From: an uncultured Pirellulaceae bacterium
GTDB lineage: Bacteria; Planctomycetota; Planctomycetia; Pirellulales; Pirellulaceae
DNA length: 59,863 nucleotides
Direction of reading: 5' to 3'
Assembly (NCBI GenBank): GCA_937929805.1
Contig: CALFUT010000039.1
Coordinates: 1-59,863, forward strand
The notes below the pieces were generated by a model. That model was not told the DNA's origin and made no database searches. It worked only from the letters and a program-made list of their open reading frames with translations. Below, in pieces: positions 1 to 59,863 of the stretch (the first letter of the stretch is position 1; every line of letters starts with the position of its first letter). The position numbers and the translations under genes are program-made.

Positions 1-230
1 CTCCTACTCCTACTCCTACTCCTACTCCTACTCCTACTCCTACTCCTACTCCTACTCCTACTCCTACTCCTACTCCTACTCCTACTCCTACTCCTACTCC
101 TACTCCTACTCCTACTCCTACTCCGACTCCGACTCCTACTCCTACTCCTACTCCTACTCCTACTCCTGCTCCTACTCCTACTCCTACTCCTACTCCTACT
201 CCTACTCCTACTCCTACTCCGACTCCAACC
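1..230 (+). repeat. CCTACT hexamer tandem repeat encoding (Pro-Thr)n
   Basis: An almost perfect 6-bp repeat fills the first 230 bases and continues past the window edge. Variant units carry CCG for CCT (near 123-132 and 219) and GCT for ACT (near 170), which stay in frame. Because the unit is two codons long, slippage changes stalk length without a frameshift. The repeat lies inside the PEP-CTERM gene. Confidence 0.95.
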
Positions 231-671
231 GACTTAGTGGGAGAGGCTCAAGCCTTTGTTGACCTTTCGACGGGCGAGGTGTTTATTGAAATTGGTGACG
301 GATTGTTGATTGTTGGACTTGAAGGGGTTGCCTTCGACAACGCCGCTGCGGCCGCCGGGTTGTTGGCGATTGAACCAACTGGACTTGGCACTCAAAACGA
401 TTCGAATGGAATCGGTGTCGTTTCATTCAGCGGTTTACCAACCGGCAGGTTCAATCTTGGTTCGATCCTTCCGGAAGCACTGCGGAACGAAGCAGCGCTT
501 ACCAACCTAAACTTCCGATTTGATGGCCCCGGGAACGCTGACCCCGCGAACGCTACAAGCGCTGCTGGGAACATCACTTTGATCCAACCGAGCTTTGCCA
601 TCCCTGAGCCCGGCTCACTGAGCCTGTTGGCTCTGGCTGGTTTGGGTGCCGTTGCTCGCCGGCGCCGATGA
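1..671 (+). CDS. PEP-CTERM surface protein with Pro-Thr repeat, 5' end missing
   Basis: The reading frame is open from the first bases of the window (first full codon at 3), so the gene begins upstream. Codons from 3 to about 230 give some 38 alternating Pro-Thr pairs with a single Ala exception, a rigid and probably O-glycosylatable stalk. A folded region of about 120 residues follows, rich in Gly, Ala, Leu and Asn. The last 23 residues are a PEP-CTERM sorting signal: IPEPGS, a hydrophobic stretch ([13 protein letters not shown]) and a terminal run of four Arg. In this family the signal targets exported proteins to an exosortase. A GTG at 237 could be mistaken for a start, but the uninterrupted Pro-Thr frame upstream argues against it. 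The substrate or ligand of the protein is unknown. Confidence 0.85.
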
Positions 672-790
672 GCAGCGTTGGGGTATAAACAGACAGAGCC
701 CGTACCGCCGTCGCGTGAATGCTGGCTGCGTTTCAATCCACTCGCTCACATGGCGGAGGGTTCATAACTTGGCGCAAAATAAATTGGCGC

Positions 791-835
791 AAAAAAGCGG
801 CAGGCTCCGCGAACATTATGTCGGGAACCTGCCGC
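791..835 (-). terminator. Intrinsic terminator downstream of nadC
   Basis: Stems at 797-808 and 824-835 pair over 12 positions with one mismatch (GCGGCAGG core) around a 15-nt loop. Read on the minus strand the hairpin is followed at once by six T (791-796 is AAAAAA on plus). It lies about 100 bases past the nadC stop, so it probably ends the minus-strand arsC-nadC transcript. Confidence 0.75.
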
Positions 836-931
836 AAACTTGTTCGTTGCTCCCCAGCACAAACAAGCACCTACAAAGCTAGGTCCCACCAAAGAGTTGT
901 CAATCGAATCGCTCAAATCCGTCCAAACAAC

Positions 932-1879
932 TCAATCAATCGTCCAATCGAGCCCAATATCAAAATTGGTCGCGGAATGAGTCAACGCCCCGACACTGAT
1001 TCGCTCTACACCCGTCGCCGCGATCCCGGCAATCGTGCTCAAGTTCACACCGCCCGACGCCTCCAGCAGAACCTTAGGCGCTCGCTCGTTTCGCAACGCC
1101 ACTGCCGACCTCAATTGATCGTTGCTCATGTTGTCCAGCAACACGATATCGACGGAAGTTTCCAACGCGATCTCCAGCTGATCTAAATTATCGACCTCAA
1201 GCTGCAAGACCGTCTCAGAACCGTTGGGCAGCGTCTGAGCATTTTCATTGATCCAGTCTCGGACAACCTTGATCGCGTTTGGAATCGTCAGTGACTTGTT
1301 CTCCGCTTGACTACGCCGGAAGGCAAGATGATTGTCTTTGATCATCACCGCATCGTACAAACCCATCCGATGGTTCTGGCCACCACCGCAAGCAACCGCA
1401 TACTTTTCAAGCCGACGCCAACCGGGCGTTGTCTTGCGAGTATCCAGCACGCAAGCGTTTGTTCCCCGAATCTCATCCGTGTACTGCCTTGCAAAGGAGC
1501 TAATGCCCGAAAGCCGACACATGAAGTTTAAGCACGTCCGCTCAAGCACCAAAATTTCTGCCGCGGGCCCGGAGATCACCGCAATTGTCTGTCCGGGCTC
1601 CACTCGATCGCCATCATTTAAATGGCAATCCAATTTCAACGTCAGCGCGTGTCGATCAATCACCAGTTTGGCAACCTCAACCCCACACACGACCCCACTT
1701 GCGCGGCTAACGAATGCGGCACTGGCGGTCACGGAGCCCGGAACGATCGAGTCCGTCGTGCAATCTCGGCCGTCCTTCAAATTCGCCGCGCCGATGTCCT
1801 CGGCCAACGCCATGTCGATTAACTGAATGCAGTCGGCGGTCGTTTCTGCATCCATTGCATGCTGTTGTGATTCACTCAT
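932..1879 (-). CDS. nadC: Nicotinate-nucleotide pyrophosphorylase (quinolinate phosphoribosyltransferase)
   Basis: It converts quinolinate and PRPP to nicotinate mononucleotide, CO2 and pyrophosphate in de novo NAD synthesis in the cytoplasm. The 315-residue protein shows the family signatures: DTRKT at 146-150, the CGGGQNHR segment at 164-171 and IKDNH at 180-184, which contribute to the quinolinate and PRPP site. The C-terminus keeps the LLDNM and LEASGG strands of the barrel. The length is slightly above the usual 280-300. The start lies 10 bp after the stop of the arsC-like gene, so the two are probably cotranscribed, with a terminator at 791-835. A gene for a nicotinamide-nucleotide amidase domain lies just upstream on the same strand, a loose NAD-metabolism grouping. 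Confidence 0.95.
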   Translation of the reverse strand: MSESQQHAMDAETTADCIQLIDMALAEDIGAANLKDGRDCTTDSIVPGSVTASAAFVSRASGVVCGVEVAKLVIDRHALTLKLDCHLNDGDRVEPGQTIAVISGPAAEILVLERTCLNFMCRLSGISSFARQYTDEIRGTNACVLDTRKTTPGWRRLEKYAVACGGGQNHRMGLYDAVMIKDNHLAFRRSQAENKSLTIPNAIKVVRDWINENAQTLPNGSETVLQLEVDNLDQLEIALETSVDIVLLDNMSNDQLRSAVALRNERAPKVLLEASGGVNLSTIAGIAATGVERISVGALTHSATNFDIGLDWTID

Positions 1880-1889
1880 TTCGATTCAC

Positions 1890-2297
1890 TCACTTTAAAT
1901 AACCTTGAATCTTTTCCTTGATTTCATCACGGACTCGGCGAAAGCACTCCATGATTTCATCGTCCGATCCGGTCGCGTCGGCCGGATCGTCAAACGGCCA
2001 ATGAACTTTTTCTTTTGCATGCGGAAGATTGGGGCAAGCGTCGAGTGCATGGTCACAAACCGTGACCGCCAGATCGACCGGCTCTGCCAAAAACTGATCC
2101 ACATGCTTGCTTTCCAAGCCTTCGGTCGGCAAGCCAATTTCAGTGATCGCTTTCAATGCCAGTGGATGAACTTTTCCAGTTGGCCTAGAGCCTGCCGAAC
2201 TAGCTCGCCACTGGGAATCGCCGATGTCTCGCCAGATGGCCTCCGCCATCTGAGATCGACAGGAGTTTCCGGTGCATAAAATCAGTACGTGTTTCAT
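1890..2297 (-). CDS. arsC: ArsC-type arsenate reductase / low-molecular-weight phosphatase family protein
   Basis: This is a 135-residue protein of the thioredoxin-coupled arsenate reductase family, which shares the low-molecular-weight tyrosine phosphatase fold. The N-terminal P-loop is CTGNSCR (Cys8 to Arg14, the CX5R motif). Cys81 and Cys88 in CDHALDACP sit where the second and third redox cysteines of the staphylococcal enzyme sit, which favours arsenate reduction over plain phosphatase activity. No arsR, arsB or acr3 gene is nearby, so resistance cannot be inferred from context. It is 10 bp upstream of nadC on the same strand. Confidence 0.85.
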   Translation of the reverse strand: MKHVLILCTGNSCRSQMAEAIWRDIGDSQWRASSAGSRPTGKVHPLALKAITEIGLPTEGLESKHVDQFLAEPVDLAVTVCDHALDACPNLPHAKEKVHWPFDDPADATGSDDEIMECFRRVRDEIKEKIQGYLK

Positions 2298-2421
2298 TGA
2301 TGAATCCGCTTGCTGGTTGGTCTTCTAAATCAATCCACAAGCATCTGAACGTATCGCAGAACGTGACGTCCGACAACGGCCACAGCCAAGCTCGACCAGC
2401 CAACGGAAAATCAAGCAGGGG

Positions 2422-2970
2422 TTACTTGCTCAAAAAATCAATCAACGCCCGAACTGCGATGGCTGCCGCGTGGCGCTGTCGATCCAGTCGTGACTCACCT
2501 GATAGCGGCATTTCAACGGAGTGGCCGCGCTCCATCGCCCCGCCGCGTGAGACAATACTCACAAACACGTGAGGCTCAGGTCTCGATCGCTGTGAATCCG
2601 GCTCAAGATGCCCGGTCGTGGCCAACGACAAAGTAGCGTGCTGGGTCACATCCAAAATCGCACGAGACATGGCAGCGGTCGTCTCGGGGGACTCGGCCGA
2701 ATACTGATCGATCAATTTTTCAGAAATATCTAACCACGTGAATTTTGAGGCTTCCTGATAGACAACCGAAGATCCGCAGAACCATTTCGATGCCCCCGGA
2801 ATACCGGTCAACACGGCCGCAATCAGCCCGCCAGTGCAACTCTCGGCCAACACAAGTTGAAAACCACCGTCTAAACTACCGTCTAAACCACCGCCTTCTG
2901 CGCCCAACCGAGCCAACTCCGCAGCCGCTTCCCTTAGTGGAACGTCAAACCGCTCCCCAGAACCGTCCAT
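2422..2970 (-). CDS. CinA C-terminal domain protein (nicotinamide-nucleotide amidase type)
   Basis: The protein carries the AESCTGG motif typical of the CinA C-terminal domain, followed by the GASKWFCGS and TTGHLEP regions. Members of this family deamidate nicotinamide mononucleotide to nicotinate mononucleotide (PncC), recycling NAD breakdown product. ATG at 2970 is preferred over a GTG at 3006 because a GGAAGCAGG tract precedes it at suitable distance; this gives 182 residues. It is a stand-alone C-terminal domain without the N-terminal MoeA-like half of full CinA. About 125 bp separate it from the arsC-nadC pair on the same strand. The stretch before the ESCTGG motif has an unusual Gly-rich insertion. 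Biochemical activity is inferred from the family. Confidence 0.82.
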   Translation of the reverse strand: MDGSGERFDVPLREAAAELARLGAEGGGLDGSLDGGFQLVLAESCTGGLIAAVLTGIPGASKWFCGSSVVYQEASKFTWLDISEKLIDQYSAESPETTAAMSRAILDVTQHATLSLATTGHLEPDSQRSRPEPHVFVSIVSRGGAMERGHSVEMPLSGESRLDRQRHAAAIAVRALIDFLSK

Positions 2971-3127
2971 TTGCAACCTGCTTCCCGATCCACGTTCGCC
3001 CAACACCCGACAAAAGTATAAGGTTACCGTTCAAACGTGAACAACACGGCTCGCCTTGACCTCAACGCGCAGATTATACTGCGTTCGATTGGCACGAGTC
3101 ATATTTAGCAGAAGTAACGGCATTCCC

Positions 3128-3760
3128 TTGGCAAACCTGAACGCAACACTTGAAGAGTACCAGATCGAGGTTCCGGAAGAAGCTTACGCGCCGCTGAAGC
3201 ATTACTGCCAAGCGTTGTGGGAGATTAATCAAACCATGAACCTGACGCGGCACACTTCCTACGAGTTGTTCGTCACGCGAGACCTCATCGACACGCTAGA
3301 ACTTTCTAAGCTGATCCCAGAAGGCAAACAAGTGCTGGATGTCGGGTCGGGTGGCGGCGTTCCGGGCATGTTGTTGCAGATTTTGCGACCGGACTTAAAA
3401 GTTGCCTTGGCCGAATCGATCGGCAAAAAAGCGCAAGCGTTGGGGGCCATCGCCGAAACGATCGGACTGGATTTAGAAATCTATCATTGCCGAGCCGAAG
3501 ATTTGCTGCAGGATTTTCGATACGACTACACGACTGCCAGAGCCGTCGGACCGATCACCAAGTTCTGCACATGGTTCGAAGAAGTCTGGCCATCAATCGG
3601 GCGACTGCTGGCGGTCAAAGGGCCTCGCTGGATCGATGAAAAAAATGCAGCGGCCGAGAAAGGAATGCTGAAAAAGTTGGATCTACGAGTCGTGGCTCAA
3701 TATCCGACCCCCGGAACTGAATGGGAAAGCGTTATTCTGCAAATAAAAGCGTCTCGATAA
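3128..3760 (+). CDS. rsmG: 16S rRNA (guanine-N7)-methyltransferase RsmG
   Basis: RsmG (GidB) methylates N7 of G527 in 16S rRNA using S-adenosylmethionine. The SAM-binding motif I is VLDVGSGGGVPG, followed by an acidic strand end (ALAESIGKKAQ) and the LAVKGPRW segment typical of the family. The frame is open from a TTG at 3056 with no in-frame ATG before the conserved region. Comparison with the known E. coli protein places the natural N-terminus near TTG 3128 (LANLNATLEEYQI), giving 210 residues, the usual family length. It is transcribed divergently from the cinA-domain gene. Confidence is high for function, moderate for start. Confidence 0.9.
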   Translation: MANLNATLEEYQIEVPEEAYAPLKHYCQALWEINQTMNLTRHTSYELFVTRDLIDTLELSKLIPEGKQVLDVGSGGGVPGMLLQILRPDLKVALAESIGKKAQALGAIAETIGLDLEIYHCRAEDLLQDFRYDYTTARAVGPITKFCTWFEEVWPSIGRLLAVKGPRWIDEKNAAAEKGMLKKLDLRVVAQYPTPGTEWESVILQIKASR

Positions 3761-4552
3761 TTTTTTTCAGCTTGTGCATTGTCTAGCTTGAAATTGAGGC
3801 TGGCGTTTCGTTTCGATAGCCAAAATTTGGATTGAAACGAAGCATCCACTCCAAAATTAATTTTCGCAATCCACGAGGAAAACACTCAAAACGTCACAAT
3901 CCGAAACGAAGTTCAGTTTTGGATAAAAAGTTTTCTCGGTTCTTCGGCCGATGAAGAAGGTAGAATAAACTTATCAATTGAACTTCCTTGGCGCTGTCGA
4001 TTCGGCTACTGTTCGCCAAGTTGATCAAAACATAGAACACCGTGGCGGTTGATGCTCGATCGTCCAAGACGCCCGAGCAACCAGCTGCTGCAAACCGTAC
4101 TGTTACTCCTGCCACTCACGGCTGAGGGACCAATTTTTCGGGTTAACCGGGATCATCAGTGGCTTGTGCTTAGCACGTCCGATCTCCGTTTTTCTCCCAG
4201 CGACTCCCATCGCTGCGCGTACGGTCGGAGTAACTTTTGCCGCATTGCTTTTCGAAGCATTGCGGTTTTTTTATGCGCTGATTTTTTTGTGCAATCAATC
4301 AAATGTTTACGTTGTGCCACCGCCACTGCAATTGAGCACCCGCAAAACAACACCTTACGGATTAGCGGGATCATAAGTTGGGAAAACAATTTGGAATCGT
4401 GAAGTCGAACCGGGCATTCAATTCTTGGCGAATGGAAAGTACACTATTCAACTGCAACAACCGGCGGTTTTCATCGTGCTTGTGGTGCACAATCGCATTC
4501 CACGACGCCAGTCGCCTCTGCCGACTACGCACCGGAAAGGTCCGAAGCTGAA
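3761..4552. other. Gene-free 792-bp stretch between rsmG and the ECF sigma gene
   Basis: No reading frame here has family features or a convincing start. The first part (3761-4000) is AT-rich. The only clear element is a plus-strand intrinsic terminator at 4240-4272, which lies far from the rsmG stop and may close an unannotated small RNA. Confidence 0.6.
4240..4272 (+). terminator. Orphan intrinsic terminator
   Basis: An 11-bp stem (CCGCATTGCTT / AAGCATTGCGG, one T-T mismatch) closes on a TTCG tetraloop and is followed by seven T. The minus strand has no T tract. The nearest upstream coding end is about 480 bases away, so it may terminate either a long rsmG 3' UTR or a separate non-coding transcript. 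Confidence 0.72.
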
Positions 4553-5182
4553 ATGAGCGAACAATCGCAAGTGGACCAAGTTCAGGCTCTGATCGCCCGC
4601 CTTCAAAAGGGAGACGACTCCGCGCGAGCAGAGCTAATCAATTGCGCCTGCGATCGGCTGATGAACCTGACTCGAAAGGTCAAACGCACCTTTGGCAAAG
4701 TTCAGCGTTGGGAAGAAACCGAGGACGTGTTCCAACGAGCCACGATGCGGTTGTACCAATCGCTCGAAAAGGTTACCCCGAACGACACGCGTCATTTCTT
4801 TCGGCTGGCAGCGTTGCAGATCCGCCGTGAGCTAATCGATCTTTCGCGCCACTACAGCGGGCCACAAGGAATGGGCGGCAACCACGCGACTCAGATGGCC
4901 GGCAGTTCGTCAGAAAATCCGCTGCCCCATGCGGCCTACGATGCCGCCGATCAAACTAGCGGACCGGGACACTTGCACCAGTGGAGCGAATTTCATCAAG
5001 CGATTGAAGACCTACCGGATGACTTGAGAGAAGTAACCGAATTGTTGTTCTACCACGAACTGGAACAGACTCAGGCTGCCGAACTGATGGGCGTCAGCGT
5101 TCGAACCATCAAACGCTACTGGCGTGACGCCAAACTGGCACTGTACGAAAAATTTGATGGTGAACTACCGGGTTCAATGTAG
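4553..5182 (+). CDS. ECF-type RNA polymerase sigma factor
   Basis: This 209-residue sigma-70 family protein has sigma-2 in the first ~100 residues (EETEDVFQRATMRLYQSL) and a sigma-4 helix-turn-helix near the C-terminus (TQAAELMGVSVRTIKRYWR). The linker carries a Gly/Ser/His-rich stretch. It is followed on the same strand, 203 bp later, by a membrane Ser/Thr kinase. Sigma/kinase pairs of this type are common in planctomycetes, where the kinase is thought to take the place of an anti-sigma factor as signal input. The regulon cannot be read from this sequence. The ATG at 4553 is the only well-placed start. Confidence 0.9.
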   Translation: MSEQSQVDQVQALIARLQKGDDSARAELINCACDRLMNLTRKVKRTFGKVQRWEETEDVFQRATMRLYQSLEKVTPNDTRHFFRLAALQIRRELIDLSRHYSGPQGMGGNHATQMAGSSSENPLPHAAYDAADQTSGPGHLHQWSEFHQAIEDLPDDLREVTELLFYHELEQTQAAELMGVSVRTIKRYWRDAKLALYEKFDGELPGSM

Positions 5183-5233
5183 TGAAGACGTGACAACGAA
5201 GGCAGTTTCGAGTTGGGTTCCATCTTTGGGCAA

Positions 5234-5321
5234 AAGGCAAGTTTAAACCTACCGCCAAGGATGCTAAAAACTGGAAAGAATTGCCTCACTTATTGGTGGG
5301 TTTAATTCTGCCACTTGCCTT
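5234..5321 (+). other. Inverted repeat in the leader of the kinase gene
   Basis: AAGGCAAGT at 5234-5242 and ACTTGCCTT at 5313-5321 are perfect complements, and inner segments (TTAAACC and GGTTTAA) continue the pairing with bulges. The structure lies between the sigma factor stop and the kinase start. It could attenuate read-through or protect a processed end; no T tract follows. Confidence 0.5.
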
Positions 5322-5385
5322 AGCCAACCATTTTTCAGTTGACCGCGACAAAAATGATTAAGGGCACCTGCCAACGTGGATTCTC

Positions 5386-7638
5386 ATGACTGACAACGCT
5401 CAACTGAACGAATTGCTCGACCGTTGGGAAGAAGCGTTAGAGAACGGGGAATCGATTTCGCTAGAGGAAGTCTGCAAAGACTATCCAGAGTTGCTGACCT
5501 CAATGAAGCAGAAGATTGCCGCTTTGGAAGCATTCGAAAGATGCGTTGCCAGTAACAAGTCCCCGAGTCCGTTTGCGAATTCGAGTGACAACGAATCGAG
5601 TCGCGATGCGAACTCGATGCCGCAATCTCTTGAATACCAATCGAATCTGATTGACCTAATTCAACATGACCGCGGTGGCTTGGGCGTGGTCTACCGAGCC
5701 GTTGATGAAAAACTCAATCGCAACGTCGCGATCAAGTTCATCCAACCTCGCCATGCCCGCAACCAAAATCTGACAGAGCGATTCTTGCAAGAAGCCGAAA
5801 TCACCGGGCGGCTTGACCACCCCGGCGTCGTCCCAGTTTACGCACTCGGACAGACGGACTCGGGTCAACCTTTTTACTCAATGCGTTTTATCCGGGGCGA
5901 ATCGCTTGATAGCCAGCTCAAACGGTATCACGAAACAAAAGCAGAACTCGATTCGGCTGACCAGCGTTTGCGAATGAGGCAGATGTTAGGGAATCTGGTT
6001 TCCGTGTGCCGGACGATCGCTTACGCACACACTCGAGGCATTGTCCATCGTGATATTAAGCCACAGAACATCATGCTGGGCAAATATGGCGAGGCTCTTG
6101 TCGTTGATTGGGGGCTGGCCTTGCCAATTGGTCGAGGCTCAAAGTTCCGCGTAACCGACGAACAAACGTTGCGACCAGTTCTCACCAGCGAACTGTACCC
6201 AGACATGGGCGAAGGGACACCGGTCTACATGAGCCCCGAACAGGCAGCCGGCCAAGACACGATCTCGCCGGCGTCGGATATCTACTCGCTAGGAGTCACT
6301 CTCTACAAACTGTTGACCGGCGAGCTGGCGTTTGACGGAGCCAATCCGATTGACATTCGCTCAAAAATAATCTCGGGCGAATTTCAACCGCCAACCATTC
6401 ATGACACCTCGTTGCCACGGCCACTCGAATCGATTTGCCTGAAGGCGATGGCCCTCGCGCCGCACGATCGATACGAAACCGCGACCGAGTTGGCGGACGA
6501 TCTGGACAGTTGGCTGGCAGAGAATCCGGTGCAGGCTCATACCTATAGCCGTCGCGAACGAGTCTTACGTTGGTGTCGCCGCCACCTAGGCTTGATCGCG
6601 GGCCTGACCGCCGGACTGGTGCTATTGAGTGCTGGTTTGATGATCGCGTCGGGACTCGTGATGCGACTAACGAAGCAAAAAATTCGGCTTCAAGGAAACG
6701 CGATTCAAGCACTGCAGATGGCTCAGGCGAACCAACTAGACGGCATGAACATGACGTGCCGAGTCGCCGCGAAGTCCGTTCGCCTAACCATGGAGGCAAG
6801 CGTTTGGGCGATAGAAGATCTGGCCAAGTCCAAAGATTTAATCGATCTGCTCAGCGAGGGCGACTCAATGATTGATCCTGACGTGGCCGAATCTCGCCAA
6901 TCTCAATTGGAATCGCTGTTGGTTGACGCACGTTGTAGTGACGCAGAAAACTTGCAGGCAATTTCGTGGTTCGCACTCGACCGCAATGGACAACTAGTGG
7001 CTCGATCAAGTGATTCCATTTCCGCGATCAAGGTCAACCGACCGTTGTGGATGCGGCCCTACTTTCACGGCGGCGAATCTTCACTTGATCCAAATCTGCC
7101 TCGCGAACAACGGCCCGGCCCGATCACGCACACAAACATCACGCCGATGTTTATTGGCAAGGGAAAAGGCTGGAAGCTGTGCAGCATTTCGACTCCGGTT
7201 CGCGACGCGAACAAAAACGTCGTTGGCGTCGTTGGCCTGACCATGCGAGCCGGACGGCTTGACGCGGTCGAGCAACTAGGGGCCTCTGGGATGAAACGGA
7301 TCGTAACCATGGTCGAAACGCGCGGCCAGCACTCGGCGCGGTTGATCCATCATCCGGGCATGACCACCGAGGACAGCGCGGCGAGAGAAAATTCAAGCGA
7401 CGAAACCTTGAAAGAAATGATCGATGACCACGTCCTTGCTCAGTTGAAAGCCATTGATATCGAGTCAACCGATCCGATCCTGCTGGAAGACTACGTCGAT
7501 CCGATTGAATCCGAGTCCAGCACCGGCTGGGTTGCCGTCGCGGCTCCCGTTCAAGTTCGCTCGCGCGAGTACGGGCCGTTGAAACTTGGATGGTACTTAA
7601 TTGTCCAAGATCAACCATACAACGTGCCATTTCAATAG
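5386..7638 (+). CDS. Membrane Ser/Thr protein kinase with extracytoplasmic Cache-like domain
   Basis: The 750-residue protein starts with a ~85-residue region common in planctomycete kinases, then a Hanks-type kinase domain: glycine loop GGLGVV, Lys117 in VAIK, catalytic HRDIKPQN at 221-228, DWG at 241-243 in place of DFG, and MSPEQ. A single membrane span lies at about 401-426. The C-terminal ~300 residues outside the membrane (FALDRNGQLVARSSDS onward, then WMRPYFHGGE and VVGVVGLTMRAG) resemble a double Cache sensor, by pattern only. Location after an ECF sigma gene suggests that ligand binding outside controls phosphorylation inside and so the sigma factor. That link is inferred from gene order. 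Confidence 0.9.
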   Translation: MTDNAQLNELLDRWEEALENGESISLEEVCKDYPELLTSMKQKIAALEAFERCVASNKSPSPFANSSDNESSRDANSMPQSLEYQSNLIDLIQHDRGGLGVVYRAVDEKLNRNVAIKFIQPRHARNQNLTERFLQEAEITGRLDHPGVVPVYALGQTDSGQPFYSMRFIRGESLDSQLKRYHETKAELDSADQRLRMRQMLGNLVSVCRTIAYAHTRGIVHRDIKPQNIMLGKYGEALVVDWGLALPIGRGSKFRVTDEQTLRPVLTSELYPDMGEGTPVYMSPEQAAGQDTISPASDIYSLGVTLYKLLTGELAFDGANPIDIRSKIISGEFQPPTIHDTSLPRPLESICLKAMALAPHDRYETATELADDLDSWLAENPVQAHTYSRRERVLRWCRRHLGLIAGLTAGLVLLSAGLMIASGLVMRLTKQKIRLQGNAIQALQMAQANQLDGMNMTCRVAAKSVRLTMEASVWAIEDLAKSKDLIDLLSEGDSMIDPDVAESRQSQLESLLVDARCSDAENLQAISWFALDRNGQLVARSSDSISAIKVNRPLWMRPYFHGGESSLDPNLPREQRPGPITHTNITPMFIGKGKGWKLCSISTPVRDANKNVVGVVGLTMRAGRLDAVEQLGASGMKRIVTMVETRGQHSARLIHHPGMTTEDSAARENSSDETLKEMIDDHVLAQLKAIDIESTDPILLEDYVDPIESESSTGWVAVAAPVQVRSREYGPLKLGWYLIVQDQPYNVPFQ

Positions 7639-7661
7639 CTTTTGCCTGTCAACACAAACTC

Positions 7662-7736
7662 AATACAAACCCGACGCGTCAGCGAGGGATTCCCCGTGCG
7701 TTCTCTATCCACTCGCTCGCGCTTCGTGCTTGTATT
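7662..7736. repeat. Dispersed palindromic repeat, intergenic copy
   Basis: Two imperfect arms (AATACAAACCCGACGCG at the left, GCTTGTATT at the right end) frame a short loop. The arms contain the same GCGAG and CCACTCGCT words as the palindrome at 19174-19246. This copy lies between the kinase and asnS and is more diverged than the one inside the coding sequence. Confidence 0.65.
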
Positions 7737-7852
7737 TTCCGTTGCCAGACAGTGTCTAGCGGATGACGAGCCACACCATCACATTCACGCAAAAAATAGG
7801 CGCCGGAACGATCGATCTTGACGCATCCTAGAATCAAGTCGATAACGATGGG

Positions 7853-9253
7853 ATGAACAGAACAACCGTCGCACAAGCTCGTCAAATCGAATTCATTGGC
7901 CAGAACACTCGGCTGCAAGGCTGGGTACGGACTCGCCGTGATTCCAAAGCCGGATTCAGCTTCATCGAAATCAACGATGGATCTTGTCAGGGCAATATTC
8001 AGGTCATCGCCGACAACACGTTGGCGAATTACGAATCCGAAATCAAACACTTGACCACAGGTTGCAGTATCACCGTTGAGGGTGAAGTCAAAGAGTCTGG
8101 CGGTCGCGGCCAAGCAACCGAAGTCCAAGCCACCGTGGTGGAAGTGATCGGGGGTGCCGACCCCGAGACCTATCCGCTACAGAAAAAGCGGCACTCATTT
8201 GAGAAGCTTCGCGAGTGGGGCCATCTTCGCCCTCGGACCAACACTTTCGGTGCGGTGGCAAGAGTCCGCAACTGCATCATCAACTCGACCCATCAGTTCT
8301 TTCAAGAGCGTGGCTTTCTTAATGTGCACACCCCGATCATCACCGCCAGCGATTGCGAAGGCGCGGGCGAGATGTTCCAAGTCACCACGATGAAACTGGA
8401 CCAAGTTGCCAAGCAGTCGATCGAAAAACTGGACTACAAATTCGACTTCTTCGACAAGCCGTCTTACCTGACCGTCAGTGGGCAATTGGCGGCCGAGTCG
8501 TACGCGTGCTCCCTGGGCAAGGTCTACACGTTCGGGCCGACCTTCCGCGCCGAAAACTCGAACACGTCGCGGCACTTGGCCGAGTTCTGGATGGTGGAAC
8601 CGGAAGTGGCGTTCAACGACCTAGACGACAACATGGATCTGGCCGAGTTATTTCTGAAGCGGATTTTTGGTGATGCGTTGGAAAAGTGCCCCGACGACAT
8701 GCAGTTTTTCAACGACCGAATCGATGAAGACAAGGCGTTGATCGAGCGACTGGAAGGAATTACCAAAAGCGATTTTGTGCGACTTCCTTACACCGAAGCG
8801 ATCGAGATCCTGATTGCGTCAAAACAGAAGTTTGAATTTAAAGTCGAATGGGGAATCGATCTGCAAAGCGAACACGAACGCTTCCTCACGGAAAAACACT
8901 TCAAGAAACCCGTGATCCTTTTCGACTACCCCCGAACGATCAAACCATTTTACATGTATTGCAACGAGGACGAAAAAACCGTCCGAGCAATGGATGTACT
9001 CGTCCCGACCGTCGGCGAGATCATCGGCGGCAGCCAGCGAGAACATCGGCTGGACGTGCTGGAAGGCCGCATGCGAGACCAAGATCTAAACGTGGACGAC
9101 TACTGGTGGTACACCGACCTGCGGCGCTACGGCACGGTGCCTCACGCCGGATTCGGACTGGGGCTCGAGCGAGCCGTTCAATTCGTCACCAGCATGGGCA
9201 ACATCCGCGACGTGATCCCGTTCCCTCGCACGCCGGGTAATGCTGAGTTTTAG
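7853..9253 (+). CDS. asnS: Asparaginyl-tRNA synthetase
   Basis: This 466-residue class IIb synthetase charges tRNA-Asn. The N-terminal OB-fold anticodon domain ([17 protein letters not shown]) is followed by the catalytic core with class II motif 2 ([15 protein letters not shown]) and motif 3 ([12 protein letters not shown]), and the usual ending VIPFPRTPG. Length matches the family. The ATG at 7853 is supported by the position of the OB fold. Presence of AsnS implies direct Asn charging. It is convergent with the Uma2 gene downstream. Confidence 0.96.
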
Positions 9254-9293
9254 GCAGCATTATCCGCAAGCTCAATTCATCCGACGGCGCAAC

Positions 9294-9848
9294 TTAGACG
9301 ACGGGTTTCCAAAGCTCGGCAGTATCGACCGCAACACCATCCGCGATCGTCAAAGAAACAACGCCCTCATGTTCAACCAGCCGATACGCGTCGTCCTGCA
9401 ACTGGTATTGCTCAATCGCTTCGGCCATTGGATCAACGATCCAATACTCTTGAATCCCAGACTGTAGATACAGCTTCATCTTGATTTCGCGGTCGTGCTT
9501 CGGGTTTCCGGGGGAGAGAATCTCGATCATCAAATCCGGGACGCCATCGATTTTTGGCTTCGTCAGGATATCCATGTTGCCGGACAACACGACAACCAAG
9601 TCCGGCTGGACGATGGTTAGATCATGCAGTTGTACATCAACAGGAGCACAAAATACGACTCCCTTCTCAGCGAGTTGAATCTGAGTGTAAAGCTGGAACT
9701 GAATTCGTTGTGAAACAATTTGATGAAAGAGATTGGGTGCGGGATTCACGTAATGATCTCCTTCGATGATCTCGTGCCTTTTTCCATCGTTTGGAATCAG
9801 AGCATAGTGCTCGTACGTCAGCTTGATAGAATCTTTGTGAATGGTCAT
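9294..9848 (-). CDS. Uma2-family putative endonuclease (DUF820)
   Basis: The 184-residue protein fits the Uma2 family of the PD-(D/E)XK nuclease superfamily. Visible motifs are RHEIIEG near the N-terminus, VQPDLVVVLSG and PDLMIEILSPGN, supplying the acidic cluster, then KLYLQSGIQEYWIVDP with the Lys/Tyr positions typical of the family. These proteins are abundant in cyanobacteria and planctomycetes as stand-alone genes, and their target is not established. The gene stands alone on the minus strand with its own probable promoter (TATAAT at 9887-9892) and an AGGA ribosome site. Confidence 0.88.
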   Translation of the reverse strand: MTIHKDSIKLTYEHYALIPNDGKRHEIIEGDHYVNPAPNLFHQIVSQRIQFQLYTQIQLAEKGVVFCAPVDVQLHDLTIVQPDLVVVLSGNMDILTKPKIDGVPDLMIEILSPGNPKHDREIKMKLYLQSGIQEYWIVDPMAEAIEQYQLQDDAYRLVEHEGVVSLTIADGVAVDTAELWKPVV

Positions 9849-9886
9849 GGAAAATCCTGCGATTGGCCTGCATGCTCGCTAACCAT

Positions 9887-9916
9887 ATTATACCGACGTC
9901 GTCGCGCATGGTTCGA
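9887..9916 (-). promoter_or_regulatory. Probable promoter of the Uma2 gene
   Basis: On the minus strand a perfect TATAAT (9887-9892) lies 39 bases upstream of the Uma2 start codon. A weak -35 candidate (TCGAAC) is about 18 bases further upstream. Only the -10 match is strong. Confidence 0.4.
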
Positions 9917-10080
9917 CCAAAAACATCCCTCTTCTCTATTTTTCCCTTCCGCAGCCCCGCGACATCACCACAGCCACTCGGGCCGCCTTGGTGACTCAGG
10001 CCATCGATCCGTGGTAAGTTGATTCAACTTTAAGCGTTCCTTTTTTTACGAATTGCCAATTGCCGGCGGCGGGCTTTCTT

Positions 10081-12222
10081 ATGCAAACTCAACACAAACA
10101 CGAAAACCATCTGGCAAAAGAGTCCAGTCCTTACCTGCTGCAGCACAAAAACAATCCCGTCGATTGGTACCCTTGGAACGCGGAGGCACTTAAGAAGGCG
10201 AAGGACGAAGACAAACCGATCTTCCTTTCGATCGGATACTCGGCCTGCCATTGGTGCCACGTGATGGAGCACGAAAGTTTCGAGGATGAATCGATCGCGA
10301 AAATGCTCAACGAGAACTTTATCTGCATCAAAGTCGATCGGGAAGAGCGTCCGGACATCGATCAGATTTACATGAACGCCGTCGTTGCGATGCGAGGCCA
10401 AGGCGGTTGGCCGCTAAATGTATTCTTGACTCCCGACCAAGAGTTCTATTTCGGAGGCACCTACTGGCCGCCCAAGGCTCGCATGGGAATGCCGGGTTTT
10501 GACCAAGTGTTGAAGGGAAGCCTAGACGCATTCAAAAACAAACGTGAAGCCGTCGTCGAACAATCAAAAAAGATCACTGAGTTCCTTAACCAAAGTTCCG
10601 ATTCGGGCGACGAAGAGAATGCGAATGCGCCGGACGATACGGCGTTGATCATGGCGGCTCGGTCGCTAGAAAACGCATTCGATTTTCAAAACGGCGGCTT
10701 TGGAGACAAACCCAAATTCCCTCACTCGATGCAGCTTTGCTTCTTGCTGCGACTAGTTAGACGCTGGCCCGCGTTGCAAAGCCCGCCCAAAGAAACATTG
10801 AAGTCGATGGTCAGCCTGAACCTGCAGAAAATGGCTTGGGGGGGAATCTACGATCACCTCGGTGGTGGCTTTGCCCGCTACAGCGTCGACGAACACTGGT
10901 TGGTTCCGCACTTCGAGAAGATGCTTTACGACAACTCGCTGCTGACTGTCAGCTACGTCGATATGTTTCAGTTCTCTCGGGACCCGTTTTACGAAACCGT
11001 CGCCAGAGAAACGCTGGACTACATTCTGCATGACTTGACCGACGAAACGGGGGCCTTCTACAGCACCGAGGATGCAGACAGTGAAGGCGTCGAAGGCAAA
11101 TTCTATGTCTGGCAGAAGGATGAAATCGAAGCAACCATCGGTGCCGAAATCGCAGAGACGTTCTGCGATTTCTACAACGTGACCGAGCACGGCAATTTTG
11201 AGGAAGCCAACATCCTCAACCAAACTGAGTCACTCGAATCCTTCGCGAAAAAGCGAAAATTGGACGCGAGCGAATTGGCCGCCAAATTTCAACAAGCCAA
11301 AGAAAAACTGCTGACAGTACGCAACCAGCGAGTCCGCCCAGGGCTCGATGATAAAGTGTTGATCAACTGGAACGCGTTGGCGATCACCGCCATGGCTCGG
11401 GCTGGAGCGGCATTCAACGAACCTCGCTACACCGCCGCAGCACAGAAAGCATCCAAGTTCGTGCTCGAAAAAATGCGGCGAGACGACGGGCGGCTACTAC
11501 ACACTTGGCGGAACGGCCAAGCCAAACTGGACGGGTACCTTGATGACTACACCGGGATGATCGTGGCACTAATCACGTTGTATCAAACCGACTTTGACGA
11601 GCGGTGGATCGACGAGGCCGTCAAACTTGCTGAGCAAACGGTCGCTCATTTCGCGGATGAAGAAAACGGCGGATTCTTCTTTACCGCTGACGACCATGAG
11701 CAACTAATTGCTCGCGTCAAAGACTTTCAAGACAACAGCGTTCCCAGTGGCAACGCCTTGGCCGCGACGGGCATGCAAACGCTTGGACGGCTGCTCGGGC
11801 AGGACCAATGGATTGAACGTGCTCAAAACGTCATTACGGCGGGATCGAGTTTGATCCGCCGAGCCCCGATGGCTGCCGGTCAAATGCTGATCGCGGCAGA
11901 GAACATGTTGGACCAAAACTACGAACTGGTGTTGATGGGACCAACCGTGGAATCGGTTTCCAAAGCGTTGCAAGAACTCCGCAGCCACTTTTTACCCAAC
12001 GTAACCGTCATCTGTCGAACGGAAGATAACACGGAAACGCGTTCGGAACTGATTGACCAAGTTCTGTCCGGCAAAAAGTCAATCGACGATCAAGTCACGC
12101 TTTACGTTTGCCAAAACCACACGTGCAAACAACCAGTATCAGGTGAATCCAAGGTAATTGCGGCAATCAAAGAGCTGGCCGAGCGCGTCGATCGTTTGGA
12201 GAGAAAAAAAATCGGCAAGTAA
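10081..12222 (+). CDS. Thioredoxin-domain protein of the YyaL / DUF255 family
   Basis: The 713-residue protein starts with the highly conserved family block [20 protein letters not shown], then a thioredoxin-like domain with CHWC at 56-59 and the MNAVV...[10 protein letters not shown] segment. The rest forms an alpha/alpha toroid like N-acylglucosamine epimerases and glycosidases ([35 protein letters not shown]). Bacterial members have no firmly proven reaction; the human homologue is SPATA20. ATG at 10081 is preferred to a TTG at 10060 because GGCGGG precedes it by about 10 bases. No membrane span or signal peptide is seen, so it is probably cytoplasmic. Confidence 0.92.
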
Positions 12223-12499
12223 TACTGGGCCCTATGTAGCGCCAGCCGTTCGCGCGGCACATCAACGACCTGCTCGATGGGTCGATTTCCCAATTTAACG
12301 CAAGGCATGATTCTCAAGAACCGATTTTGCCTTTAAAATCGCTGGCGGCGTCGGAGCGTCCAACCAAAGCTTCCGCCGCTGTCTTGATCCCGGGTAATTC
12401 CACCCAATAAAACCGGCTGACTGACGAACAACCGGCAACCAAACTGGCCGACGCTCGTTCGCCAGTGAGCAACCTGTCAATTTATCGAGGGAATCTGAA

Positions 12500-13249
12500 A
12501 TGATCTTTGGAAAGTTCTGGCGAGCCATCAGGGCTCAAGTCAACAAGCTGGCAAACTTCTTCTGGACCGCCGATCCGATCGCTCAGATGCAGTACGAGTA
12601 CGATAAGGCCGTCGAAGACATGAAGGGCGGACGTCAGGGCTTAGAACAGTACCGTGGGCTGGTCGAACGAGTGACTCGTCAGGTCGAAGGCGAACGCCGG
12701 CATCTGGCTCAGTTGCAAGCCAAGGTCAAAAGCTACTTATCAGCCGGCGATCGTGAAACTGCCGGAAAGTTTGCGATCGAAATGAACAAAGCCAAGGCGG
12801 ACTTGGCCGAAAACGAAGCTCAACTGGCAATGCACGAGAAAGCGTACGACAACAACGTACGCAAAGTCAAAGCAGCCATGGGCAAGCTGAAGGACATTCG
12901 CGAAAAGATCCAAGCCTACGATGCGGAACTAAAAATGAGTCGCGCTGAAGCTGAGATGGCGGAGTTGGCAAAGGACTTCAATTTCGACGTAACGACCGAC
13001 TTTGGTCAGATCGAAGCAGTCATTCAAGACAAAATCTCTTTGAATCGTGGCAAAGCACGCGTCGCTGCCGACCTAAGCGAACAAGGGATGGAAGACATCG
13101 AAAAAGAAGAAGCCATGGAGGCGGCTCAGGCAGAGGACGCATTGCGTAACTTCGAAGTTGAAATGGGATTGGTTACTCCAGCAACCGCCAGCATCGAAGA
13201 TGACGAAAAAGAACTCGGCCCAGCAGCCAAAGAAACGGAAACGAACTGA
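12500..13249 (+). CDS. pspA: PspA/IM30 family protein
   Basis: The 249-residue protein has the family layout: a short amphipathic N-terminus (MIFGKFWRAIRAQVNKL), then long coiled-coil helices rich in Glu, Lys, Ala and Gln (about residues 25-190), and an acidic tail. PspA/IM30 proteins assemble on the inner face of the membrane, are related to eukaryotic ESCRT-III and protect membrane integrity. It is the first of four consecutive plus-strand genes with an AAA+ ATPase next. Partnership of PspA-type proteins with AAA+ ATPases is established for PspF and, by analogy, Vps4. AGGGAAT precedes the ATG. No sigma-54 promoter is evident upstream. Confidence 0.92.
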   Translation: MIFGKFWRAIRAQVNKLANFFWTADPIAQMQYEYDKAVEDMKGGRQGLEQYRGLVERVTRQVEGERRHLAQLQAKVKSYLSAGDRETAGKFAIEMNKAKADLAENEAQLAMHEKAYDNNVRKVKAAMGKLKDIREKIQAYDAELKMSRAEAEMAELAKDFNFDVTTDFGQIEAVIQDKISLNRGKARVAADLSEQGMEDIEKEEAMEAAQAEDALRNFEVEMGLVTPATASIEDDEKELGPAAKETETN

Positions 13250-13320
13250 GGAGTGCGTGAGAGATCACGACTTTCATGGTCACTTTAATCTCTGAGGTAC
13301 ATGGACAGTGTTGGGTCTAA

Positions 13321-13474
13321 TGCGGAATGTGGAGTGCGGAATGCGGAATTACTCGCCATTCGATTTATCAGGTTTTAGCGTTGCACATCTGCGTAGTCAG
13401 CCAACGTATGCGTCGGGCAACACACCGTTCAGCACAAAACAATTCCGCAATCCCCATTCCTCATTCCGCACTTG
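13321..13474. repeat. Heptamer tracts in opposed orientation between pspA and the AAA+ gene
   Basis: At 13322-13350 the 7-bp unit GCGGAAT and variants (GTGGAGT) repeat about four times. At 13439-13474 the same unit appears on the other strand (ATTCCGC, ATTCCTC). About 90 bases of unique sequence lie between. The right tract ends only a few bases before the ATG of the AAA+ gene, which lacks a clear ribosome site. The same heptamer occurs at 41628-41668. Confidence 0.75.
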
Positions 13475-13477
13475 CCA

Positions 13478-15295
13478 ATGACTTCCACCATCCTTGCCAA
13501 CGACTCCGAACCACCTCGCACTCCTGATTGGTATCCCGGTTGGGCCAGCGAGCTTGCGAATCTTTACTTCGCTGCAAACACTTGTTTGTTTGTGATCCAC
13601 GGAAACGTCAACGACTTGGTCTACTGCAAGTCGGAAGACAAGGATGGCAAAGCCAATGACCGATTCTGCGGCCTAACTGATTTCCTTGCCGAACAGGTCT
13701 TTGGTTCGTGGGATGTCGTCACTTCTTACGACATGGGCCGCGGAATTCAGGCTCAGGCGGGTCCCGATGCAAGCCGCCATCGCGAGATGATGTCCACGCT
13801 TTCCAAGAATATCGGCAGCCCTACGCAATGGACACGTTCACCTGATGATGCGTTGGAAAATTTCAATCGCATGATTCAGCGAAGCTTGCTGGAGGATGAC
13901 GCGAAAGAGCGGAAACGAATGGCGTTCCTGTTCCCGTATGCACAATTCATGGTGCCGGCCGGTGATCAGGCGTCGGTTGCTCGTAGTCAAGCGTCACGAT
14001 TGGTCCGGTTTCTCTCTTGGGCGCAAAACCCTTACATCAAACGAGTCAACATTTCGTTTTGCTTGATCGCAGAAACGTTGACGGAGGTCAACAAACGTTT
14101 GGTGGAAGACGCGCATGTTGCCACGATCGAAGTACCACTGCCGGACGAGAAAACGCGTCGCTTGTTCATCGAAACGAATTACGATCTTGACCCCGATCCT
14201 GCTGATGACACTCAAGACGCCAAGGAAGTCGGCGAAGCGATGTCCGTTGAGGCAGTGACTCAAATCTCCAACGGATTGAATCTGGTCAACCTGAATACCG
14301 CGATGTCTCGCAGCAAGCTGACTGGTAAAGGCGTCGACATCGATGCGTTCCGAAAACTGAAAAAAGGCCTGATCGAACGTCAGTGCCATGACCTAGTGAC
14401 GTTCCTAGAACCGGGCCACACTTTGGACATGGTAGTCGGCCATGACGCGGCCAAGGATCGCTTGCGACTTGATGCTCGCTGGATCATTGAGGGACGATTG
14501 GATGCCGCGCCGATGGGGTATCTCATTTGCGGGCCCGTTGGCACTGGGAAAACGTTTATCTCCGAATGCTACGCGGGCTCGATCGGAATTCCGTGTCTGG
14601 TCCTAAAGAATTTTCGCTCGAAGTACGTCGGTGAAACGGAAGGCAACTTGGAAAAAGTGCTTAACGTCCTGCGGTCGCTCGGCCCAGTGATGGTGATCAT
14701 TGATGAAGCCGACGCGGCGCTTGGAAACCGCGAAGGCGGCGGTGACTCTGGGACCAGCAGTCGTGTGTTCTCCATGATCGCCAGCCAGATGGGCAACACT
14801 CGCTATCGAGGAAAAATCATTTGGATGCTGCTGACCAGTCGCCCGGAACGATTGCCGATTGACTTGAAGCGACAGGGCAGGGCAGAAGTTCATATTCCTT
14901 TGTTCTATCCGAAATCGGAAGAAGAAATCCGCAGCATGTTCAAGGTGATGTGTCGGAAGAACAAAGTGAAGCTGGCCGAAAATGCGATCCCAGATGTTTC
15001 ACCCGACCGCGAACTGAGTGGCGCGGACATCGAAAGCGTCGTGCTGAATGCCAAACGCGAAATGATGGCGGACGATCGGGAAGAACTGACGGCTGCCGAC
15101 CTTGAAATGTCACTGGAGAGCTTCATCCCTTCGGCTCAAGGCTTGGAAAAAGAGCGGCAGGAATTGTGTGCCGTTCTCGAATGCACCGACCGGCGGTTTC
15201 TGACGGATCATTGGAAGGAACAGCTTGCTCAATCGGGCGGTCGAGCCAAACTCCAACAGCGCGTTGCGATGATCGAAACGATGCTGGAAAATTAA
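13478..15295 (+). CDS. AAA+ ATPase of the PspA unit
   Basis: The 605-residue protein has a ~300-residue N-terminal region (with VIHGNVNDLVYC near residue 35) and one AAA+ module: Walker A GPVGTGKT near 350-357, Walker B VMVIIDEADAAL, a sensor/arginine-finger region (LLTSRPERLPIDLKRQGR) and a C-terminal helical lid (LSGADIESVVLNAKREMM). The module resembles the FtsH/CDC48/spastin group. No protease domain or membrane span is seen. Between PspA and a membrane-anchored substrate-binding/OmpA protein it may remodel PspA assemblies, by analogy with Vps4 and ESCRT-III. ATG 13478 is preferred to TTG 13472. The start is preceded directly by a heptamer repeat, so its translation signal is unusual. Confidence 0.85.
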   Translation: MTSTILANDSEPPRTPDWYPGWASELANLYFAANTCLFVIHGNVNDLVYCKSEDKDGKANDRFCGLTDFLAEQVFGSWDVVTSYDMGRGIQAQAGPDASRHREMMSTLSKNIGSPTQWTRSPDDALENFNRMIQRSLLEDDAKERKRMAFLFPYAQFMVPAGDQASVARSQASRLVRFLSWAQNPYIKRVNISFCLIAETLTEVNKRLVEDAHVATIEVPLPDEKTRRLFIETNYDLDPDPADDTQDAKEVGEAMSVEAVTQISNGLNLVNLNTAMSRSKLTGKGVDIDAFRKLKKGLIERQCHDLVTFLEPGHTLDMVVGHDAAKDRLRLDARWIIEGRLDAAPMGYLICGPVGTGKTFISECYAGSIGIPCLVLKNFRSKYVGETEGNLEKVLNVLRSLGPVMVIIDEADAALGNREGGGDSGTSSRVFSMIASQMGNTRYRGKIIWMLLTSRPERLPIDLKRQGRAEVHIPLFYPKSEEEIRSMFKVMCRKNKVKLAENAIPDVSPDRELSGADIESVVLNAKREMMADDREELTAADLEMSLESFIPSAQGLEKERQELCAVLECTDRRFLTDHWKEQLAQSGGRAKLQQRVAMIETMLEN

Positions 15296-15357
15296 AACGC
15301 AGCAACCCAACACTTTTTTCACAATAATCTCAAAGACACCACGAACAGGAGAATAAC

Positions 15358-15654
15358 ATGGCACGCATGAGCTGGCTTGATAGCGCCGGGGAAACAACGT
15401 TGATTGATGAATACGCTCAGAAGAGCGGTTCGTTCGTCGAGGCAATGGCTGATGGCAACATCGACGAATCCGAAGTCAAGGCGCAGGAAACCAAATTGGT
15501 CGATCTGATGAAAAAGGTCGAGCCGAAACTGGATGACGACCAACATGCTGAGATCACCGAATTGCTGTGTGAACTTTCGGCGTACAATTTGATGCAGATG
15601 CTGCACATGATTCATTCCTCGCGTCCAACGACGGCATCCACTTGGCGTCCTTAA
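15358..15654 (+). CDS. Small conserved protein of the PspA unit (98 aa)
   Basis: No named family is recognised. The protein is soluble, acidic and helical in appearance (MSWLDSAGETTLIDEYAQ, then ETKLVDLMKKVEPKLDDDQHAEITELLCEL), with a basic C-terminal tail. AGGAGAATAAC just before the ATG is a strong ribosome site, supporting a real gene. It sits 62 bp after the AAA+ gene and 91 bp before the substrate-binding/OmpA gene. It could be an adaptor for the ATPase; that is inference from position only. Confidence 0.75.
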   Translation: MARMSWLDSAGETTLIDEYAQKSGSFVEAMADGNIDESEVKAQETKLVDLMKKVEPKLDDDQHAEITELLCELSAYNLMQMLHMIHSSRPTTASTWRP

Positions 15655-15745
15655 GTTTCGGTAGCGGCTTTTTTAATTGAGCTGTATCGGTGGCGTCGGA
15701 CGAACAAACTGAAACTCTGAAGTACTCTTTGGCGGAGCAAAACTC

Positions 15746-17533
15746 ATGGCTGGTAAACCCACTCCCTTGTTCTATGCGGCAGTTGTCGCGGTAATCTTGG
15801 CATTGCTCGGATTCGCGATCTATCAGGCGGGTGATATCCTCGCCCCGGGCGGTGATGGTCCAGTCGCTCAAGGAACAAGCGGCTCCAGCGGTGATAACGA
15901 CATCGATCTGAATGAGATCTCGGGGGCCGAAGACGACAGCAATCCTTCCGGCGTTACCACCGTTAAGGAATATTCGTTCAAGCCAAGCGAGCGGTTGCCC
16001 GCGGTCAGTGGAACGGCAGCCTACAAGGCAATGGAGGATAACACCGTTCGATTCGCGTTGAACGTGTGGGCTGGTTGGGCTCCCATCATTCAAGCCAACA
16101 ATGGCTTCCGTGCCGACAAGGTCTGGAAGACGGCTGACGGGAAAGAGTTCAAAGTCGAGTTGGTCTTGATTGATAATCCGGTTGAGATGCGAGACGCTTA
16201 CGCTGCCGGCGAAGTCCACATCGGCTGGGCGACACTCGACATGATGCCGCTATTCATGGAAGGTTTCGTCAAACGAAACGGCGATCCAGTCGACAGTCGA
16301 GTCATGCCGCGCATCTTCCAACAGGTCGACTGGTCCAATGGTGGCGATGGAATTGTCGCCCGCAATGGAATCTCGTCCGTCGGTGATCTTCGTGGCAAGA
16401 AAATTGTTCTGGCTGAGAACTCGCCGTCCGAGTATTTCGTGTTGAACATGCTGGTATACGCCGGTGTTCAACCGGGCGAGGTCGAATTCGTTTACACCAA
16501 CGACGCGTTCGCAGCCGCCGCAGCGTTTGACGCCGACAAAAGCATTGATGCCGTGGTCTCTTGGGCACCCGACATCTACAACCTGTCTGATCAAAAAGGC
16601 AACAAGCTGATCGTCAGCACATTGACCGCCAACAAATTGATCGCCGACGTCTGGTTCGCGCGTGCTGATTTTGCCAAAGAGAATCCCGACATCTGCGAAG
16701 GTTTGGTACGAGGAATTTTCGACGCGATGCAGGACCTCAACACCGACGAGGCCAAGAAGAACGTTGCTCAATTGATGGCCGACGGCTACGGATTGCCGGC
16801 TGACGAAGCGTTCGGAATGCTGGCTGACGCTCACAGTACAAACTGGGCCGAAAACTATCAATTCTTTTTGAATCAGAACAACCCAGCCAACTTCGAACGT
16901 GTTTGGAATCAGGCCTACTACATTTATAAGAAGGTCCGAAAAATCACTCACCAGAAAGTCAAGTTTGACAAGGTCGTTGATTTTTCGATCATCGAAAAAC
17001 TTGGCAAGGAAGAAAAATACTCTTCACAAACGGACGAGTACTCAGTGCCGTTCATCCCGACGACGACCAGTCAAGTTCGCGGAGCGGAAGAGATTCTGAC
17101 CAATACGGTGGTGATTCATTTCTTCCCCAACAGTAGCGACTTGTACAAAAAGGTTACAAGAAAGATCGTGACCAAAGAGAAAGGTAAAAAAGTTGAGAAG
17201 GACGTTGAAGTCGAGTACGATCCGAAAGTAGATTTCGTCCTTGAAGAAATCGCCAAGCTTGCGGGGCAGTTCGGAACAGCTCGAATTGTGATCGAGGGAC
17301 ACACCGATAGCTCGATGAAGGGCAAAGCGCCCGTTTCGCTGGTGAAAGAACTGTCCGGCAGTCGAGCCGCAGCGGTCAAAGAAGCTTTGGCGAAAAAGTA
17401 CGATCTTGATCCAAACCAGTTCAACGTGGATGGCTTGGGCTGGGATCGTCCGGCGGACAGCAACGACCCGCTGAATCACGCGCAGAATCGACGCGTTGAA
17501 ATCAAGGTCTACCCGGCCGAATCGCTAAACTAG
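15746..17533 (+). CDS. Membrane-anchored substrate-binding domain fused to an OmpA domain
   Basis: The 595-residue protein has an N-terminal membrane anchor (about 9-28), an acidic Gly/Ser linker, then a periplasmic-binding-protein-like domain of the phosphate/nitrate/taurine type (NVWAGWAPIIQANNG, LVLIDNPVEMRDAYAAGEVHIGW, VGDLRGKKIVLAENSPSEYF) at about 90-400. The last 120 residues are an OmpA-type peptidoglycan-binding domain (IVIEGHTDSSMKG, SGSRAAAVKEAL, NRRVEIKVYP). No ABC permease or ATPase gene is nearby, so transport is unlikely. It may sense a small ligand or cell-wall state and pass it to the PspA/AAA+ pair encoded upstream. Function is inferred. Confidence 0.85.
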   Translation: MAGKPTPLFYAAVVAVILALLGFAIYQAGDILAPGGDGPVAQGTSGSSGDNDIDLNEISGAEDDSNPSGVTTVKEYSFKPSERLPAVSGTAAYKAMEDNTVRFALNVWAGWAPIIQANNGFRADKVWKTADGKEFKVELVLIDNPVEMRDAYAAGEVHIGWATLDMMPLFMEGFVKRNGDPVDSRVMPRIFQQVDWSNGGDGIVARNGISSVGDLRGKKIVLAENSPSEYFVLNMLVYAGVQPGEVEFVYTNDAFAAAAAFDADKSIDAVVSWAPDIYNLSDQKGNKLIVSTLTANKLIADVWFARADFAKENPDICEGLVRGIFDAMQDLNTDEAKKNVAQLMADGYGLPADEAFGMLADAHSTNWAENYQFFLNQNNPANFERVWNQAYYIYKKVRKITHQKVKFDKVVDFSIIEKLGKEEKYSSQTDEYSVPFIPTTTSQVRGAEEILTNTVVIHFFPNSSDLYKKVTRKIVTKEKGKKVEKDVEVEYDPKVDFVLEEIAKLAGQFGTARIVIEGHTDSSMKGKAPVSLVKELSGSRAAAVKEALAKKYDLDPNQFNVDGLGWDRPADSNDPLNHAQNRRVEIKVYPAESLN

Positions 17534-17735
17534 GCGTTTGCTTGACAACTAGAACTCGCGAAATTCATGGATCCGTCAAGGATCCAGATTGACTCCTCTG
17601 CGCCGTCGCATGAGCCGATATTGGCGACGGATTCATTTTTCGGCGATCAAATCCACTTTGCCGTAGCCGCAGTCGCGTATCGTGTCGATAATTGTAGGAA
17701 CAGCACTTCCGCTGAGCAAAAACGATGCTGGGAGG

Positions 17736-17828
17736 TTAAGGCTCCGTCCGCACCCAAGCTTAGGGCTCCGGCCGCGCCCAAGCTTAAGGCTCCGGCCGCA
17801 CCCAAGCTTAGGGCTCCGACCGCACCGC
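17736..17828 (+). repeat. 24-bp tandem repeat, nearly four units
   Basis: Units start at 17736, 17760, 17784 and 17808 (last one shortened) with consensus TTARGGCTCCGGCCGCACCC followed by AAGC. Differences are single substitutions. AAGCTT is formed at each junction. The unit is a multiple of three, so all frames stay open through it, which explains a spurious Ala-Pro-Lys-Leu reading frame. Confidence 0.85.
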
Positions 17829-17829
17829 T

Positions 17830-17887
17830 TGGATGATTGAGCTATTTGCTCCGCACGGCTCGGGTGAAGCCTCGCCCTACCGGCGAC
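17830..17887 (-). repeat. Dispersed 58-bp repeat, copy 1
   Basis: On the minus strand this stretch matches 52544-52602 on the plus strand in about 50 of 58 positions, including GGTAGGGCGAGGCT, GAGCCG, GCGGAGCAAA and AGCTCAA. It contains a small GAGC/GCTC hairpin. It abuts the 24-bp tandem repeat. Confidence 0.75.
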
Positions 17888-17990
17888 TCTACCGCGTTCA
17901 AAACAACCGTGACACTGAAAAACTTGCGTTGGCCATTTATAGAACTGAGCCGATCCGAAACTGGCGAGCGTTCCTGAAATCCTATCGACC

Positions 17991-19055
17991 ATGAAGCACT
18001 TCGCACCTATCTTTCGCTGGTTCGCAATCTTGACGATCGCCGTCGGTTGCTCCACGTACTTTGCCTCAAAAGACTTGGTGGCTCAAACCGCTGGACAAGC
18101 GGAAACGGCCGACAGCGGTGACGGCACAGCAAGCCCCGATAAAACCGAATCGGCAGACTCCACCGAAGTCGTGGGCGTCACGTTTTCTGATCCCATCACC
18201 ACAAACTATAAAGTAGGGTTTCAAGTTCTCGCAATAAAAAACCCTGTGGTTAAAGCGCTCGTAACATTGCCTATTCCAAACGAATGGCCAGAACAGACTG
18301 TCTCGGTCGTTAACGAAACGATTCCTCCCGACATGGGAAGCATTTACGATCGCGAACTCAATAGTGGTGTTAAGCAACTGGTTGTGAAAATCCCAAGATT
18401 GCAGCCAAAAACCGTCGTCGAAATGTCCATGACTTACCAAATTAGAACCTGCCAGGTCAATCCGCCCCCTGATACAAAAATCTTTCAGCGACCTAAAACA
18501 AGCCATCGCGAAGGCAAACCGTACACGCAATCGAGCCCCGAAATCACCTTCCGTGATTCGAAGCTAAAAAAACAGGTCAAGGAATTGGTCACCGAGAAAG
18601 CGACGCCATGGGAAGAGGTCGAAGCAATCTACGACTGGGTTCGCGACGAGATCGACATTCGATCCGGCGAGTCTCGTGACACTTCGAAAGTTTTTAAAGA
18701 TCGATACGGCTGTGCCGAGGATGTGGTTGGCCTTTTTGTTGCCATGTGCCGCGCGAACAAAATCCCGGCTCGCATGGTCTGGGTGACGGGAAAACAATAC
18801 GCCGAATTTATGCTGATCGACAGAAACAAAAAAGCTCATTGGTTTCCGGCTGTATTGGTCGGCCCGCGGGAATTCGGACAGTTGTCTGAACCTCTTCCGA
18901 TTCTGCAGAAAGGTGATTCGATCCGGGTCCCCGAAAAAAAACAGCGACAGAAACGTGTTGCTGAGTTGTTCGAATGCCAAGCCGATCCTCGATCTAAAAC
19001 AAAAACCCCCGACCCTCGGTACAAGTTCGTTCGTCAACTGCAACCGGTTAATTGA
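17991..19055 (+). CDS. Secreted transglutaminase-like protein, presumed catalytic His replaced
   Basis: The 354-residue protein has an N-terminal export signal (FAILTIAVGCSTYF, possibly a poor lipobox at Cys20), a beta-rich region and a transglutaminase-like core at about 205-300: YDWVRDEI, DRYGCAEDVVGLFVAMC with Cys241, then VTGKQYAEFMLID and HWFPAVLVG. In the next gene the matching segment reads GHTYPEF, so Lys268 here replaces the presumed catalytic His. The Cys is kept. It may be an inactive relative that binds peptide or wall material. The next gene starts 10 bp after its stop, so the two are probably cotranscribed. Confidence 0.8.
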   Translation: MKHFAPIFRWFAILTIAVGCSTYFASKDLVAQTAGQAETADSGDGTASPDKTESADSTEVVGVTFSDPITTNYKVGFQVLAIKNPVVKALVTLPIPNEWPEQTVSVVNETIPPDMGSIYDRELNSGVKQLVVKIPRLQPKTVVEMSMTYQIRTCQVNPPPDTKIFQRPKTSHREGKPYTQSSPEITFRDSKLKKQVKELVTEKATPWEEVEAIYDWVRDEIDIRSGESRDTSKVFKDRYGCAEDVVGLFVAMCRANKIPARMVWVTGKQYAEFMLIDRNKKAHWFPAVLVGPREFGQLSEPLPILQKGDSIRVPEKKQRQKRVAELFECQADPRSKTKTPDPRYKFVRQLQPVN

Positions 19056-19065
19056 AGGAAGAAGC

Positions 19066-20343
19066 GTGCGAGCTAACGGACTGAAAACTCGAAGTCGACT
19101 GCGTGTTGCAGTAATCGTCGCGGCACTGCCAATGGCATTCGTCCAACACGCCGCGACTGCTCAAGCCGGTGGATACAAGCTCGACGCGCAAGCGAGTGGG
19201 TTTTTTCCTCGCATCCCGATCCACTCGCTTGCGCGCCGGGCTTGTAGTAACGCAACCGAAAGAATCGTACTCGAGGGACCGCGTAGTCGTCCCTTGCTAA
19301 CGCATTGGGTTATGATCATGGGCACCGGCGATGAGAACAAACTTCAAGCCGACGATGCAGATCAGCCAACCGACTCGCCGATCTCGCCCACCGCCAACTC
19401 GTTCGGCCCTGCCGTTCGCACGGTCTGGGAATTCGGATTGGAAATCGTGGCCGCCGACAAAGCCAGTGGAATCACCGCGACGGTTCCCGTTCCAATGGAC
19501 TGGCCCGAGCAAACCGTCAGGCTGCTGGATGAACATCGGTCCGACGGCGTCGGAAAATTCAAACACCGCGACATCACCAAAGAGGCTAAGCAGGCCCAGT
19601 TCAACGTCAATCGAATGTCATCCGAGCAAAACGCGGTGGCCTTCCAACGGTTTGAAGTGCTGCGTCGTCCGATCATCAAACCGAAACAGCCAGATCTGTT
19701 GAAGATCGCAGATCCAGTGCCGGGAAAAGTGAAGCGTTTCCTCAAGCCCAGTCCGTACATCGAAAGCCGGCATCAGCGCATCCGCGACATTGCCAGCGAA
19801 CTGAAAGAAGCTCATGGCGAAGGCCCGGCATGGGATTGGGTCGAAGCGATCTATCGCTACGTTCGTGAAACGGTCGAGTATAAATTCGACACTCAAATCC
19901 ACAGCTGTCTGGAAGCGATCGAGTCCGGCCATGGCGACTGCGAAGAGCTATCCTCGTTGTTTATCGCCATCTGTCGAGCCAGCGATATCCCGGCTCGAGC
20001 CGTCTGGGTCCCCGGTCATACTTACCCAGAGTTTTATCTGGTCGACTCGGAAGGCACGGGACACTGGTTCCCTTGTCAGGCTGCGGGTATTTACGAGTTT
20101 GGCGAAATGAACGAAACTCGGCCGGTCCTTCAGAAGGGAGATCGCTTTCGCTTGCCCGGCCAGCGAGAGCCGATTCGCTACGTGCGGCCGACTTTGTTGG
20201 CGAAGAAACCGGGCGGTGGAATCAGCCTGAAATGGATCGCTCGCGAAACAACGGGGGCCGTTTTGAATGAGAACGCCGCGAATCCGAACAGCGACTTTGG
20301 TGAAAACGCCACTGAGCACAAACAAGTAACGCCTACTCCTTAG
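19066..20343 (+). CDS. Secreted transglutaminase-like protein with a repeat-derived segment
   Basis: A GTG at 19066 preceded by GGAAGAAGC gives 425 residues with a clean signal peptide (RVAVIVAALPMAF, cleavage after ATAQA near 34). Upstream ATGs lie inside the preceding gene and would bury this signal. Residues ~37-61 are translated from a dispersed palindrome (19174-19246) and look unrelated to the rest. The core at about 255-345 has WVEAIYRYVRETV, GHGDCEELSSLFIAIC with Cys292 and GHTYPEFYLVD with His318, consistent with an active Cys/His site. It probably acts outside the cytoplasmic membrane on proteins or peptides. It is the paralogue of the upstream gene. Confidence 0.82.
   Translation: MRANGLKTRSRLRVAVIVAALPMAFVQHAATAQAGGYKLDAQASGFFPRIPIHSLARRACSNATERIVLEGPRSRPLLTHWVMIMGTGDENKLQADDADQPTDSPISPTANSFGPAVRTVWEFGLEIVAADKASGITATVPVPMDWPEQTVRLLDEHRSDGVGKFKHRDITKEAKQAQFNVNRMSSEQNAVAFQRFEVLRRPIIKPKQPDLLKIADPVPGKVKRFLKPSPYIESRHQRIRDIASELKEAHGEGPAWDWVEAIYRYVRETVEYKFDTQIHSCLEAIESGHGDCEELSSLFIAICRASDIPARAVWVPGHTYPEFYLVDSEGTGHWFPCQAAGIYEFGEMNETRPVLQKGDRFRLPGQREPIRYVRPTLLAKKPGGGISLKWIARETTGAVLNENAANPNSDFGENATEHKQVTPTP
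19174..19246. repeat. Dispersed palindromic repeat inside a coding sequence
   Basis: Arms 19174-19199 and 19221-19246 pair in 24 of 26 positions (TACAAGCTCGACGCGCAAGC with its complement) around a 21-nt T-rich loop. A diverged copy lies between genes at 7662-7736. Here the element keeps the frame and adds about 25 residues directly after the signal peptide of the second transglutaminase-like protein. Confidence 0.85.
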
Positions 20344-20450
20344 ACGCTGCCCCAAAGCATCCTGTCCGTTGGGTACTTCTGCCCAATCGATTTTGCCGCG
20401 ACAATTCCATCATCCCGTTCACTAACGACACGACCACAACCGACCCAACC

Positions 20451-21266
20451 ATGAGTGACTCGTCCGCCAAATCGAAAAAGAAATCTCGCAACAAGCGAAT
20501 GACTGTTCCTGCGATTCAGAAAATGAAATCGAAGGGATCGCGGATCACGATGTTGACCGCCTACGACTACACCATGGCTCGGCTGCTGGACCAATCCGGC
20601 GTGGAAATGTTGCTGGTTGGCGACAGCATGGCCATGGTCGTGCAGGGTCACGAAAACACGTTGCCGGTAACGCTCGACGAAATGATTTATCATGCAGAGA
20701 TGGTCGGACGAGGATCCGAGAACGCATTGGTCGTGGTCGATTTGCCATTCCCCATCAATCATCAAGGCGTTCACCAAACCGTCGTCGCTGCCGGACGCAT
20801 CCTCAAGGAAACTCGCTGCCAAGCCGTCAAACTGGAAGGCGGGGCCGATCAAGCCGACGTCATCAACGCCTTGGTCACCGCCGGCATCCCGGTCATGGCT
20901 CATGTGGGCCTGCGTCCACAAACGGTTCATGCGATGGGCGGCTACCGCATCCAACGCGACCGCGATCAATTGATCGCCGATGCCACCGCCGCCGAACAAG
21001 CCGGTGCGTTCAGCATTGTGTTGGAGTGTGTGCCGCCCGAGTTAGCCAAAGAGATCACGGAACTGCTCCGCATTCCAACCGTCGGCATTGGAGCCGGTCC
21101 TCATTGTGATGGCCAAGTGCTAGTCAGCCACGACATGCTGGGGCTCAACTGCGGCGGCTACGTCCCTAGCTTTGTCAAAGCCTACGCCGACCTCAAGTCT
21201 GTGATCCAGCAAGCGACTCAGGAGTATTGTGACGAGGTGAAAGAGGGCAAGTTTCCTGAGGAGTAG
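20451..21266 (+). CDS. panB: 3-methyl-2-oxobutanoate hydroxymethyltransferase
   Basis: PanB transfers a hydroxymethyl group from methylene-tetrahydrofolate to 2-oxoisovalerate, the first step of pantothenate synthesis. The 271-residue protein shows ITMLTAYDYTMARLLD, the metal-binding VGDSMAMVVQGHENTLPVT segment, AVKLEGG and VMAHVGLRPQ, and ends with the usual IGIGAGP-like stretch (VGIGAGPHCDGQVLV). A basic Lys-rich N-terminal extension of about 15 residues precedes the conserved start. panC and panD are not in the window; the later step coaX is about 24 kb away. Confidence 0.95.
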   Translation: MSDSSAKSKKKSRNKRMTVPAIQKMKSKGSRITMLTAYDYTMARLLDQSGVEMLLVGDSMAMVVQGHENTLPVTLDEMIYHAEMVGRGSENALVVVDLPFPINHQGVHQTVVAAGRILKETRCQAVKLEGGADQADVINALVTAGIPVMAHVGLRPQTVHAMGGYRIQRDRDQLIADATAAEQAGAFSIVLECVPPELAKEITELLRIPTVGIGAGPHCDGQVLVSHDMLGLNCGGYVPSFVKAYADLKSVIQQATQEYCDEVKEGKFPEE

Positions 21267-21379
21267 TTGCTTCTTTTGTTGAAAATGGACGAGGTAAACT
21301 ACCATCGGGAAAAGATTGATTTTTTCCTGATCAATGAATGGTTGCGTGGCAGCAGCATGGGCTAGCAGTAAGCAACTCT

Positions 21380-22693
21380 TTAGATCCAAAATTGTTTCGC
21401 GTTCGCCCCATCCGAAGGCTGCTGAAGTTCGTTTCCTGAAACGCTAAGCGTATCGAGAGACCTACTCCACAATTTCTCTGGCAAACTAGTCAACTTGTTT
21501 CTCGGAACAAACAGTTCACGCAAGCTAGGCAGGTCGGCCAATTCGGCTGGCAACTCCGTTAGGCCACAACCGGACATCTTCAGTGTTTGAAGGTTTGTCA
21601 ATCGTCTGATTTCTGTTGGTAAACTAGTTAACTGCGGATTTGTTGAGATGTCCAAAAGTTTGAGCTTGGTTAGCGACAGTAAACATCGAGGAAAAGTGGA
21701 TAGCTCACATTCTTTAATCAGCAGAGACTCTAAGCCTGATAGCTCGCCCAACCAATCAGGTATTGCGCCGAAAGCATGGCCCCAGATAGACAATATCGAC
21801 AGAGATGGAAGATCTTTTATGACGTTAGGGAATTCGCGAAAGTCGTTTTTCTGGACCCTGAAAGTTTTTAGTTGACGCAAGTTGCTGAGCCAATTGGGCA
21901 AATGAGTAAGCCCCATGGAGCCAATGCTCAACCCAGTCAACTGTGTAAGATCGCATAAGATGTCTGGTAGGTGATCGGTCTTACCGCTGAGTGACAGATC
22001 AAAAGAACACGGAATTGCCTTGAGACACTCGAGCGCATCACTCAAGAGTTGGGCGTCGTCATCAAAACCAGACAGGCTGACACGGCTAATTGCGGAGCAT
22101 TCAGACCATACCGATGCATTTTCCAACACGTGTGACGCATTGGTAATCACTGACGTCTCTGATCGATCTAACGGAGGCTTAACTGAGCCCCCGGGTTGAT
22201 AGTACAAGATGCTAGACCAACAACCTTTTCCCCATTCTTCCTGCGAAGCCAATATTTCGGATCGAGTGGCAATCGAGCGCAAGTCCAGTGAATTGATTTG
22301 TTCAAGCAGCAAATTCATTTGCATCTGAAGTGGTCGGTCATCGATGTCGAGAATTTCATGAGGCTCCAACAGTAGGCAATCGTAATCTTTGAGGTGAGGT
22401 TTCGTTAAATACTCGATCGCCTCGTCAATCGCAGGCACACTTCGCTCAGTATTTTCAAGTGTTGCACGAAGCTCAACGAGCCTTGCTACACCTGCTACTA
22501 AATCACCCGCAATTGCGACTGGCTCATTCAACTCCCATACGACGGAAGGACACACTCGCGAATTCGCTGAAACCACGAGCTTACACACAGTGGGAATACT
22601 CCAAGTGAACTCTCCCAACGGCAGTATTCTTTGAGGGCGTTCATCTACGGTAGGCTGAGATGAAACGGCAAACAACATTGATCGGTTGGCCAT
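21380..22693 (-). CDS. Leucine-rich repeat protein
   Basis: The 437-residue protein has an N-terminal ~200-residue region without recognised features and a C-terminal array of about nine leucine-rich repeats of the bacterial LPxxL type (LTHLPNWLSNLRQL, FPNVIKDLPSL, LTSLPTEIRRLTNL, LTELPAELADLPSL), each about 23 residues. No signal peptide or membrane span is seen. LRR arrays bind proteins; the partner is unknown. The gene appears less G+C-rich than its neighbours, with more A/T-ending codons, which could mean recent acquisition. It lies downstream of moxR on the same strand (79 bp) but need not be coupled. Confidence 0.82.
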   Translation of the reverse strand: MANRSMLFAVSSQPTVDERPQRILPLGEFTWSIPTVCKLVVSANSRVCPSVVWELNEPVAIAGDLVAGVARLVELRATLENTERSVPAIDEAIEYLTKPHLKDYDCLLLEPHEILDIDDRPLQMQMNLLLEQINSLDLRSIATRSEILASQEEWGKGCWSSILYYQPGGSVKPPLDRSETSVITNASHVLENASVWSECSAISRVSLSGFDDDAQLLSDALECLKAIPCSFDLSLSGKTDHLPDILCDLTQLTGLSIGSMGLTHLPNWLSNLRQLKTFRVQKNDFREFPNVIKDLPSLSILSIWGHAFGAIPDWLGELSGLESLLIKECELSTFPRCLLSLTKLKLLDISTNPQLTSLPTEIRRLTNLQTLKMSGCGLTELPAELADLPSLRELFVPRNKLTSLPEKLWSRSLDTLSVSGNELQQPSDGANAKQFWI

Positions 22694-22771
22694 CGCTAGA
22701 TTAGACTCTATGGAAGCAATCGTTTGAATGTTGACTCTGTGGCCCGACGTGAAACGGAGATCTTTTCACAA

Positions 22772-23788
22772 CTACTCGAACTTGTCGATCTTTGGCTCGG
22801 GGATTTCTTCGAGCAAACGTTCGATCACTTTTTCGCTATTCAGGCCCTCGGCTTGAGCCTGAAAGTTGGTGCTGATGCGGTGACGAAGAACCGCTTTGGC
22901 AACCTTGCGGATGTCGTCCACCGCGACCGTGAACCGACCGTCCATCGCCGCCATTGCTTTTCCGCCCGAGATCAGAAACTGACCGGCACGTGGGCCCGCT
23001 CCCCAATCGACCAACTCCCGAACAAACTCTGGGGCCATCGGATCGGCCGGACGAGTGGCTCGGACCAACGTTGCCACGTACTTGATGATGTAATCGCTAA
23101 CGGCAACCGACGCGACCAATTTCTGTAGGTTGACAATCGCTTTGGCAGACAGCACTTTGCGAACTTCCTGTTTTTCGCCCTTGGAAGACGCAGCAAGGAT
23201 CTTTTCTTCTTCTTCCGCCGATGGGTAGCCAACTTTGATGTTGAACATAAACCGGTCCAGCTGCGCTTCGGGCAGTGGGTAGGTTCCTTCCTGCTCGATG
23301 GGGTTTTGAGTCGCGATCGTGAAAAACGGCGGCTCTAGCTGAAACGTCTGGCGGCCAACCGTGACTTCGCGTTCCTGCATCGCCTGCAGCAAGGCCGCTT
23401 GAGTCTTGGGCGGAGTCCGGTTGATCTCGTCAGCCAACAGAATATTGGTGAAGATCGGGCCCTCGACAAAACGAAACTGCCGCTTGCCATTTTCGTCTTC
23501 ATCCAGCACGTCCGTGCCAGTGATGTCGGACGGCATCAAGTCAGGCGTGAACTGAATTCGCTTGAAGTTCACATCCAATATCTTTGCGATGGTGCTGACC
23601 ATCAACGTCTTCGCCAAACCGGGAACGCCCTCCAGCAGGCAATGCCCACGCGTGAAAATGGCGGCAAAGACCTGCTCGATCACCTCGTGCTGCCCCACGA
23701 TCACTTTTCCGAGTTCCTGCTCCATCACCTTGCGGTGCTGGCTGAACTCCTGCAAAACGTCGCCAAGACTTCTTTGTTTTCCCGTCAC
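22772..23788 (-). CDS. MoxR family AAA+ ATPase
   Basis: The 338-residue protein is a typical MoxR ATPase: VGQHEVIEQ near the N-terminus, Walker A GVPGLAKT, the QFTPDLMPSDITG signature, Walker B ILLADEINR, the MQEREVTVG and ATQNPIEQEGTYPLPEAQL segments, and a C-terminal lid. MoxR proteins act as chaperones in assembly of enzymes or surface complexes, usually with DUF58 and VWA proteins. Here none of these partners is adjacent; instead the divergent neighbour is a DUF4159 protein, a pairing seen in planctomycetes. A second MoxR in this window (40358) belongs to a different cluster. Confidence 0.93.
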   Translation of the reverse strand: MTGKQRSLGDVLQEFSQHRKVMEQELGKVIVGQHEVIEQVFAAIFTRGHCLLEGVPGLAKTLMVSTIAKILDVNFKRIQFTPDLMPSDITGTDVLDEDENGKRQFRFVEGPIFTNILLADEINRTPPKTQAALLQAMQEREVTVGRQTFQLEPPFFTIATQNPIEQEGTYPLPEAQLDRFMFNIKVGYPSAEEEEKILAASSKGEKQEVRKVLSAKAIVNLQKLVASVAVSDYIIKYVATLVRATRPADPMAPEFVRELVDWGAGPRAGQFLISGGKAMAAMDGRFTVAVDDIRKVAKAVLRHRISTNFQAQAEGLNSEKVIERLLEEIPEPKIDKFE

Positions 23789-24005
23789 ATTTTCCTCAAA
23801 TCAACTTGGCTGGCGGTGTTCGCGATATCCGTTTCGACCGGACGAATCATTGGCCCCTGATACTTGAACCGATATTGTAAATTTGAACCTGCCATGGGAC
23901 AACGACACGTGCAAAATGTTGCTTCGTTTCGCGTATCAGCGTACGATTACCGGATCGTTGCTTCGTCACCAACATAGTGACGCTCGGTCCAATTTTGATC
24001 TTTCC

Positions 24006-26378
24006 ATGCAGTCTGTCCCTCACAACGGTGAACTTATCTCTTGCAGAGAGCAAAAATTGATCCCATCGCTTGGCTGGGCATTGATTCTATTCATGGCTTT
24101 ATTGCTGGCCCCCAAACCAGCGATTGCAATTCAACGAAACAAACCAAGCTCTCTAACTGCCGAAAATGTTCGTGAGTCGATTCAACGGGGCGTTCAGTTC
24201 TTGAAGACACAGGCCTCGCCCTCGGGCAGCTACGGAAGGTTTCAAACGCCCGAAGACATCACCGCGCTGTGCGTGTTGGCGTTGATGAATGCGGAAGTGC
24301 CGGCCGACGATCCTAAAGTGCGAAAATCACTGGAGCTGATCGAATCCGTCCCAGCGGAACAACTGACAACGTATTTCGTGTCTTTGCGAATCATGGCGTT
24401 TGCGACAGCGGACCCAAGCGGAAAACGCTACCTGCGACAGATCAGCAGTGACACGCGATGGTTGGTCGCTCAACAAATCACCAGAACCCGAGCGAGTGGT
24501 GGGTGGGGCTACGGCAGAGGCCGAGGTGGAGGCGACGCGTCCAACAGCCAGTTCGCGTTGCTGGCTCTTCACGAAGCCGCGAAGCTGGGAATTGAGGTCC
24601 CGCAAAAAACTTGGCAGTTAGCCGAGAAGTATTGGAAGTTTGTCAGCACCAAGGACGGCGGTTTTAACTACAACGGAAGCGGCGGCGCGTCGGGCAGTAT
24701 GACCTGCGCTGGCATTTCATCGTGGATTATTATTCAAGAAAATCTTGCGGCCAACGCAAACAACGTTAACGGCGATCGGGCCGACTGCTGTGGTGAAAAC
24801 CAACGACTGGACCGCGTCGAGCGTGCGATTGACTGGATGGCGTCGAAGTTTCGCGTTCGCGGCAACCCGGGCCAAGGCCACTCCGGCAGCCAACTGTATT
24901 ATCTGTACGGAATGGAACGAGCCGGGCGACTCGCTGGCCGCCGTTTCTTCGGAGCCCATGATTGGTATCGCGAGGGAGCCGAAGAACTTCTCCGGCAGCA
25001 AAACCAACAGTCTGGATATTGGAAAGGCGGTGGGCACTCGGAAAAAATTGAAGAGATTGCGACCGCTTTGGCACTGCTGTTTCTATCGAAAGGCAAGCGT
25101 CCGATCGCGATTGGCAAAGCCGCTTGGTCCGATGACGAACGATGGGACCAACATCCCAAAGGCGTTCACTATTTAACCCGGCGTTTGGAAAAAGAGTGGA
25201 ACGAGCGTCTGAACTGGCAAACCGTGCGGACAGCTTCTGCCTCGACCGATGACCTACTGGAAGCACCTGTTTTGTTTCTGTCGGGCCGCGACGCGTTGGA
25301 AATATCCGCGAAAGAAAAGACGGCGCTGAAAGAGTACTTGGAGAACGGCGGTTTTCTGTTCGCGGAAGCGTGTCAGGGTGAAGGCTGTGGTGACGCGGCA
25401 TTCGACCAAGCGTTCCGAACGCTGATGGCGGAGATCCTTCCCGATAGCCAACTGCAACCGCTACCGCCCGACCATCCGATCTGGGGCGCGTACTTCCCGT
25501 TGTTTCCGGATCCAGAGCGACCGCTACTCGGAATCCAATCGTGTTGCCGAACCAGCGTGATTTACTGCCCTGCCAATCTCAGTTGCTACTGGTCGCTGGA
25601 CCGTCCGGGCATCGCTCCCAATCCTCGCTTGAAAAAACGCATCGAGACCTGCATCCAGATTGGGGTCAACGTCGTGACCTACGCCACCGGCAAGGAGCTG
25701 CGAGAAAAGGGAGAGACGCCGAAACTTGCTGCGGGGACAGAAGACTTGCTCTCAGGCCGATCATTGGTGCTGCCGAAACTGGCTCACCGAGGCGGTTCCG
25801 ATGACGCGCCGAACGCATGGAGAAACATTTTGCAGGACGTCAGCAGTCTTGGTCTTCGAGTCGAAACCGAGAAAAAGCTGATCGTTCCTAGTTTAGAACA
25901 ACTGGCCGAACACCCGTTCGTTTTCCTACACGGGCGGTCAAGTTTTCAATTCACCGATGAAGAACGCGCGGCATTGAAGACGTGGCTTGAAGTTGGCGGA
26001 TTCATTTTCGCGGATTCCGTTTGCGCATCGCCTCAGTTTACCAATTCGTTTCGCAAAGAAATTCAACTGATCACTGGCCAGCAGCTGCGGCCAATTGGAC
26101 GCGACAATCCAATTTGGACCGATCGATTCGGCTACGCAATTGACCAAGTGACCTTTCGAACGCGCGACCCGAACTCAAAAGGAGGTTTTCGCACAGAGCG
26201 ACGACCACCGGAACTGGAATCAATTGAGATCGACGGTCAGCTACGAGTGATCTTCTCGCCGTGGGATTTGAGCTGCGCGATGGAGAACACGGCCTTCTCC
26301 CAGTGCGACGGTTACTCTCGGGAGGACGCGTCGCGGCTTGCCACCAACGTCATTCTTTACCGATTACTTAGCGATTGA
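24006..26378 (+). CDS. Secreted toroid protein with two DUF4159 domains
   Basis: With ATG at 24006 the protein has 790 residues and a signal peptide (LGWALILFMALLLAPKPA). A longer frame from TTG 23883 would hide that signal. Residues ~40-370 form an alpha/alpha toroid of the terpenoid-cyclase/prenyltransferase type (VQFLKTQASPSGSYG, NSQFALLALHEAAKLG, QQNQQSGYWKGGGHSEKI). Two DUF4159 domains follow, at about 395-560 (APVLFLSGRDAL, GGFLFAEACQGEGCG) and 600-790 (PFVFLHGRSSFQF, GGFIFADSVCASPQF). DUF4159 has a flavodoxin/GATase-like look but no proven activity. It is divergent from moxR, about 215 bp apart, and both may be controlled from the shared spacer. Confidence 0.85.
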   Translation: MQSVPHNGELISCREQKLIPSLGWALILFMALLLAPKPAIAIQRNKPSSLTAENVRESIQRGVQFLKTQASPSGSYGRFQTPEDITALCVLALMNAEVPADDPKVRKSLELIESVPAEQLTTYFVSLRIMAFATADPSGKRYLRQISSDTRWLVAQQITRTRASGGWGYGRGRGGGDASNSQFALLALHEAAKLGIEVPQKTWQLAEKYWKFVSTKDGGFNYNGSGGASGSMTCAGISSWIIIQENLAANANNVNGDRADCCGENQRLDRVERAIDWMASKFRVRGNPGQGHSGSQLYYLYGMERAGRLAGRRFFGAHDWYREGAEELLRQQNQQSGYWKGGGHSEKIEEIATALALLFLSKGKRPIAIGKAAWSDDERWDQHPKGVHYLTRRLEKEWNERLNWQTVRTASASTDDLLEAPVLFLSGRDALEISAKEKTALKEYLENGGFLFAEACQGEGCGDAAFDQAFRTLMAEILPDSQLQPLPPDHPIWGAYFPLFPDPERPLLGIQSCCRTSVIYCPANLSCYWSLDRPGIAPNPRLKKRIETCIQIGVNVVTYATGKELREKGETPKLAAGTEDLLSGRSLVLPKLAHRGGSDDAPNAWRNILQDVSSLGLRVETEKKLIVPSLEQLAEHPFVFLHGRSSFQFTDEERAALKTWLEVGGFIFADSVCASPQFTNSFRKEIQLITGQQLRPIGRDNPIWTDRFGYAIDQVTFRTRDPNSKGGFRTERRPPELESIEIDGQLRVIFSPWDLSCAMENTAFSQCDGYSREDASRLATNVILYRLLSD

Positions 26379-26421
26379 TCGATTGACGACAGCAGCTGGC
26401 ACTCATTCCGCTGGAGATCGC

Positions 26422-27069
26422 TCAGCCCAAACGTGCGGCCAACTCACTGGGACAAGTCGCTCCGTGCCGCTTTAAAAAATCAAAATAAGCGTCCACGGTG
26501 TTGATGTTGTTAAACGATTCAAGGCTTGGATCGACCTCCTTCAATTCGTCCAGCGGAATTGATCGAGCATTAACCGCCGCTTGCAACGCAGAGACACGCC
26601 GACTAACGCCCGATGCGTAAATGCTCTCAATTTTTTCACAGACTGACGTTCGATAAATCGCCGTCATTCCATAGATACGATCTCCGTCGATTGGAACGAC
26701 CGCATCGTGTTGGCCCATCAAGTCGAACAGCCGCCTGATCAACTGGGGACGCAGGTTGGGTGCGTCGCAACTGGTAACAAACGCGTGACTCACGCGACCC
26801 TCCAAACTGGCAAGTCCTGTGCGAATCCCTTCCAGTGGACCTAGATCGGGACGTTCATCGCAAAGCAGTTTCACGTTATCTGGAAGCGCTGTTGGCAAAC
26901 TTTCCCCGCACCCGACGACGACTACGACTGGGTAGGCGACTTCGCTGACGCGTTCGACTACGGATTCAAGAAATGTTTTGCCATCGAACCAGAGTTCATG
27001 TTTGGGAAATCCCATCCGTCTGCTGCGTCCACCGCACAGGATCACCGCACCTAGCTCATCGATGCTCAT
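26422..27069 (-). CDS. mobA: Molybdenum cofactor guanylyltransferase (MobA-like)
   Basis: MobA attaches GMP to molybdopterin to make the bis-MGD cofactor. The 215-residue protein has the nucleotidyltransferase loop LCGGRSRRMGFPK (11-23), DERPDLGPLEGI and the metal-binding CDAPNLRPQL segment, and NINTVDAY near the end. The loop has Cys where Ala is most usual. It lies 4 bp after the DUF1571 gene, so the two are probably cotranscribed. No molybdoenzyme gene is in the window, but a TorD-like chaperone is encoded at 54500-55069. Confidence 0.88.
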   Translation of the reverse strand: MSIDELGAVILCGGRSRRMGFPKHELWFDGKTFLESVVERVSEVAYPVVVVVGCGESLPTALPDNVKLLCDERPDLGPLEGIRTGLASLEGRVSHAFVTSCDAPNLRPQLIRRLFDLMGQHDAVVPIDGDRIYGMTAIYRTSVCEKIESIYASGVSRRVSALQAAVNARSIPLDELKEVDPSLESFNNINTVDAYFDFLKRHGATCPSELAARLG

Positions 27070-27073
27070 TTCA

Positions 27074-28207
27074 CTACCAACTTGGGTATCGGTAGTCAGG
27101 ATTATCTGGATCGAAATCGGCGTCTTTCAAACCGACGTTTAAATTCATATCCGTATAGTAGAACTTCTCCATCAATGGAGGTTCTTCGTCGGGTGATGCG
27201 GGCCACGAGTAGCCTTCGTAACCGATCGGGATTTTCCGTTCATTGTCCACGTAAATCTTGGCTAGGTGGAACTGAAAAACTTCTTTTTCCTGTTCATGTT
27301 TGATTTCGATTAGTGTGCATGGACGTCCCTCAACCTTCACGCCCTGAGTGACATTCACCAAACAATCTTCGTCGTCGCGATCACAACAGCCGATCTCGTA
27401 CATCTTTCCGATTAAGTTTCGGAAACCGATGTCCCAAATCGGATACTTGCTTCCACGCATCGCCAGTGGCCCATCGGGCGTCAGATGCATTCGCTTGACC
27501 CGCAGAAAACCGGACGCGGCATGAGCCACCAGCTTGCCGTCATTCTGACCTTCGACCCAAATTACCTCCTGCCCAACCAAAGAGCGTGGCGACAGGAATT
27601 CCAGATACACGCCAAACGGTTTTGATTCACCGTCTTTCTCATGAGCATGCCGAATTTTGGCTCGCATTCGGCGCTCTTTGTCTAACCTTCCGTGTAGAAA
27701 GACTTGGCTGGTAATCACGCACGAGTAATCGTCAATGCGCTGGTCAATTTCATCCATGGACAGCTTGGCCACCGCCAAAACCGGATCAAGCGGATGCTCG
27801 GCTGCCTCGACCAAGGGCTGACTGATCAGATCTTCAATCATGACCGGTCCATCAACTGCGGGCACCTCTGCCTCGGTCAGATTCGGATCTTGAACCGGAT
27901 CAATCAACTCATTCAACGGAACAGCAGCCTCGGCAGTCGCAGCGCCAACGACCTCAACGTCGTTCTCCGGTTCAACTTCGGCCGGTTGAATATGAACCGT
28001 ATGACTTTCGACGGCGTCTTCCGGGGGACTCTGCATGAACCAGATCAGCAGAACACCGCCCAGCAGCGACAACGACAAAGCCAGAATCACTCGACGTCGG
28101 GAGATCCGTCGCTTTCGCAACTGAGCTTGCCAATCAACCGGCTTTTCACCGTTCCCGCTAGCGCCATCGGGCGAATCGGTCTTCGATATATGTTCGGGGC
28201 GGTTCAT
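27074..28207 (-). CDS. DUF1571 protein with N-terminal membrane anchor
   Basis: The 377-residue protein has a cytoplasmic basic N-terminus (RKRRISRRR), one membrane span (ILALSLSLLGGVLLIWF), an acidic Glu/Val/Pro-rich linker, and a C-terminal domain of about 230 residues matching DUF1571 as I recall it (YSCVITSQVFLHGRL, VYLEFLSPRSLVGQEVIW, LTPDGPLAMRGSKYP, DPDNPDYRYPSW). The cell-surface domain may bind a lipid or wall component, but no activity is known to me. A CC pair and further Cys (GCCDRDDEDC) could form disulfides. It is upstream of mobA on the same strand with 4 bp spacing. Confidence 0.8.
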   Translation of the reverse strand: MNRPEHISKTDSPDGASGNGEKPVDWQAQLRKRRISRRRVILALSLSLLGGVLLIWFMQSPPEDAVESHTVHIQPAEVEPENDVEVVGAATAEAAVPLNELIDPVQDPNLTEAEVPAVDGPVMIEDLISQPLVEAAEHPLDPVLAVAKLSMDEIDQRIDDYSCVITSQVFLHGRLDKERRMRAKIRHAHEKDGESKPFGVYLEFLSPRSLVGQEVIWVEGQNDGKLVAHAASGFLRVKRMHLTPDGPLAMRGSKYPIWDIGFRNLIGKMYEIGCCDRDDEDCLVNVTQGVKVEGRPCTLIEIKHEQEKEVFQFHLAKIYVDNERKIPIGYEGYSWPASPDEEPPLMEKFYYTDMNLNVGLKDADFDPDNPDYRYPSW

Positions 28208-28306
28208 AAAACTGAGCGTTCAAGGCTGCAAATATTTTGATTGACTGAAGCACCTAGCGAATGAAGTCCCACTTCACTCGACAACGACCACACGGAAACA
28301 AATGAT

Positions 28307-28789
28307 CTATCGAGCTGCAAACTGTTCCGCGTATTGCAGCACCCAAGCGTCGATCCGTTTCTCGAATTCAGTTTGATCACAACCAAGCACATCGTCAAAG
28401 TGATTCCAAGTAAACATTTCCTTGTCTCGAATCGTGCCTTTGCCTGCGATATTAACCACATTGAACTCATTTTGCGGGCGAACCGTCAGTTCGATGCGGC
28501 TGAAAAATGAACCAGCTTTCCCGTCGGGGCCTCGTTGCAGATCGTTTCTGGATACCGCACCTCCCCAGCCACGACTACCGTAAATCGTTTCGTACTCAAA
28601 GCCCGGGAAATGATTGGCCAATCGTTTCAAGCACTGCTCAATGTGATCGGACAAGTGCAAACGAAAGGCGGTGTGCGCGGTCCGGATTTCCTCCGCACTC
28701 AAAGCTTCCTTTTTTGCCGCCGCGTTGCGAGACTGGCTAAGCTGCTGACCACGCTGGATCGCTTTTTCAAGTTCGTTGTCAAAATCCAT
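28307..28789 (-). CDS. Conserved protein of unknown function (160 aa)
   Basis: No named family is recognised. The protein is soluble, has an N-terminal helical, charged region (ELEKAIQRGQQLSQSR, LHLSDHIEQCLKRLANHF) and a C-terminal beta-rich part (IELTVRPQNEFNVVNIAGKG). It ends with a helix (KRIDAWVLQYAEQF). Codon use and the clean length support a real gene. It lies between tex and the DUF1571 gene on the same strand. Confidence 0.7.
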   Translation of the reverse strand: MDFDNELEKAIQRGQQLSQSRNAAAKKEALSAEEIRTAHTAFRLHLSDHIEQCLKRLANHFPGFEYETIYGSRGWGGAVSRNDLQRGPDGKAGSFFSRIELTVRPQNEFNVVNIAGKGTIRDKEMFTWNHFDDVLGCDQTEFEKRIDAWVLQYAEQFAAR

Positions 28790-28940
28790 GTTCGTGTTGA
28801 AAATCGCGAGAAATGATTTGCAAGCGATGAATGCAAAAATGGGGTAAGCAAAGAGTTGATGAGAAGCTTGCCTGTTTTTTGCAAATCAATTTTGTTGCAA
28901 GTGAAAAATCATGACGTACCAAGTCACGCCGGGGGACGCT

Positions 28941-31900
28941 CTAGTCTTTCTTTTCGTCCTTCTCAGGCTTTTTAGAAACAAACTGCGCCAGATCGGAGAA
29001 CGATCGCATGGGCTCTTTTCCCTTCAACATGTTGTCAGTAATTGGTTTGACTGGCTTCGGCTTAGCGTTTCGCCGCGGCCCGCCGGAACGCTGACCACGT
29101 TGCTGCCGAGCCCCGCTGCCTCGGTTGTCACCACGTTTTCCACCACCTTGACGACCAGCAGGACGGCTTCGTCGACCGCCACCTTCGCCAGCATCTGACC
29201 GTTTTCGTCCACCACGTTGCGGTTTCTTTGTTCCCGGCCGAATCGCTGTTAGCTTGACACGTCGTCGGTCGGAATCAACTTCAGCAACCCAAACGCGAAG
29301 AACTTGGCCGATCGAATAATGGTCATGAGGGTCGCGAATGAAGTTGTGAGACAACTGACTGACATGCACCAAGCAACTTTCGCCCAAGCCAATGTCGACG
29401 AAAACGCCAAAATCAACCACGTTGACGACCTGAGCATCCAGCTGCATCTCGGGCTTTAAATCGTCCGCCTTGATAATCCCCGTCCGGAAAGCTGGACGGC
29501 TCAAGCGATCGCGAGGATCCCAGTTTGGCTTTTTCAAAGCCAGCACAATATCTTTCAGCAACAACTCGCCCGTGGAATGTTCCTTGGCCAACGCTTCGAT
29601 ATCAAGCTGATTCAAGCGAGCAACCGCATCCCGCCGAGCAGCCGCTGCTTCTGGCGAGATTCTGGCACGAGCCGGTCGTTGCGGCTTCGTCGGTGATTCA
29701 GCAGCCGCATCGCTGTCAGAAGAGTTGCTACTGGAATCTTTAGCGACCGCATCGGCCTCGACGGCCACCTCAGCATCAGACGCGGAGGCTGAAGTCGATT
29801 CTGCTTCCGCCTCCGCTGGCTTCTCCTCCTCAACCGGAGTCTCTGAACTAGGCTGTGCGCCCGCAGCGGGATCCCTCGAAGACGGTTCTGTCGCATCGTC
29901 GTTCGCAGAAGCAACGACTGCGTCCGAAGTATCTGCTGACGCTTGATCTGCAGTCGTCGCGGGAGCTTCTGCGGTTGAAGACGTATCAACTTCGGCGTTT
30001 GAAGACGGTTCCTCCTGCGCGGCCGGTGCCGTTTCTACGCCGGCTTCCGAGTCGTCCACTTTCTCAGCAACAGGGAACAATTGCTCCGCCGTGACGCCCG
30101 CTTTTTGCATCAACTGCTCTGCCACGGAATAGCTTTCGGGATGGATGGCCGTCACATCCAGCGAAGCATCGCCTTCATGGATCCGCAGGAAACCGGCCGC
30201 TTGCAAAAACGTTGCATCACCGAAGCCGTTCACTTCACGTAACTGTTGGCGTGACTTAAAAGGCCCGTTCTCTTTTCGATATTCGTAGACTCTCTGCGCC
30301 GTCAGTGCGTTGAGTCCGGAAACGTACTTGAGCAATGCCGGACTGGCAGAGTTCACGTTCACGCCCACGCGATTGACGCAAAACTGAACGACATCATCCA
30401 ACGACTCGGACAAATGCCGGGCCTTCACGTCATGCTGATACATTCCGACGCCGATATTGGCGGGGCTGATCTTTACCAGTTCCGACAACGGATCTTGCAG
30501 CCGACGCCCAATCGATACCGCACTGCGAATCGAGGGCGAAGCATCAGGCAATTCTTCCCGCCCGATTTCACTGGTCGAGTAAATACTGGCTCCGGCCTCG
30601 TTGACGATCACGTATCGAACGTCCGATTTGCCGCCAAGGTTTTCGCTCAGCACATCTGAAACCATTTGCTCAACGTGCCGACACGCCGTGCCGTTGCCAA
30701 TCGCAATCACGTCCACTTGATGTTGCTTGGCCCACTCGGCGATCTTCTGCTGGCTCTCTGCGATCCGCGTTTTATTCCCAACCACGAAGACGTGACCAGA
30801 ATCAATCAGACTACCACCGCCATCAAGAACCGCGACCGAGCATCCGCGTTTAAAACCGGGGTCAATCGCCAAAATTCGGCAGTCTCGAATTGGCGGCTGC
30901 AACAGCAGGCTTCTTAGATTGTTGGCGAAGACATCAACTGCATGAGCCTCTGCGGTTTCCGTCAGTTCCCGACGTATTTCCCGTTCAATACTTGGCAACA
31001 GCACACGCCCAACCGCTTCGGTTGCGCATTTGCCCAGAAATTCCGAAAACGCATGCCCCTCGGGCACAAGCAAATCAACTGCGGTCTTATTTAGTTGGGC
31101 AGCATCCGTCTCGATTCGGACTTTCAACCTACCTGATCGCTCGCCGCGATTGATACCAAGCATTTTATAGTGCGGCAGCTGTCGCAGAGCATGCCGAAAA
31201 CCTTGGTAATCTTTGAATGGATCGTCGACCTTCTTTTTTTTCTTCTTCTTTTTCTTTTTCTTCTTCAAAGGTGATTCAACGTTCGAAACCGCCGCAGCTG
31301 CCGCAGTCGCATCGGACGCGGCAGCAAACAACTTGGCCACCTCCTCCACATCGTCTGGTTTTTGGTCAGACGTCTTTCCGTCGGCAGCGGTCTCGCCAGA
31401 CGCGTCGGCGCTGGCAGCCAAATCACTGGAGCCGCTTGCTGTAGCTGCGGCCGTTGGTTCCGAAGCCTGTTCGGCGTCGGCCGATTCGTTGTTCGATTCA
31501 CTTGCTACTTCGTCATTCGCCGCGCCAGCATCTGTATCCAGCGCACTTTCAGCGGCGGCGGAATCCGCTGCTGGAGCCGGAGAAGACTCACCCGTTTCAG
31601 CCGGTTCACTAGGCGTTGATCCAGCCACCGCCTGCGCGGTCTCCGACGACACGTCTTCTGATTTGACTTCTGAATCCGCTTCTGAGTTTTCCTCCAAATC
31701 TTTCTCTGACTCTGATTCGCCAGCCTCAACAGGAGCCTCGATCAACTGAGTGCTGATCTGCCCTGTCGCCCACACGGTCTTGCGAAGCTCGTTTCGTAAC
31801 TCACGATTCTCGCCAAACTTTTCAACCAGCAAATCCGTGACGCCTTTAAACACGTCATCCACGGAACTCAAGCCCTTGTCGACTCGCACGAACTTTGCTG

Positions 31901-32324
31901 CCAGTTCGCTCAGGTCTTCAGAGGCCGACGCGCCAGAGAGAACGTCTTCGGCCAGCGGTTCTAAGCCCTGCTGACGCGCCGTTGCAGAACGGGTTTGCTT
32001 GCGAGCTTTAAACGGGCGGTAAAGATCTTCCAGCGTTCGGCTAGAGGCCGTTTTCTCGATGTGTGATTTCAGCTCGTCGGTCAACTGCCCTTGAGATTCG
32101 ATTGACTTGAGCACGAACGCTTTCCGTTCGGCCAAGGCTCGCAGCTGAGCAATTTTTTGCTTGACCGCGAGAACCTGATTCTCGTTCAGTCCGCCCGTCT
32201 CGTCTTTTCGAAACCGCGTGATGAAGGGAATCGTGTTCCCATCATCAAGTAGCGCGACAGTCTGAGCCAGCTTTTCCGGCGGAAGTTTCAAATCCCGCGC
32301 AACGATCGCAAGGTCAATATTCAT
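28941..32324 (-). CDS. tex: Tex-family RNA-binding protein with two large low-complexity insertions
   Basis: Tex proteins bind nucleic acid and affect transcription. This one has 1127 residues against about 720-780 usual. The order is: N-terminal Tex helices (1-198), an acidic Ala/Ser/Glu-rich insertion (~199-353), 12 consecutive Lys (354-365), the rest of the Tex core with a YqgF-like RNase H fold (ILAIDPGFKRGCSVAVLDGG), helix-hairpin-helix repeats (VNVNSASPALLKYVSGL, LREVNGFGDATF), a second Glu/Ala/Ser-rich insertion (~765-905), the S1 domain (VVNVVDFGVFVDIG) and an Arg/Gly-rich tail. The conserved blocks are intact, so it should be functional. The S1 domain and basic tail bind RNA. Confidence 0.93.
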   Translation of the reverse strand: MNIDLAIVARDLKLPPEKLAQTVALLDDGNTIPFITRFRKDETGGLNENQVLAVKQKIAQLRALAERKAFVLKSIESQGQLTDELKSHIEKTASSRTLEDLYRPFKARKQTRSATARQQGLEPLAEDVLSGASASEDLSELAAKFVRVDKGLSSVDDVFKGVTDLLVEKFGENRELRNELRKTVWATGQISTQLIEAPVEAGESESEKDLEENSEADSEVKSEDVSSETAQAVAGSTPSEPAETGESSPAPAADSAAAESALDTDAGAANDEVASESNNESADAEQASEPTAAATASGSSDLAASADASGETAADGKTSDQKPDDVEEVAKLFAAASDATAAAAAVSNVESPLKKKKKKKKKKKKVDDPFKDYQGFRHALRQLPHYKMLGINRGERSGRLKVRIETDAAQLNKTAVDLLVPEGHAFSEFLGKCATEAVGRVLLPSIEREIRRELTETAEAHAVDVFANNLRSLLLQPPIRDCRILAIDPGFKRGCSVAVLDGGGSLIDSGHVFVVGNKTRIAESQQKIAEWAKQHQVDVIAIGNGTACRHVEQMVSDVLSENLGGKSDVRYVIVNEAGASIYSTSEIGREELPDASPSIRSAVSIGRRLQDPLSELVKISPANIGVGMYQHDVKARHLSESLDDVVQFCVNRVGVNVNSASPALLKYVSGLNALTAQRVYEYRKENGPFKSRQQLREVNGFGDATFLQAAGFLRIHEGDASLDVTAIHPESYSVAEQLMQKAGVTAEQLFPVAEKVDDSEAGVETAPAAQEEPSSNAEVDTSSTAEAPATTADQASADTSDAVVASANDDATEPSSRDPAAGAQPSSETPVEEEKPAEAEAESTSASASDAEVAVEADAVAKDSSSNSSDSDAAAESPTKPQRPARARISPEAAAARRDAVARLNQLDIEALAKEHSTGELLLKDIVLALKKPNWDPRDRLSRPAFRTGIIKADDLKPEMQLDAQVVNVVDFGVFVDIGLGESCLVHVSQLSHNFIRDPHDHYSIGQVLRVWVAEVDSDRRRVKLTAIRPGTKKPQRGGRKRSDAGEGGGRRSRPAGRQGGGKRGDNRGSGARQQRGQRSGGPRRNAKPKPVKPITDNMLKGKEPMRSFSDLAQFVSKKPEKDEKKD

Positions 32325-32696
32325 ATGGATTCTGTATTGAGGGCAATCCGGACGGATTCACGATCTGCCGGAGTAGACATTTCGCGATTGAACCCGCCAA
32401 TCACCCTCAGGTTGACAAGGAAGGGTCGTGGGCGTCGTAGAGTCAGGATTTTATCACGCTAGAAATTGGTTTGAACAGGGCCGTCCGGCCCCTTATCCAG
32501 ATCGGTTTGCATTCAGCATAAAGCACATAACCCCACTATTTCGGCCAGCCATAAACCGAATCGAAGTGAATCCAGCCACCCAAAACGAATGTTTCGCGGA
32601 TATAACCCAGCATAACCAACACTCAATCGGGTACGTGGCGTCGTTACCTCCTCTTCCTAACCCAACACGCCTGCTTCGTCCTTTCCCAAATCACTC
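32325..32696. other. Divergent spacer between tex and the flippase gene
   Basis: The 372-bp stretch must hold the promoters of both divergent genes. A TTGACA at 32412-32417 is visible but has no good -10 partner at the right distance. No gene or repeat is seen. Confidence 0.5.
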
Positions 32697-34253
32697 ATGC
32701 CAACGGCTCAGCAAAATCCACCCGACAAGGTGCCCGCCCCGACTCCTGACGGGCACGGGAAGCCTGAGCGTACGGCGTCCGACAAGCTGGATCAGTTGTC
32801 AGACTCAATCGCATCTGGCGTTGTGTTTGCAATCCTTTTGACCGTTGGTCAACGAGTCGTCGGCTTCATTCGCGGCATCTTGTTCTGCCGAATCATGTCC
32901 GACCAAGAATTGGGACAATGGTCGATGATCTGGAGCTTCCTGATGCTGCTGGCTCCTTTGGCAGTGCTTGGCTTGCCCGGTTGCTTTAGTCGTTACACAG
33001 AGTTCTATCGCCATCGAGGCCAACTGCGAACGTTCATCCAACGGATTGCGGTGATTTCATTGGCACTGACGATGGGGTTGGTCTCGGCCATGATCATGTT
33101 TCCAGAAAGAGTTTCTTGTCTGATCTTCCGAGACCCTTCGCATGTCACGATCGTGTTGTCATTGGCGATTTCGCTTGGCGTCGTATCGGCATCCAATTTC
33201 CTGTCCAGCCTGCTCGAGTCACTTCGTCAGGTGCGGGCTGTGACCGCGATGCGATTCATTACAGGCATGGCGTTCGCGGTTGTCGGCACAGCCATGATCG
33301 CACTGTCAACAAACCGTTCGGCCGCCGCCACATTGGCTTATGGGATCAGCTGTATCCTCGGTGCGATTCCCGCGATCTGGTTTCTTTGTAAATATCGAAA
33401 CTGCATTGTTGATGAAACTGACTCAGAGAAACTTCTGCACTCAACGATGTGGAAAAAAATTGCCCCCTTCGCGGCGTGGCTGTGGGTCTCCAACCTGTTC
33501 CACAACCTGTTTGAAGTTTCTGATCGCTACATGCTAATCCATTGGTCCGAAACCACTGCCGACATCGCACAAGGCTTCGTAGGCCAGTATCACAGCGGGC
33601 GAGTCGTACCATTGCTGCTGATCAGCGTTGCCAGCGTGGTGGGCGGTCTGTTGCTACCCTACATGAGCGCCGCGTGGGAAAAAGGGGAACGCGACAACGC
33701 GTGCCGGCAATCGAACTGGTCGGTTAAACTGCTGGGACTCGCGTTCACCGCTGGCGGACTGGTCGTTCTTTTCCTGTCCCCGATTTTGTTCGAAGGAATC
33801 TTTCAGGGGAAGTACGACGATGGACTGCAGGTACTACCGTTGACGTTGGTCTACTGCATCTGGTTCGGACTGGCGACCGTGGCACAAAACTACTTGTGGG
33901 TTGCTGAAAAAGGAAGCTGGGCCGCCATCGCTATCGCCATGGGCTTGGGATCCAACATCATGCTAAACATGCTGCTGATCCCTACTTATGGTCTCGAGGG
34001 AGCGGTGATCGCCACCGCGATGGGCAACGCGTTCAACCTGACCATCCTCTACCTATTCAACAACCGACAGGGCTGCCATACCGACCTTGGTACTTGGTTG
34101 ATATCGGGGATGCCACTGCTGCTGCTACTGCCGTTAGCAATCTCAGCTTCCGCCTTTACCGTCGTCGCCATTGCTGCGATTACAACAGGGTTGATCTTTA
34201 CTGTCGACGAGAAGCGTGACGTAATAGAATTGGCGAGTAAACTACGAAGGTAA
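32697..34253 (+). CDS. Polysaccharide flippase / MATE-like membrane protein (Wzx type)
   Basis: The 518-residue protein has a polar N-terminal tail of about 40 residues and then some 12-14 hydrophobic segments, starting with VVFAILLTVGQRVVGFIRGIL and continuing through TFIQRIAVISLALTMGL and LLPLTLVYCIWFGLATV to the end. This layout and the GQWSMIWSFLMLLAPLAVLG region fit the polysaccharide-transporter branch of the MOP superfamily, which flips lipid-linked sugars. No glycosyltransferase is adjacent, so the substrate is unknown. It is convergent with the SpoU gene. Confidence 0.85.
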   Translation: MPTAQQNPPDKVPAPTPDGHGKPERTASDKLDQLSDSIASGVVFAILLTVGQRVVGFIRGILFCRIMSDQELGQWSMIWSFLMLLAPLAVLGLPGCFSRYTEFYRHRGQLRTFIQRIAVISLALTMGLVSAMIMFPERVSCLIFRDPSHVTIVLSLAISLGVVSASNFLSSLLESLRQVRAVTAMRFITGMAFAVVGTAMIALSTNRSAAATLAYGISCILGAIPAIWFLCKYRNCIVDETDSEKLLHSTMWKKIAPFAAWLWVSNLFHNLFEVSDRYMLIHWSETTADIAQGFVGQYHSGRVVPLLLISVASVVGGLLLPYMSAAWEKGERDNACRQSNWSVKLLGLAFTAGGLVVLFLSPILFEGIFQGKYDDGLQVLPLTLVYCIWFGLATVAQNYLWVAEKGSWAAIAIAMGLGSNIMLNMLLIPTYGLEGAVIATAMGNAFNLTILYLFNNRQGCHTDLGTWLISGMPLLLLLPLAISASAFTVVAIAAITTGLIFTVDEKRDVIELASKLRR

Positions 34254-34279
34254 TTGTTGCTCCACCCAAAGAATGCTCG

Positions 34280-34828
34280 TCACCCGCGAGGGAATTGCTT
34301 GCAGTATTCGTAGACCGCCATCGTCGTTGCCGTTACGACATTCAAGCTATAAGGAAGCCCGTAGACCGGCAACTCAACAACATCGTCCAAAACGGCCAAC
34401 TGATCGTCAGCGATTCCCAAACGTTCATGCCCGATCACCAACGCCGTCCGGCGTGGAAATGAGTATCCGTGAATCAACGTTGAGCGATCGGTCTGCTCAA
34501 GACCAACAAGCCGATAGCCGTCCGATCGCAGCTTCTTGAGCACGGGCAACAATGAACGTCGACGCTCGATCGGAACATGACTCATTGCATCACGCGCAAT
34601 CACCGGATCGATCTTTCCGTTCCCAGCGGCAATTATTTTCTCCACCGCACAGCAGCCAGCCAACCGCACAATACGAGAAAGATTGACGTTGCTCTTGAAG
34701 TCGGGGCAAACCAGCACCAATTCGCGTGGACGGTCGAGCGGCGAAAATTCACCATGACGCGTTTGCTCGGTCGGGATCGCACCTTCCGATGGAACAGAAT
34801 CTTGATCGCTTTGACTCGAATTAGACAT
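34280..34828 (-). CDS. SpoU/TrmH-family RNA 2'-O-methyltransferase
   Basis: The 182-residue protein has the SPOUT signatures: NVNLSRIVRLAGCCAV (motif 1), ALVIGHERLGI (motif 2) and LPVYGLPYSLNVVTATTMAVYEY (motif 3, with the knot). An acidic, Ser-rich N-terminal tail precedes the domain. No separate RNA-binding domain is present, as in TrmL-like members. It probably methylates the ribose of a tRNA or rRNA residue, but the target cannot be told from the sequence. Confidence 0.88.
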   Translation of the reverse strand: MSNSSQSDQDSVPSEGAIPTEQTRHGEFSPLDRPRELVLVCPDFKSNVNLSRIVRLAGCCAVEKIIAAGNGKIDPVIARDAMSHVPIERRRSLLPVLKKLRSDGYRLVGLEQTDRSTLIHGYSFPRRTALVIGHERLGIADDQLAVLDDVVELPVYGLPYSLNVVTATTMAVYEYCKQFPRG

Positions 34829-35318
34829 GAGGATAGTCGGCTGGATGCGGGTGGCGAGTGAAGCTGTTTGCGAACATCACCCCATCCAAGTGTTCGCAGA
34901 TATCGCGAGTCGTCCCCTAATCCATCGCTCCGATAACGATCGGCGCGACATGCATGCCAAGTGAGCTCAGGGAGCAATTTTTTATAGGCCAGCAGGGCCA
35001 ACAGGTGATCAATTGAACCTTCTGCAAAACCCAAGGGCTCAGAACTTCGCAAAAACCAAATTGACGTTCTTCAAGTTTCACATTTTTCCGGCCCTTGGGC
35101 AACCGTGGCATCACTTGGCTAATTCAACATGAGACTCGCTCAAGCAAACGCAAAAAAATCATGCGAATCGAGGTCCAGCTTTGCACCACGAGAACTTTCT
35201 GACGCAAACAAAAAAGAAAACGCAGATAATGCGGTCTGTCTTATCAAGCGGTTCCAAGCCATAATCGATTGCTCCATGTATGCGTCTCCGACGCGCCGAC
35301 TGCGAGGGGATTTACCTG
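34829..35318. other. 490-bp spacer without a recognised gene
   Basis: It lies between the SpoU gene and the RDD gene, which are transcribed divergently. Short open frames have no start signal or family feature. A small GCTC/GAGC hairpin followed by six T near 34966-34985 is too weak to call. Confidence 0.5.
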
Positions 35319-36299
35319 ATGGCGAGCGTCAACCTGAATTCACAACAAAAGCCAACGCGTGTTTCGTCCTTGCCATCTCCGCCAGCAGTGGCCTCTGCCT
35401 TGGACACAGCCACTCGGGTGATGACGCCGGAGAACATTGCGTTCGAGTACCAACTGGCCGGTCCTTTTCGACGCATTGTCGCCTACGTCGCTGATATCCT
35501 GATCTCGCTGGTTGGGTTCGGAATCGCGGCCTTCGCCGTTTGGATGGGATTTCTATTCCTGTTTGAGAATACATTCGTGGGGGACGAGCTTTGGGGCTTG
35601 CTTGCCTTTATGACCTTGGTGTCGTGGTTCCTGATCTATTGGTTTTACGGAGCGGTTGCTGAGACCTATATGAACGGCCAGACGTTTGGCAAAAAAATCT
35701 GCGGCTTGCGTGTCATGACAGTCGACGGTCACGCGATCGATGGCGTCCAAGCGACACTTAGAAACTTTTTCCGACTGTTGGACATGGCTCCTGTCGCCAG
35801 CATTCCCACCATGTTGGGTTCCGTGTCTGACGACTTCGGGTTGATAACTCCGACATGCCTGATCGGCTTGATCGCGATGACCATCAACAAACGCTACCAG
35901 CGGATCGGAGACATGGTCGCTGGCACGATGGTGATTCACGAGGAACCGCGTTCGTTTACCAAGCTGGCCGAGTTTTCTGATCCTCGAGTCGCTTCACTGG
36001 CGGAGCTGATTCCCCCAACCTTTGTCGTCTCGGCCAAACTTTCGCGAGCGATATCCGAATACGTCGACAGCCGAGCAAAACTAGCGCCGCAACGAGCAAA
36101 CGAAATCGCTGTCCACGTGGCTCAGCCGCTGCTACAGCGGTTTGGAATTCCAACCAACACCGATGCCGACCTGTTCGTGTGTGCGTTGTACTTCCGCACC
36201 TTTGCGGGCCAACCTTCGGATGAAGAAACTGCCTCCGAACCAGTCGCTCAAGCGTTCCCGGCAAAAACGGTGGTCATCACGGCGGAGGACGCACAATGA
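35319..36299 (+). CDS. RDD family membrane protein
   Basis: The 326-residue protein has the RDD domain at about 45-205: FRRIVAYVADILISLVGFG, a second span (LLAFMTLVSWFLIYWF) and TFGKKICGLRVMTVDG, followed by a soluble C-terminal part. ATG 35319 is preferred to ATG 35280 because GAGGGG lies about 9 bases before it. The stop overlaps the next start (ATGA at 36296-36299), so translation is coupled with the SpoIIM gene. RDD and SpoIIM proteins recur together with MoxR/DUF58 genes in many phyla. The role is unknown, probably in membrane assembly or transport. Confidence 0.88.
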   Translation: MASVNLNSQQKPTRVSSLPSPPAVASALDTATRVMTPENIAFEYQLAGPFRRIVAYVADILISLVGFGIAAFAVWMGFLFLFENTFVGDELWGLLAFMTLVSWFLIYWFYGAVAETYMNGQTFGKKICGLRVMTVDGHAIDGVQATLRNFFRLLDMAPVASIPTMLGSVSDDFGLITPTCLIGLIAMTINKRYQRIGDMVAGTMVIHEEPRSFTKLAEFSDPRVASLAELIPPTFVVSAKLSRAISEYVDSRAKLAPQRANEIAVHVAQPLLQRFGIPTNTDADLFVCALYFRTFAGQPSDEETASEPVAQAFPAKTVVITAEDAQ

Positions 36300-37315
36300 A
36301 CGTTGCTCAACTGTTAAAAAAACGTCAGCCTCAATGGCGCGAGCTGGAGCGATTGTGCGAAACCGTCAGCGAAAGGCCAAATCGTTCACGAACGGAATTA
36401 GTCTCAAGATTTGCATCTCTCTACCGCGCCGCATGTGCGGATCTGGCCTTGGCCGAGTCCAATCAATTGCCACCGGCCACCGTCGAATACCTGCACCAGT
36501 TGGTCGCCAAAGCACACAACCAACTTTATCGGTCTGAGCGATATCAGTACCGAAAATGGTACCGCGTGATTTTCAGGGACACGCCGCGACGCATCTTCCA
36601 CGATCCGTGCGTCCACATTGTGGCGGTGCTGTTTTGGGGTTTGTTTTTGATTTCGGCCTACTTGGCATACGACAATTCCGTCTGGCCCGGATTCGCGCAG
36701 GATATCGTGGGCCAAGAGCAATTGGATGCCAGTGCTGACATGTTCGCCGATTTTGGTGGCCGCGACCGTGGTTCCAACTGGATGATGTTTGGCTTTTACA
36801 TTTTTAACAACGCAGGCATCGGTTTGAATTGCTTTGTTTGGATGCTGTTCGTACTGCCGGGCTTTGTCACGCTGTCTTTCAACTCGGTCTATCTTGGAAC
36901 CATTTTTGGATACATGTTTCGGCCCGAGATGGGAGAAGCTGGCGATCATTTCAAAAACTTTGTCACTGCCCACGGTCCGTTCGAGCTAACGGCGATTGCT
37001 CTGTCTGCCGGAGCGGGCCTGAAAATCGGCTTGGGCTGGTTGATGACCGGTGGCCTGAACCGTCTTGACTCATTGCAGAAAGCTGGTCGAGACGCATTGC
37101 CCATCGCGATGACCGCCGTTGCACTGTTTTGCTTAGCCGCCGCAATCGAGGGCCTGATCTCCGCAACTCCGGAGGAATACATGCCGTGGTTCGTCAAAGG
37201 CATCGTCGCCACTTTCACCAGCTTCCTGCTAACGTTTTACTTCGTCGTGCTTGGCTTCCCTGAACCGGGCGATCCTGACGTCGACTTTTTGACGGGAGAA
37301 ATGAATGAAGCTTGA
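36296..37315 (+). CDS. SpoIIM (DUF95) family membrane protein
   Basis: The 339-residue protein starts with a soluble helical region (WRELERLCETVSER, YLHQLVAKAHNQLYRS) and continues with about five or six membrane segments (VAVLFWGLFLISAYLAY, CFVWMLFVLPGFVTLSF, FLLTFYFVVLGFP). The AHGPFELTAIALSAGAGLKIG segment is the hallmark of the SpoIIM/DUF95 family. In sporulating Firmicutes the homologue acts in engulfment; here it belongs to the MoxR-linked version. It overlaps the RDD gene by 4 bp and the next gene by 11 bp. Confidence 0.88.
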   Translation: MNVAQLLKKRQPQWRELERLCETVSERPNRSRTELVSRFASLYRAACADLALAESNQLPPATVEYLHQLVAKAHNQLYRSERYQYRKWYRVIFRDTPRRIFHDPCVHIVAVLFWGLFLISAYLAYDNSVWPGFAQDIVGQEQLDASADMFADFGGRDRGSNWMMFGFYIFNNAGIGLNCFVWMLFVLPGFVTLSFNSVYLGTIFGYMFRPEMGEAGDHFKNFVTAHGPFELTAIALSAGAGLKIGLGWLMTGGLNRLDSLQKAGRDALPIAMTAVALFCLAAAIEGLISATPEEYMPWFVKGIVATFTSFLLTFYFVVLGFPEPGDPDVDFLTGEMNEA

Positions 37316-38189
37316 CCAGACATTTATCTCCATCCGGCAACGCAGTGTGGCCGAGCTTTTTGATCTCGCCCTGACAATCGTCCGCAGTCACTGGAAATCC
37401 TTGTTGATCTTGCTGGTGCTGGGTTCGGCACCTTGGATACTGATCGACTACCTGCTGCTATTTCCGATGATGCACTTTGGTCTAGGCGACAACAGCCGCT
37501 GGGCTACTAGCTGGTTGATGATGCTGCTGGTTGTCAGCCAAGCTCAATACGGCACGTCGTTAATCACGCTGTACTTGGGCGATGCGATGTTTGTTGGCCA
37601 CCCCGATTGGAAACAGGTGGCGTTACGCTCGCTACGAGTTTCGCCATTGTTCATTTGGTTGCACGGCGTTTTACGACTGGTGTTTCCCGTCGTCGCATTA
37701 ACTTGGATGCTGGACATCGAAAGCCCGTCTGACTTTGGCGTACTCGTGGGCCTATTCCTCCCGGCGCTCGTTGCCTTGGGGCTCGCTTTCCGCACGTTTC
37801 GCCCGTTCGTCACCGAGATGATGCTGCTGGAAAAGACTCCGTGGCGACCGAAGAAAGAAAATGAGATCAGTTTCGCCAAACGTTCCAAAGCATTGCACTC
37901 GCACGCGTCGTCAGAACTGTTCGGACGCTTTGTCTTGAGTTGCCTATTCGCCGCGCCGCTGGCGATCTCGATCCAATCGATGTTCGTTCAGGTCGACTCG
38001 TTGCTGAACCTTTCCGCCGGTTACGAATGGACCTTGGCCAGCTACTACTGGATCGTCTCGCTTTGGTTGACTGCCGGATTCGTGGCCATCTTCCGCTTCC
38101 TTTCCTACATCGACATCCGCATCCGTCAGGAAGGCTGGGCGCTTGAGCTGAAAATGAAGGCCGAAGGACAAAAGTTTGCAATGGGCTGA
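37305..38189 (+). CDS. Multi-pass membrane protein of the MoxR cluster
   Basis: The 294-residue protein has about five or six hydrophobic segments (SLLILLVLGSAPWILIDYLLL, TSWLMMLLVVSQAQYG and others) with a conserved-looking N-terminal block (RSVAELFDLALTIVRSHWKS). No named family is recognised with confidence. It overlaps the SpoIIM gene by 11 bp, so it is translated with it. Its place in the operon between SpoIIM and DUF4129 suggests a membrane partner of these proteins. Confidence 0.78.
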   Translation: MKLDQTFISIRQRSVAELFDLALTIVRSHWKSLLILLVLGSAPWILIDYLLLFPMMHFGLGDNSRWATSWLMMLLVVSQAQYGTSLITLYLGDAMFVGHPDWKQVALRSLRVSPLFIWLHGVLRLVFPVVALTWMLDIESPSDFGVLVGLFLPALVALGLAFRTFRPFVTEMMLLEKTPWRPKKENEISFAKRSKALHSHASSELFGRFVLSCLFAAPLAISIQSMFVQVDSLLNLSAGYEWTLASYYWIVSLWLTAGFVAIFRFLSYIDIRIRQEGWALELKMKAEGQKFAMG

Positions 38190-38310
38190 CAGATGGGTGG
38201 CTCAATTTCTAAATTTGAACGAGCGTTTCCATTGAGTTTGAAACAACACGCTCAACGGGCGAGCTGCTAAAATAATTCCGGCATTGTCAGATAAATTTTT
38301 TGTGACACGA

Positions 38311-39123
38311 ATGACTCGACATCAACGAAACTTTAACTGGCGAACCGCTGCGGCGAGAGTCACGACGATTTCTGTCTTTGCCACCGTTCTGATGGGATTG
38401 TTCAGCATCAGCGTTAACGCTTTGGCTCAAGACGCTGGGCTAGAATCGCTCAAGCGGCAGTCGTTGCCGTGGTACGACGCTCAAAGCGAGCAAGTCAAAC
38501 CTGTCGAACTAGAGGCTCGAGACGATCCTCGGTCTGGGCTTCGAGGTACAATTGCTGAGAAGACGAAAAAGAAAAAAAAGAAAGCGACTAGAAACTGGAC
38601 TTGGGATTGGGGGCTTTCGGAAGGCCTCGGCACGTTCCTGTACTGGCTGCTGTGGATTGTGCTGGGCGTTGCGATTGCGATCCTAGTCGTCTGGGTGGTA
38701 CGCAACATTGACGTGAAGCAGCCCTCAGCACGTGAGGAAACGAAGTCGGGGCGTTCTCTTGCTCAAAGCGTGGCTCAACTTCCGTTCCAAGTCGAAGTCG
38801 GCGACGAAGATTTTCGATCACTTGCCGCAAAAGCTTTCCATGCAAACGACTACCGGCAAGCGATTATTTGGCTGTTCAGTCACGTGCTGATTTCCCTTGA
38901 TCAGAAAAACCTGATTCGATTAAAGAAAGGGAAAACCAATCGCCAGTATTTGCGCGAACTGGGCGGCGAACGCCAGCTGTCAACTTACTACGCGGACGTA
39001 ATGGTGCCATTCGAAGCCACGTTCTTCGGCGACAAGGATCTAAAGCGCGAACAGTTTGCAAGCTGCTGGGACGGCCTGAGTCACTTCGAGCAACAAGTAA
39101 ATGCCTCGGGGGAAACACCTTGA
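38311..39123 (+). CDS. DUF4129 domain protein
   Basis: The 270-residue protein has an N-terminal export signal (ISVFATVLMGLFSISVNALAQ), a Lys-rich segment, a membrane span (YWLLWIVLGVAIAILVVWVV) and a cytoplasmic C-terminal DUF4129 domain (AKAFHANDYRQAIIWLFSHVL, KTNRQYLREL, FEATFFGDKDL). In other genomes DUF4129 often follows a transglutaminase or accompanies MoxR and DUF58. ATG 38311 is chosen over TTG 38284. The stop overlaps the TTG start of the DUF4350 gene by 4 bp. Confidence 0.82.
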   Translation: MTRHQRNFNWRTAAARVTTISVFATVLMGLFSISVNALAQDAGLESLKRQSLPWYDAQSEQVKPVELEARDDPRSGLRGTIAEKTKKKKKKATRNWTWDWGLSEGLGTFLYWLLWIVLGVAIAILVVWVVRNIDVKQPSAREETKSGRSLAQSVAQLPFQVEVGDEDFRSLAAKAFHANDYRQAIIWLFSHVLISLDQKNLIRLKKGKTNRQYLRELGGERQLSTYYADVMVPFEATFFGDKDLKREQFASCWDGLSHFEQQVNASGETP

Positions 39124-40361
39124 GCAGGATTCGACGAGATCTCTTGTGCATCGCATTCCTTAGCCTCGCCACGTTGACTGGCTGTTTTGGAGACAGGGAA
39201 ACTGTGTACACCGAGTACGGCAAGGTTCGTGGCAAATCGGCAGGAACCAGTATCAATGGCGTGTCCGTGCTGGCCGATATGCTACGCGACCGAGGTCACT
39301 CGGTGGCTCGCTACGGTCGGCTTTCACCAAAAATTGAGCGTTACGATACGCTGATCTGGTTTCCTCAAAACAAGAACTGCCCATCGGACGAAGCGGTCGC
39401 GCGACTAGAGCAGTGGCTCGACAATGGCTACCAACGAACGCTGATCTACGTGGGCTACGATTTCGCGGGCGAGATCGACCTGTACCGCCAACTGGTCGAT
39501 CAAGCGAAAGGTGAACAGAAAGAACGCGTCATGCGAGCCCTTGCGGAAGCTCAAATGCAAGAGGACGATCGGCGATACGGCGATGATTCGGACGATTGGC
39601 GAATAACGTTTACTGGCGGGAAACCAACCGACACACGATGCCGCTGGTTCGAATTGGAGATCGATCGGCGTAACACATCTGACGACCTAGACGGGCCTTT
39701 AACAGAAAACCTACGATCCAAATCCATGCCGTCGCTTCAAACTCAGGCGTGGCTGAACCCTCGTGAAAGTTATTTAGATTCTCAACCGGGCCGAGAACTG
39801 GAAACGCTGCTGGAAGTGAACGAGCGACCGTTTGCATTTCGATACTACGAAGAACGGGCCGATGAAGATAATTACTGGGCTTCAGAAAATCGGTTGGTCT
39901 TCGTGACGAACGCAGGCTTCTTGACCAATTACAGCCTGATCGAGGCGGGGAACCGTCAGCTGGCCAGCAACTTGGCCGACCAGATCGAACCGTATTCAGA
40001 TGTCTTGTTCTTAGAAAGCGATGAATACGGAATCGAAATCTCCGAATCGGACTATGACGCTCACAATAACTGGGCGTGGATCACCAAGAAGCCACTTTGC
40101 TACATGGTGCCGCACTTTCTGGCGTGGGGCGTGCTGTTTTGTTTCGTTTTTTACCCTATCTTTGGGCGGCCGAAACGAACTGTCGACACGCGAGACCGCT
40201 CTTTCGGCGATCATATCGGCGCTATCGGAAGGCTATCCAGCCGGCATCTGAATCTGAGCACCGCACGCGAGAAAGTCCGTGAGTATTTGAAAATGGACGA
40301 AGGCGCTCCGAAAAAACATATCAACGTATCGAAATCCTCTGAGGACCGTGTATCGCGATGA
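39120..40361 (+). CDS. DUF4350 domain lipoprotein/membrane protein
   Basis: The 413-residue protein starts at TTG 39120, overlapping the previous stop. The N-terminus has a lipoprotein-like signal (IAFLSLATLTGCFG). A DUF4350 domain follows (GTSINGVSVLADMLRDRGHSV, YDTLIWFPQNKNCPSDEAV), and a membrane span near residue 335 (FLAWGVLFCFVFYPIFG) leads to a basic cytoplasmic tail. DUF4350 resembles a GATase-like fold used to bind but not cleave ligands. It overlaps the MoxR gene by 4 bp (ATGA). Confidence 0.84.
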   Translation: MSRIRRDLLCIAFLSLATLTGCFGDRETVYTEYGKVRGKSAGTSINGVSVLADMLRDRGHSVARYGRLSPKIERYDTLIWFPQNKNCPSDEAVARLEQWLDNGYQRTLIYVGYDFAGEIDLYRQLVDQAKGEQKERVMRALAEAQMQEDDRRYGDDSDDWRITFTGGKPTDTRCRWFELEIDRRNTSDDLDGPLTENLRSKSMPSLQTQAWLNPRESYLDSQPGRELETLLEVNERPFAFRYYEERADEDNYWASENRLVFVTNAGFLTNYSLIEAGNRQLASNLADQIEPYSDVLFLESDEYGIEISESDYDAHNNWAWITKKPLCYMVPHFLAWGVLFCFVFYPIFGRPKRTVDTRDRSFGDHIGAIGRLSSRHLNLSTAREKVREYLKMDEGAPKKHINVSKSSEDRVSR

Positions 40362-41623
40362 CGAACTCCGATTCCAATGCTGACAGCAACACGAGCGACA
40401 CAAACGCGTCGTTCGTCCAATTTGCCTGCCCCGGCTGTGACGCTCAGTTGAAAGTCCCAGCGGCCATGTCCGGAAACGACATCAAATGCCCCAAGTGCGA
40501 GCGGGTTTCGAAGATCACCGCAGGTCAGCCGGACTCTAGCCCAGCGGATCAACCCCAAACTGCAACGGCTCCGTCTAATCCGACTGCCGCAACTTCGCCA
40601 GCACCTATCGTCAGTTCAGTGCCGCCCCAATCGCCGGTTGACCAGCGCCGTGTTGGGGAAGAAACAAAGACTCGCGAGCTGTACGTTCGGATCTGCGAGG
40701 AAGTCGCCAAGATTTTTGTCGGGCAGGATGAACTGGTCGAAGGTGCCCTGGTCGCGTTGTTCTCGGGCGGGCACGTACTTATTGAAAGCGTGCCGGGCTT
40801 AGGGAAGACGCTGTTCGTTCGAACGCTGGGGAAAATTCTGGGCTGCGATTTCGGACGAATCCAATTCACGGCCGACCTGATGCCATCCGACATCACGGGC
40901 GCTCCGATCTTCAACATGAAGTCGCAGGAGTTCGAATTCCGTCCCGGTCCGGTGTTTACTCAACTGCTGCTGGCCGACGAGATCAATCGCTCACCCGCCA
41001 AAACTCATGCCGCTCTGCTGGAAATCATGCAGGAGAAACGCGTCACCGTCGATGGAAAGACTCACAACCTGCAACTGCCTTTTTTGGTCGTTGCGACTCA
41101 GAATCCGATCGAGTCGGAAGGAACATACAGTCTTCCGGAAGCCCAACTAGATCGATTCATGTTCAAGCTGGTTGCTCAGTATCCATCGGAGAAACAAGAG
41201 GCTGAAATTTTGGCGATGCACGGCGGCCAAGTCGACTTGAGCGAGCGGCTAAACTCTGAAATTCAATGCGTGACTTCGCCCGAGGAGATCCAGCGAATCA
41301 CCGAGGACAACGCAAACGTTTACATCGACCCGTTGCTGATTGATTACATCAACAAGATCGTGCGACTGACTCGTGAGTGGCCACAGTTTTACATGGGTGC
41401 CTCGCCACGAGCCGGGATCAGCTTGATGCAGGGAGCCAGAACGTTGGCGGCGTTTTACGGACGAGACTTTGCGGTTCCGGACGACGTGGTGCAAATCGCG
41501 TTGCCGGTGCTACGTCACCGAGTCATGCTGACTGCGGAAGCGGAAGTCGAAGGTCAGACCGTTGACCAGTTGCTAAGTGACTTGCTCCGCACGATCGAAG
41601 TTCCTCGGATCAAGGAAGGATGA
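40358..41623 (+). CDS. MoxR family ATPase with N-terminal zinc ribbon
   Basis: The 421-residue protein starts with a zinc ribbon (CPGCDAQLKVPAAMSG, then IKCPKC), a Pro/Ala/Thr linker and a MoxR ATPase: VGQDELVEGA, Walker A SVPGLGKT, QFTADLMPSDITG, Walker B LLADEINRS and ATQNPIESEGTYSLPEAQL. The ribbon is an added feature compared with standard MoxR of about 330 residues and may bind a partner or nucleic acid. It is encoded in the RDD-to-DUF58 operon, so the DUF58 protein is the probable partner. A 590-bp repeat element separates it from that gene. Confidence 0.92.
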   Translation: MTNSDSNADSNTSDTNASFVQFACPGCDAQLKVPAAMSGNDIKCPKCERVSKITAGQPDSSPADQPQTATAPSNPTAATSPAPIVSSVPPQSPVDQRRVGEETKTRELYVRICEEVAKIFVGQDELVEGALVALFSGGHVLIESVPGLGKTLFVRTLGKILGCDFGRIQFTADLMPSDITGAPIFNMKSQEFEFRPGPVFTQLLLADEINRSPAKTHAALLEIMQEKRVTVDGKTHNLQLPFLVVATQNPIESEGTYSLPEAQLDRFMFKLVAQYPSEKQEAEILAMHGGQVDLSERLNSEIQCVTSPEEIQRITEDNANVYIDPLLIDYINKIVRLTREWPQFYMGASPRAGISLMQGARTLAAFYGRDFAVPDDVVQIALPVLRHRVMLTAEAEVEGQTVDQLLSDLLRTIEVPRIKEG

Positions 41624-41627
41624 GGTT

Positions 41628-41668
41628 GGAATGCGGAGTGCGGAATGCGGAATGCGGAATGCGGAATC
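41628..41668 (+). repeat. Heptamer tract GCGGAAT, left edge of element A
   Basis: Five or more units with one variant (GCGGAGT) begin a few bases after the MoxR stop codon. The same unit occurs at 13322-13350 and, inverted, at 13439-13474. Confidence 0.85.
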
Positions 41669-42092
41669 CCACGTTCAAACCCAATGGTACAAAATTTCGT
41701 TTGATCCCTAGAGTGAGAGTAAGTCAGTTTAAACCCGAAGGTGAGGAAATTTGTTTGAGTTCAGAAGAGGCTGTGATTTTATGGAAACATGGCCCGATAA
41801 TACCAGCCGTTTGGGCGCTAGCCCCGGACAATGGTGGTTCGTCCGTGGCTAGCGCCAAAACGGCTAGAAAAATCACAGCGCCGAAGGGGCGGAGCGATGA
41901 CAGCCCAAGGCAACGCCTTGGGTTTTGAGTGCAAAGATCATGAAGCCCTGAAGGGGCGGCGTTAAGAGCTTAGGGCTGGCCCGTTGGGCCGACATTTGTT
42001 TTGGAAATCTCGTTCCCAAGGCGTTGCCTTGGGCTTACATAGAGCTGCTCCTTCGGAGCGTTGATATTTCACGACTCAAACGGCACATTAAA

Positions 42093-42187
42093 AACAGAAA
42101 CCGCACACCTGAAACCTGACAACCGAAACCTCACACCGAAAACTGAAAACCGAAACCTGTCACCTCACACCGAAAACCGAAAACCAC
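42093..42187 (+). repeat. Drifting heptamer tract, right edge of element A
   Basis: Successive 7-base blocks such as CTGAAAC, CCGAAAC, CTCACAC, CGAAAAC and TGAAAAC keep a strict 7-bp period while the unit changes. It ends 26 bases before the DUF58 start. Confidence 0.75.
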
Positions 42188-42213
42188 TTCCTGCCCCCTT
42201 TTAACTTTTCCTC

Positions 42214-43638
42214 ATGCCCGACTGGTTAATTTACTTTTCCGACTTCCTCATCAGCCGGCCGCTGATTCTACTGGCCATGCTGACGTTGCCGCTGTTCATT
42301 GTGGCTCGATCAGGAAACGTATTCCCCAACCATCGGATGCTGTACCTCGGCATGATACCGATCGTGTTTTCGGTGGCGATGGTACTTCATCCGCTGATCG
42401 GGTGGCTCCTGTTGGCCGTGGATTTGATCATCATCGCCGTCGCCTTGGTCGATCTTTTTTCGATTGTGCCGGCCAAATACTTTGCCGCAGATCGGTCCAG
42501 CGTTCATATCGTCTCGCTTGGCAAGCCGCACGATGTCGACGTCGAAATCATCAACCGATCTAAACGATCATGCCTCGTGCGAATTTGCGACGATCTGCCG
42601 GAGGCCTTTACCGCGGATCCAGCATTCATCGACGCCAGAATCAATGGGCCGGGACGAGTCCGATTCTCGTACCGCTGCACGCCTCAGCAACGCGGACGAG
42701 AAGAACTCGAATACGTGCATGTCCGAGTCGACAGCCGATTGAAGTTATGGCGAGCGTTTCACAAAATCCCATGTCCTTGGACGTTCAACGTCTACCCCGA
42801 CATGAAGCAGATCACCGAGTACGATCTTTTGGCTCGTACTAATCGACTGAGCCTGCTGGGCATGAGGCGATCACGAAAGATCGGCCAAGATAACGAATTT
42901 GAACGGCTACGAGACTACACCCAAGACGACAATTTCAAGCATATCGACTGGCGGACTACGGCCCGGCGGCGAAAGCTGACCGTCCGTGATTACCAGGCCA
43001 ATCAAAGTCAGCGGATCATGTTCATGGTCGATTGCGGTCGCATGATGACCGGAGTCTCGGGAAAACTAACGATGCTGGATCATTCGCTGAACGCGATGCT
43101 GATGCTCAGTTACGTCGCGTTGCGGCAAGGCGATTCGGTAGGCATGATCAGTTTCAACGATCGAATCTGCAATTACACGCCTGCCCGCGCGGGAGTCAAT
43201 CATATCAATCGATTGCTACATGCCTCGTATGATCAGCAAGCGGCGTTTGTGGAATCTCGATACGACGAAGCATTCCTTTATTTGCGAACCCATTGCCTGA
43301 AACGATCGCTGGTAGTGCTGATGACCAACGTGATCGATGAAATCAACTCGTTCCAAATTCAACAATACCTGACCGCGATGGCAGGCCGCCACCTGCCGCT
43401 AGGTGTCCTGTTAAAGGATCGCGACCTGTACCGGCACGTCGATGACATCCATCCGGACACGGCTCATCCTAACAGAATCCACCAAGCCGCAGCGGCAACC
43501 GATGTCATTGGCTGGCGACAGAGCGTCATCCGCGACCTGCAGCACGGCGGAGCATTGACGCTGGATGTTTTTCCTGAGCAGCTGACCAGCGGCTTAGTCA
43601 ACCGGTATTTGGACATCAAAGCCCGGCACTTGTTGTAG
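42214..43638 (+). CDS. DUF58 domain protein
   Basis: The 474-residue protein has two or three N-terminal membrane segments (LLAMLTLPLFIVA, MIPIVFSVAMVLHPLIGWLLL), an immunoglobulin-like part, and the DUF58 block (NEFERLRDYTQDDNFKHIDW, then RDYQANQSQRIMFMVDCG), the start of a VWA-like domain with a DxG-type metal site. DUF58 proteins are the usual partners of MoxR ATPases. It is the last gene of the RDD-to-DUF58 operon, separated from MoxR by element A, while all earlier genes overlap or nearly abut. Confidence 0.9.
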   Translation: MPDWLIYFSDFLISRPLILLAMLTLPLFIVARSGNVFPNHRMLYLGMIPIVFSVAMVLHPLIGWLLLAVDLIIIAVALVDLFSIVPAKYFAADRSSVHIVSLGKPHDVDVEIINRSKRSCLVRICDDLPEAFTADPAFIDARINGPGRVRFSYRCTPQQRGREELEYVHVRVDSRLKLWRAFHKIPCPWTFNVYPDMKQITEYDLLARTNRLSLLGMRRSRKIGQDNEFERLRDYTQDDNFKHIDWRTTARRRKLTVRDYQANQSQRIMFMVDCGRMMTGVSGKLTMLDHSLNAMLMLSYVALRQGDSVGMISFNDRICNYTPARAGVNHINRLLHASYDQQAAFVESRYDEAFLYLRTHCLKRSLVVLMTNVIDEINSFQIQQYLTAMAGRHLPLGVLLKDRDLYRHVDDIHPDTAHPNRIHQAAAATDVIGWRQSVIRDLQHGGALTLDVFPEQLTSGLVNRYLDIKARHLL

Positions 43639-43721
43639 ATTTCTAAGGCGATTGGCTGAATGAGATTTACCAACATATCACCCGGAACCTCAAACGTGAG
43701 CCGATGTGGTTGGCAAGATTC

Positions 43722-44927
43722 TCAATCGCCGTTCGCCGAACCGCCCGCGAGAATTTTGGCGGCTCGTTCACAATCAGCCTGATCGCATCGAGAACCATCG
43801 GCTGCCAGAACCGTTCGAGCTTTCTCTAACCTCGCGACTACTGCCTCAGTGACGCACCAAGCGGCATCCTCCGGCGGCAGCTCAGGAACCAACTTTGTCG
43901 CGATCAGCGAGACCATTTGCTCAATGCCCTCGTTCTGCGTTGCACTCGTGGCTAAGCCCGGCGGACGAGCATCCGATTTCGCGGTACTTGTCTTGCCCGA
44001 ATCCGAGCAGTCGCTTTTGTTGTGGATCACGATGTCACAATCAAGGCTCTCTAGCAGCGATTGGTCGGCCTCACTCCACGGCCTAGATGCATCGAATACG
44101 CCAATCACCAACCGAGCCGTTTCGATTTTCTGCCGAGCGTTCTCGATCCCGATCCCTTCGACGGTGCCTTGAGCGTTTCGCAAGCCAGCAGTATCGGAAA
44201 TTTCGATCGGCCATCCATCAACGGCCGTTCGCTGCGACACCACATCTCGCGTTGTTCCGGCGGATTGGTGAACGATGGCCCGCTGAAATCCGACCACCGC
44301 GTTAATCAGGCTACTTTTGCCGACGTTCGGCTGGCCACACAACACAACGGATGGAACTTGAGTCAACGAGACTCCGAAGTCTGACCACTTCAGAATTTGA
44401 TCCATCAAGTCAATCGCCGCCGTCGAATCGCCCCTTCCAAGCGTTTCCTCAACCCGCACGATCGCTGCCGGGAGCAAATTCAATTGCCGCAGCATCAACG
44501 ACGCAGTCTTGGTTGTGGTGGCGTCGGGCAACGCCTGCCAAACTTCGGCTCGCCATAAATCGCGGCTGGCAACATCGCCCAATTCGCCCGGAGCCCTCGA
44601 AGATGATTCTTCGGTTGCTCCTTGGTCGATCAACGCCGCAATGACTGAGTCGACGGCTGCGGTGCCGCCATGGCAATGAACTTCAAACCGATCACTCGGC
44701 AAAACGCACACCACCACGTCCTCACCGGTTGGCGTCCACGTTCCGTAAACCAGTTTTCGCTGCAAACAATTGCTAAAAGGCCGCCCGTTAAACGGTTGAA
44801 ATACGTTCTCAATTTTCTTGGCCGCGCCGAATCCGCGTACTTCGACGACCGCAATCGCCCCGCGCCCGGCCGCTGTCAACCGAGAGCAAACGATTTGATT
44901 CGATCTGGTCTGTAAATTATTCAACAT
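43722..44927 (-). CDS. mnmE: MnmE-like GTPase without the C-terminal cysteine motif
   Basis: The 401-residue protein has an N-terminal MnmE/TrmE-type domain (SRLTAAGRGAIAVVEVRG, HCHGGTAAVDSV) and a G domain with G1 GQPNVGKSS, GTTRD, G3 DTAG and G4 NKSD. Canonical MnmE, about 450 residues, makes the cmnm5 group on wobble U34 of tRNA with MnmG and ends in a CxGK motif whose Cys is needed for the reaction. Here the sequence ends AKILAGGSANGD with no such motif, and the usual SYTGED segment near the folate site is absent. It may have a changed role or be one of two MnmE-like genes. It is last in a minus-strand block after coaX (30 bp). Confidence 0.85.
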   Translation of the reverse strand: MLNNLQTRSNQIVCSRLTAAGRGAIAVVEVRGFGAAKKIENVFQPFNGRPFSNCLQRKLVYGTWTPTGEDVVVCVLPSDRFEVHCHGGTAAVDSVIAALIDQGATEESSSRAPGELGDVASRDLWRAEVWQALPDATTTKTASLMLRQLNLLPAAIVRVEETLGRGDSTAAIDLMDQILKWSDFGVSLTQVPSVVLCGQPNVGKSSLINAVVGFQRAIVHQSAGTTRDVVSQRTAVDGWPIEISDTAGLRNAQGTVEGIGIENARQKIETARLVIGVFDASRPWSEADQSLLESLDCDIVIHNKSDCSDSGKTSTAKSDARPPGLATSATQNEGIEQMVSLIATKLVPELPPEDAAWCVTEAVVARLEKARTVLAADGSRCDQADCERAAKILAGGSANGD

Positions 44928-44957
44928 GAATTCGCCAACGAGTCATTCGTGCGGAGA

Positions 44958-45749
44958 TCAATTTTGATCGGAATTGCCGATCGTTGCGGCGATTCCGTGC
45001 AACACCAGATGGTCCGTGTAATGCCAATCGTTTGGCAACAACTTGCGTACGGGTTCGAGACCACCGCCGGTGGCGAACACAACCGGATCGGCGTCCAGCG
45101 TTTTCGTAATTCGATCAACGATGCCTTGGATTGAACATGCTTGAGCCGTCAAAACACCTGTCAAGATTGCGGACTCGGTCGAATTTCCGATCGCAAGTTC
45201 CAAGTTCACATCTTTCCATTGATCAAACACATCCGGCAAGTCACCCGTCGACCGGTGCAACGACCGAAAACTGGTTTCAGCGCCGGGAAAGATAACGCCG
45301 CCACGAAACACGCCGCTCGCGTCAACCAAATCGATCGTCACCGCGGTGCCGGAATCAATCACAATCAACGGCTTCCTGTCATCGGGCTGGTGCCCCACCA
45401 TCTGAACGGCAGCGTTTGCCGCCAGCAATCGATCGATGCCCAAACTTGTTCGCGACTGAACATCCGTCTCCAACGCCACATCGTCTGCCGTCAGAACATG
45501 ACAATCAATATCGGAGACCAGCGTTTGAAGCTGCTTCAAGAACGTTTGCAGAACCTGATTGTTGACGCTGGAAACAAAACAGTGCGACAGCGAATCGCCT
45601 TTTGCCTCGGCCAGAAACTGCGACAGTGAATCGTCCGCCAACTTTGAGTCTAACCGGCGGACGGCGTTGGTTTTGAAGTGGCAGCTTTCGCGGTCAACGA
45701 TCACCAACTTGATCGAGCTGTTCCCAATGTCGGCGAGAATGGCTTGCAT
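44958..45749 (-). CDS. coaX: Type III pantothenate kinase
   Basis: CoaX phosphorylates pantothenate, the first step of CoA synthesis from vitamin B5, and is not feedback-inhibited like CoaA. The 263-residue protein (start ATG 45749) has the ASKHA motifs: DIGNSSIK at 8-15, RLLAANAA, VIDSGTAVTIDLVD, GGVIFPG and FATGGG near the end. A longer frame to 45797 adds 16 polar residues ahead of the conserved start and is not preferred. Lies between obgE and the mnmE-like gene on the same strand. panB for the upstream pathway is at 20451. Confidence 0.93.
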   Translation of the reverse strand: MQAILADIGNSSIKLVIVDRESCHFKTNAVRRLDSKLADDSLSQFLAEAKGDSLSHCFVSSVNNQVLQTFLKQLQTLVSDIDCHVLTADDVALETDVQSRTSLGIDRLLAANAAVQMVGHQPDDRKPLIVIDSGTAVTIDLVDASGVFRGGVIFPGAETSFRSLHRSTGDLPDVFDQWKDVNLELAIGNSTESAILTGVLTAQACSIQGIVDRITKTLDADPVVFATGGGLEPVRKLLPNDWHYTDHLVLHGIAATIGNSDQN

Positions 45750-45849
45750 GATGTTCACGCGTTGGCTGGATGAAGAATTCGATACCGGTTTGCCCACTGT
45801 TCGAAGTTGAACGAATCAACTTGCGGCAGGCAATCCCACAGCTTTCGCG

Positions 45850-46842
45850 CTACACCTTTTCCTTGAGCGCGGCACTGATCTGGTTGACCAACTGAGGCAG
45901 CCCTTCGCCGGTTACCGCGGAGATGCTCAATACCGGCTTACCGGCAGCTTCGCTAAGCTTGTTTGCCGCTTCTTGGCTATCGGGTAACTCAGACTTTGTG
46001 CACACCAAAATCTCCGGCCGTTCGATCAAGCTGGCGTTGTATTCTTCCAATTCGGCTCGAATGGCAAGGTAATTGGAAACCGGATCCGTTTGATCCATCG
46101 GCATCGGCTCGACCAAATGGACCAAGATTCCGGCTCGTTCAATGTGCTTCAAAAAGTCATGTCCAAGTCCAACTCCCTTGGCCGCTCCTTCGATCAAGCC
46201 AGGGATATCCGCCATCACGAACGACCGATCCACGTCAATTTGGACCATACCAAGGTTGGGGACACGCGTTGTGAAGGGATAGTTGGCAATCTCTGGGCGA
46301 GCGGCCGACAACCGACTAAGCAAAGTGCTCTTGCCCGCGTTGGGCATCCCCACCAGACCAACATCGGCAATCACTTTTAGCTCTAAGATCAACTTCCGCT
46401 GCTCGCCGGGACCACCTTCGGTCGCCTGCCGGGGGGCACGATTGGTTGACGATTTAAATCGAGTGTTCCCTTTCCCGCCACGGCCGCCATGAGCCACGAT
46501 CACGGAGTCTCCGTCGGCAGCCAAATCCTTGAGCACGAAACCGTTGACGGCATCGATCACCACCGTGCCAGGAGGAACGTACAGGTGGACATCGTCCGCA
46601 TTGGCCCCGTGGCAACCTGATCCGAGACCACCGTTTCCGTTTTTGCCTCGGATGTGGTGCTTGTTGGCGAATTCCATCAGGCTGTTGACCCCATGCTTCG
46701 CGTGCAGGAATACGCTGCCACCGTTGCCGCCATCACCGCCGTCGGGGCCACCACGCGGCACGTACTTTTCGCGGCGAAAGCTGATGCAACCATGGCCGCC
46801 ACGACCGCCGCTAACTTCAATTTGGACGCGATCGACAAACAT
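45850..46842 (-). CDS. obgE: GTPase Obg (CgtA)
   Basis: Obg is an essential GTPase of late 50S ribosome assembly and stress control. The 330-residue protein has the glycine-rich Obg fold (GGRGGHGCISFRREKYVP, GPDGGDGGNGGSVF) at 1-157 and the G domain with GMPNAGKS, NYPFTT, DIPGLIEGA and CTKSE in the G4 place. It lacks the variable C-terminal OCT domain, which is usual in many phyla. It follows rpmA on the same strand, the common rpmA-obgE order, with a hairpin (46884-46905) in between. Confidence 0.96.
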   Translation of the reverse strand: MFVDRVQIEVSGGRGGHGCISFRREKYVPRGGPDGGDGGNGGSVFLHAKHGVNSLMEFANKHHIRGKNGNGGLGSGCHGANADDVHLYVPPGTVVIDAVNGFVLKDLAADGDSVIVAHGGRGGKGNTRFKSSTNRAPRQATEGGPGEQRKLILELKVIADVGLVGMPNAGKSTLLSRLSAARPEIANYPFTTRVPNLGMVQIDVDRSFVMADIPGLIEGAAKGVGLGHDFLKHIERAGILVHLVEPMPMDQTDPVSNYLAIRAELEEYNASLIERPEILVCTKSELPDSQEAANKLSEAAGKPVLSISAVTGEGLPQLVNQISAALKEKV

Positions 46843-46883
46843 GGCACATGGAAACGTAAAAAATAGAAGCGATAAAACGCAAA

Positions 46884-46905
46884 CAGGATGCCGGTTGGCA
46901 TCCTG
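46884..46905 (-). terminator. Hairpin between rpmA and obgE
   Basis: A perfect 9-bp stem CAGGATGCC / GGCATCCTG closes on a 4-base loop. On the minus strand it is followed by TTTGCGTTTTA. It lies after the rpmA stop and before obgE and could reduce read-through, giving more rpmA than obgE transcript. Confidence 0.65.
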
Positions 46906-46934
46906 CTGGTATCCAGAAAATTGTCGTCCGCTGA

Positions 46935-47186
46935 TCAGCTTGCTTCGGCGACCACGTTAATGCGACAACCCTTGCGATCAAACATCACTTGACCATCGAT
47001 CAGCGCGAACAGAGTGTAATCTTTGCCTTGGCCAACGCCTTTGCCAGCGTGCCACTTGTTGCCGACCTGACGAATCAGAATGTTGCCCGCAACAACTCGT
47101 TCGCTACCGAACTTCTTGACACCTCGTCGTTGCGCGTTTGAATCGCGACCGTTACGGCTGGAGCCCTGTCCCTTTTTATGTGCCAT
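46935..47186 (-). CDS. rpmA: 50S ribosomal protein L27
   Basis: The 83-residue protein starts [16 protein letters not shown], the conserved L27 N-terminus that reaches the peptidyl-transferase centre, and keeps RRGVKKFG and NILIRQ. No N-terminal cleavage extension is present, unlike Firmicutes L27. The usual upstream partner rplU (L21) is not adjacent; a secreted protein gene is found instead. obgE follows. Confidence 0.97.
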
Positions 47187-47363
47187 TTTACTTCTCTAAA
47201 AATATCTGTCGTTTTGTTTCTGTCCGACGTGGCCGAAGCCCAATCGGAAAATTCTATTGTCTGGGCTCACAGGCGAGCAATGCTCGGTAGCCGTCATCGC
47301 TTGGTGAACCCGCTATCAGATCGATGACAGCAGCCGACCAAACGCAATATCGAGCCGCACAGT

Positions 47364-48674
47364 TTAGCGGTAGATCCACAGATGATCAAGGCTTTTGATG
47401 AAGCGGATCTTGCCGAAATCAGGCTCCCAGTATTGGGGCTCAAGGGCCAACGTGTACGCCTCTTCGCCCATGTTCATCGACCATTTTTGGCCGGGAATCA
47501 AGGTTTTCAGGCCCACATTGCCCGGGATCTCCAATCCGGACGCCTCAATCGCCACCGCAACCGGTTCAGGAAGCTCGCCCTGATCCAAGGTTGGAGTAAT
47601 CGCGGATTTGAAGGTTTCGAGGCTCACTTGGCCGTCGGCCTCCGCAATTAGCACACTTCGGTTGGCGGTGGGGCTTTCATGGTACACGCGCAAAACGGGC
47701 CCCGGCAAAGCATATCGCTGGGTGATCAGCACCTGCCGACGAGCATCGTTGACCAGCGGGATCCCATAGTCCACGTTGTCGTCCGACTCGGAAACCGTGT
47801 CTCCCGGTCGCCAAAAGTTGAGCTGCAGCGTCTTTTGTTTGAGATCGATATCGCCGTTCGCATCTTTGTGGATCCGGTAAGCGTTTGTCAAACCCGACAC
47901 GAACACGCTCAAGTAATCGATTCGCGGATCGACATCCCGCCAGATCGCGACGCCCCAAACACCATCAGCCGCTTCATCTTGGATGACGGGTAGCTCTGCA
48001 CGCGACATTTCAACGGTGCTCAACAACCTGCGTCCCGGATCCTCGCGCTGTTGAACCAGCTTGACCAGCGCGGGATCGATGAAATCCCGATAAACCACCT
48101 TCTCGTATTTCCTCTTCTCAGCCGGGATCACCCAGCCTTCAATCGTAAAACGAGGCAGAAAATCGACTTTCTTATCGGTCGCCGCTTTATTGTTCTGCAA
48201 TTCGAACAGTTGACGGTCGAAGTTTGGATTCTCTTTTACCTGCTCAAATCCCAGCGATTTTCCCAAGTTACGAACTCGGTAAACCATGTACCAAATGTTG
48301 TCTTGAGCAATCCGACCATCGGATAGTCGAACCTGCTGCGACATCTGACGCAAACCCGTGAAAGAAAATTCGTACTGCCAGACGTCTCGAAACAGAACGA
48401 CTCGCCGTGAGCGTTCGTGCAAGGTCACCTGCCGGGGCAACGTTTGAGGTTGATACGGCTGGGCATCGATACCGGGCAAAGGCATCGGCAAAGAGAAACT
48501 GTCGCGAACGTCCAAGATGGTTGGAATAGTTTTCAGCACGCCCGGCGCGAGTTCTCGAGCCTCAAACCCAACCTGCCCACGGACCAATGCCGGCGAGGCA
48601 ACCGAGAAAGCGGACAACAACATCGCGGTCAATGCAAATAGTGTCAGGTTTTTCATGGCGGATCGCGTTTGCAT
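47364..48674 (-). CDS. Secreted conserved protein of unknown function (436 aa)
   Basis: The start at ATG 48674 gives a signal peptide (MKNLTLFALTAMLLSAFS, cleavage near RGQ). A longer frame to 48923 would bury it. The mature part is beta-rich with an RFTIEGWVIP block and VVYRDFIDP. No named family is recognised; it resembles conserved planctomycete secreted proteins by style. The C-terminal part (NVGLKTLIPGQKWSMNM) has few Cys. It stands alone on the minus strand between spoVG and rpmA with about 180 bp to rpmA. Confidence 0.75.
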   Translation of the reverse strand: MQTRSAMKNLTLFALTAMLLSAFSVASPALVRGQVGFEARELAPGVLKTIPTILDVRDSFSLPMPLPGIDAQPYQPQTLPRQVTLHERSRRVVLFRDVWQYEFSFTGLRQMSQQVRLSDGRIAQDNIWYMVYRVRNLGKSLGFEQVKENPNFDRQLFELQNNKAATDKKVDFLPRFTIEGWVIPAEKRKYEKVVYRDFIDPALVKLVQQREDPGRRLLSTVEMSRAELPVIQDEAADGVWGVAIWRDVDPRIDYLSVFVSGLTNAYRIHKDANGDIDLKQKTLQLNFWRPGDTVSESDDNVDYGIPLVNDARRQVLITQRYALPGPVLRVYHESPTANRSVLIAEADGQVSLETFKSAITPTLDQGELPEPVAVAIEASGLEIPGNVGLKTLIPGQKWSMNMGEEAYTLALEPQYWEPDFGKIRFIKSLDHLWIYR

Positions 48675-49055
48675 GGTTGGGCCTGGCAACTGTTCGCAGT
48701 AATTGTGAAAGAATCGTTTCGTCGATTGGGAAAGGGCAGCACAGCCATCGAGGGCGAGCAACCTGAAATTCGCATGAAGTCGCCTATCACCCAGCAGCTG
48801 TCTCGTCGCATGAAGACCAAACCAGCCACCGCCCGAATCGCTGGGCGAAATACCAGCCAAAAGCGGAGGCACCCAAACTTTCGTCAGCACCGAAGTATAG
48901 TTCGATTCATTGAAAAGGGTCAAGATTTATCGCGATTTCCGGAGTCGCTGGGCACATGCGACAGGTTTCTTGACACGGATGATTCTGGGAACACCCGTCC
49001 GTCAGCCGCGCGTTGGACCCTATCTTGATTTTTCGTCGGCCAAGCTAACGCAACG
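48675..49055. other. 381-bp spacer without a recognised gene
   Basis: It lies between the spoVG-like gene and the secreted protein gene. Overlapping short frames have no start signal. No hairpin with a T tract is evident. Confidence 0.5.
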
Positions 49056-49784
49056 TCAATCAAAGATTCCTTTGCCGAACTCTTCGGCAGCCGGCTTAGA
49101 TCGGCCGGACGAAATATTCGGATTATCCGGAGGAGCATCGGATTGCTTGACCGAATCGACAGACGGATCGGCACTTGGGTGAGGACCATCATGGCCGCTG
49201 GCGTGAGCAGAATCCGCCCGAGTCACCTCAGCTGGCACCGTGTTCGAATCGGTTTTGGAATCAACATTTAAGCCAGGCTGTGAATCGGCAGCGGCATCGC
49301 CGCCCCCACCTGTGTCCGTTTCGGTGGGCTCAGGATTATTGCTCGTCTTCGCCGGTGTCCGCTGTGCACCGCTATAACCATCATCGTAGCGAGAATAGTA
49401 GCCGGGCTCGTTTGACCGCGCGAGTTCTTTTTTTAGCTCCGCAATCACGCGGTTTTGAATCATCTCACGACATTCCGCGTTCACCGGATGAGCAATATCG
49501 GCGTACAGCTTGGCGCGGCCACCGGCATCATGAGAAACCTGATCCGAAGGCTGACGCTTGCCACAATTGTTGCAGTAATTGGCTCGAAGATGGTTCTTCG
49601 TATGGCATTTGGAACAGGTGAGCGTCAGCTTGCGGCTAGGCATCGCGACAAAAGGGCCATTGTTGCCTTCAATGATTTTCAGATCACGAACCACGAAGGC
49701 ATCGTCGAAGGTGACACTGCAAAATCCGCGCAGACGATCCTCGCCGCCTTCCATCAGCTTGATGCGAACTTCCGTAATTTCCAT
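49056..49784 (-). CDS. spoVG: SpoVG-like protein with an inserted zinc ribbon and long acidic tail
   Basis: The 242-residue protein starts at ATG 49784. Residues 1-53 ([30 protein letters not shown]) and ~91-118 ([17 protein letters not shown]) together form the SpoVG fold, normally about 85-95 residues. Between them lies a zinc ribbon with Cys57, Cys60, Cys71 and Cys74 (CSKC, then CNNC). After residue ~125 a Ser/Asp/Pro-rich low-complexity tail of over 100 residues follows. SpoVG proteins bind DNA or RNA and tune transcription. It lies 54 bp after ispE on the same strand; ispE also lies near spoVG in Bacillus, a distant echo of that order. Confidence 0.85.
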
Positions 49785-49838
49785 AGCTGCTAATCCTTTG
49801 CCCGTTCGAACCAACTTCGACCCGTCAAAGCCACTGCC

Positions 49839-50804
49839 TCAAACCGCTGTTGCCCCACAACTCGTATCAACCGCTCCAGTCGTATGGCAGCAATAAAATC
49901 TGAAACCCGGCATCCGTCCTCGCAACCTTACAGCCGAATTAGTAGCCAATCGCTTCGAACGGAACAATCCGAAGTAGCTGCTACCGCTGCCACTTAGCTG
50001 ATGTCCGGAACATCGTCCCATCTCCTGAAGCAGTTGAAACTCCTTCCGAACTTCGGCAACTTCCTCATTCATTGGCAAGGCGAACCGTTGCAATCGATTG
50101 AAAAGCAACCGCCCGGTTGCGGTAACCCGCCCGTCCACTAGCCGCAAACCAAACTCCGCCGAAGTTTCCTGAAGGCGAGAAACTGGCGGTGAATCTGCGA
50201 GAGAAACACGAGAAAAAACATGCGGCGTTGATAACCCCGTCGGCGGTTTGCCAATCACAAGCCAATGCGAGGACGGCGCGTTGATTGGAGAAATCAGTTC
50301 CCCTCGTCCTTCACAAAACGCCGTTCCACCGGTCAGAAAGAATGGCACGTCGCTTCCCAATTCCGCAGCAATGTCATGCATCTGCCGCATGTCGAGTGCC
50401 GCTTTCCACAAAACGTTTAGTCCCTTGATCGTTGCCGCCGCATCACTTGACGCCCCTCCGAGTCCGGCCGCAGAAGGAATGCGTTTGTGCAATACGATGT
50501 CCACACCTCGCTGCGCGACGTTTGATGGGCAAACGGCTCGAACCGCTTCCGCCGCTTTCAATACCAAATTGCTCGGTCCATCGGGAACCGAACCCACTTC
50601 CTCTGCATGCTCATATTTCACGGTTAACGCCAGCCGATCGTCGTCTCGCAAAGTAAACGACAATGTGTCGTATAACGAAACCGTGCTCATAAACGTTTCG
50701 ATCTGATGAAACCCGTCGTCTCGCTTGCCAAGCAACTCTAGGTACCAGTTCACCTTCGCCGGAGCGAGAACCGCGAGGGCAATTGAATCATGAAACAAAT
50801 TCAT
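49839..50804 (-). CDS. ispE: 4-diphosphocytidyl-2-C-methyl-D-erythritol kinase
   Basis: IspE phosphorylates CDP-ME in the methylerythritol-phosphate route to isoprenoids. The 321-residue GHMP kinase has APAKVNWYLELLGKRDDGFH at the N-terminus, the glycine-rich PSAAGLGGASSDAAA ATP loop (near 110-124), and SDVPFFLTGGTAFCEGRGE. The C-terminal motif reads HQLSGSGSSYFGLF. Length is slightly above the family norm. It is the first gene of the minus-strand block that continues with spoVG. The upstream spacer (50805 onward) must hold the promoter. Confidence 0.94.
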   Translation of the reverse strand: MNLFHDSIALAVLAPAKVNWYLELLGKRDDGFHQIETFMSTVSLYDTLSFTLRDDDRLALTVKYEHAEEVGSVPDGPSNLVLKAAEAVRAVCPSNVAQRGVDIVLHKRIPSAAGLGGASSDAAATIKGLNVLWKAALDMRQMHDIAAELGSDVPFFLTGGTAFCEGRGELISPINAPSSHWLVIGKPPTGLSTPHVFSRVSLADSPPVSRLQETSAEFGLRLVDGRVTATGRLLFNRLQRFALPMNEEVAEVRKEFQLLQEMGRCSGHQLSGSGSSYFGLFRSKRLATNSAVRLRGRMPGFRFYCCHTTGAVDTSCGATAV

Positions 50805-51853
50805 CTAGGTGCCAGTCATGTAAACGCAGTCGTCTTTCACAAGCTGAGCAATGCTCAACGATGCAAACTGGTTGCAAAGGCCTCATGAGAAGAAACAAAT
50901 TACTGCCGCGAAAAAAACGCCTGCGAAAACTTCATTGTTTTCGTCTTTGTGTCGCCAAACCTACGCCAAGAAAGTTCTTTCAGATGGCGAACCAATGAAC
51001 CAATCCTCATCACTCCGTCAAGCTCGCAAGGACATACCCTATCACGATTCAATCAAAGCAACAAATCAACCTGATAGAAATTGTTGCCCAAGCCAAATCC
51101 GTTTCTTCGCCGCTGGTTCAACACCGAGATCGCCCTTCACGTGATTGCTCGTTCATCACTTCCTGTTTCTCGCCTACAGAACCTTCGTTCAATAGGAAAT
51201 TGCATGGATTGCCGTAAGTCCTTACCCAACAACAAATCCTAAACCAACACGTAAGTGAGCGACCGATCCCCCGCTGACGTAACGGTTTATGATGACACGT
51301 GCAATTTCCTCTAAATCAAAGGAGGGATGCCAGAAAACCATTTCACCAAACCGAAACTCTCACGATTTTTTTATCTTCACAATCAAGGTCAAGCTGGCAA
51401 TTTGGGGCACCTAGGTGGCTCGCGAAAGAGACATGCGACGCTGGTGGCGAAACAGACCGTTCACAACTGCGAGACGAACAATGGCCCGAGCGTTTTCACC
51501 CAAAGAAATGAAAAATCTGGAGGACAATGAAGGGCGGGATCACCGATGTAAAGGCAGAGCGCCACGCAAAGATGCCTTTTGGCCCATCCGTTGGTACACC
51601 AACCAGATTTCGTAGCCATATGCCTCGATTTCAGAAACCTGCCGCCATAAACCGATTCGAGATAAGACTATCAGCTGATTTTAGGGCCTTGATTTGAGCG
51701 CAGACGCGACAGCTCGGGCAACGATATTTGTCTGAAATGAGCGGCCAGCCCGAATTTTTAATCTGGGCAAACAACCGGCTCGACTATTTTTATGTTCCCC
51801 GTTTCTGCCACCTTTTCACCGCGTGTCGCCAAGTGCCTGCCCCATCCGAACAA
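50805..51853. other. 1.05-kb stretch without a recognised gene
   Basis: It separates the divergent ispE and VTT genes. Several short frames exist (for example 51327-51530, directly preceded by GGAGGG) but none has family features. A perfect 7-bp hairpin AAAGGCA / TGCCTTT occurs near 51551-51580 and a GTTGGT / ACCAAC palindrome just after; together they hint at a structured RNA but match no class I can confirm. Confidence 0.5.
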
Positions 51854-52495
51854 ATGCCTAACTCAGATACCGATAACTTTTCCTCCAACGGACCAGCTGA
51901 AACTCCGCGTTGGGCCATCCACCGACGCCTTTACGATTGGGTGTTGTCTCTTGCCGAAACAAGTTATGGAACTTGGGCACTGTTTTGGATTAGCTTTGCC
52001 GAATCAAGCTTCTTCCCAATCCCGCCCGATGTCTTGCTAGCCCCGCTGTGCCTAGGCAGTCGACGAAGAAGCCTCTGGTTCGCAGCAGTGACGACAATCG
52101 GAAGCGTATTGGGAGCCTTGCTTGGTTACGCGATTGGGTACTGGCTGATCGATTATGCGGTGATGATCCCTGGCATTACGCTCGAAAAGATCGATGGTCT
52201 GAAAACCGAGTTTGCTGAACGCGGCCAGTGGTACGTCCTGATCGCTGCATTGACGCCAATCCCTTTCAAGCTGCTGACCATCACCGCCGGAGCCGCCAAG
52301 ATGAGCATTCCGATTTTCCTAGTGGCATGCGTGATCGGGCGAGCAACGCGTTTCTTCCTAGTCGCAGGAATCATTCGCGCCATCGGGCCGAAAGCGATTC
52401 CACTGATCGACAAGTATTTCAATTTGCTGTGCATTCTGTTTGTGGCACTGCTGGTCGGCGGATTCGTGGTCCTAAAATACTTTGGCGGACACTAA
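51854..52495 (+). CDS. VTT-domain membrane protein (YqaA/DedA-like)
   Basis: With ATG at 51854 the protein has 213 residues. A polar N-terminal tail is followed by the VTT-like region: FAESSFFPIPPDVLLAPLCLG, a re-entrant/helix part (IGSVLGALLGYAIGYWLI) and LTPIPFKLLTITAGAAKM, ending with two more spans. DedA/VTT proteins act in membrane homeostasis, some as lipid carriers for undecaprenyl phosphate or phosphatidylethanolamine. The specific YqaA-like branch has an unknown substrate. The frame is open from 51728 but the added part lacks features. Confidence 0.85.
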   Translation: MPNSDTDNFSSNGPAETPRWAIHRRLYDWVLSLAETSYGTWALFWISFAESSFFPIPPDVLLAPLCLGSRRRSLWFAAVTTIGSVLGALLGYAIGYWLIDYAVMIPGITLEKIDGLKTEFAERGQWYVLIAALTPIPFKLLTITAGAAKMSIPIFLVACVIGRATRFFLVAGIIRAIGPKAIPLIDKYFNLLCILFVALLVGGFVVLKYFGGH

Positions 52496-52543
52496 TTGGA
52501 CAGCGCCAGTTTTGCAATTTCACCGTTGTTTTTGCCGCAGTGT

Positions 52544-52602
52544 GTCGTCGGTAGGGCGAGGCTCCGTCCGAGCCGCGCGGAGCAAAAAAGCTCAAACATC
52601 CA
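52544..52602 (+). repeat. Dispersed 58-bp repeat, copy 2
   Basis: It matches the complement of 17830-17887 in about 50 positions with one indel. It lies just downstream of the VTT gene. Confidence 0.75.
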
Positions 52603-52626
52603 CATGGGGCGGACGGAGTGAATAGA

Positions 52627-52800
52627 CCTAGGACATAGGTAACACTTTTGAGATGGTGTTTTTCGAGGACAAAGAGCGGACGTTGAAGGGGTGGCGCTTT
52701 TTGTCCTCGGAAAACACCGCCTAGGGTCGCTCTAAGCTGCTAAAACGCGGATTCAAAAGCGCCACCCATGTCCCGGCACAAGTGTTACCCATGTCTCCGG
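52627..52800. mobile_element. MITE-like nest of inverted repeats
   Basis: Three pairs are visible: ACATAGGTAACACTT (52633-52647) with AAGTGTTACCCATGT (52780-52794), 14 of 15; a 19-bp pair at 52655-52673 and 52700-52718, 18 of 19; and GGGTGGCGCTTTT (52689-52701) with AAAAGCGCCACCC (52755-52767), perfect. The second and third share bases, so two alternative folds exist. No transposase frame is inside. It may be a non-autonomous element or an insertion-sequence remnant. Confidence 0.7.
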
Positions 52801-53067
52801 TATGTACAACGGAGCCTTCCCCTCCCAACATCGGTTTCATTCATCGAAAGTGGCGCTGTCCAACTAAGCCCTTTGCCGGATGTTTCGTAGGCCGGTAACA
52901 AGGTCTCGAAAACACTGCCAAACATTATCCAAACATTATCGTAACTGTGCGAACTCAAAATGCTTGAAAACAGTCTGTGATTCGAAGCTACCTCTGAATA
53001 GAGACCGAAGTTCCGGCAGAACAGGCGCTTACGTGTTACGACCCACATCTTTGGTGAAATATTCGGG

Positions 53068-53418
53068 CTAAGGCAACAGCGGCGGTTCCCCAACGTGCGT
53101 TCTGCTTAAGCGGTACCAATACGTTAGGCACCGCAGAGCCGGGATTCCCAGCAGTATGCAAAAGGCTCCCGCGACCCAAGTCTCAACCGGAACGGTCGCT
53201 TTGAAATCCACGCCTTCAATCGCAACCGCATCACTGAACGCCTTCGCCGTCACGGTCGCACTGCGATACTTCTCCCACGCAATCAGACCACAAAGCCCTG
53301 ACGCTCCCAGCAACAAAAAACCGGTCGACCGAAAGCTGCGACTCTGAGCCTCAGTTCGATCCGCATCGCTAATGAGATCACTCACAAAAAATCTTTCCGA
53401 TCTGCCGGGACTGATCAT
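53068..53418 (-). CDS. Small two-span membrane protein (116 aa)
   Basis: The protein has two hydrophobic segments (STGFLLLGASGLCGLIAW and VAGAFCILLGIPALRCL) with a short loop outside and a basic C-terminus. No family is recognised. Its start overlaps the stop of the transglutaminase gene by 4 bp, so translation is coupled and the two products may work together in the envelope. Confidence 0.75.
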   Translation of the reverse strand: MISPGRSERFFVSDLISDADRTEAQSRSFRSTGFLLLGASGLCGLIAWEKYRSATVTAKAFSDAVAIEGVDFKATVPVETWVAGAFCILLGIPALRCLTYWYRLSRTHVGEPPLLP

Positions 53419-54449
53419 TTTTCAAAATCGGAAGCAGGAGCTTCGGAAGCAATGTCCTTAAAGGAAAATGCCAGCTCAATCTTTTCCTTTGGCCAAGGCT
53501 TTCCGTCGACCTCAACGTGAGGGTAGACAAAGTAGTTCAACGGACCGGCGGAGGATTCCGGGATCAGTTCGATATCGCGACCGGTTGAAAATGCGATGCG
53601 GTCCGGTGTCAGCTTGCCAAAGTAATAGTCTTTCAGCTCTGGATATTTGTCCGCTTCCGAGATATCAACCGGGGTCCAGCCTTTTCCTTTAGCGAAAAAC
53701 CACGCCCAACAATGGTACCCCCCAATCGTGCCTTCGGTTTTGTCCGTCGGCAACGGAAATCCAATTTCGAATCGAGCCGGCAACGACTTGCTGCGGGCCA
53801 ATGAAATGAACAGGCTGTGAAAGTCGGTGCAGTTCCCCGTCTTGCTGTCGCACGCCCACACCGAGTCACCGTTACCATAGCCGGGTTTCGATTTGTCATA
53901 CTTCATGTGCTGTTCGACCACGTCGTACAACTTCGCTGCCGCCGCGGTTGGGGCCGCCGGCAACTGACCGCTTAACAATTCTGTCGGACGACCATCGATC
54001 GGCACCAATCGATTGGCCGCCAGAAAGCGGTTCTTTTCCTCTGCGGACAAATCGACCGCCCCATCTGCACCGGCCTCTTTGCGAGCGACCTGATACGTGA
54101 ACTCAAAAACCGATTCGCCACTCTCATCCGCCGTCACCTCAAAGTAACCAATCGAGTTTCCGTACTTTGGTTCGGTCTGCTGCTCAAGCTGCCCATCGCC
54201 TTCAAACCGCATCAACTCAACTGACTGCTGCGCACCACTAGCTGGGATTGGAACCCAGATTTGGACCTTCGCACCTTCAGGCAATGATTTAAGTTTCGCG
54301 CCGTAAAAGAACTTAAAGTCGCGATGGGATTTCACGTTAGGCTGTTTCGAAGCCGATTGAGCACACGCGTTTGCGGGACACAAGGCAGCCATCGCAGTCA
54401 CGATGACGACGAACATCAAACAATTTCGGTGGTAGGTTAGATAGCGCAT
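53415..54449 (-). CDS. Secreted transglutaminase-like protein with intact Cys-His-Asp
   Basis: The 344-residue protein has a signal peptide (CLMFVVIVTAMAAL, cleavage near ACAQ), a ~110-residue beta-rich N-terminal domain, and a transglutaminase-like core. Cys207 (GNCTDFHSLFISLAR), His246 (GGYHCWAWFF) and Asp262 (PVDISEA) give the full triad. Such bacterial proteins act as cysteine peptidases or amidases outside the membrane. The substrate is unknown. It differs from the tandem pair at 17991-20343 in its linker and keeps the standard H-W segment. The downstream small membrane protein is translationally coupled. Confidence 0.86.
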   Translation of the reverse strand: MRYLTYHRNCLMFVVIVTAMAALCPANACAQSASKQPNVKSHRDFKFFYGAKLKSLPEGAKVQIWVPIPASGAQQSVELMRFEGDGQLEQQTEPKYGNSIGYFEVTADESGESVFEFTYQVARKEAGADGAVDLSAEEKNRFLAANRLVPIDGRPTELLSGQLPAAPTAAAAKLYDVVEQHMKYDKSKPGYGNGDSVWACDSKTGNCTDFHSLFISLARSKSLPARFEIGFPLPTDKTEGTIGGYHCWAWFFAKGKGWTPVDISEADKYPELKDYYFGKLTPDRIAFSTGRDIELIPESSAGPLNYFVYPHVEVDGKPWPKEKIELAFSFKDIASEAPASDFEK

Positions 54450-54499
54450 AGTTTTTGAGTGTTAAGAAAATCCAAAACGAAGCAAACATTCAACGCCAA

Positions 54500-55069
54500 T
54501 CAGGCGGACAGCTCTTTTATAAGCTGCTCCGTCATCGTCGCCAACGAACGATAGAATTCCGTGTCCGCTTTCACGGTGACTTGGTGCAGCAAGCGGCCCG
54601 CCCAACTGAGATGCTCTGCCCAAAACTGAGCCAAAACTTGCTCTGCCGCTTGCTCGTGGGCGACGCGATCCAATAAAAATGCCGCAAAGTCAAGCTGGCA
54701 ACCAAGGTGATCGGGAATGGTCCCCGGCGAGCGATAGTCGGCAAACAGCTCATAAAACCGAACCGTCGACGAAGCCGCGACAGACTGAAAATTGTGGTCT
54801 GCCCAGACCGACTGCACGGGCGGCAGATGTTTCTTGGGACCGATCAACAGCTGGCAATAATCCGCAGCCAACCGATCAAGCGTTGCCGCTGGCTCTGACC
54901 GGTCGTCAAGCGTGACCCCGCCCAGTTCGATCCATGCTTTACGCACCTGAGAATCTTGCAACAGTTCCAGCTTGGCGACATCAACTTCTTGCAACCAAAA
55001 ACTTGCAATCAGCCGACACGTCGCCGCCAGTTGAGTTTGATCCGAAAATTGTTTTGCCTGTGTGGGCAT
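54500..55069 (-). CDS. TorD/DmsD-like molybdoenzyme chaperone
   Basis: The 189-residue all-helical protein (start ATG 55069) shows features of the TorD/DmsD/NarJ family: LAADYCQLLIGPKKHLPPVQS with the YxxLF-like stretch, YELFADY and PDHLGCQLDFAAFLL. Family members hold the Tat signal of a molybdopterin enzyme until the cofactor is loaded. No oxidoreductase gene is in the window; mobA at 26422 supplies the cofactor step. A longer frame reaches 55162 but adds an unsupported N-terminus. hemW lies upstream on the same strand. Confidence 0.72.
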   Translation of the reverse strand: MPTQAKQFSDQTQLAATCRLIASFWLQEVDVAKLELLQDSQVRKAWIELGGVTLDDRSEPAATLDRLAADYCQLLIGPKKHLPPVQSVWADHNFQSVAASSTVRFYELFADYRSPGTIPDHLGCQLDFAAFLLDRVAHEQAAEQVLAQFWAEHLSWAGRLLHQVTVKADTEFYRSLATMTEQLIKELSA

Positions 55070-55274
55070 GATCGACTCTGAAAAAATTGGGCGTGTTTTT
55101 GGGGGGCATGTTTTTGGCCAACGCTTGCCTGACAGTATACCGCACGCGCCCTCGGCGGACACGGTGCCGTTTAGACAAACGCGGCGGCGTAGGCACAGAC
55201 CCGATCGTCGCCAATCGACACCCGATGAAGAAACCCCTGAAACCTATCACGCTCGCAATCCGGCTTGTCCACTT

Positions 55275-56462
55275 TTACGCAACCGCTCGCTCAATCAAGC
55301 TGGAAATGTGGTTGTAAATCATACGACCGGCGGACGTCAGCCGCACTCGATCGTCCATCACCAGTAAACCGTCTTGCTGCCACGACGGCCCATGCTTGCC
55401 CAACAACTGAGCAACCGAAAATCCGGTTTCTCGCTCGAAACTTTCACACTCGACGCCGTCCACGTGCCGCAACGCGATCGCCAGTCGCTCGCGGGCCGCG
55501 GGCTCGGGCGACAACTGCTCGCGAAAATCAATCGGCCTCTCGCCTGCCTCAACCTGTTTGAAATACTTCATCGTGCTCAAGTGATTCATCTCGCGGACAC
55601 CGTCTACAAACCGAGCCGCGCTTGGTCCAAAAGCAAAGTACGGCCGGCCATTCCAATACACTTCATTGTGGCGGCAGCGATGGCCCTCTTTCGCAAAGCT
55701 GGATATTTCATACTGAGCCAATCCGGCGTCGTTCAAGCGTTCAATGGCATGGGTGTACATGTCCGCTTGAGTATCCTCATCGGCTTCGGTGATGGCTTCC
55801 GCATTGAGCCGATTCCAAAACTGAGTGCCTTTCTCGTAAGTCAATTCGTAAGCCGAAACATGATCGGTTTGCAGCCGCAATGCCGCGTCCAAATCAACCT
55901 GCCACGCGTCTCTTGTTTCGCCCGGCGCTGCAAAAATCAAGTCAACCGAAACGCTGGTCGCGAACGAACGAGCACGCTCAACCGCGCGATGCACATCGTC
56001 CGCCGTGTGGTCGCGCTCCAATGACGCCAACTTGGCCGCATCCAACGACTGAACACCCAAGCTGACTCGGTTGACTCCAATGGCAGCCAGTGCCGAAGCG
56101 GTCGCCTCGTCCAGATCGTTCGGATTACACTCGGCGGTTACTTCAGCGTTGTCAGCCAAAGAAAATCGGGCCCGAATGGCTGCCATCAAACGTTCAAGGT
56201 TCGCCGGCGACAGATGGCTGGGCGTTCCTCCACCCAGAAAAAGCGTGTCAATCTCGAACTGCCGATCCAGCCAGCCGATCTCCGTCTCGATCGCGTTCAG
56301 AAATCGATCGACCAAATAATCGCGGCCCGCAACGACAGAAAAATTGCAGTAGCCGCATCGATGGCGACAGAAGGGAACATGAACATAAACCGATCGAGGC
56401 AACGCAAGGGCAGGGCGGAAGGTGTCGCGATCCACGTTGTCAAAACGTTGATTCACAGCCAC
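55275..56462 (-). CDS. hemW: Radical SAM heme chaperone HemW
   Basis: The 395-residue protein has the radical SAM cluster motif CRHRCGYCNF with Cys32, Cys36 and Cys39, LFLGGGTPSHLS, ECNPNDLD and GVQSLDAAKL, and a C-terminal HemN-like domain. It lacks the extra N-terminal Cys of true coproporphyrinogen oxidase HemN, so it is called HemW, a heme-insertion chaperone. Its start overlaps the stop of the RNase Z-like gene by 10 bp, so the two are cotranscribed. Confidence 0.9.
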   Translation of the reverse strand: MAVNQRFDNVDRDTFRPALALPRSVYVHVPFCRHRCGYCNFSVVAGRDYLVDRFLNAIETEIGWLDRQFEIDTLFLGGGTPSHLSPANLERLMAAIRARFSLADNAEVTAECNPNDLDEATASALAAIGVNRVSLGVQSLDAAKLASLERDHTADDVHRAVERARSFATSVSVDLIFAAPGETRDAWQVDLDAALRLQTDHVSAYELTYEKGTQFWNRLNAEAITEADEDTQADMYTHAIERLNDAGLAQYEISSFAKEGHRCRHNEVYWNGRPYFAFGPSAARFVDGVREMNHLSTMKYFKQVEAGERPIDFREQLSPEPAARERLAIALRHVDGVECESFERETGFSVAQLLGKHGPSWQQDGLLVMDDRVRLTSAGRMIYNHISSLIERAVA

Positions 56463-57292
56463 AGCTTCAATCGCCCATCCAACATGCCGGGCAACTTTCG
56501 CGAGACATGCTTCTCGGCCTCGCGGCGGTTGTAGCGAACGCTCAAGTGCGAAGCGATCACCAGTTCGTTGTTAAAGTTCGCCTGGCGTTTGACAAAATCG
56601 TCTAGGTGCATGTGCCCATTTTTATGAATCACTTCCTTGCGATGATCCGGCGCGACAAAGGTCATCTCCGTGATCAACACTTTCGCTTCATAGAAAATCG
56701 GATTGTCATCAAGCCCCTTCGGCGATGTGTCGCCCGTGTAGGCGACGATCGGAACGCGTCTCTCTTCCGTGATTTCCGTTCCCGACTGTTTCAGGTCTCG
56801 GATTTGATCACCTGAAAGATCGGAGTACTCGGGTTTCAGTTTGTTACGTCGTTCGAAAACTACGTAGCCGACGCTGGGAATGGTATGAGTCGTCTTAACG
56901 ACCTGAACGACCAGCTCGCGCGACAATTCGATCTCTTGCCCGGCTTCGACTCCGACCAGATCGCACGGCATTCGGCCTCGGTCAAGACCCTCGAACGAGT
57001 TCAACATCGAACGGACGCGATCCACCGAATACGCCGGCAGGAAGATCTTGGGCGGCTCCATCTTCATCAGCCGACGACGCGAAACGTACAACGGCAGACC
57101 CGCAATGTGGTCGAGGTGATTATGAGAAATGAACCATCGCTTGTGCCCCATAAAATCCCAAGGATGCGCCCCCAAATCAAAGCCAAGCTTCAGTTCCGGG
57201 ATTCTCCAATAAGACTGCACCGCCGCGCGCGAGTAGCCCTCGATGGTCATGTCACCATGTTGATGGGTTTTCAGTGGAGCGTTGTTGAGCAT
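56453..57292 (-). CDS. RNase Z-like metallo-beta-lactamase hydrolase
   Basis: The protein (279 residues from ATG 57292) has the metal motif SHNHLDH (His57, His59, Asp61, His62), a second site in VAYTGDTSP, and ASHLSVRYNRREAE at the C-terminus, which resembles the RNase Z ending HxSxRY. RNase Z cuts the 3' trailer of tRNA precursors. It is shorter and more diverged than classical RNase Z, so a different phosphodiesterase role is possible. It overlaps hemW by 10 bp. Confidence 0.8.
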   Translation of the reverse strand: MLNNAPLKTHQHGDMTIEGYSRAAVQSYWRIPELKLGFDLGAHPWDFMGHKRWFISHNHLDHIAGLPLYVSRRRLMKMEPPKIFLPAYSVDRVRSMLNSFEGLDRGRMPCDLVGVEAGQEIELSRELVVQVVKTTHTIPSVGYVVFERRNKLKPEYSDLSGDQIRDLKQSGTEITEERRVPIVAYTGDTSPKGLDDNPIFYEAKVLITEMTFVAPDHRKEVIHKNGHMHLDDFVKRQANFNNELVIASHLSVRYNRREAEKHVSRKLPGMLDGRLKLWL

Positions 57293-57622
57293 CGAGTTTT
57301 CAGTCGGAAGTTTTAGAATGAATGTCCGGGCCCGTCGCATCCTTTCGCACGATCTTCAGCCCCGATCAGTTTAGCTGGAACCATGGCCCTCAACGATGGC
57401 CCCAACCGTCTTTCCAACGATGCTCCATAAACGGCGGGCAAGCAAATGACACGGGCTCCGCGTTCAATGTTCCCGTTGACAAAATGCTTCACACTGGCCG
57501 ACGCCGTTCCCAACAGGGAATCCATGGATTACGATTCTTGTACCGAATCCCAAACAGGTTCGTCCCATCGTTGACGCGCTGATCTTCCTCCTGAAAAACC
57601 GGCAACTAACCCTTTCTCTGTC
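57293..57622. other. Divergent spacer upstream of map
   Basis: About 330 bases separate the RNase Z-like gene from map. No gene or repeat is seen; the promoters of both divergent units must be here. Confidence 0.5.
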
Positions 57623-58489
57623 ATGAATTCAACTTTCAAACGAGAACTACGCTCGCCACGCGAGATCCGAAAAATGCGGGCAGCCGGTTTGATCGTCTGG
57701 CAGGCTCATCAGGCCGCCACGCGGATCCTGAAGCCGGGCATCACCACGGCCGAAATCAATGAAGCGTTTGCGGAAACCTTTCGCAGCTATGATGCGGCTC
57801 CACTTTTTTTAAACTACGGCGGGAACGAAGCGGATGGTGTGCCTCCGTTTCCTGCTGAAACTTGTATTTCGATCAACGAGGAAGTCGTTCACGGAATTCC
57901 GGGCTCACGAAAACTGGTAGAGGGCGACATTGTTAGCCTCGACACCGGCTGTCGAATCGGCGGTTGGTGTGGCGACGCGGCGGTGACGCATGCGATCGGC
58001 AAAATCTCTTCCAACCAACGGCGATTGATGCGAGTGACTTTGGAAACGCTCGATCTGGCAATCGACATGATGAAGCCGGGGGTCATGTGGAGCGAAATCG
58101 CGATCGCGATGGAGAACATCGTCCACGAGAATGGCTTTTCGGTTGTCGAGTCGATGGTCGGCCACGGCATTGGCAAAGAATTGCACGAGCCGCCTCAAGT
58201 CCCAAACTACCTGAGCGAAGATCTGGAGACAGGCGAGAAAGATTTTGATCTCCGGCCGGGCGTCGTGCTGGCGATCGAGCCGATGGTCAACGCCGGTGTT
58301 CCCGAAATCGAATACTTAGATGATGCTTGGACCGTCGTCACCGAGGACCGGCAGCCAAGTGCTCACTTCGAGCACACCGTTGCCATGACTGCCGCCGGCC
58401 CTGTGCGCCTAACCGGGCCTCCCAACGACGAAGAACTGGCCAACATGCCCGAGTGGCTGCACGACAAAGATCAGTGGCTGGTGTGGTAG
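57623..58489 (+). CDS. map: Methionine aminopeptidase, type I
   Basis: It removes the initiator Met from new proteins. The 288-residue protein has INEEVVHGIPGSRKL, the first metal ligands in DTGCRIGGWCGDAAVTHAIG, VGHGIGKELHEPP, AIEPMV and HFEHTVAMT, covering the two Asp, His and two Glu. It has no SEC-C zinc extension. The ATG at 57623 fits the conserved N-terminus ELRSPREIRKMRAAG. Element B begins within 10 bases of its stop. Confidence 0.96.
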   Translation: MNSTFKRELRSPREIRKMRAAGLIVWQAHQAATRILKPGITTAEINEAFAETFRSYDAAPLFLNYGGNEADGVPPFPAETCISINEEVVHGIPGSRKLVEGDIVSLDTGCRIGGWCGDAAVTHAIGKISSNQRRLMRVTLETLDLAIDMMKPGVMWSEIAIAMENIVHENGFSVVESMVGHGIGKELHEPPQVPNYLSEDLETGEKDFDLRPGVVLAIEPMVNAGVPEIEYLDDAWTVVTEDRQPSAHFEHTVAMTAAGPVRLTGPPNDEELANMPEWLHDKDQWLVW

Positions 58490-58495
58490 GGGGGG

Positions 58496-58662
58496 CAGTT
58501 TTCAGTTTTCAGTTTTCAGTTTTCAGGGTTCAGGGTTCAGGGTTCAGGGTTCAGGGTTTAGTGTTCAGGGTTTAGTGTTTGGTGTTTGATGTTTGATGTT
58601 TGCGGGTCTGACATCTGAGATATGGGGTCAGGTGTCTGAGGGTCTGAGATCTGGTGTCTGGG
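58496..58662 (+). repeat. Heptamer tract, left edge of element B
   Basis: At least 20 consecutive 7-bp units, from TTTTCAG (four times) through GGTTCAG (four times) to units ending in TCTG. The period holds although the unit changes. Confidence 0.85.
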
Positions 58663-58742
58663 ATGAGGGGCAACGTTTAAGAGTTCAGGCCCGAAGGGTC
58701 GGCCCTATGCCAGCCCAAGGCAACGCCTTGGGTTTTGGGCAC

Positions 58743-58777
58743 AAAAATCACGAAGCCCCGAAGGGGCTGTGATTTTT
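58743..58777 (+). terminator. Strong hairpin inside element B
   Basis: AAAAATCAC (58743-58751) pairs with GTGATTTTT (58769-58777), and AGCCCC-GAA-GGGGCT forms the top of the stem across a 2-base bulge. The T5 at the 3' side and A5 at the 5' side make it terminator-like in both directions. It lies 254 bases after the map stop. Confidence 0.6.
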
Positions 58778-59011
58778 AAGAGAGCAAGGTTCGTAGTAAA
58801 GCCTTTCGGTTGTCGTCTTCAAGCGACTGAAGCCGCTACTACCAACGGCGCGAACCACTTAGTGAACCACCTGTCACAAAAAATCACAACCTCGAAGGGG
58901 CGGCTTTAAGCGATTAGGGCTGGCCCGTTGGGCCGACATTGATTTCTCGAACCGTGGCCCCAAGGCGTTGCCTTGGGCTTACCTAGGCCTGCTCCTTCGG
59001 AGCGTTTTATT

Positions 59012-59145
59012 TTCACGATTCACGATTCACGATTCACGATTCACGATTCACGATTCACGATTCACGATTCACGATTCACACTTCACACTTCACACTTCAC
59101 ACTTCACACTTCACACTGAAAACTGAAAACTGAAAACTGAAAACC
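59012..59145 (+). repeat. Heptamer tract, right edge of element B
   Basis: About nine ATTCACG units, five CTTCACA units and four CTGAAAA units follow one another with no break in the 7-bp period. The tract ends 5 bases before the epimerase ATG. Confidence 0.88.
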
Positions 59146-59150
59146 AACCC

Positions 59151-59863
59151 ATGAAATTCGGCATGAACTTACTCTTGTGGTCAGGAGAAATGAACGACGG
59201 GCTAATTCCGGTCATCGAGTCACTCAAACAAATGGGCTACGACGGAATCGAAGTCCCTCTGTACAACTACGACATCGACTACGCAACGTGGAGCCGTCGT
59301 TTAGATAACATGGGCATGGAGCGAACGGCCGTCACGATCCGAAACGCAGAAGACAACCCCATTAGCCCCGATCCAAAGATTCGCCAACTGGCGATCGACA
59401 ATAACCGGCGAGCGATCGACTGCGTGGCGGACGTGGGTTCGCCGATTTTGGCGGGTCCTTTTCATTCGTCATTGGGTGAATTCACCGGCACCGGGCCGAC
59501 CGGCGACGAGTGGAAATGGGGCGTTGAAGTCATGCGAGCCACCGCCGAACACGCGGCGACGCGAAACGTGACGCTGGCGATCGAATGCCTGAACCGTTTT
59601 GAAAATTACTTCCTGACCAACCATTACGACGCGGCCAGACTGGCTCGCGAGGTGAATCATCCCAATTGTCGAATCATGTATGACACCTTTCATGCGAACA
59701 TTGAAGAAAAAAACGTTCGCAGCACGATCGTCGACAACCAAGACACAATTGCTCACGTCCACATCTCCGAAAATGATCGCAGCACGCCGGGCACCGGCAA
59801 CATTCGCTGGGAGGAAACGTTTTCTGCCCTTCACGAGATCAACTACGGCGGCTGGTTAACGGT
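59151..59863 (+). CDS. Sugar phosphate isomerase/epimerase, TIM barrel (3' end missing)
   Basis: The frame opens at ATG 59151 and runs off the window, 237 codons seen. The protein begins MKFGMNLLLWSGEM and has the barrel segments QMGYDGIEVPLYNYD, AIECLNRFENYF with a metal-ligand Glu, HPNCRIMYDTFHANIEE with Asp and His ligands, and HVHISENDRSTPGTGNI. This fits the D-psicose/tagatose 3-epimerase branch of the xylose-isomerase-like family. The ATG follows a heptamer tract directly, so no normal ribosome site is present. The exact sugar is unknown. Confidence 0.88.
   Translation, partial: MKFGMNLLLWSGEMNDGLIPVIESLKQMGYDGIEVPLYNYDIDYATWSRRLDNMGMERTAVTIRNAEDNPISPDPKIRQLAIDNNRRAIDCVADVGSPILAGPFHSSLGEFTGTGPTGDEWKWGVEVMRATAEHAATRNVTLAIECLNRFENYFLTNHYDAARLAREVNHPNCRIMYDTFHANIEEKNVRSTIVDNQDTIAHVHISENDRSTPGTGNIRWEETFSALHEINYGGWLT

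Follow-up and report, generated by a model that had tools for sequence, protein, structure and literature searches.

Elements A and B, two intergenic segments of the window (the whole 59,863-nucleotide stretch of DNA analysed here), are very likely non-autonomous, REPIN-like miniatures of about 200 bp, in which the two ends of a small element of an HUH/Y1 transposase (TnpA) are joined without the gene. We read them as ends-only TnpA miniatures because a covariance model of the end, R1, derived from TnpA flanks elsewhere, matches all four of their ends, and because the stems of these ends covary. The strongest single result is that R1, built from the transposase flanks of other genomes, picks out exactly the two elements singled out by the first-pass annotation. 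That annotation had listed a non-autonomous element among several possibilities, and this option is supported: the anatomy of the ends, the covariation of their stems, their inverted arrangement around HUH transposase genes, their recurrence as inverted pairs without a gene, their spread and their absence from orthologous spacers are all observed.

Anatomy of the ends and their surroundings

Each end follows one plan: hairpin H1 with a 5-bp stem and a triloop, an NNAG foot, hairpin H2, about 25 nt, and hairpin H3, again with a 5-bp stem and a triloop (Table 1). In the ends of A and B, H2 is CCCAAGGC-AAC-GCCTTGGG; the exact hairpin CCCAAGGC-nnn-GCCTTGGG occurs at eight places in the genome, four of these in A and B. 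When the nested inserts are set aside, the two elements share a common plan of about 200 bp; in the left end of A, the 5' arm of H1 has been changed by such an insert. Every block of the ordered core previously reported for A and B was found in the reported order in both, the stems do close on three bases, and the four R1 matches in inverted orientation confirm the suggestion that the inverse CCCAAGGC hairpins resemble the ends of an element. Two details had to be revised. Of the blocks described as separate, GAAGGGGC is hairpin H3, and TTAGGGCTGGCCCGTTGGGC contains its counterpart H3' from the other end; and the shared core is real, but the later inserts given in Table 1 had been merged into it. 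Element A is flanked by a MoxR-type ATPase gene on one side and a DUF58 gene on the other, and element B by genes for an M24 peptidase and a xylose-isomerase-like TIM-barrel protein. A Pfam search of the 102-codon open reading frame across A returned no domain, and the longest of the reading frames of at least 40 codons overlapping the spacer of B has 82 codons.

Table 1. Positions of elements A and B, their parts and neighbouring features in the window
Feature	Position	Strand or orientation	Basis and remarks
Heptamer tract left of A	41628-41667		TRF; judged independent of the element
MITE in A, at the CGAAG tip of H1	41768-41881	not assigned	flanks AGAAG 41763-41767 and CGAAG 41882-41886; inverted ends
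Element A	41871-42066	two inverted ends facing each other	sequence and R1 covariance-model matches
A left end	41871-41972	+	R1 57.2 bits, E 3.2e-14
A left-end parts	H1 41878-41890; foot CAG 41901-41903; H2 41904-41922; H3 41945-41957		sequence
Sub-threshold RF01687 match, H1-H2 of A left end	41877-41922	-	permissive search
A right end, inverse copy	41963-42066	-	R1 51.2 bits, E 1.5e-12
A right-end parts	H3' 41978-41990; H2' 42015-42033; H1' 42047-42059
Imperfect heptamer tract right of A	42091-42182		TRF; judged independent of the element
Heptamer tract left of B	58496-58601		TRF; judged independent of the element
Element B	58681-59010	two inverted ends facing each other	sequence and R1 covariance-model matches
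B left end	58681-58782	+	R1 61 bits, E 2.9e-15
B left-end parts	H1 58688-58700; H2 58714-58732; H3 58755-58767
Sub-threshold RF01687 match, H1-H2 of B left end	58687-58732	-	permissive search
MITE in B, within H3	58764-58892	not assigned	flanks CGAAG 58759-58763 and 58893-58897; genome-wide repeats
B right end, inverse copy	58907-59010	-	R1 46.6 bits, E 2.7e-11
B right-end parts	H3' 58922-58934; H2' 58959-58977; H1' 58991-59003
Heptamer tract right of B	59012-59144		TRF; judged independent of the element

The R1 model was built from the alignment A2, which holds 24 ends flanking TnpA genes in other named genomes, none of them from the genus of the window; these are 24 of the 39 ends found, the window-genus ends and those with misdetected or incomplete hairpins being omitted. 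Over the window R1 gave only four significant matches, one for each end of A and B (E from 3e-15 to 3e-11; the next E is 0.21). Paired cells make up 94.2% of the A2 helices, 12 of the 18 pairs are changed on both sides, and the covariation value of 0.376, compared with 0.135 (sd 0.015) in shuffles, was reached by none of 500 shuffles. Covariation of the stems across genomes, proposed earlier as a check, is thus present. Conservation of the ends starts a few nucleotides before H1. In the foot before H2, AG alone is invariant among the 24 ends of A2, with CAG, TAG and AAG all found. The segment 41881-42066 folds with a z of -8.9 as DNA and -8.7 as RNA.

Such a stable fold and such covariation suit RNA as well as single-stranded DNA. 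An alternative explanation would have the hairpins act in a transcript, as a small RNA such as Acido-Lenti-1 or as a 3'-UTR or terminator element, with the transposase link being incidental or a later capture; the location of both window copies between genes of the same direction, as well as the coverage of H1-H2 by the Rfam model RF01687, agree with this. We nevertheless consider it unlikely, since the ends are paired in inverted orientation, either flanking a TnpA gene or directly facing each other, so that the two ends of a pair would stand in opposite senses in any single transcript; that the ends are inverted copies of each other makes one structured RNA the less probable reading. The strand on which the stems fold adds a weak argument in the same direction: read with the foot 5', the stem cells contain 54 G.T against 3 A.C (30 and 0 in left ends, 24 and 3 in right ends), a signal weakened by the relatedness of the copies and by an alignment fitted to R1. 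In the MAFFT alignment of A2 the counts were 11 and 10, or 10 and 2 without the misaligned rows L155 and L157. The RF01687 matches (9 rows from TnpA loci, 33 of the 39 from phylum loci and 2 out-of-register window rows, 40 of them distinct) carried no strand information, 509 of their 520 stem cells being Watson-Crick pairs.

A genome-wide blastn search with the core of B as query gave 50 matches, many of them to the middle of B alone. Most copies of the MITE found there are about 134 bp long, with the inverted ends GGCTGTGATTTTT / AAAAATCACAGCC; the insert of A differs from it and has the same kind of inverted ends. Both nested MITEs lie at a CGAAG hairpin tip, in H3 of B and in H1 of A. The flanking pentamers are identical in at least four of five positions in 15 of 23 MITE copies, mostly in the form CNNNG, compared with a mean of 4.2 and a maximum of 9 in 1000 shuffles; 22 of these copies, the insert of A included, were found by pattern in 28 loci; six of these loci, that of B included, gave none, and the copy of B was added by hand. 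The nested inserts thus have the terminal inverted repeats and the fixed-length flanking duplication (5-bp CNNNG) that define TIR MITEs. A palindromic target was not significant among the 23 copies (mean arm pairs 2.48 versus 1.88, with shuffles reaching 2.65). Read by eye, the MITE of B contains an inverted pair of GTAG-type hairpins, and its family (L003-L028) may itself carry a REP dimer as a rider in a TIR MITE. Each window copy was struck by its small MITE at the CGAAG hairpin tip after its own insertion.

One could suppose that A and B are themselves classical TIR MITEs moved by a DDE transposase, with a secondary association with TnpA: they have inverted ends, lack a gene and are about 200 bp long, and two real TIR MITEs with 5-bp duplications are nested in them. 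The presence of the same ends at the flanks of HUH TnpA genes makes this highly improbable.

The heptamer tracts described in the first-pass annotation are real and do border both cores; however, they are a separate genome-wide feature and no part of the element. Across the genome, one heptamer pair matches 88 times in forward and 81 times in reverse orientation, compared with 5 and 2 for the control, and among the matches listed only those on contigs C34 and C39 adjoin a CCCAAGGC hairpin. Within a tract the 7-bp phase is kept even where one unit gives way to another (from TTCACGA to TTCACAC to TGAAAAC, for example), a behaviour also seen at loci L106, L109 and L116. Tracts of this kind often stop directly ahead of a start codon, as those of A, B, C34 and L106 do. 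In Beggiatoaceae, heptamer repeats precede start codons according to the accessible text of PMC4679880. Tracts adjoin A and B as well as the C34 copy, as would be expected if they were the element termini and the segments 41624-42213 and 58490-59150 had each moved whole. There is very little chance of this, given that such tracts are lacking by eye at the copies L032, L033 and L034, are found elsewhere without the core, and persist as a short heptamer stretch at the empty B site of genome G010. The contig itself starts (1-226) with a hexamer array of about 38 CTCCTA units detected by TRF, which is possibly the cause of the assembly break.

Transposase genes between the same ends

The genome of the window has ten Y1_Tnp (PF01797) matches above the cut-off, six of them strong, and inverted flank repeats scoring at least 40 were found at five of these six; in a first set of 16 TnpA loci from the genus, 10 reached this score. 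The TnpA gene L092 of the same-genus genome G027 has hairpins on both sides that resemble one end of A in layout and in much of their sequence. With four such TnpAs as queries, a wide scan of the collected genomes yielded at least 555 relatives, of which the best 80 were taken; by record title these come mainly from Planctomycetota, Verrucomicrobiota and Bacteroidota. Among the 77 loci with enough flank, inverted repeats reached a score of 40 in 57 and stayed below it in 20, and 65 loci scored above all 20 of their own dinucleotide shuffles; by comparison, 40 was reached in 1 of 1540 shuffles and at none of 24 MoxR loci. A flank-swap control with up to 12 swaps per locus, in which 35 of the 77 loci reached 40 or more at least once, was dropped because of real homology between loci. 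In an R1 search of 20 of the 21 same-genus TnpA loci (one fragment was omitted), ends were found on both sides of the gene in nine, on one side in four, as an adjoining ends-only pair in one, and not at all in six. Where the gene is present, TnpA is enclosed by the two H3 hairpins.

The HUH motif is present in all 80 proteins of the wide set and the signature Y---Q--HH in 78, the exceptions being L092, with His at the position of the catalytic Tyr, and L049, with His for Gln. The TnpAs of set A1 have a common C-terminus that ends near YxWD. All four TnpAs tested further are Y1_Tnp proteins related to the solved ISHp608 and other IS200-type enzymes; NCBIfam transpos_IS200 scored above its cut-off in three of them, whereas REP_Tyr_transpos was seen in one only, with 23.5 of the 80 bits required. 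Judging by sequence, the TnpAs with the Y---Q--HH signature look like members of subclass 1.2 of Quentin 2018.

A search of the window's own genome found no TnpA with CCCAAGGC stems and no cognate TnpA. Such stems accompany the TnpA L089/L267 from an AT-rich region in a different bin, where R1 finds an end at just one of the two flanks. This locus (G001:C150), with a CCCAAGGC-AAC-GCCTTGGG end beside its AT-rich TnpA, belongs to a bin of the window's genus and appears Bacteroidota-like by eye, which would imply transfer or contamination. In genome G016, the stems at the TnpA on contig C51 differ from those of the many G016 copies read. Other hairpins are found in the inverted flank repeats of the genus Y1_Tnp genes L048, L050, L051, L084, L087 and L091, which suggests several co-existing families of ends.

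Enzymes of the IS200/IS605 and TnpA_REP types cut single-stranded hairpin ends at a site set by a tetranucleotide located 5' of the hairpin. The ends in the window have the order expected of these enzymes, foot then hairpin, each on its own strand. By analogy with this known chemistry, we infer the movement of the ends by TnpA, the strand that is cut and any present-day mobility. TnpA would bind the hairpins of each end as single-stranded DNA, with the foot 5' of H2 guiding its choice of cut, and would join both ends via a single-stranded intermediate, excising and re-inserting the segment between them; copies without the gene would move in trans. The guide sequences of such enzymes are treated in PMC8266576, as far as its accessible text goes.

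Copies without a gene and empty orthologous sites

The core had been proposed for a search in this genome and its relatives, and its copies do recur outside the window. Within the genus, R1 ends (E<=0.001, scoring up to 142 candidates per genome) were found in 13 of 28 genomes, with at least 20 in the window's own genome, at least 55 in G027, at least 112 in G016, and 1 to 18 in the others. All ten genomes with a TnpA of this type (E<=1e-15) also have ends, three have ends only and 15 neither; that is, 15 of the 18 genomes without TnpA are also without ends (Fisher 2.2e-5, uncorrected for kinship or completeness). In a sample of the phylum, R1 ends (E<=1e-5, up to 20 candidates per genome scored) occur in 52 of 199 genomes and in 41 of 157 genera. 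From 47 sources, mostly chosen because R1 had matched there, 88 ends formed 38 inverted pairs; 37 of these span 196-221 bp, and B is longer, 330 bp, because of its insert. Copies L033 and L034 have both ends and no insert, and L031, L032 and L039 have one end each. At one locus of the same phylum (L361, G068:C5:230752-235461) R1 ends are repeated at a 302-bp spacing, indicating that the elements can also form tandem arrays.

Empty orthologous sites were another check suggested at the outset, and spacers that are empty or too short were found for both elements. For A, the spacer between MoxR and DUF58 is no longer than about 200 bp and lacks the element at 17 of the 25 MoxR loci of the genus (the window's own included); 13 of these spacers were located by script and four read from the sequence, and all were judged independently of R1. 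The L134 spacer contains a short segment, possibly a remnant. In G010, the closest genome, the MoxR-DUF58 spacer is 381 bp long and contains an apparent decayed right end. The remaining loci are one with another open reading frame between the two genes, five in which the spacer was not located and the window's own. For B, both neighbouring genes are kept only in G010 among the 25 other loci, with a spacer of 98 bp without the element, compared with 664 bp here; B was therefore either gained since the divergence from G010 or lost in that genome. The apparent decayed right end in G010 together with its empty B site indicates that A is the older of the two.

Acido-Lenti-1 and other known systems

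At the gathering score, no Rfam family matched anywhere in the window. In permissive searches of A and B, RF01687 (Acido-Lenti-1) matched the left ends with 20.5 and 18.6 bits, below its gathering threshold of 37 bits, and no match was reported at the right ends; rows for Scr3202, MIR8706 and RRE were far below their gathering scores and were judged to be chance matches on palindromes. On the strand opposite to that of the end, the two hairpins of RF01687 correspond to H2 and H1. At 20 TnpA loci taken from the 80 and chosen for clear hairpins, nine matches above the gathering score were found in seven loci, two of which had them at both ends. Twenty phylum loci chosen through R1 gave 39 matches at E<=0.01, and the gathering score was reached in 15 of these loci; 38 of the 39 matches, including all 25 above the gathering score, lie inside an R1 end on the opposite strand with a single offset of 6 nt, an overlap that concerns loci found through R1 or TnpA. 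At locus L369 of G180, R1 ends flank an open TnpA reading frame on both sides.

According to the accessible text of Weinberg 2010 (PMC2864571), the motif is a probable RNA, not cis-regulatory, from Acidobacteria and Lentisphaerae; it is catalogued as a 46-nt small RNA, and its model is without H3, the inverted partner and TnpA. The function of Acido-Lenti-1 is called little known in the accessible part of a 2026 paper (PMC13298647), and no link to a transposase was found in the accessible portions of the literature that mentions it. Our analysis suggests that what RF01687 describes is probably in the first place single-stranded DNA and not RNA, namely the outer half of the end of a class of mobile elements in Planctomycetota, Verrucomicrobiota and Bacteroidota. 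This class would comprise TnpA genes of subclass 1.2 between inverted ends of three hairpins each, and gene-less copies, A and B among them, mobilised in trans. A catalogued small RNA thereby receives a concrete re-reading, and the genomes annotated with it can be checked for inverted partners and TnpA genes.

The earlier opinion that A and B belong to no described family holds in part. Their kind, REP/REPIN-like repeats of tyrosine transposases, and their fragment RF01687 are catalogued; the whole element, with three-hairpin ends and gene-less copies, was not found described in the main texts of the open-access papers searched. The inverted pairs of hairpin units repeated in spacers that characterise REPs and REPINs are present here (the 38 pairs, and the R1 matches of the window's own genome). 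As described in the accessible text of PMC3733652 and PMC3116915, REPINs and REP dimers of RAYT (TnpA_REP) are likewise gene-less inverted hairpin pairs repeated in spacers, and their hairpins are also those at the flanks of an HUH/Y1 transposase gene, but they have one hairpin per end instead of three. In addition, A and B have an NNAG foot instead of the strict GTAG (or GTRG), and the TnpAs of their type have the Y---Q--HH signature, are of the IS200 type in NCBIfam and lack the REP-associated label, which places them outside the RAYT class. Because of the foot and the transposase class we do not file A and B as RAYT REPINs, although they appear to work like one.

The insertion sequences that target REP palindromes (PMC1525189, accessible text) parallel the MITEs nested at the hairpin tips of a REP-like element, with the differences that our inserts are short MITEs, not full insertion sequences, and that target palindromy was not significant in the copies compared. 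TIRtrons, the elements of TIRYT (Di Nocera 2013, PMC3733652, accessible text), resemble the present elements in having tyrosine transposase genes between long inverted repeats, some of them double-palindromic, that are repeated in the genome. The same source notes that R. baltica has numerous tyrosine transposase genes flanked by repeats, and these may include relatives of the present elements. In our data such flanking by ends holds for the nine same-genus loci noted above, and the copies of the window's own genome and of G016 differ in their stems from the TnpA ends examined. The TIRYTs fall elsewhere in the classification of Quentin 2018 (PMC6006769, accessible text), 20 of 26 in subclass 2.1 and the other six in 2.2 and 2.5.

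A close counterpart is TnpA_Y1 subclass 1.2 of the latter study (accessible text), with which the TnpAs described here share their nearly universal Y---Q--HH signature and their closeness to IS200 transposases. Members of this subclass are reported there as generally without the terminal structures of IS200, and mostly from Cyanobacteria and Bacteroidetes. The present TnpAs differ in their conserved three-hairpin ends, in the inverted structured flanks at most of their loci (the 57 of 77), and in their abundance in Planctomycetota and Verrucomicrobiota. Structured ends and gene-less copies would, as far as the literature found goes, be new for subclass 1.2; with them, transposases said to be as a rule without structured ends would acquire a conserved architecture of their ends together with a family of miniatures.
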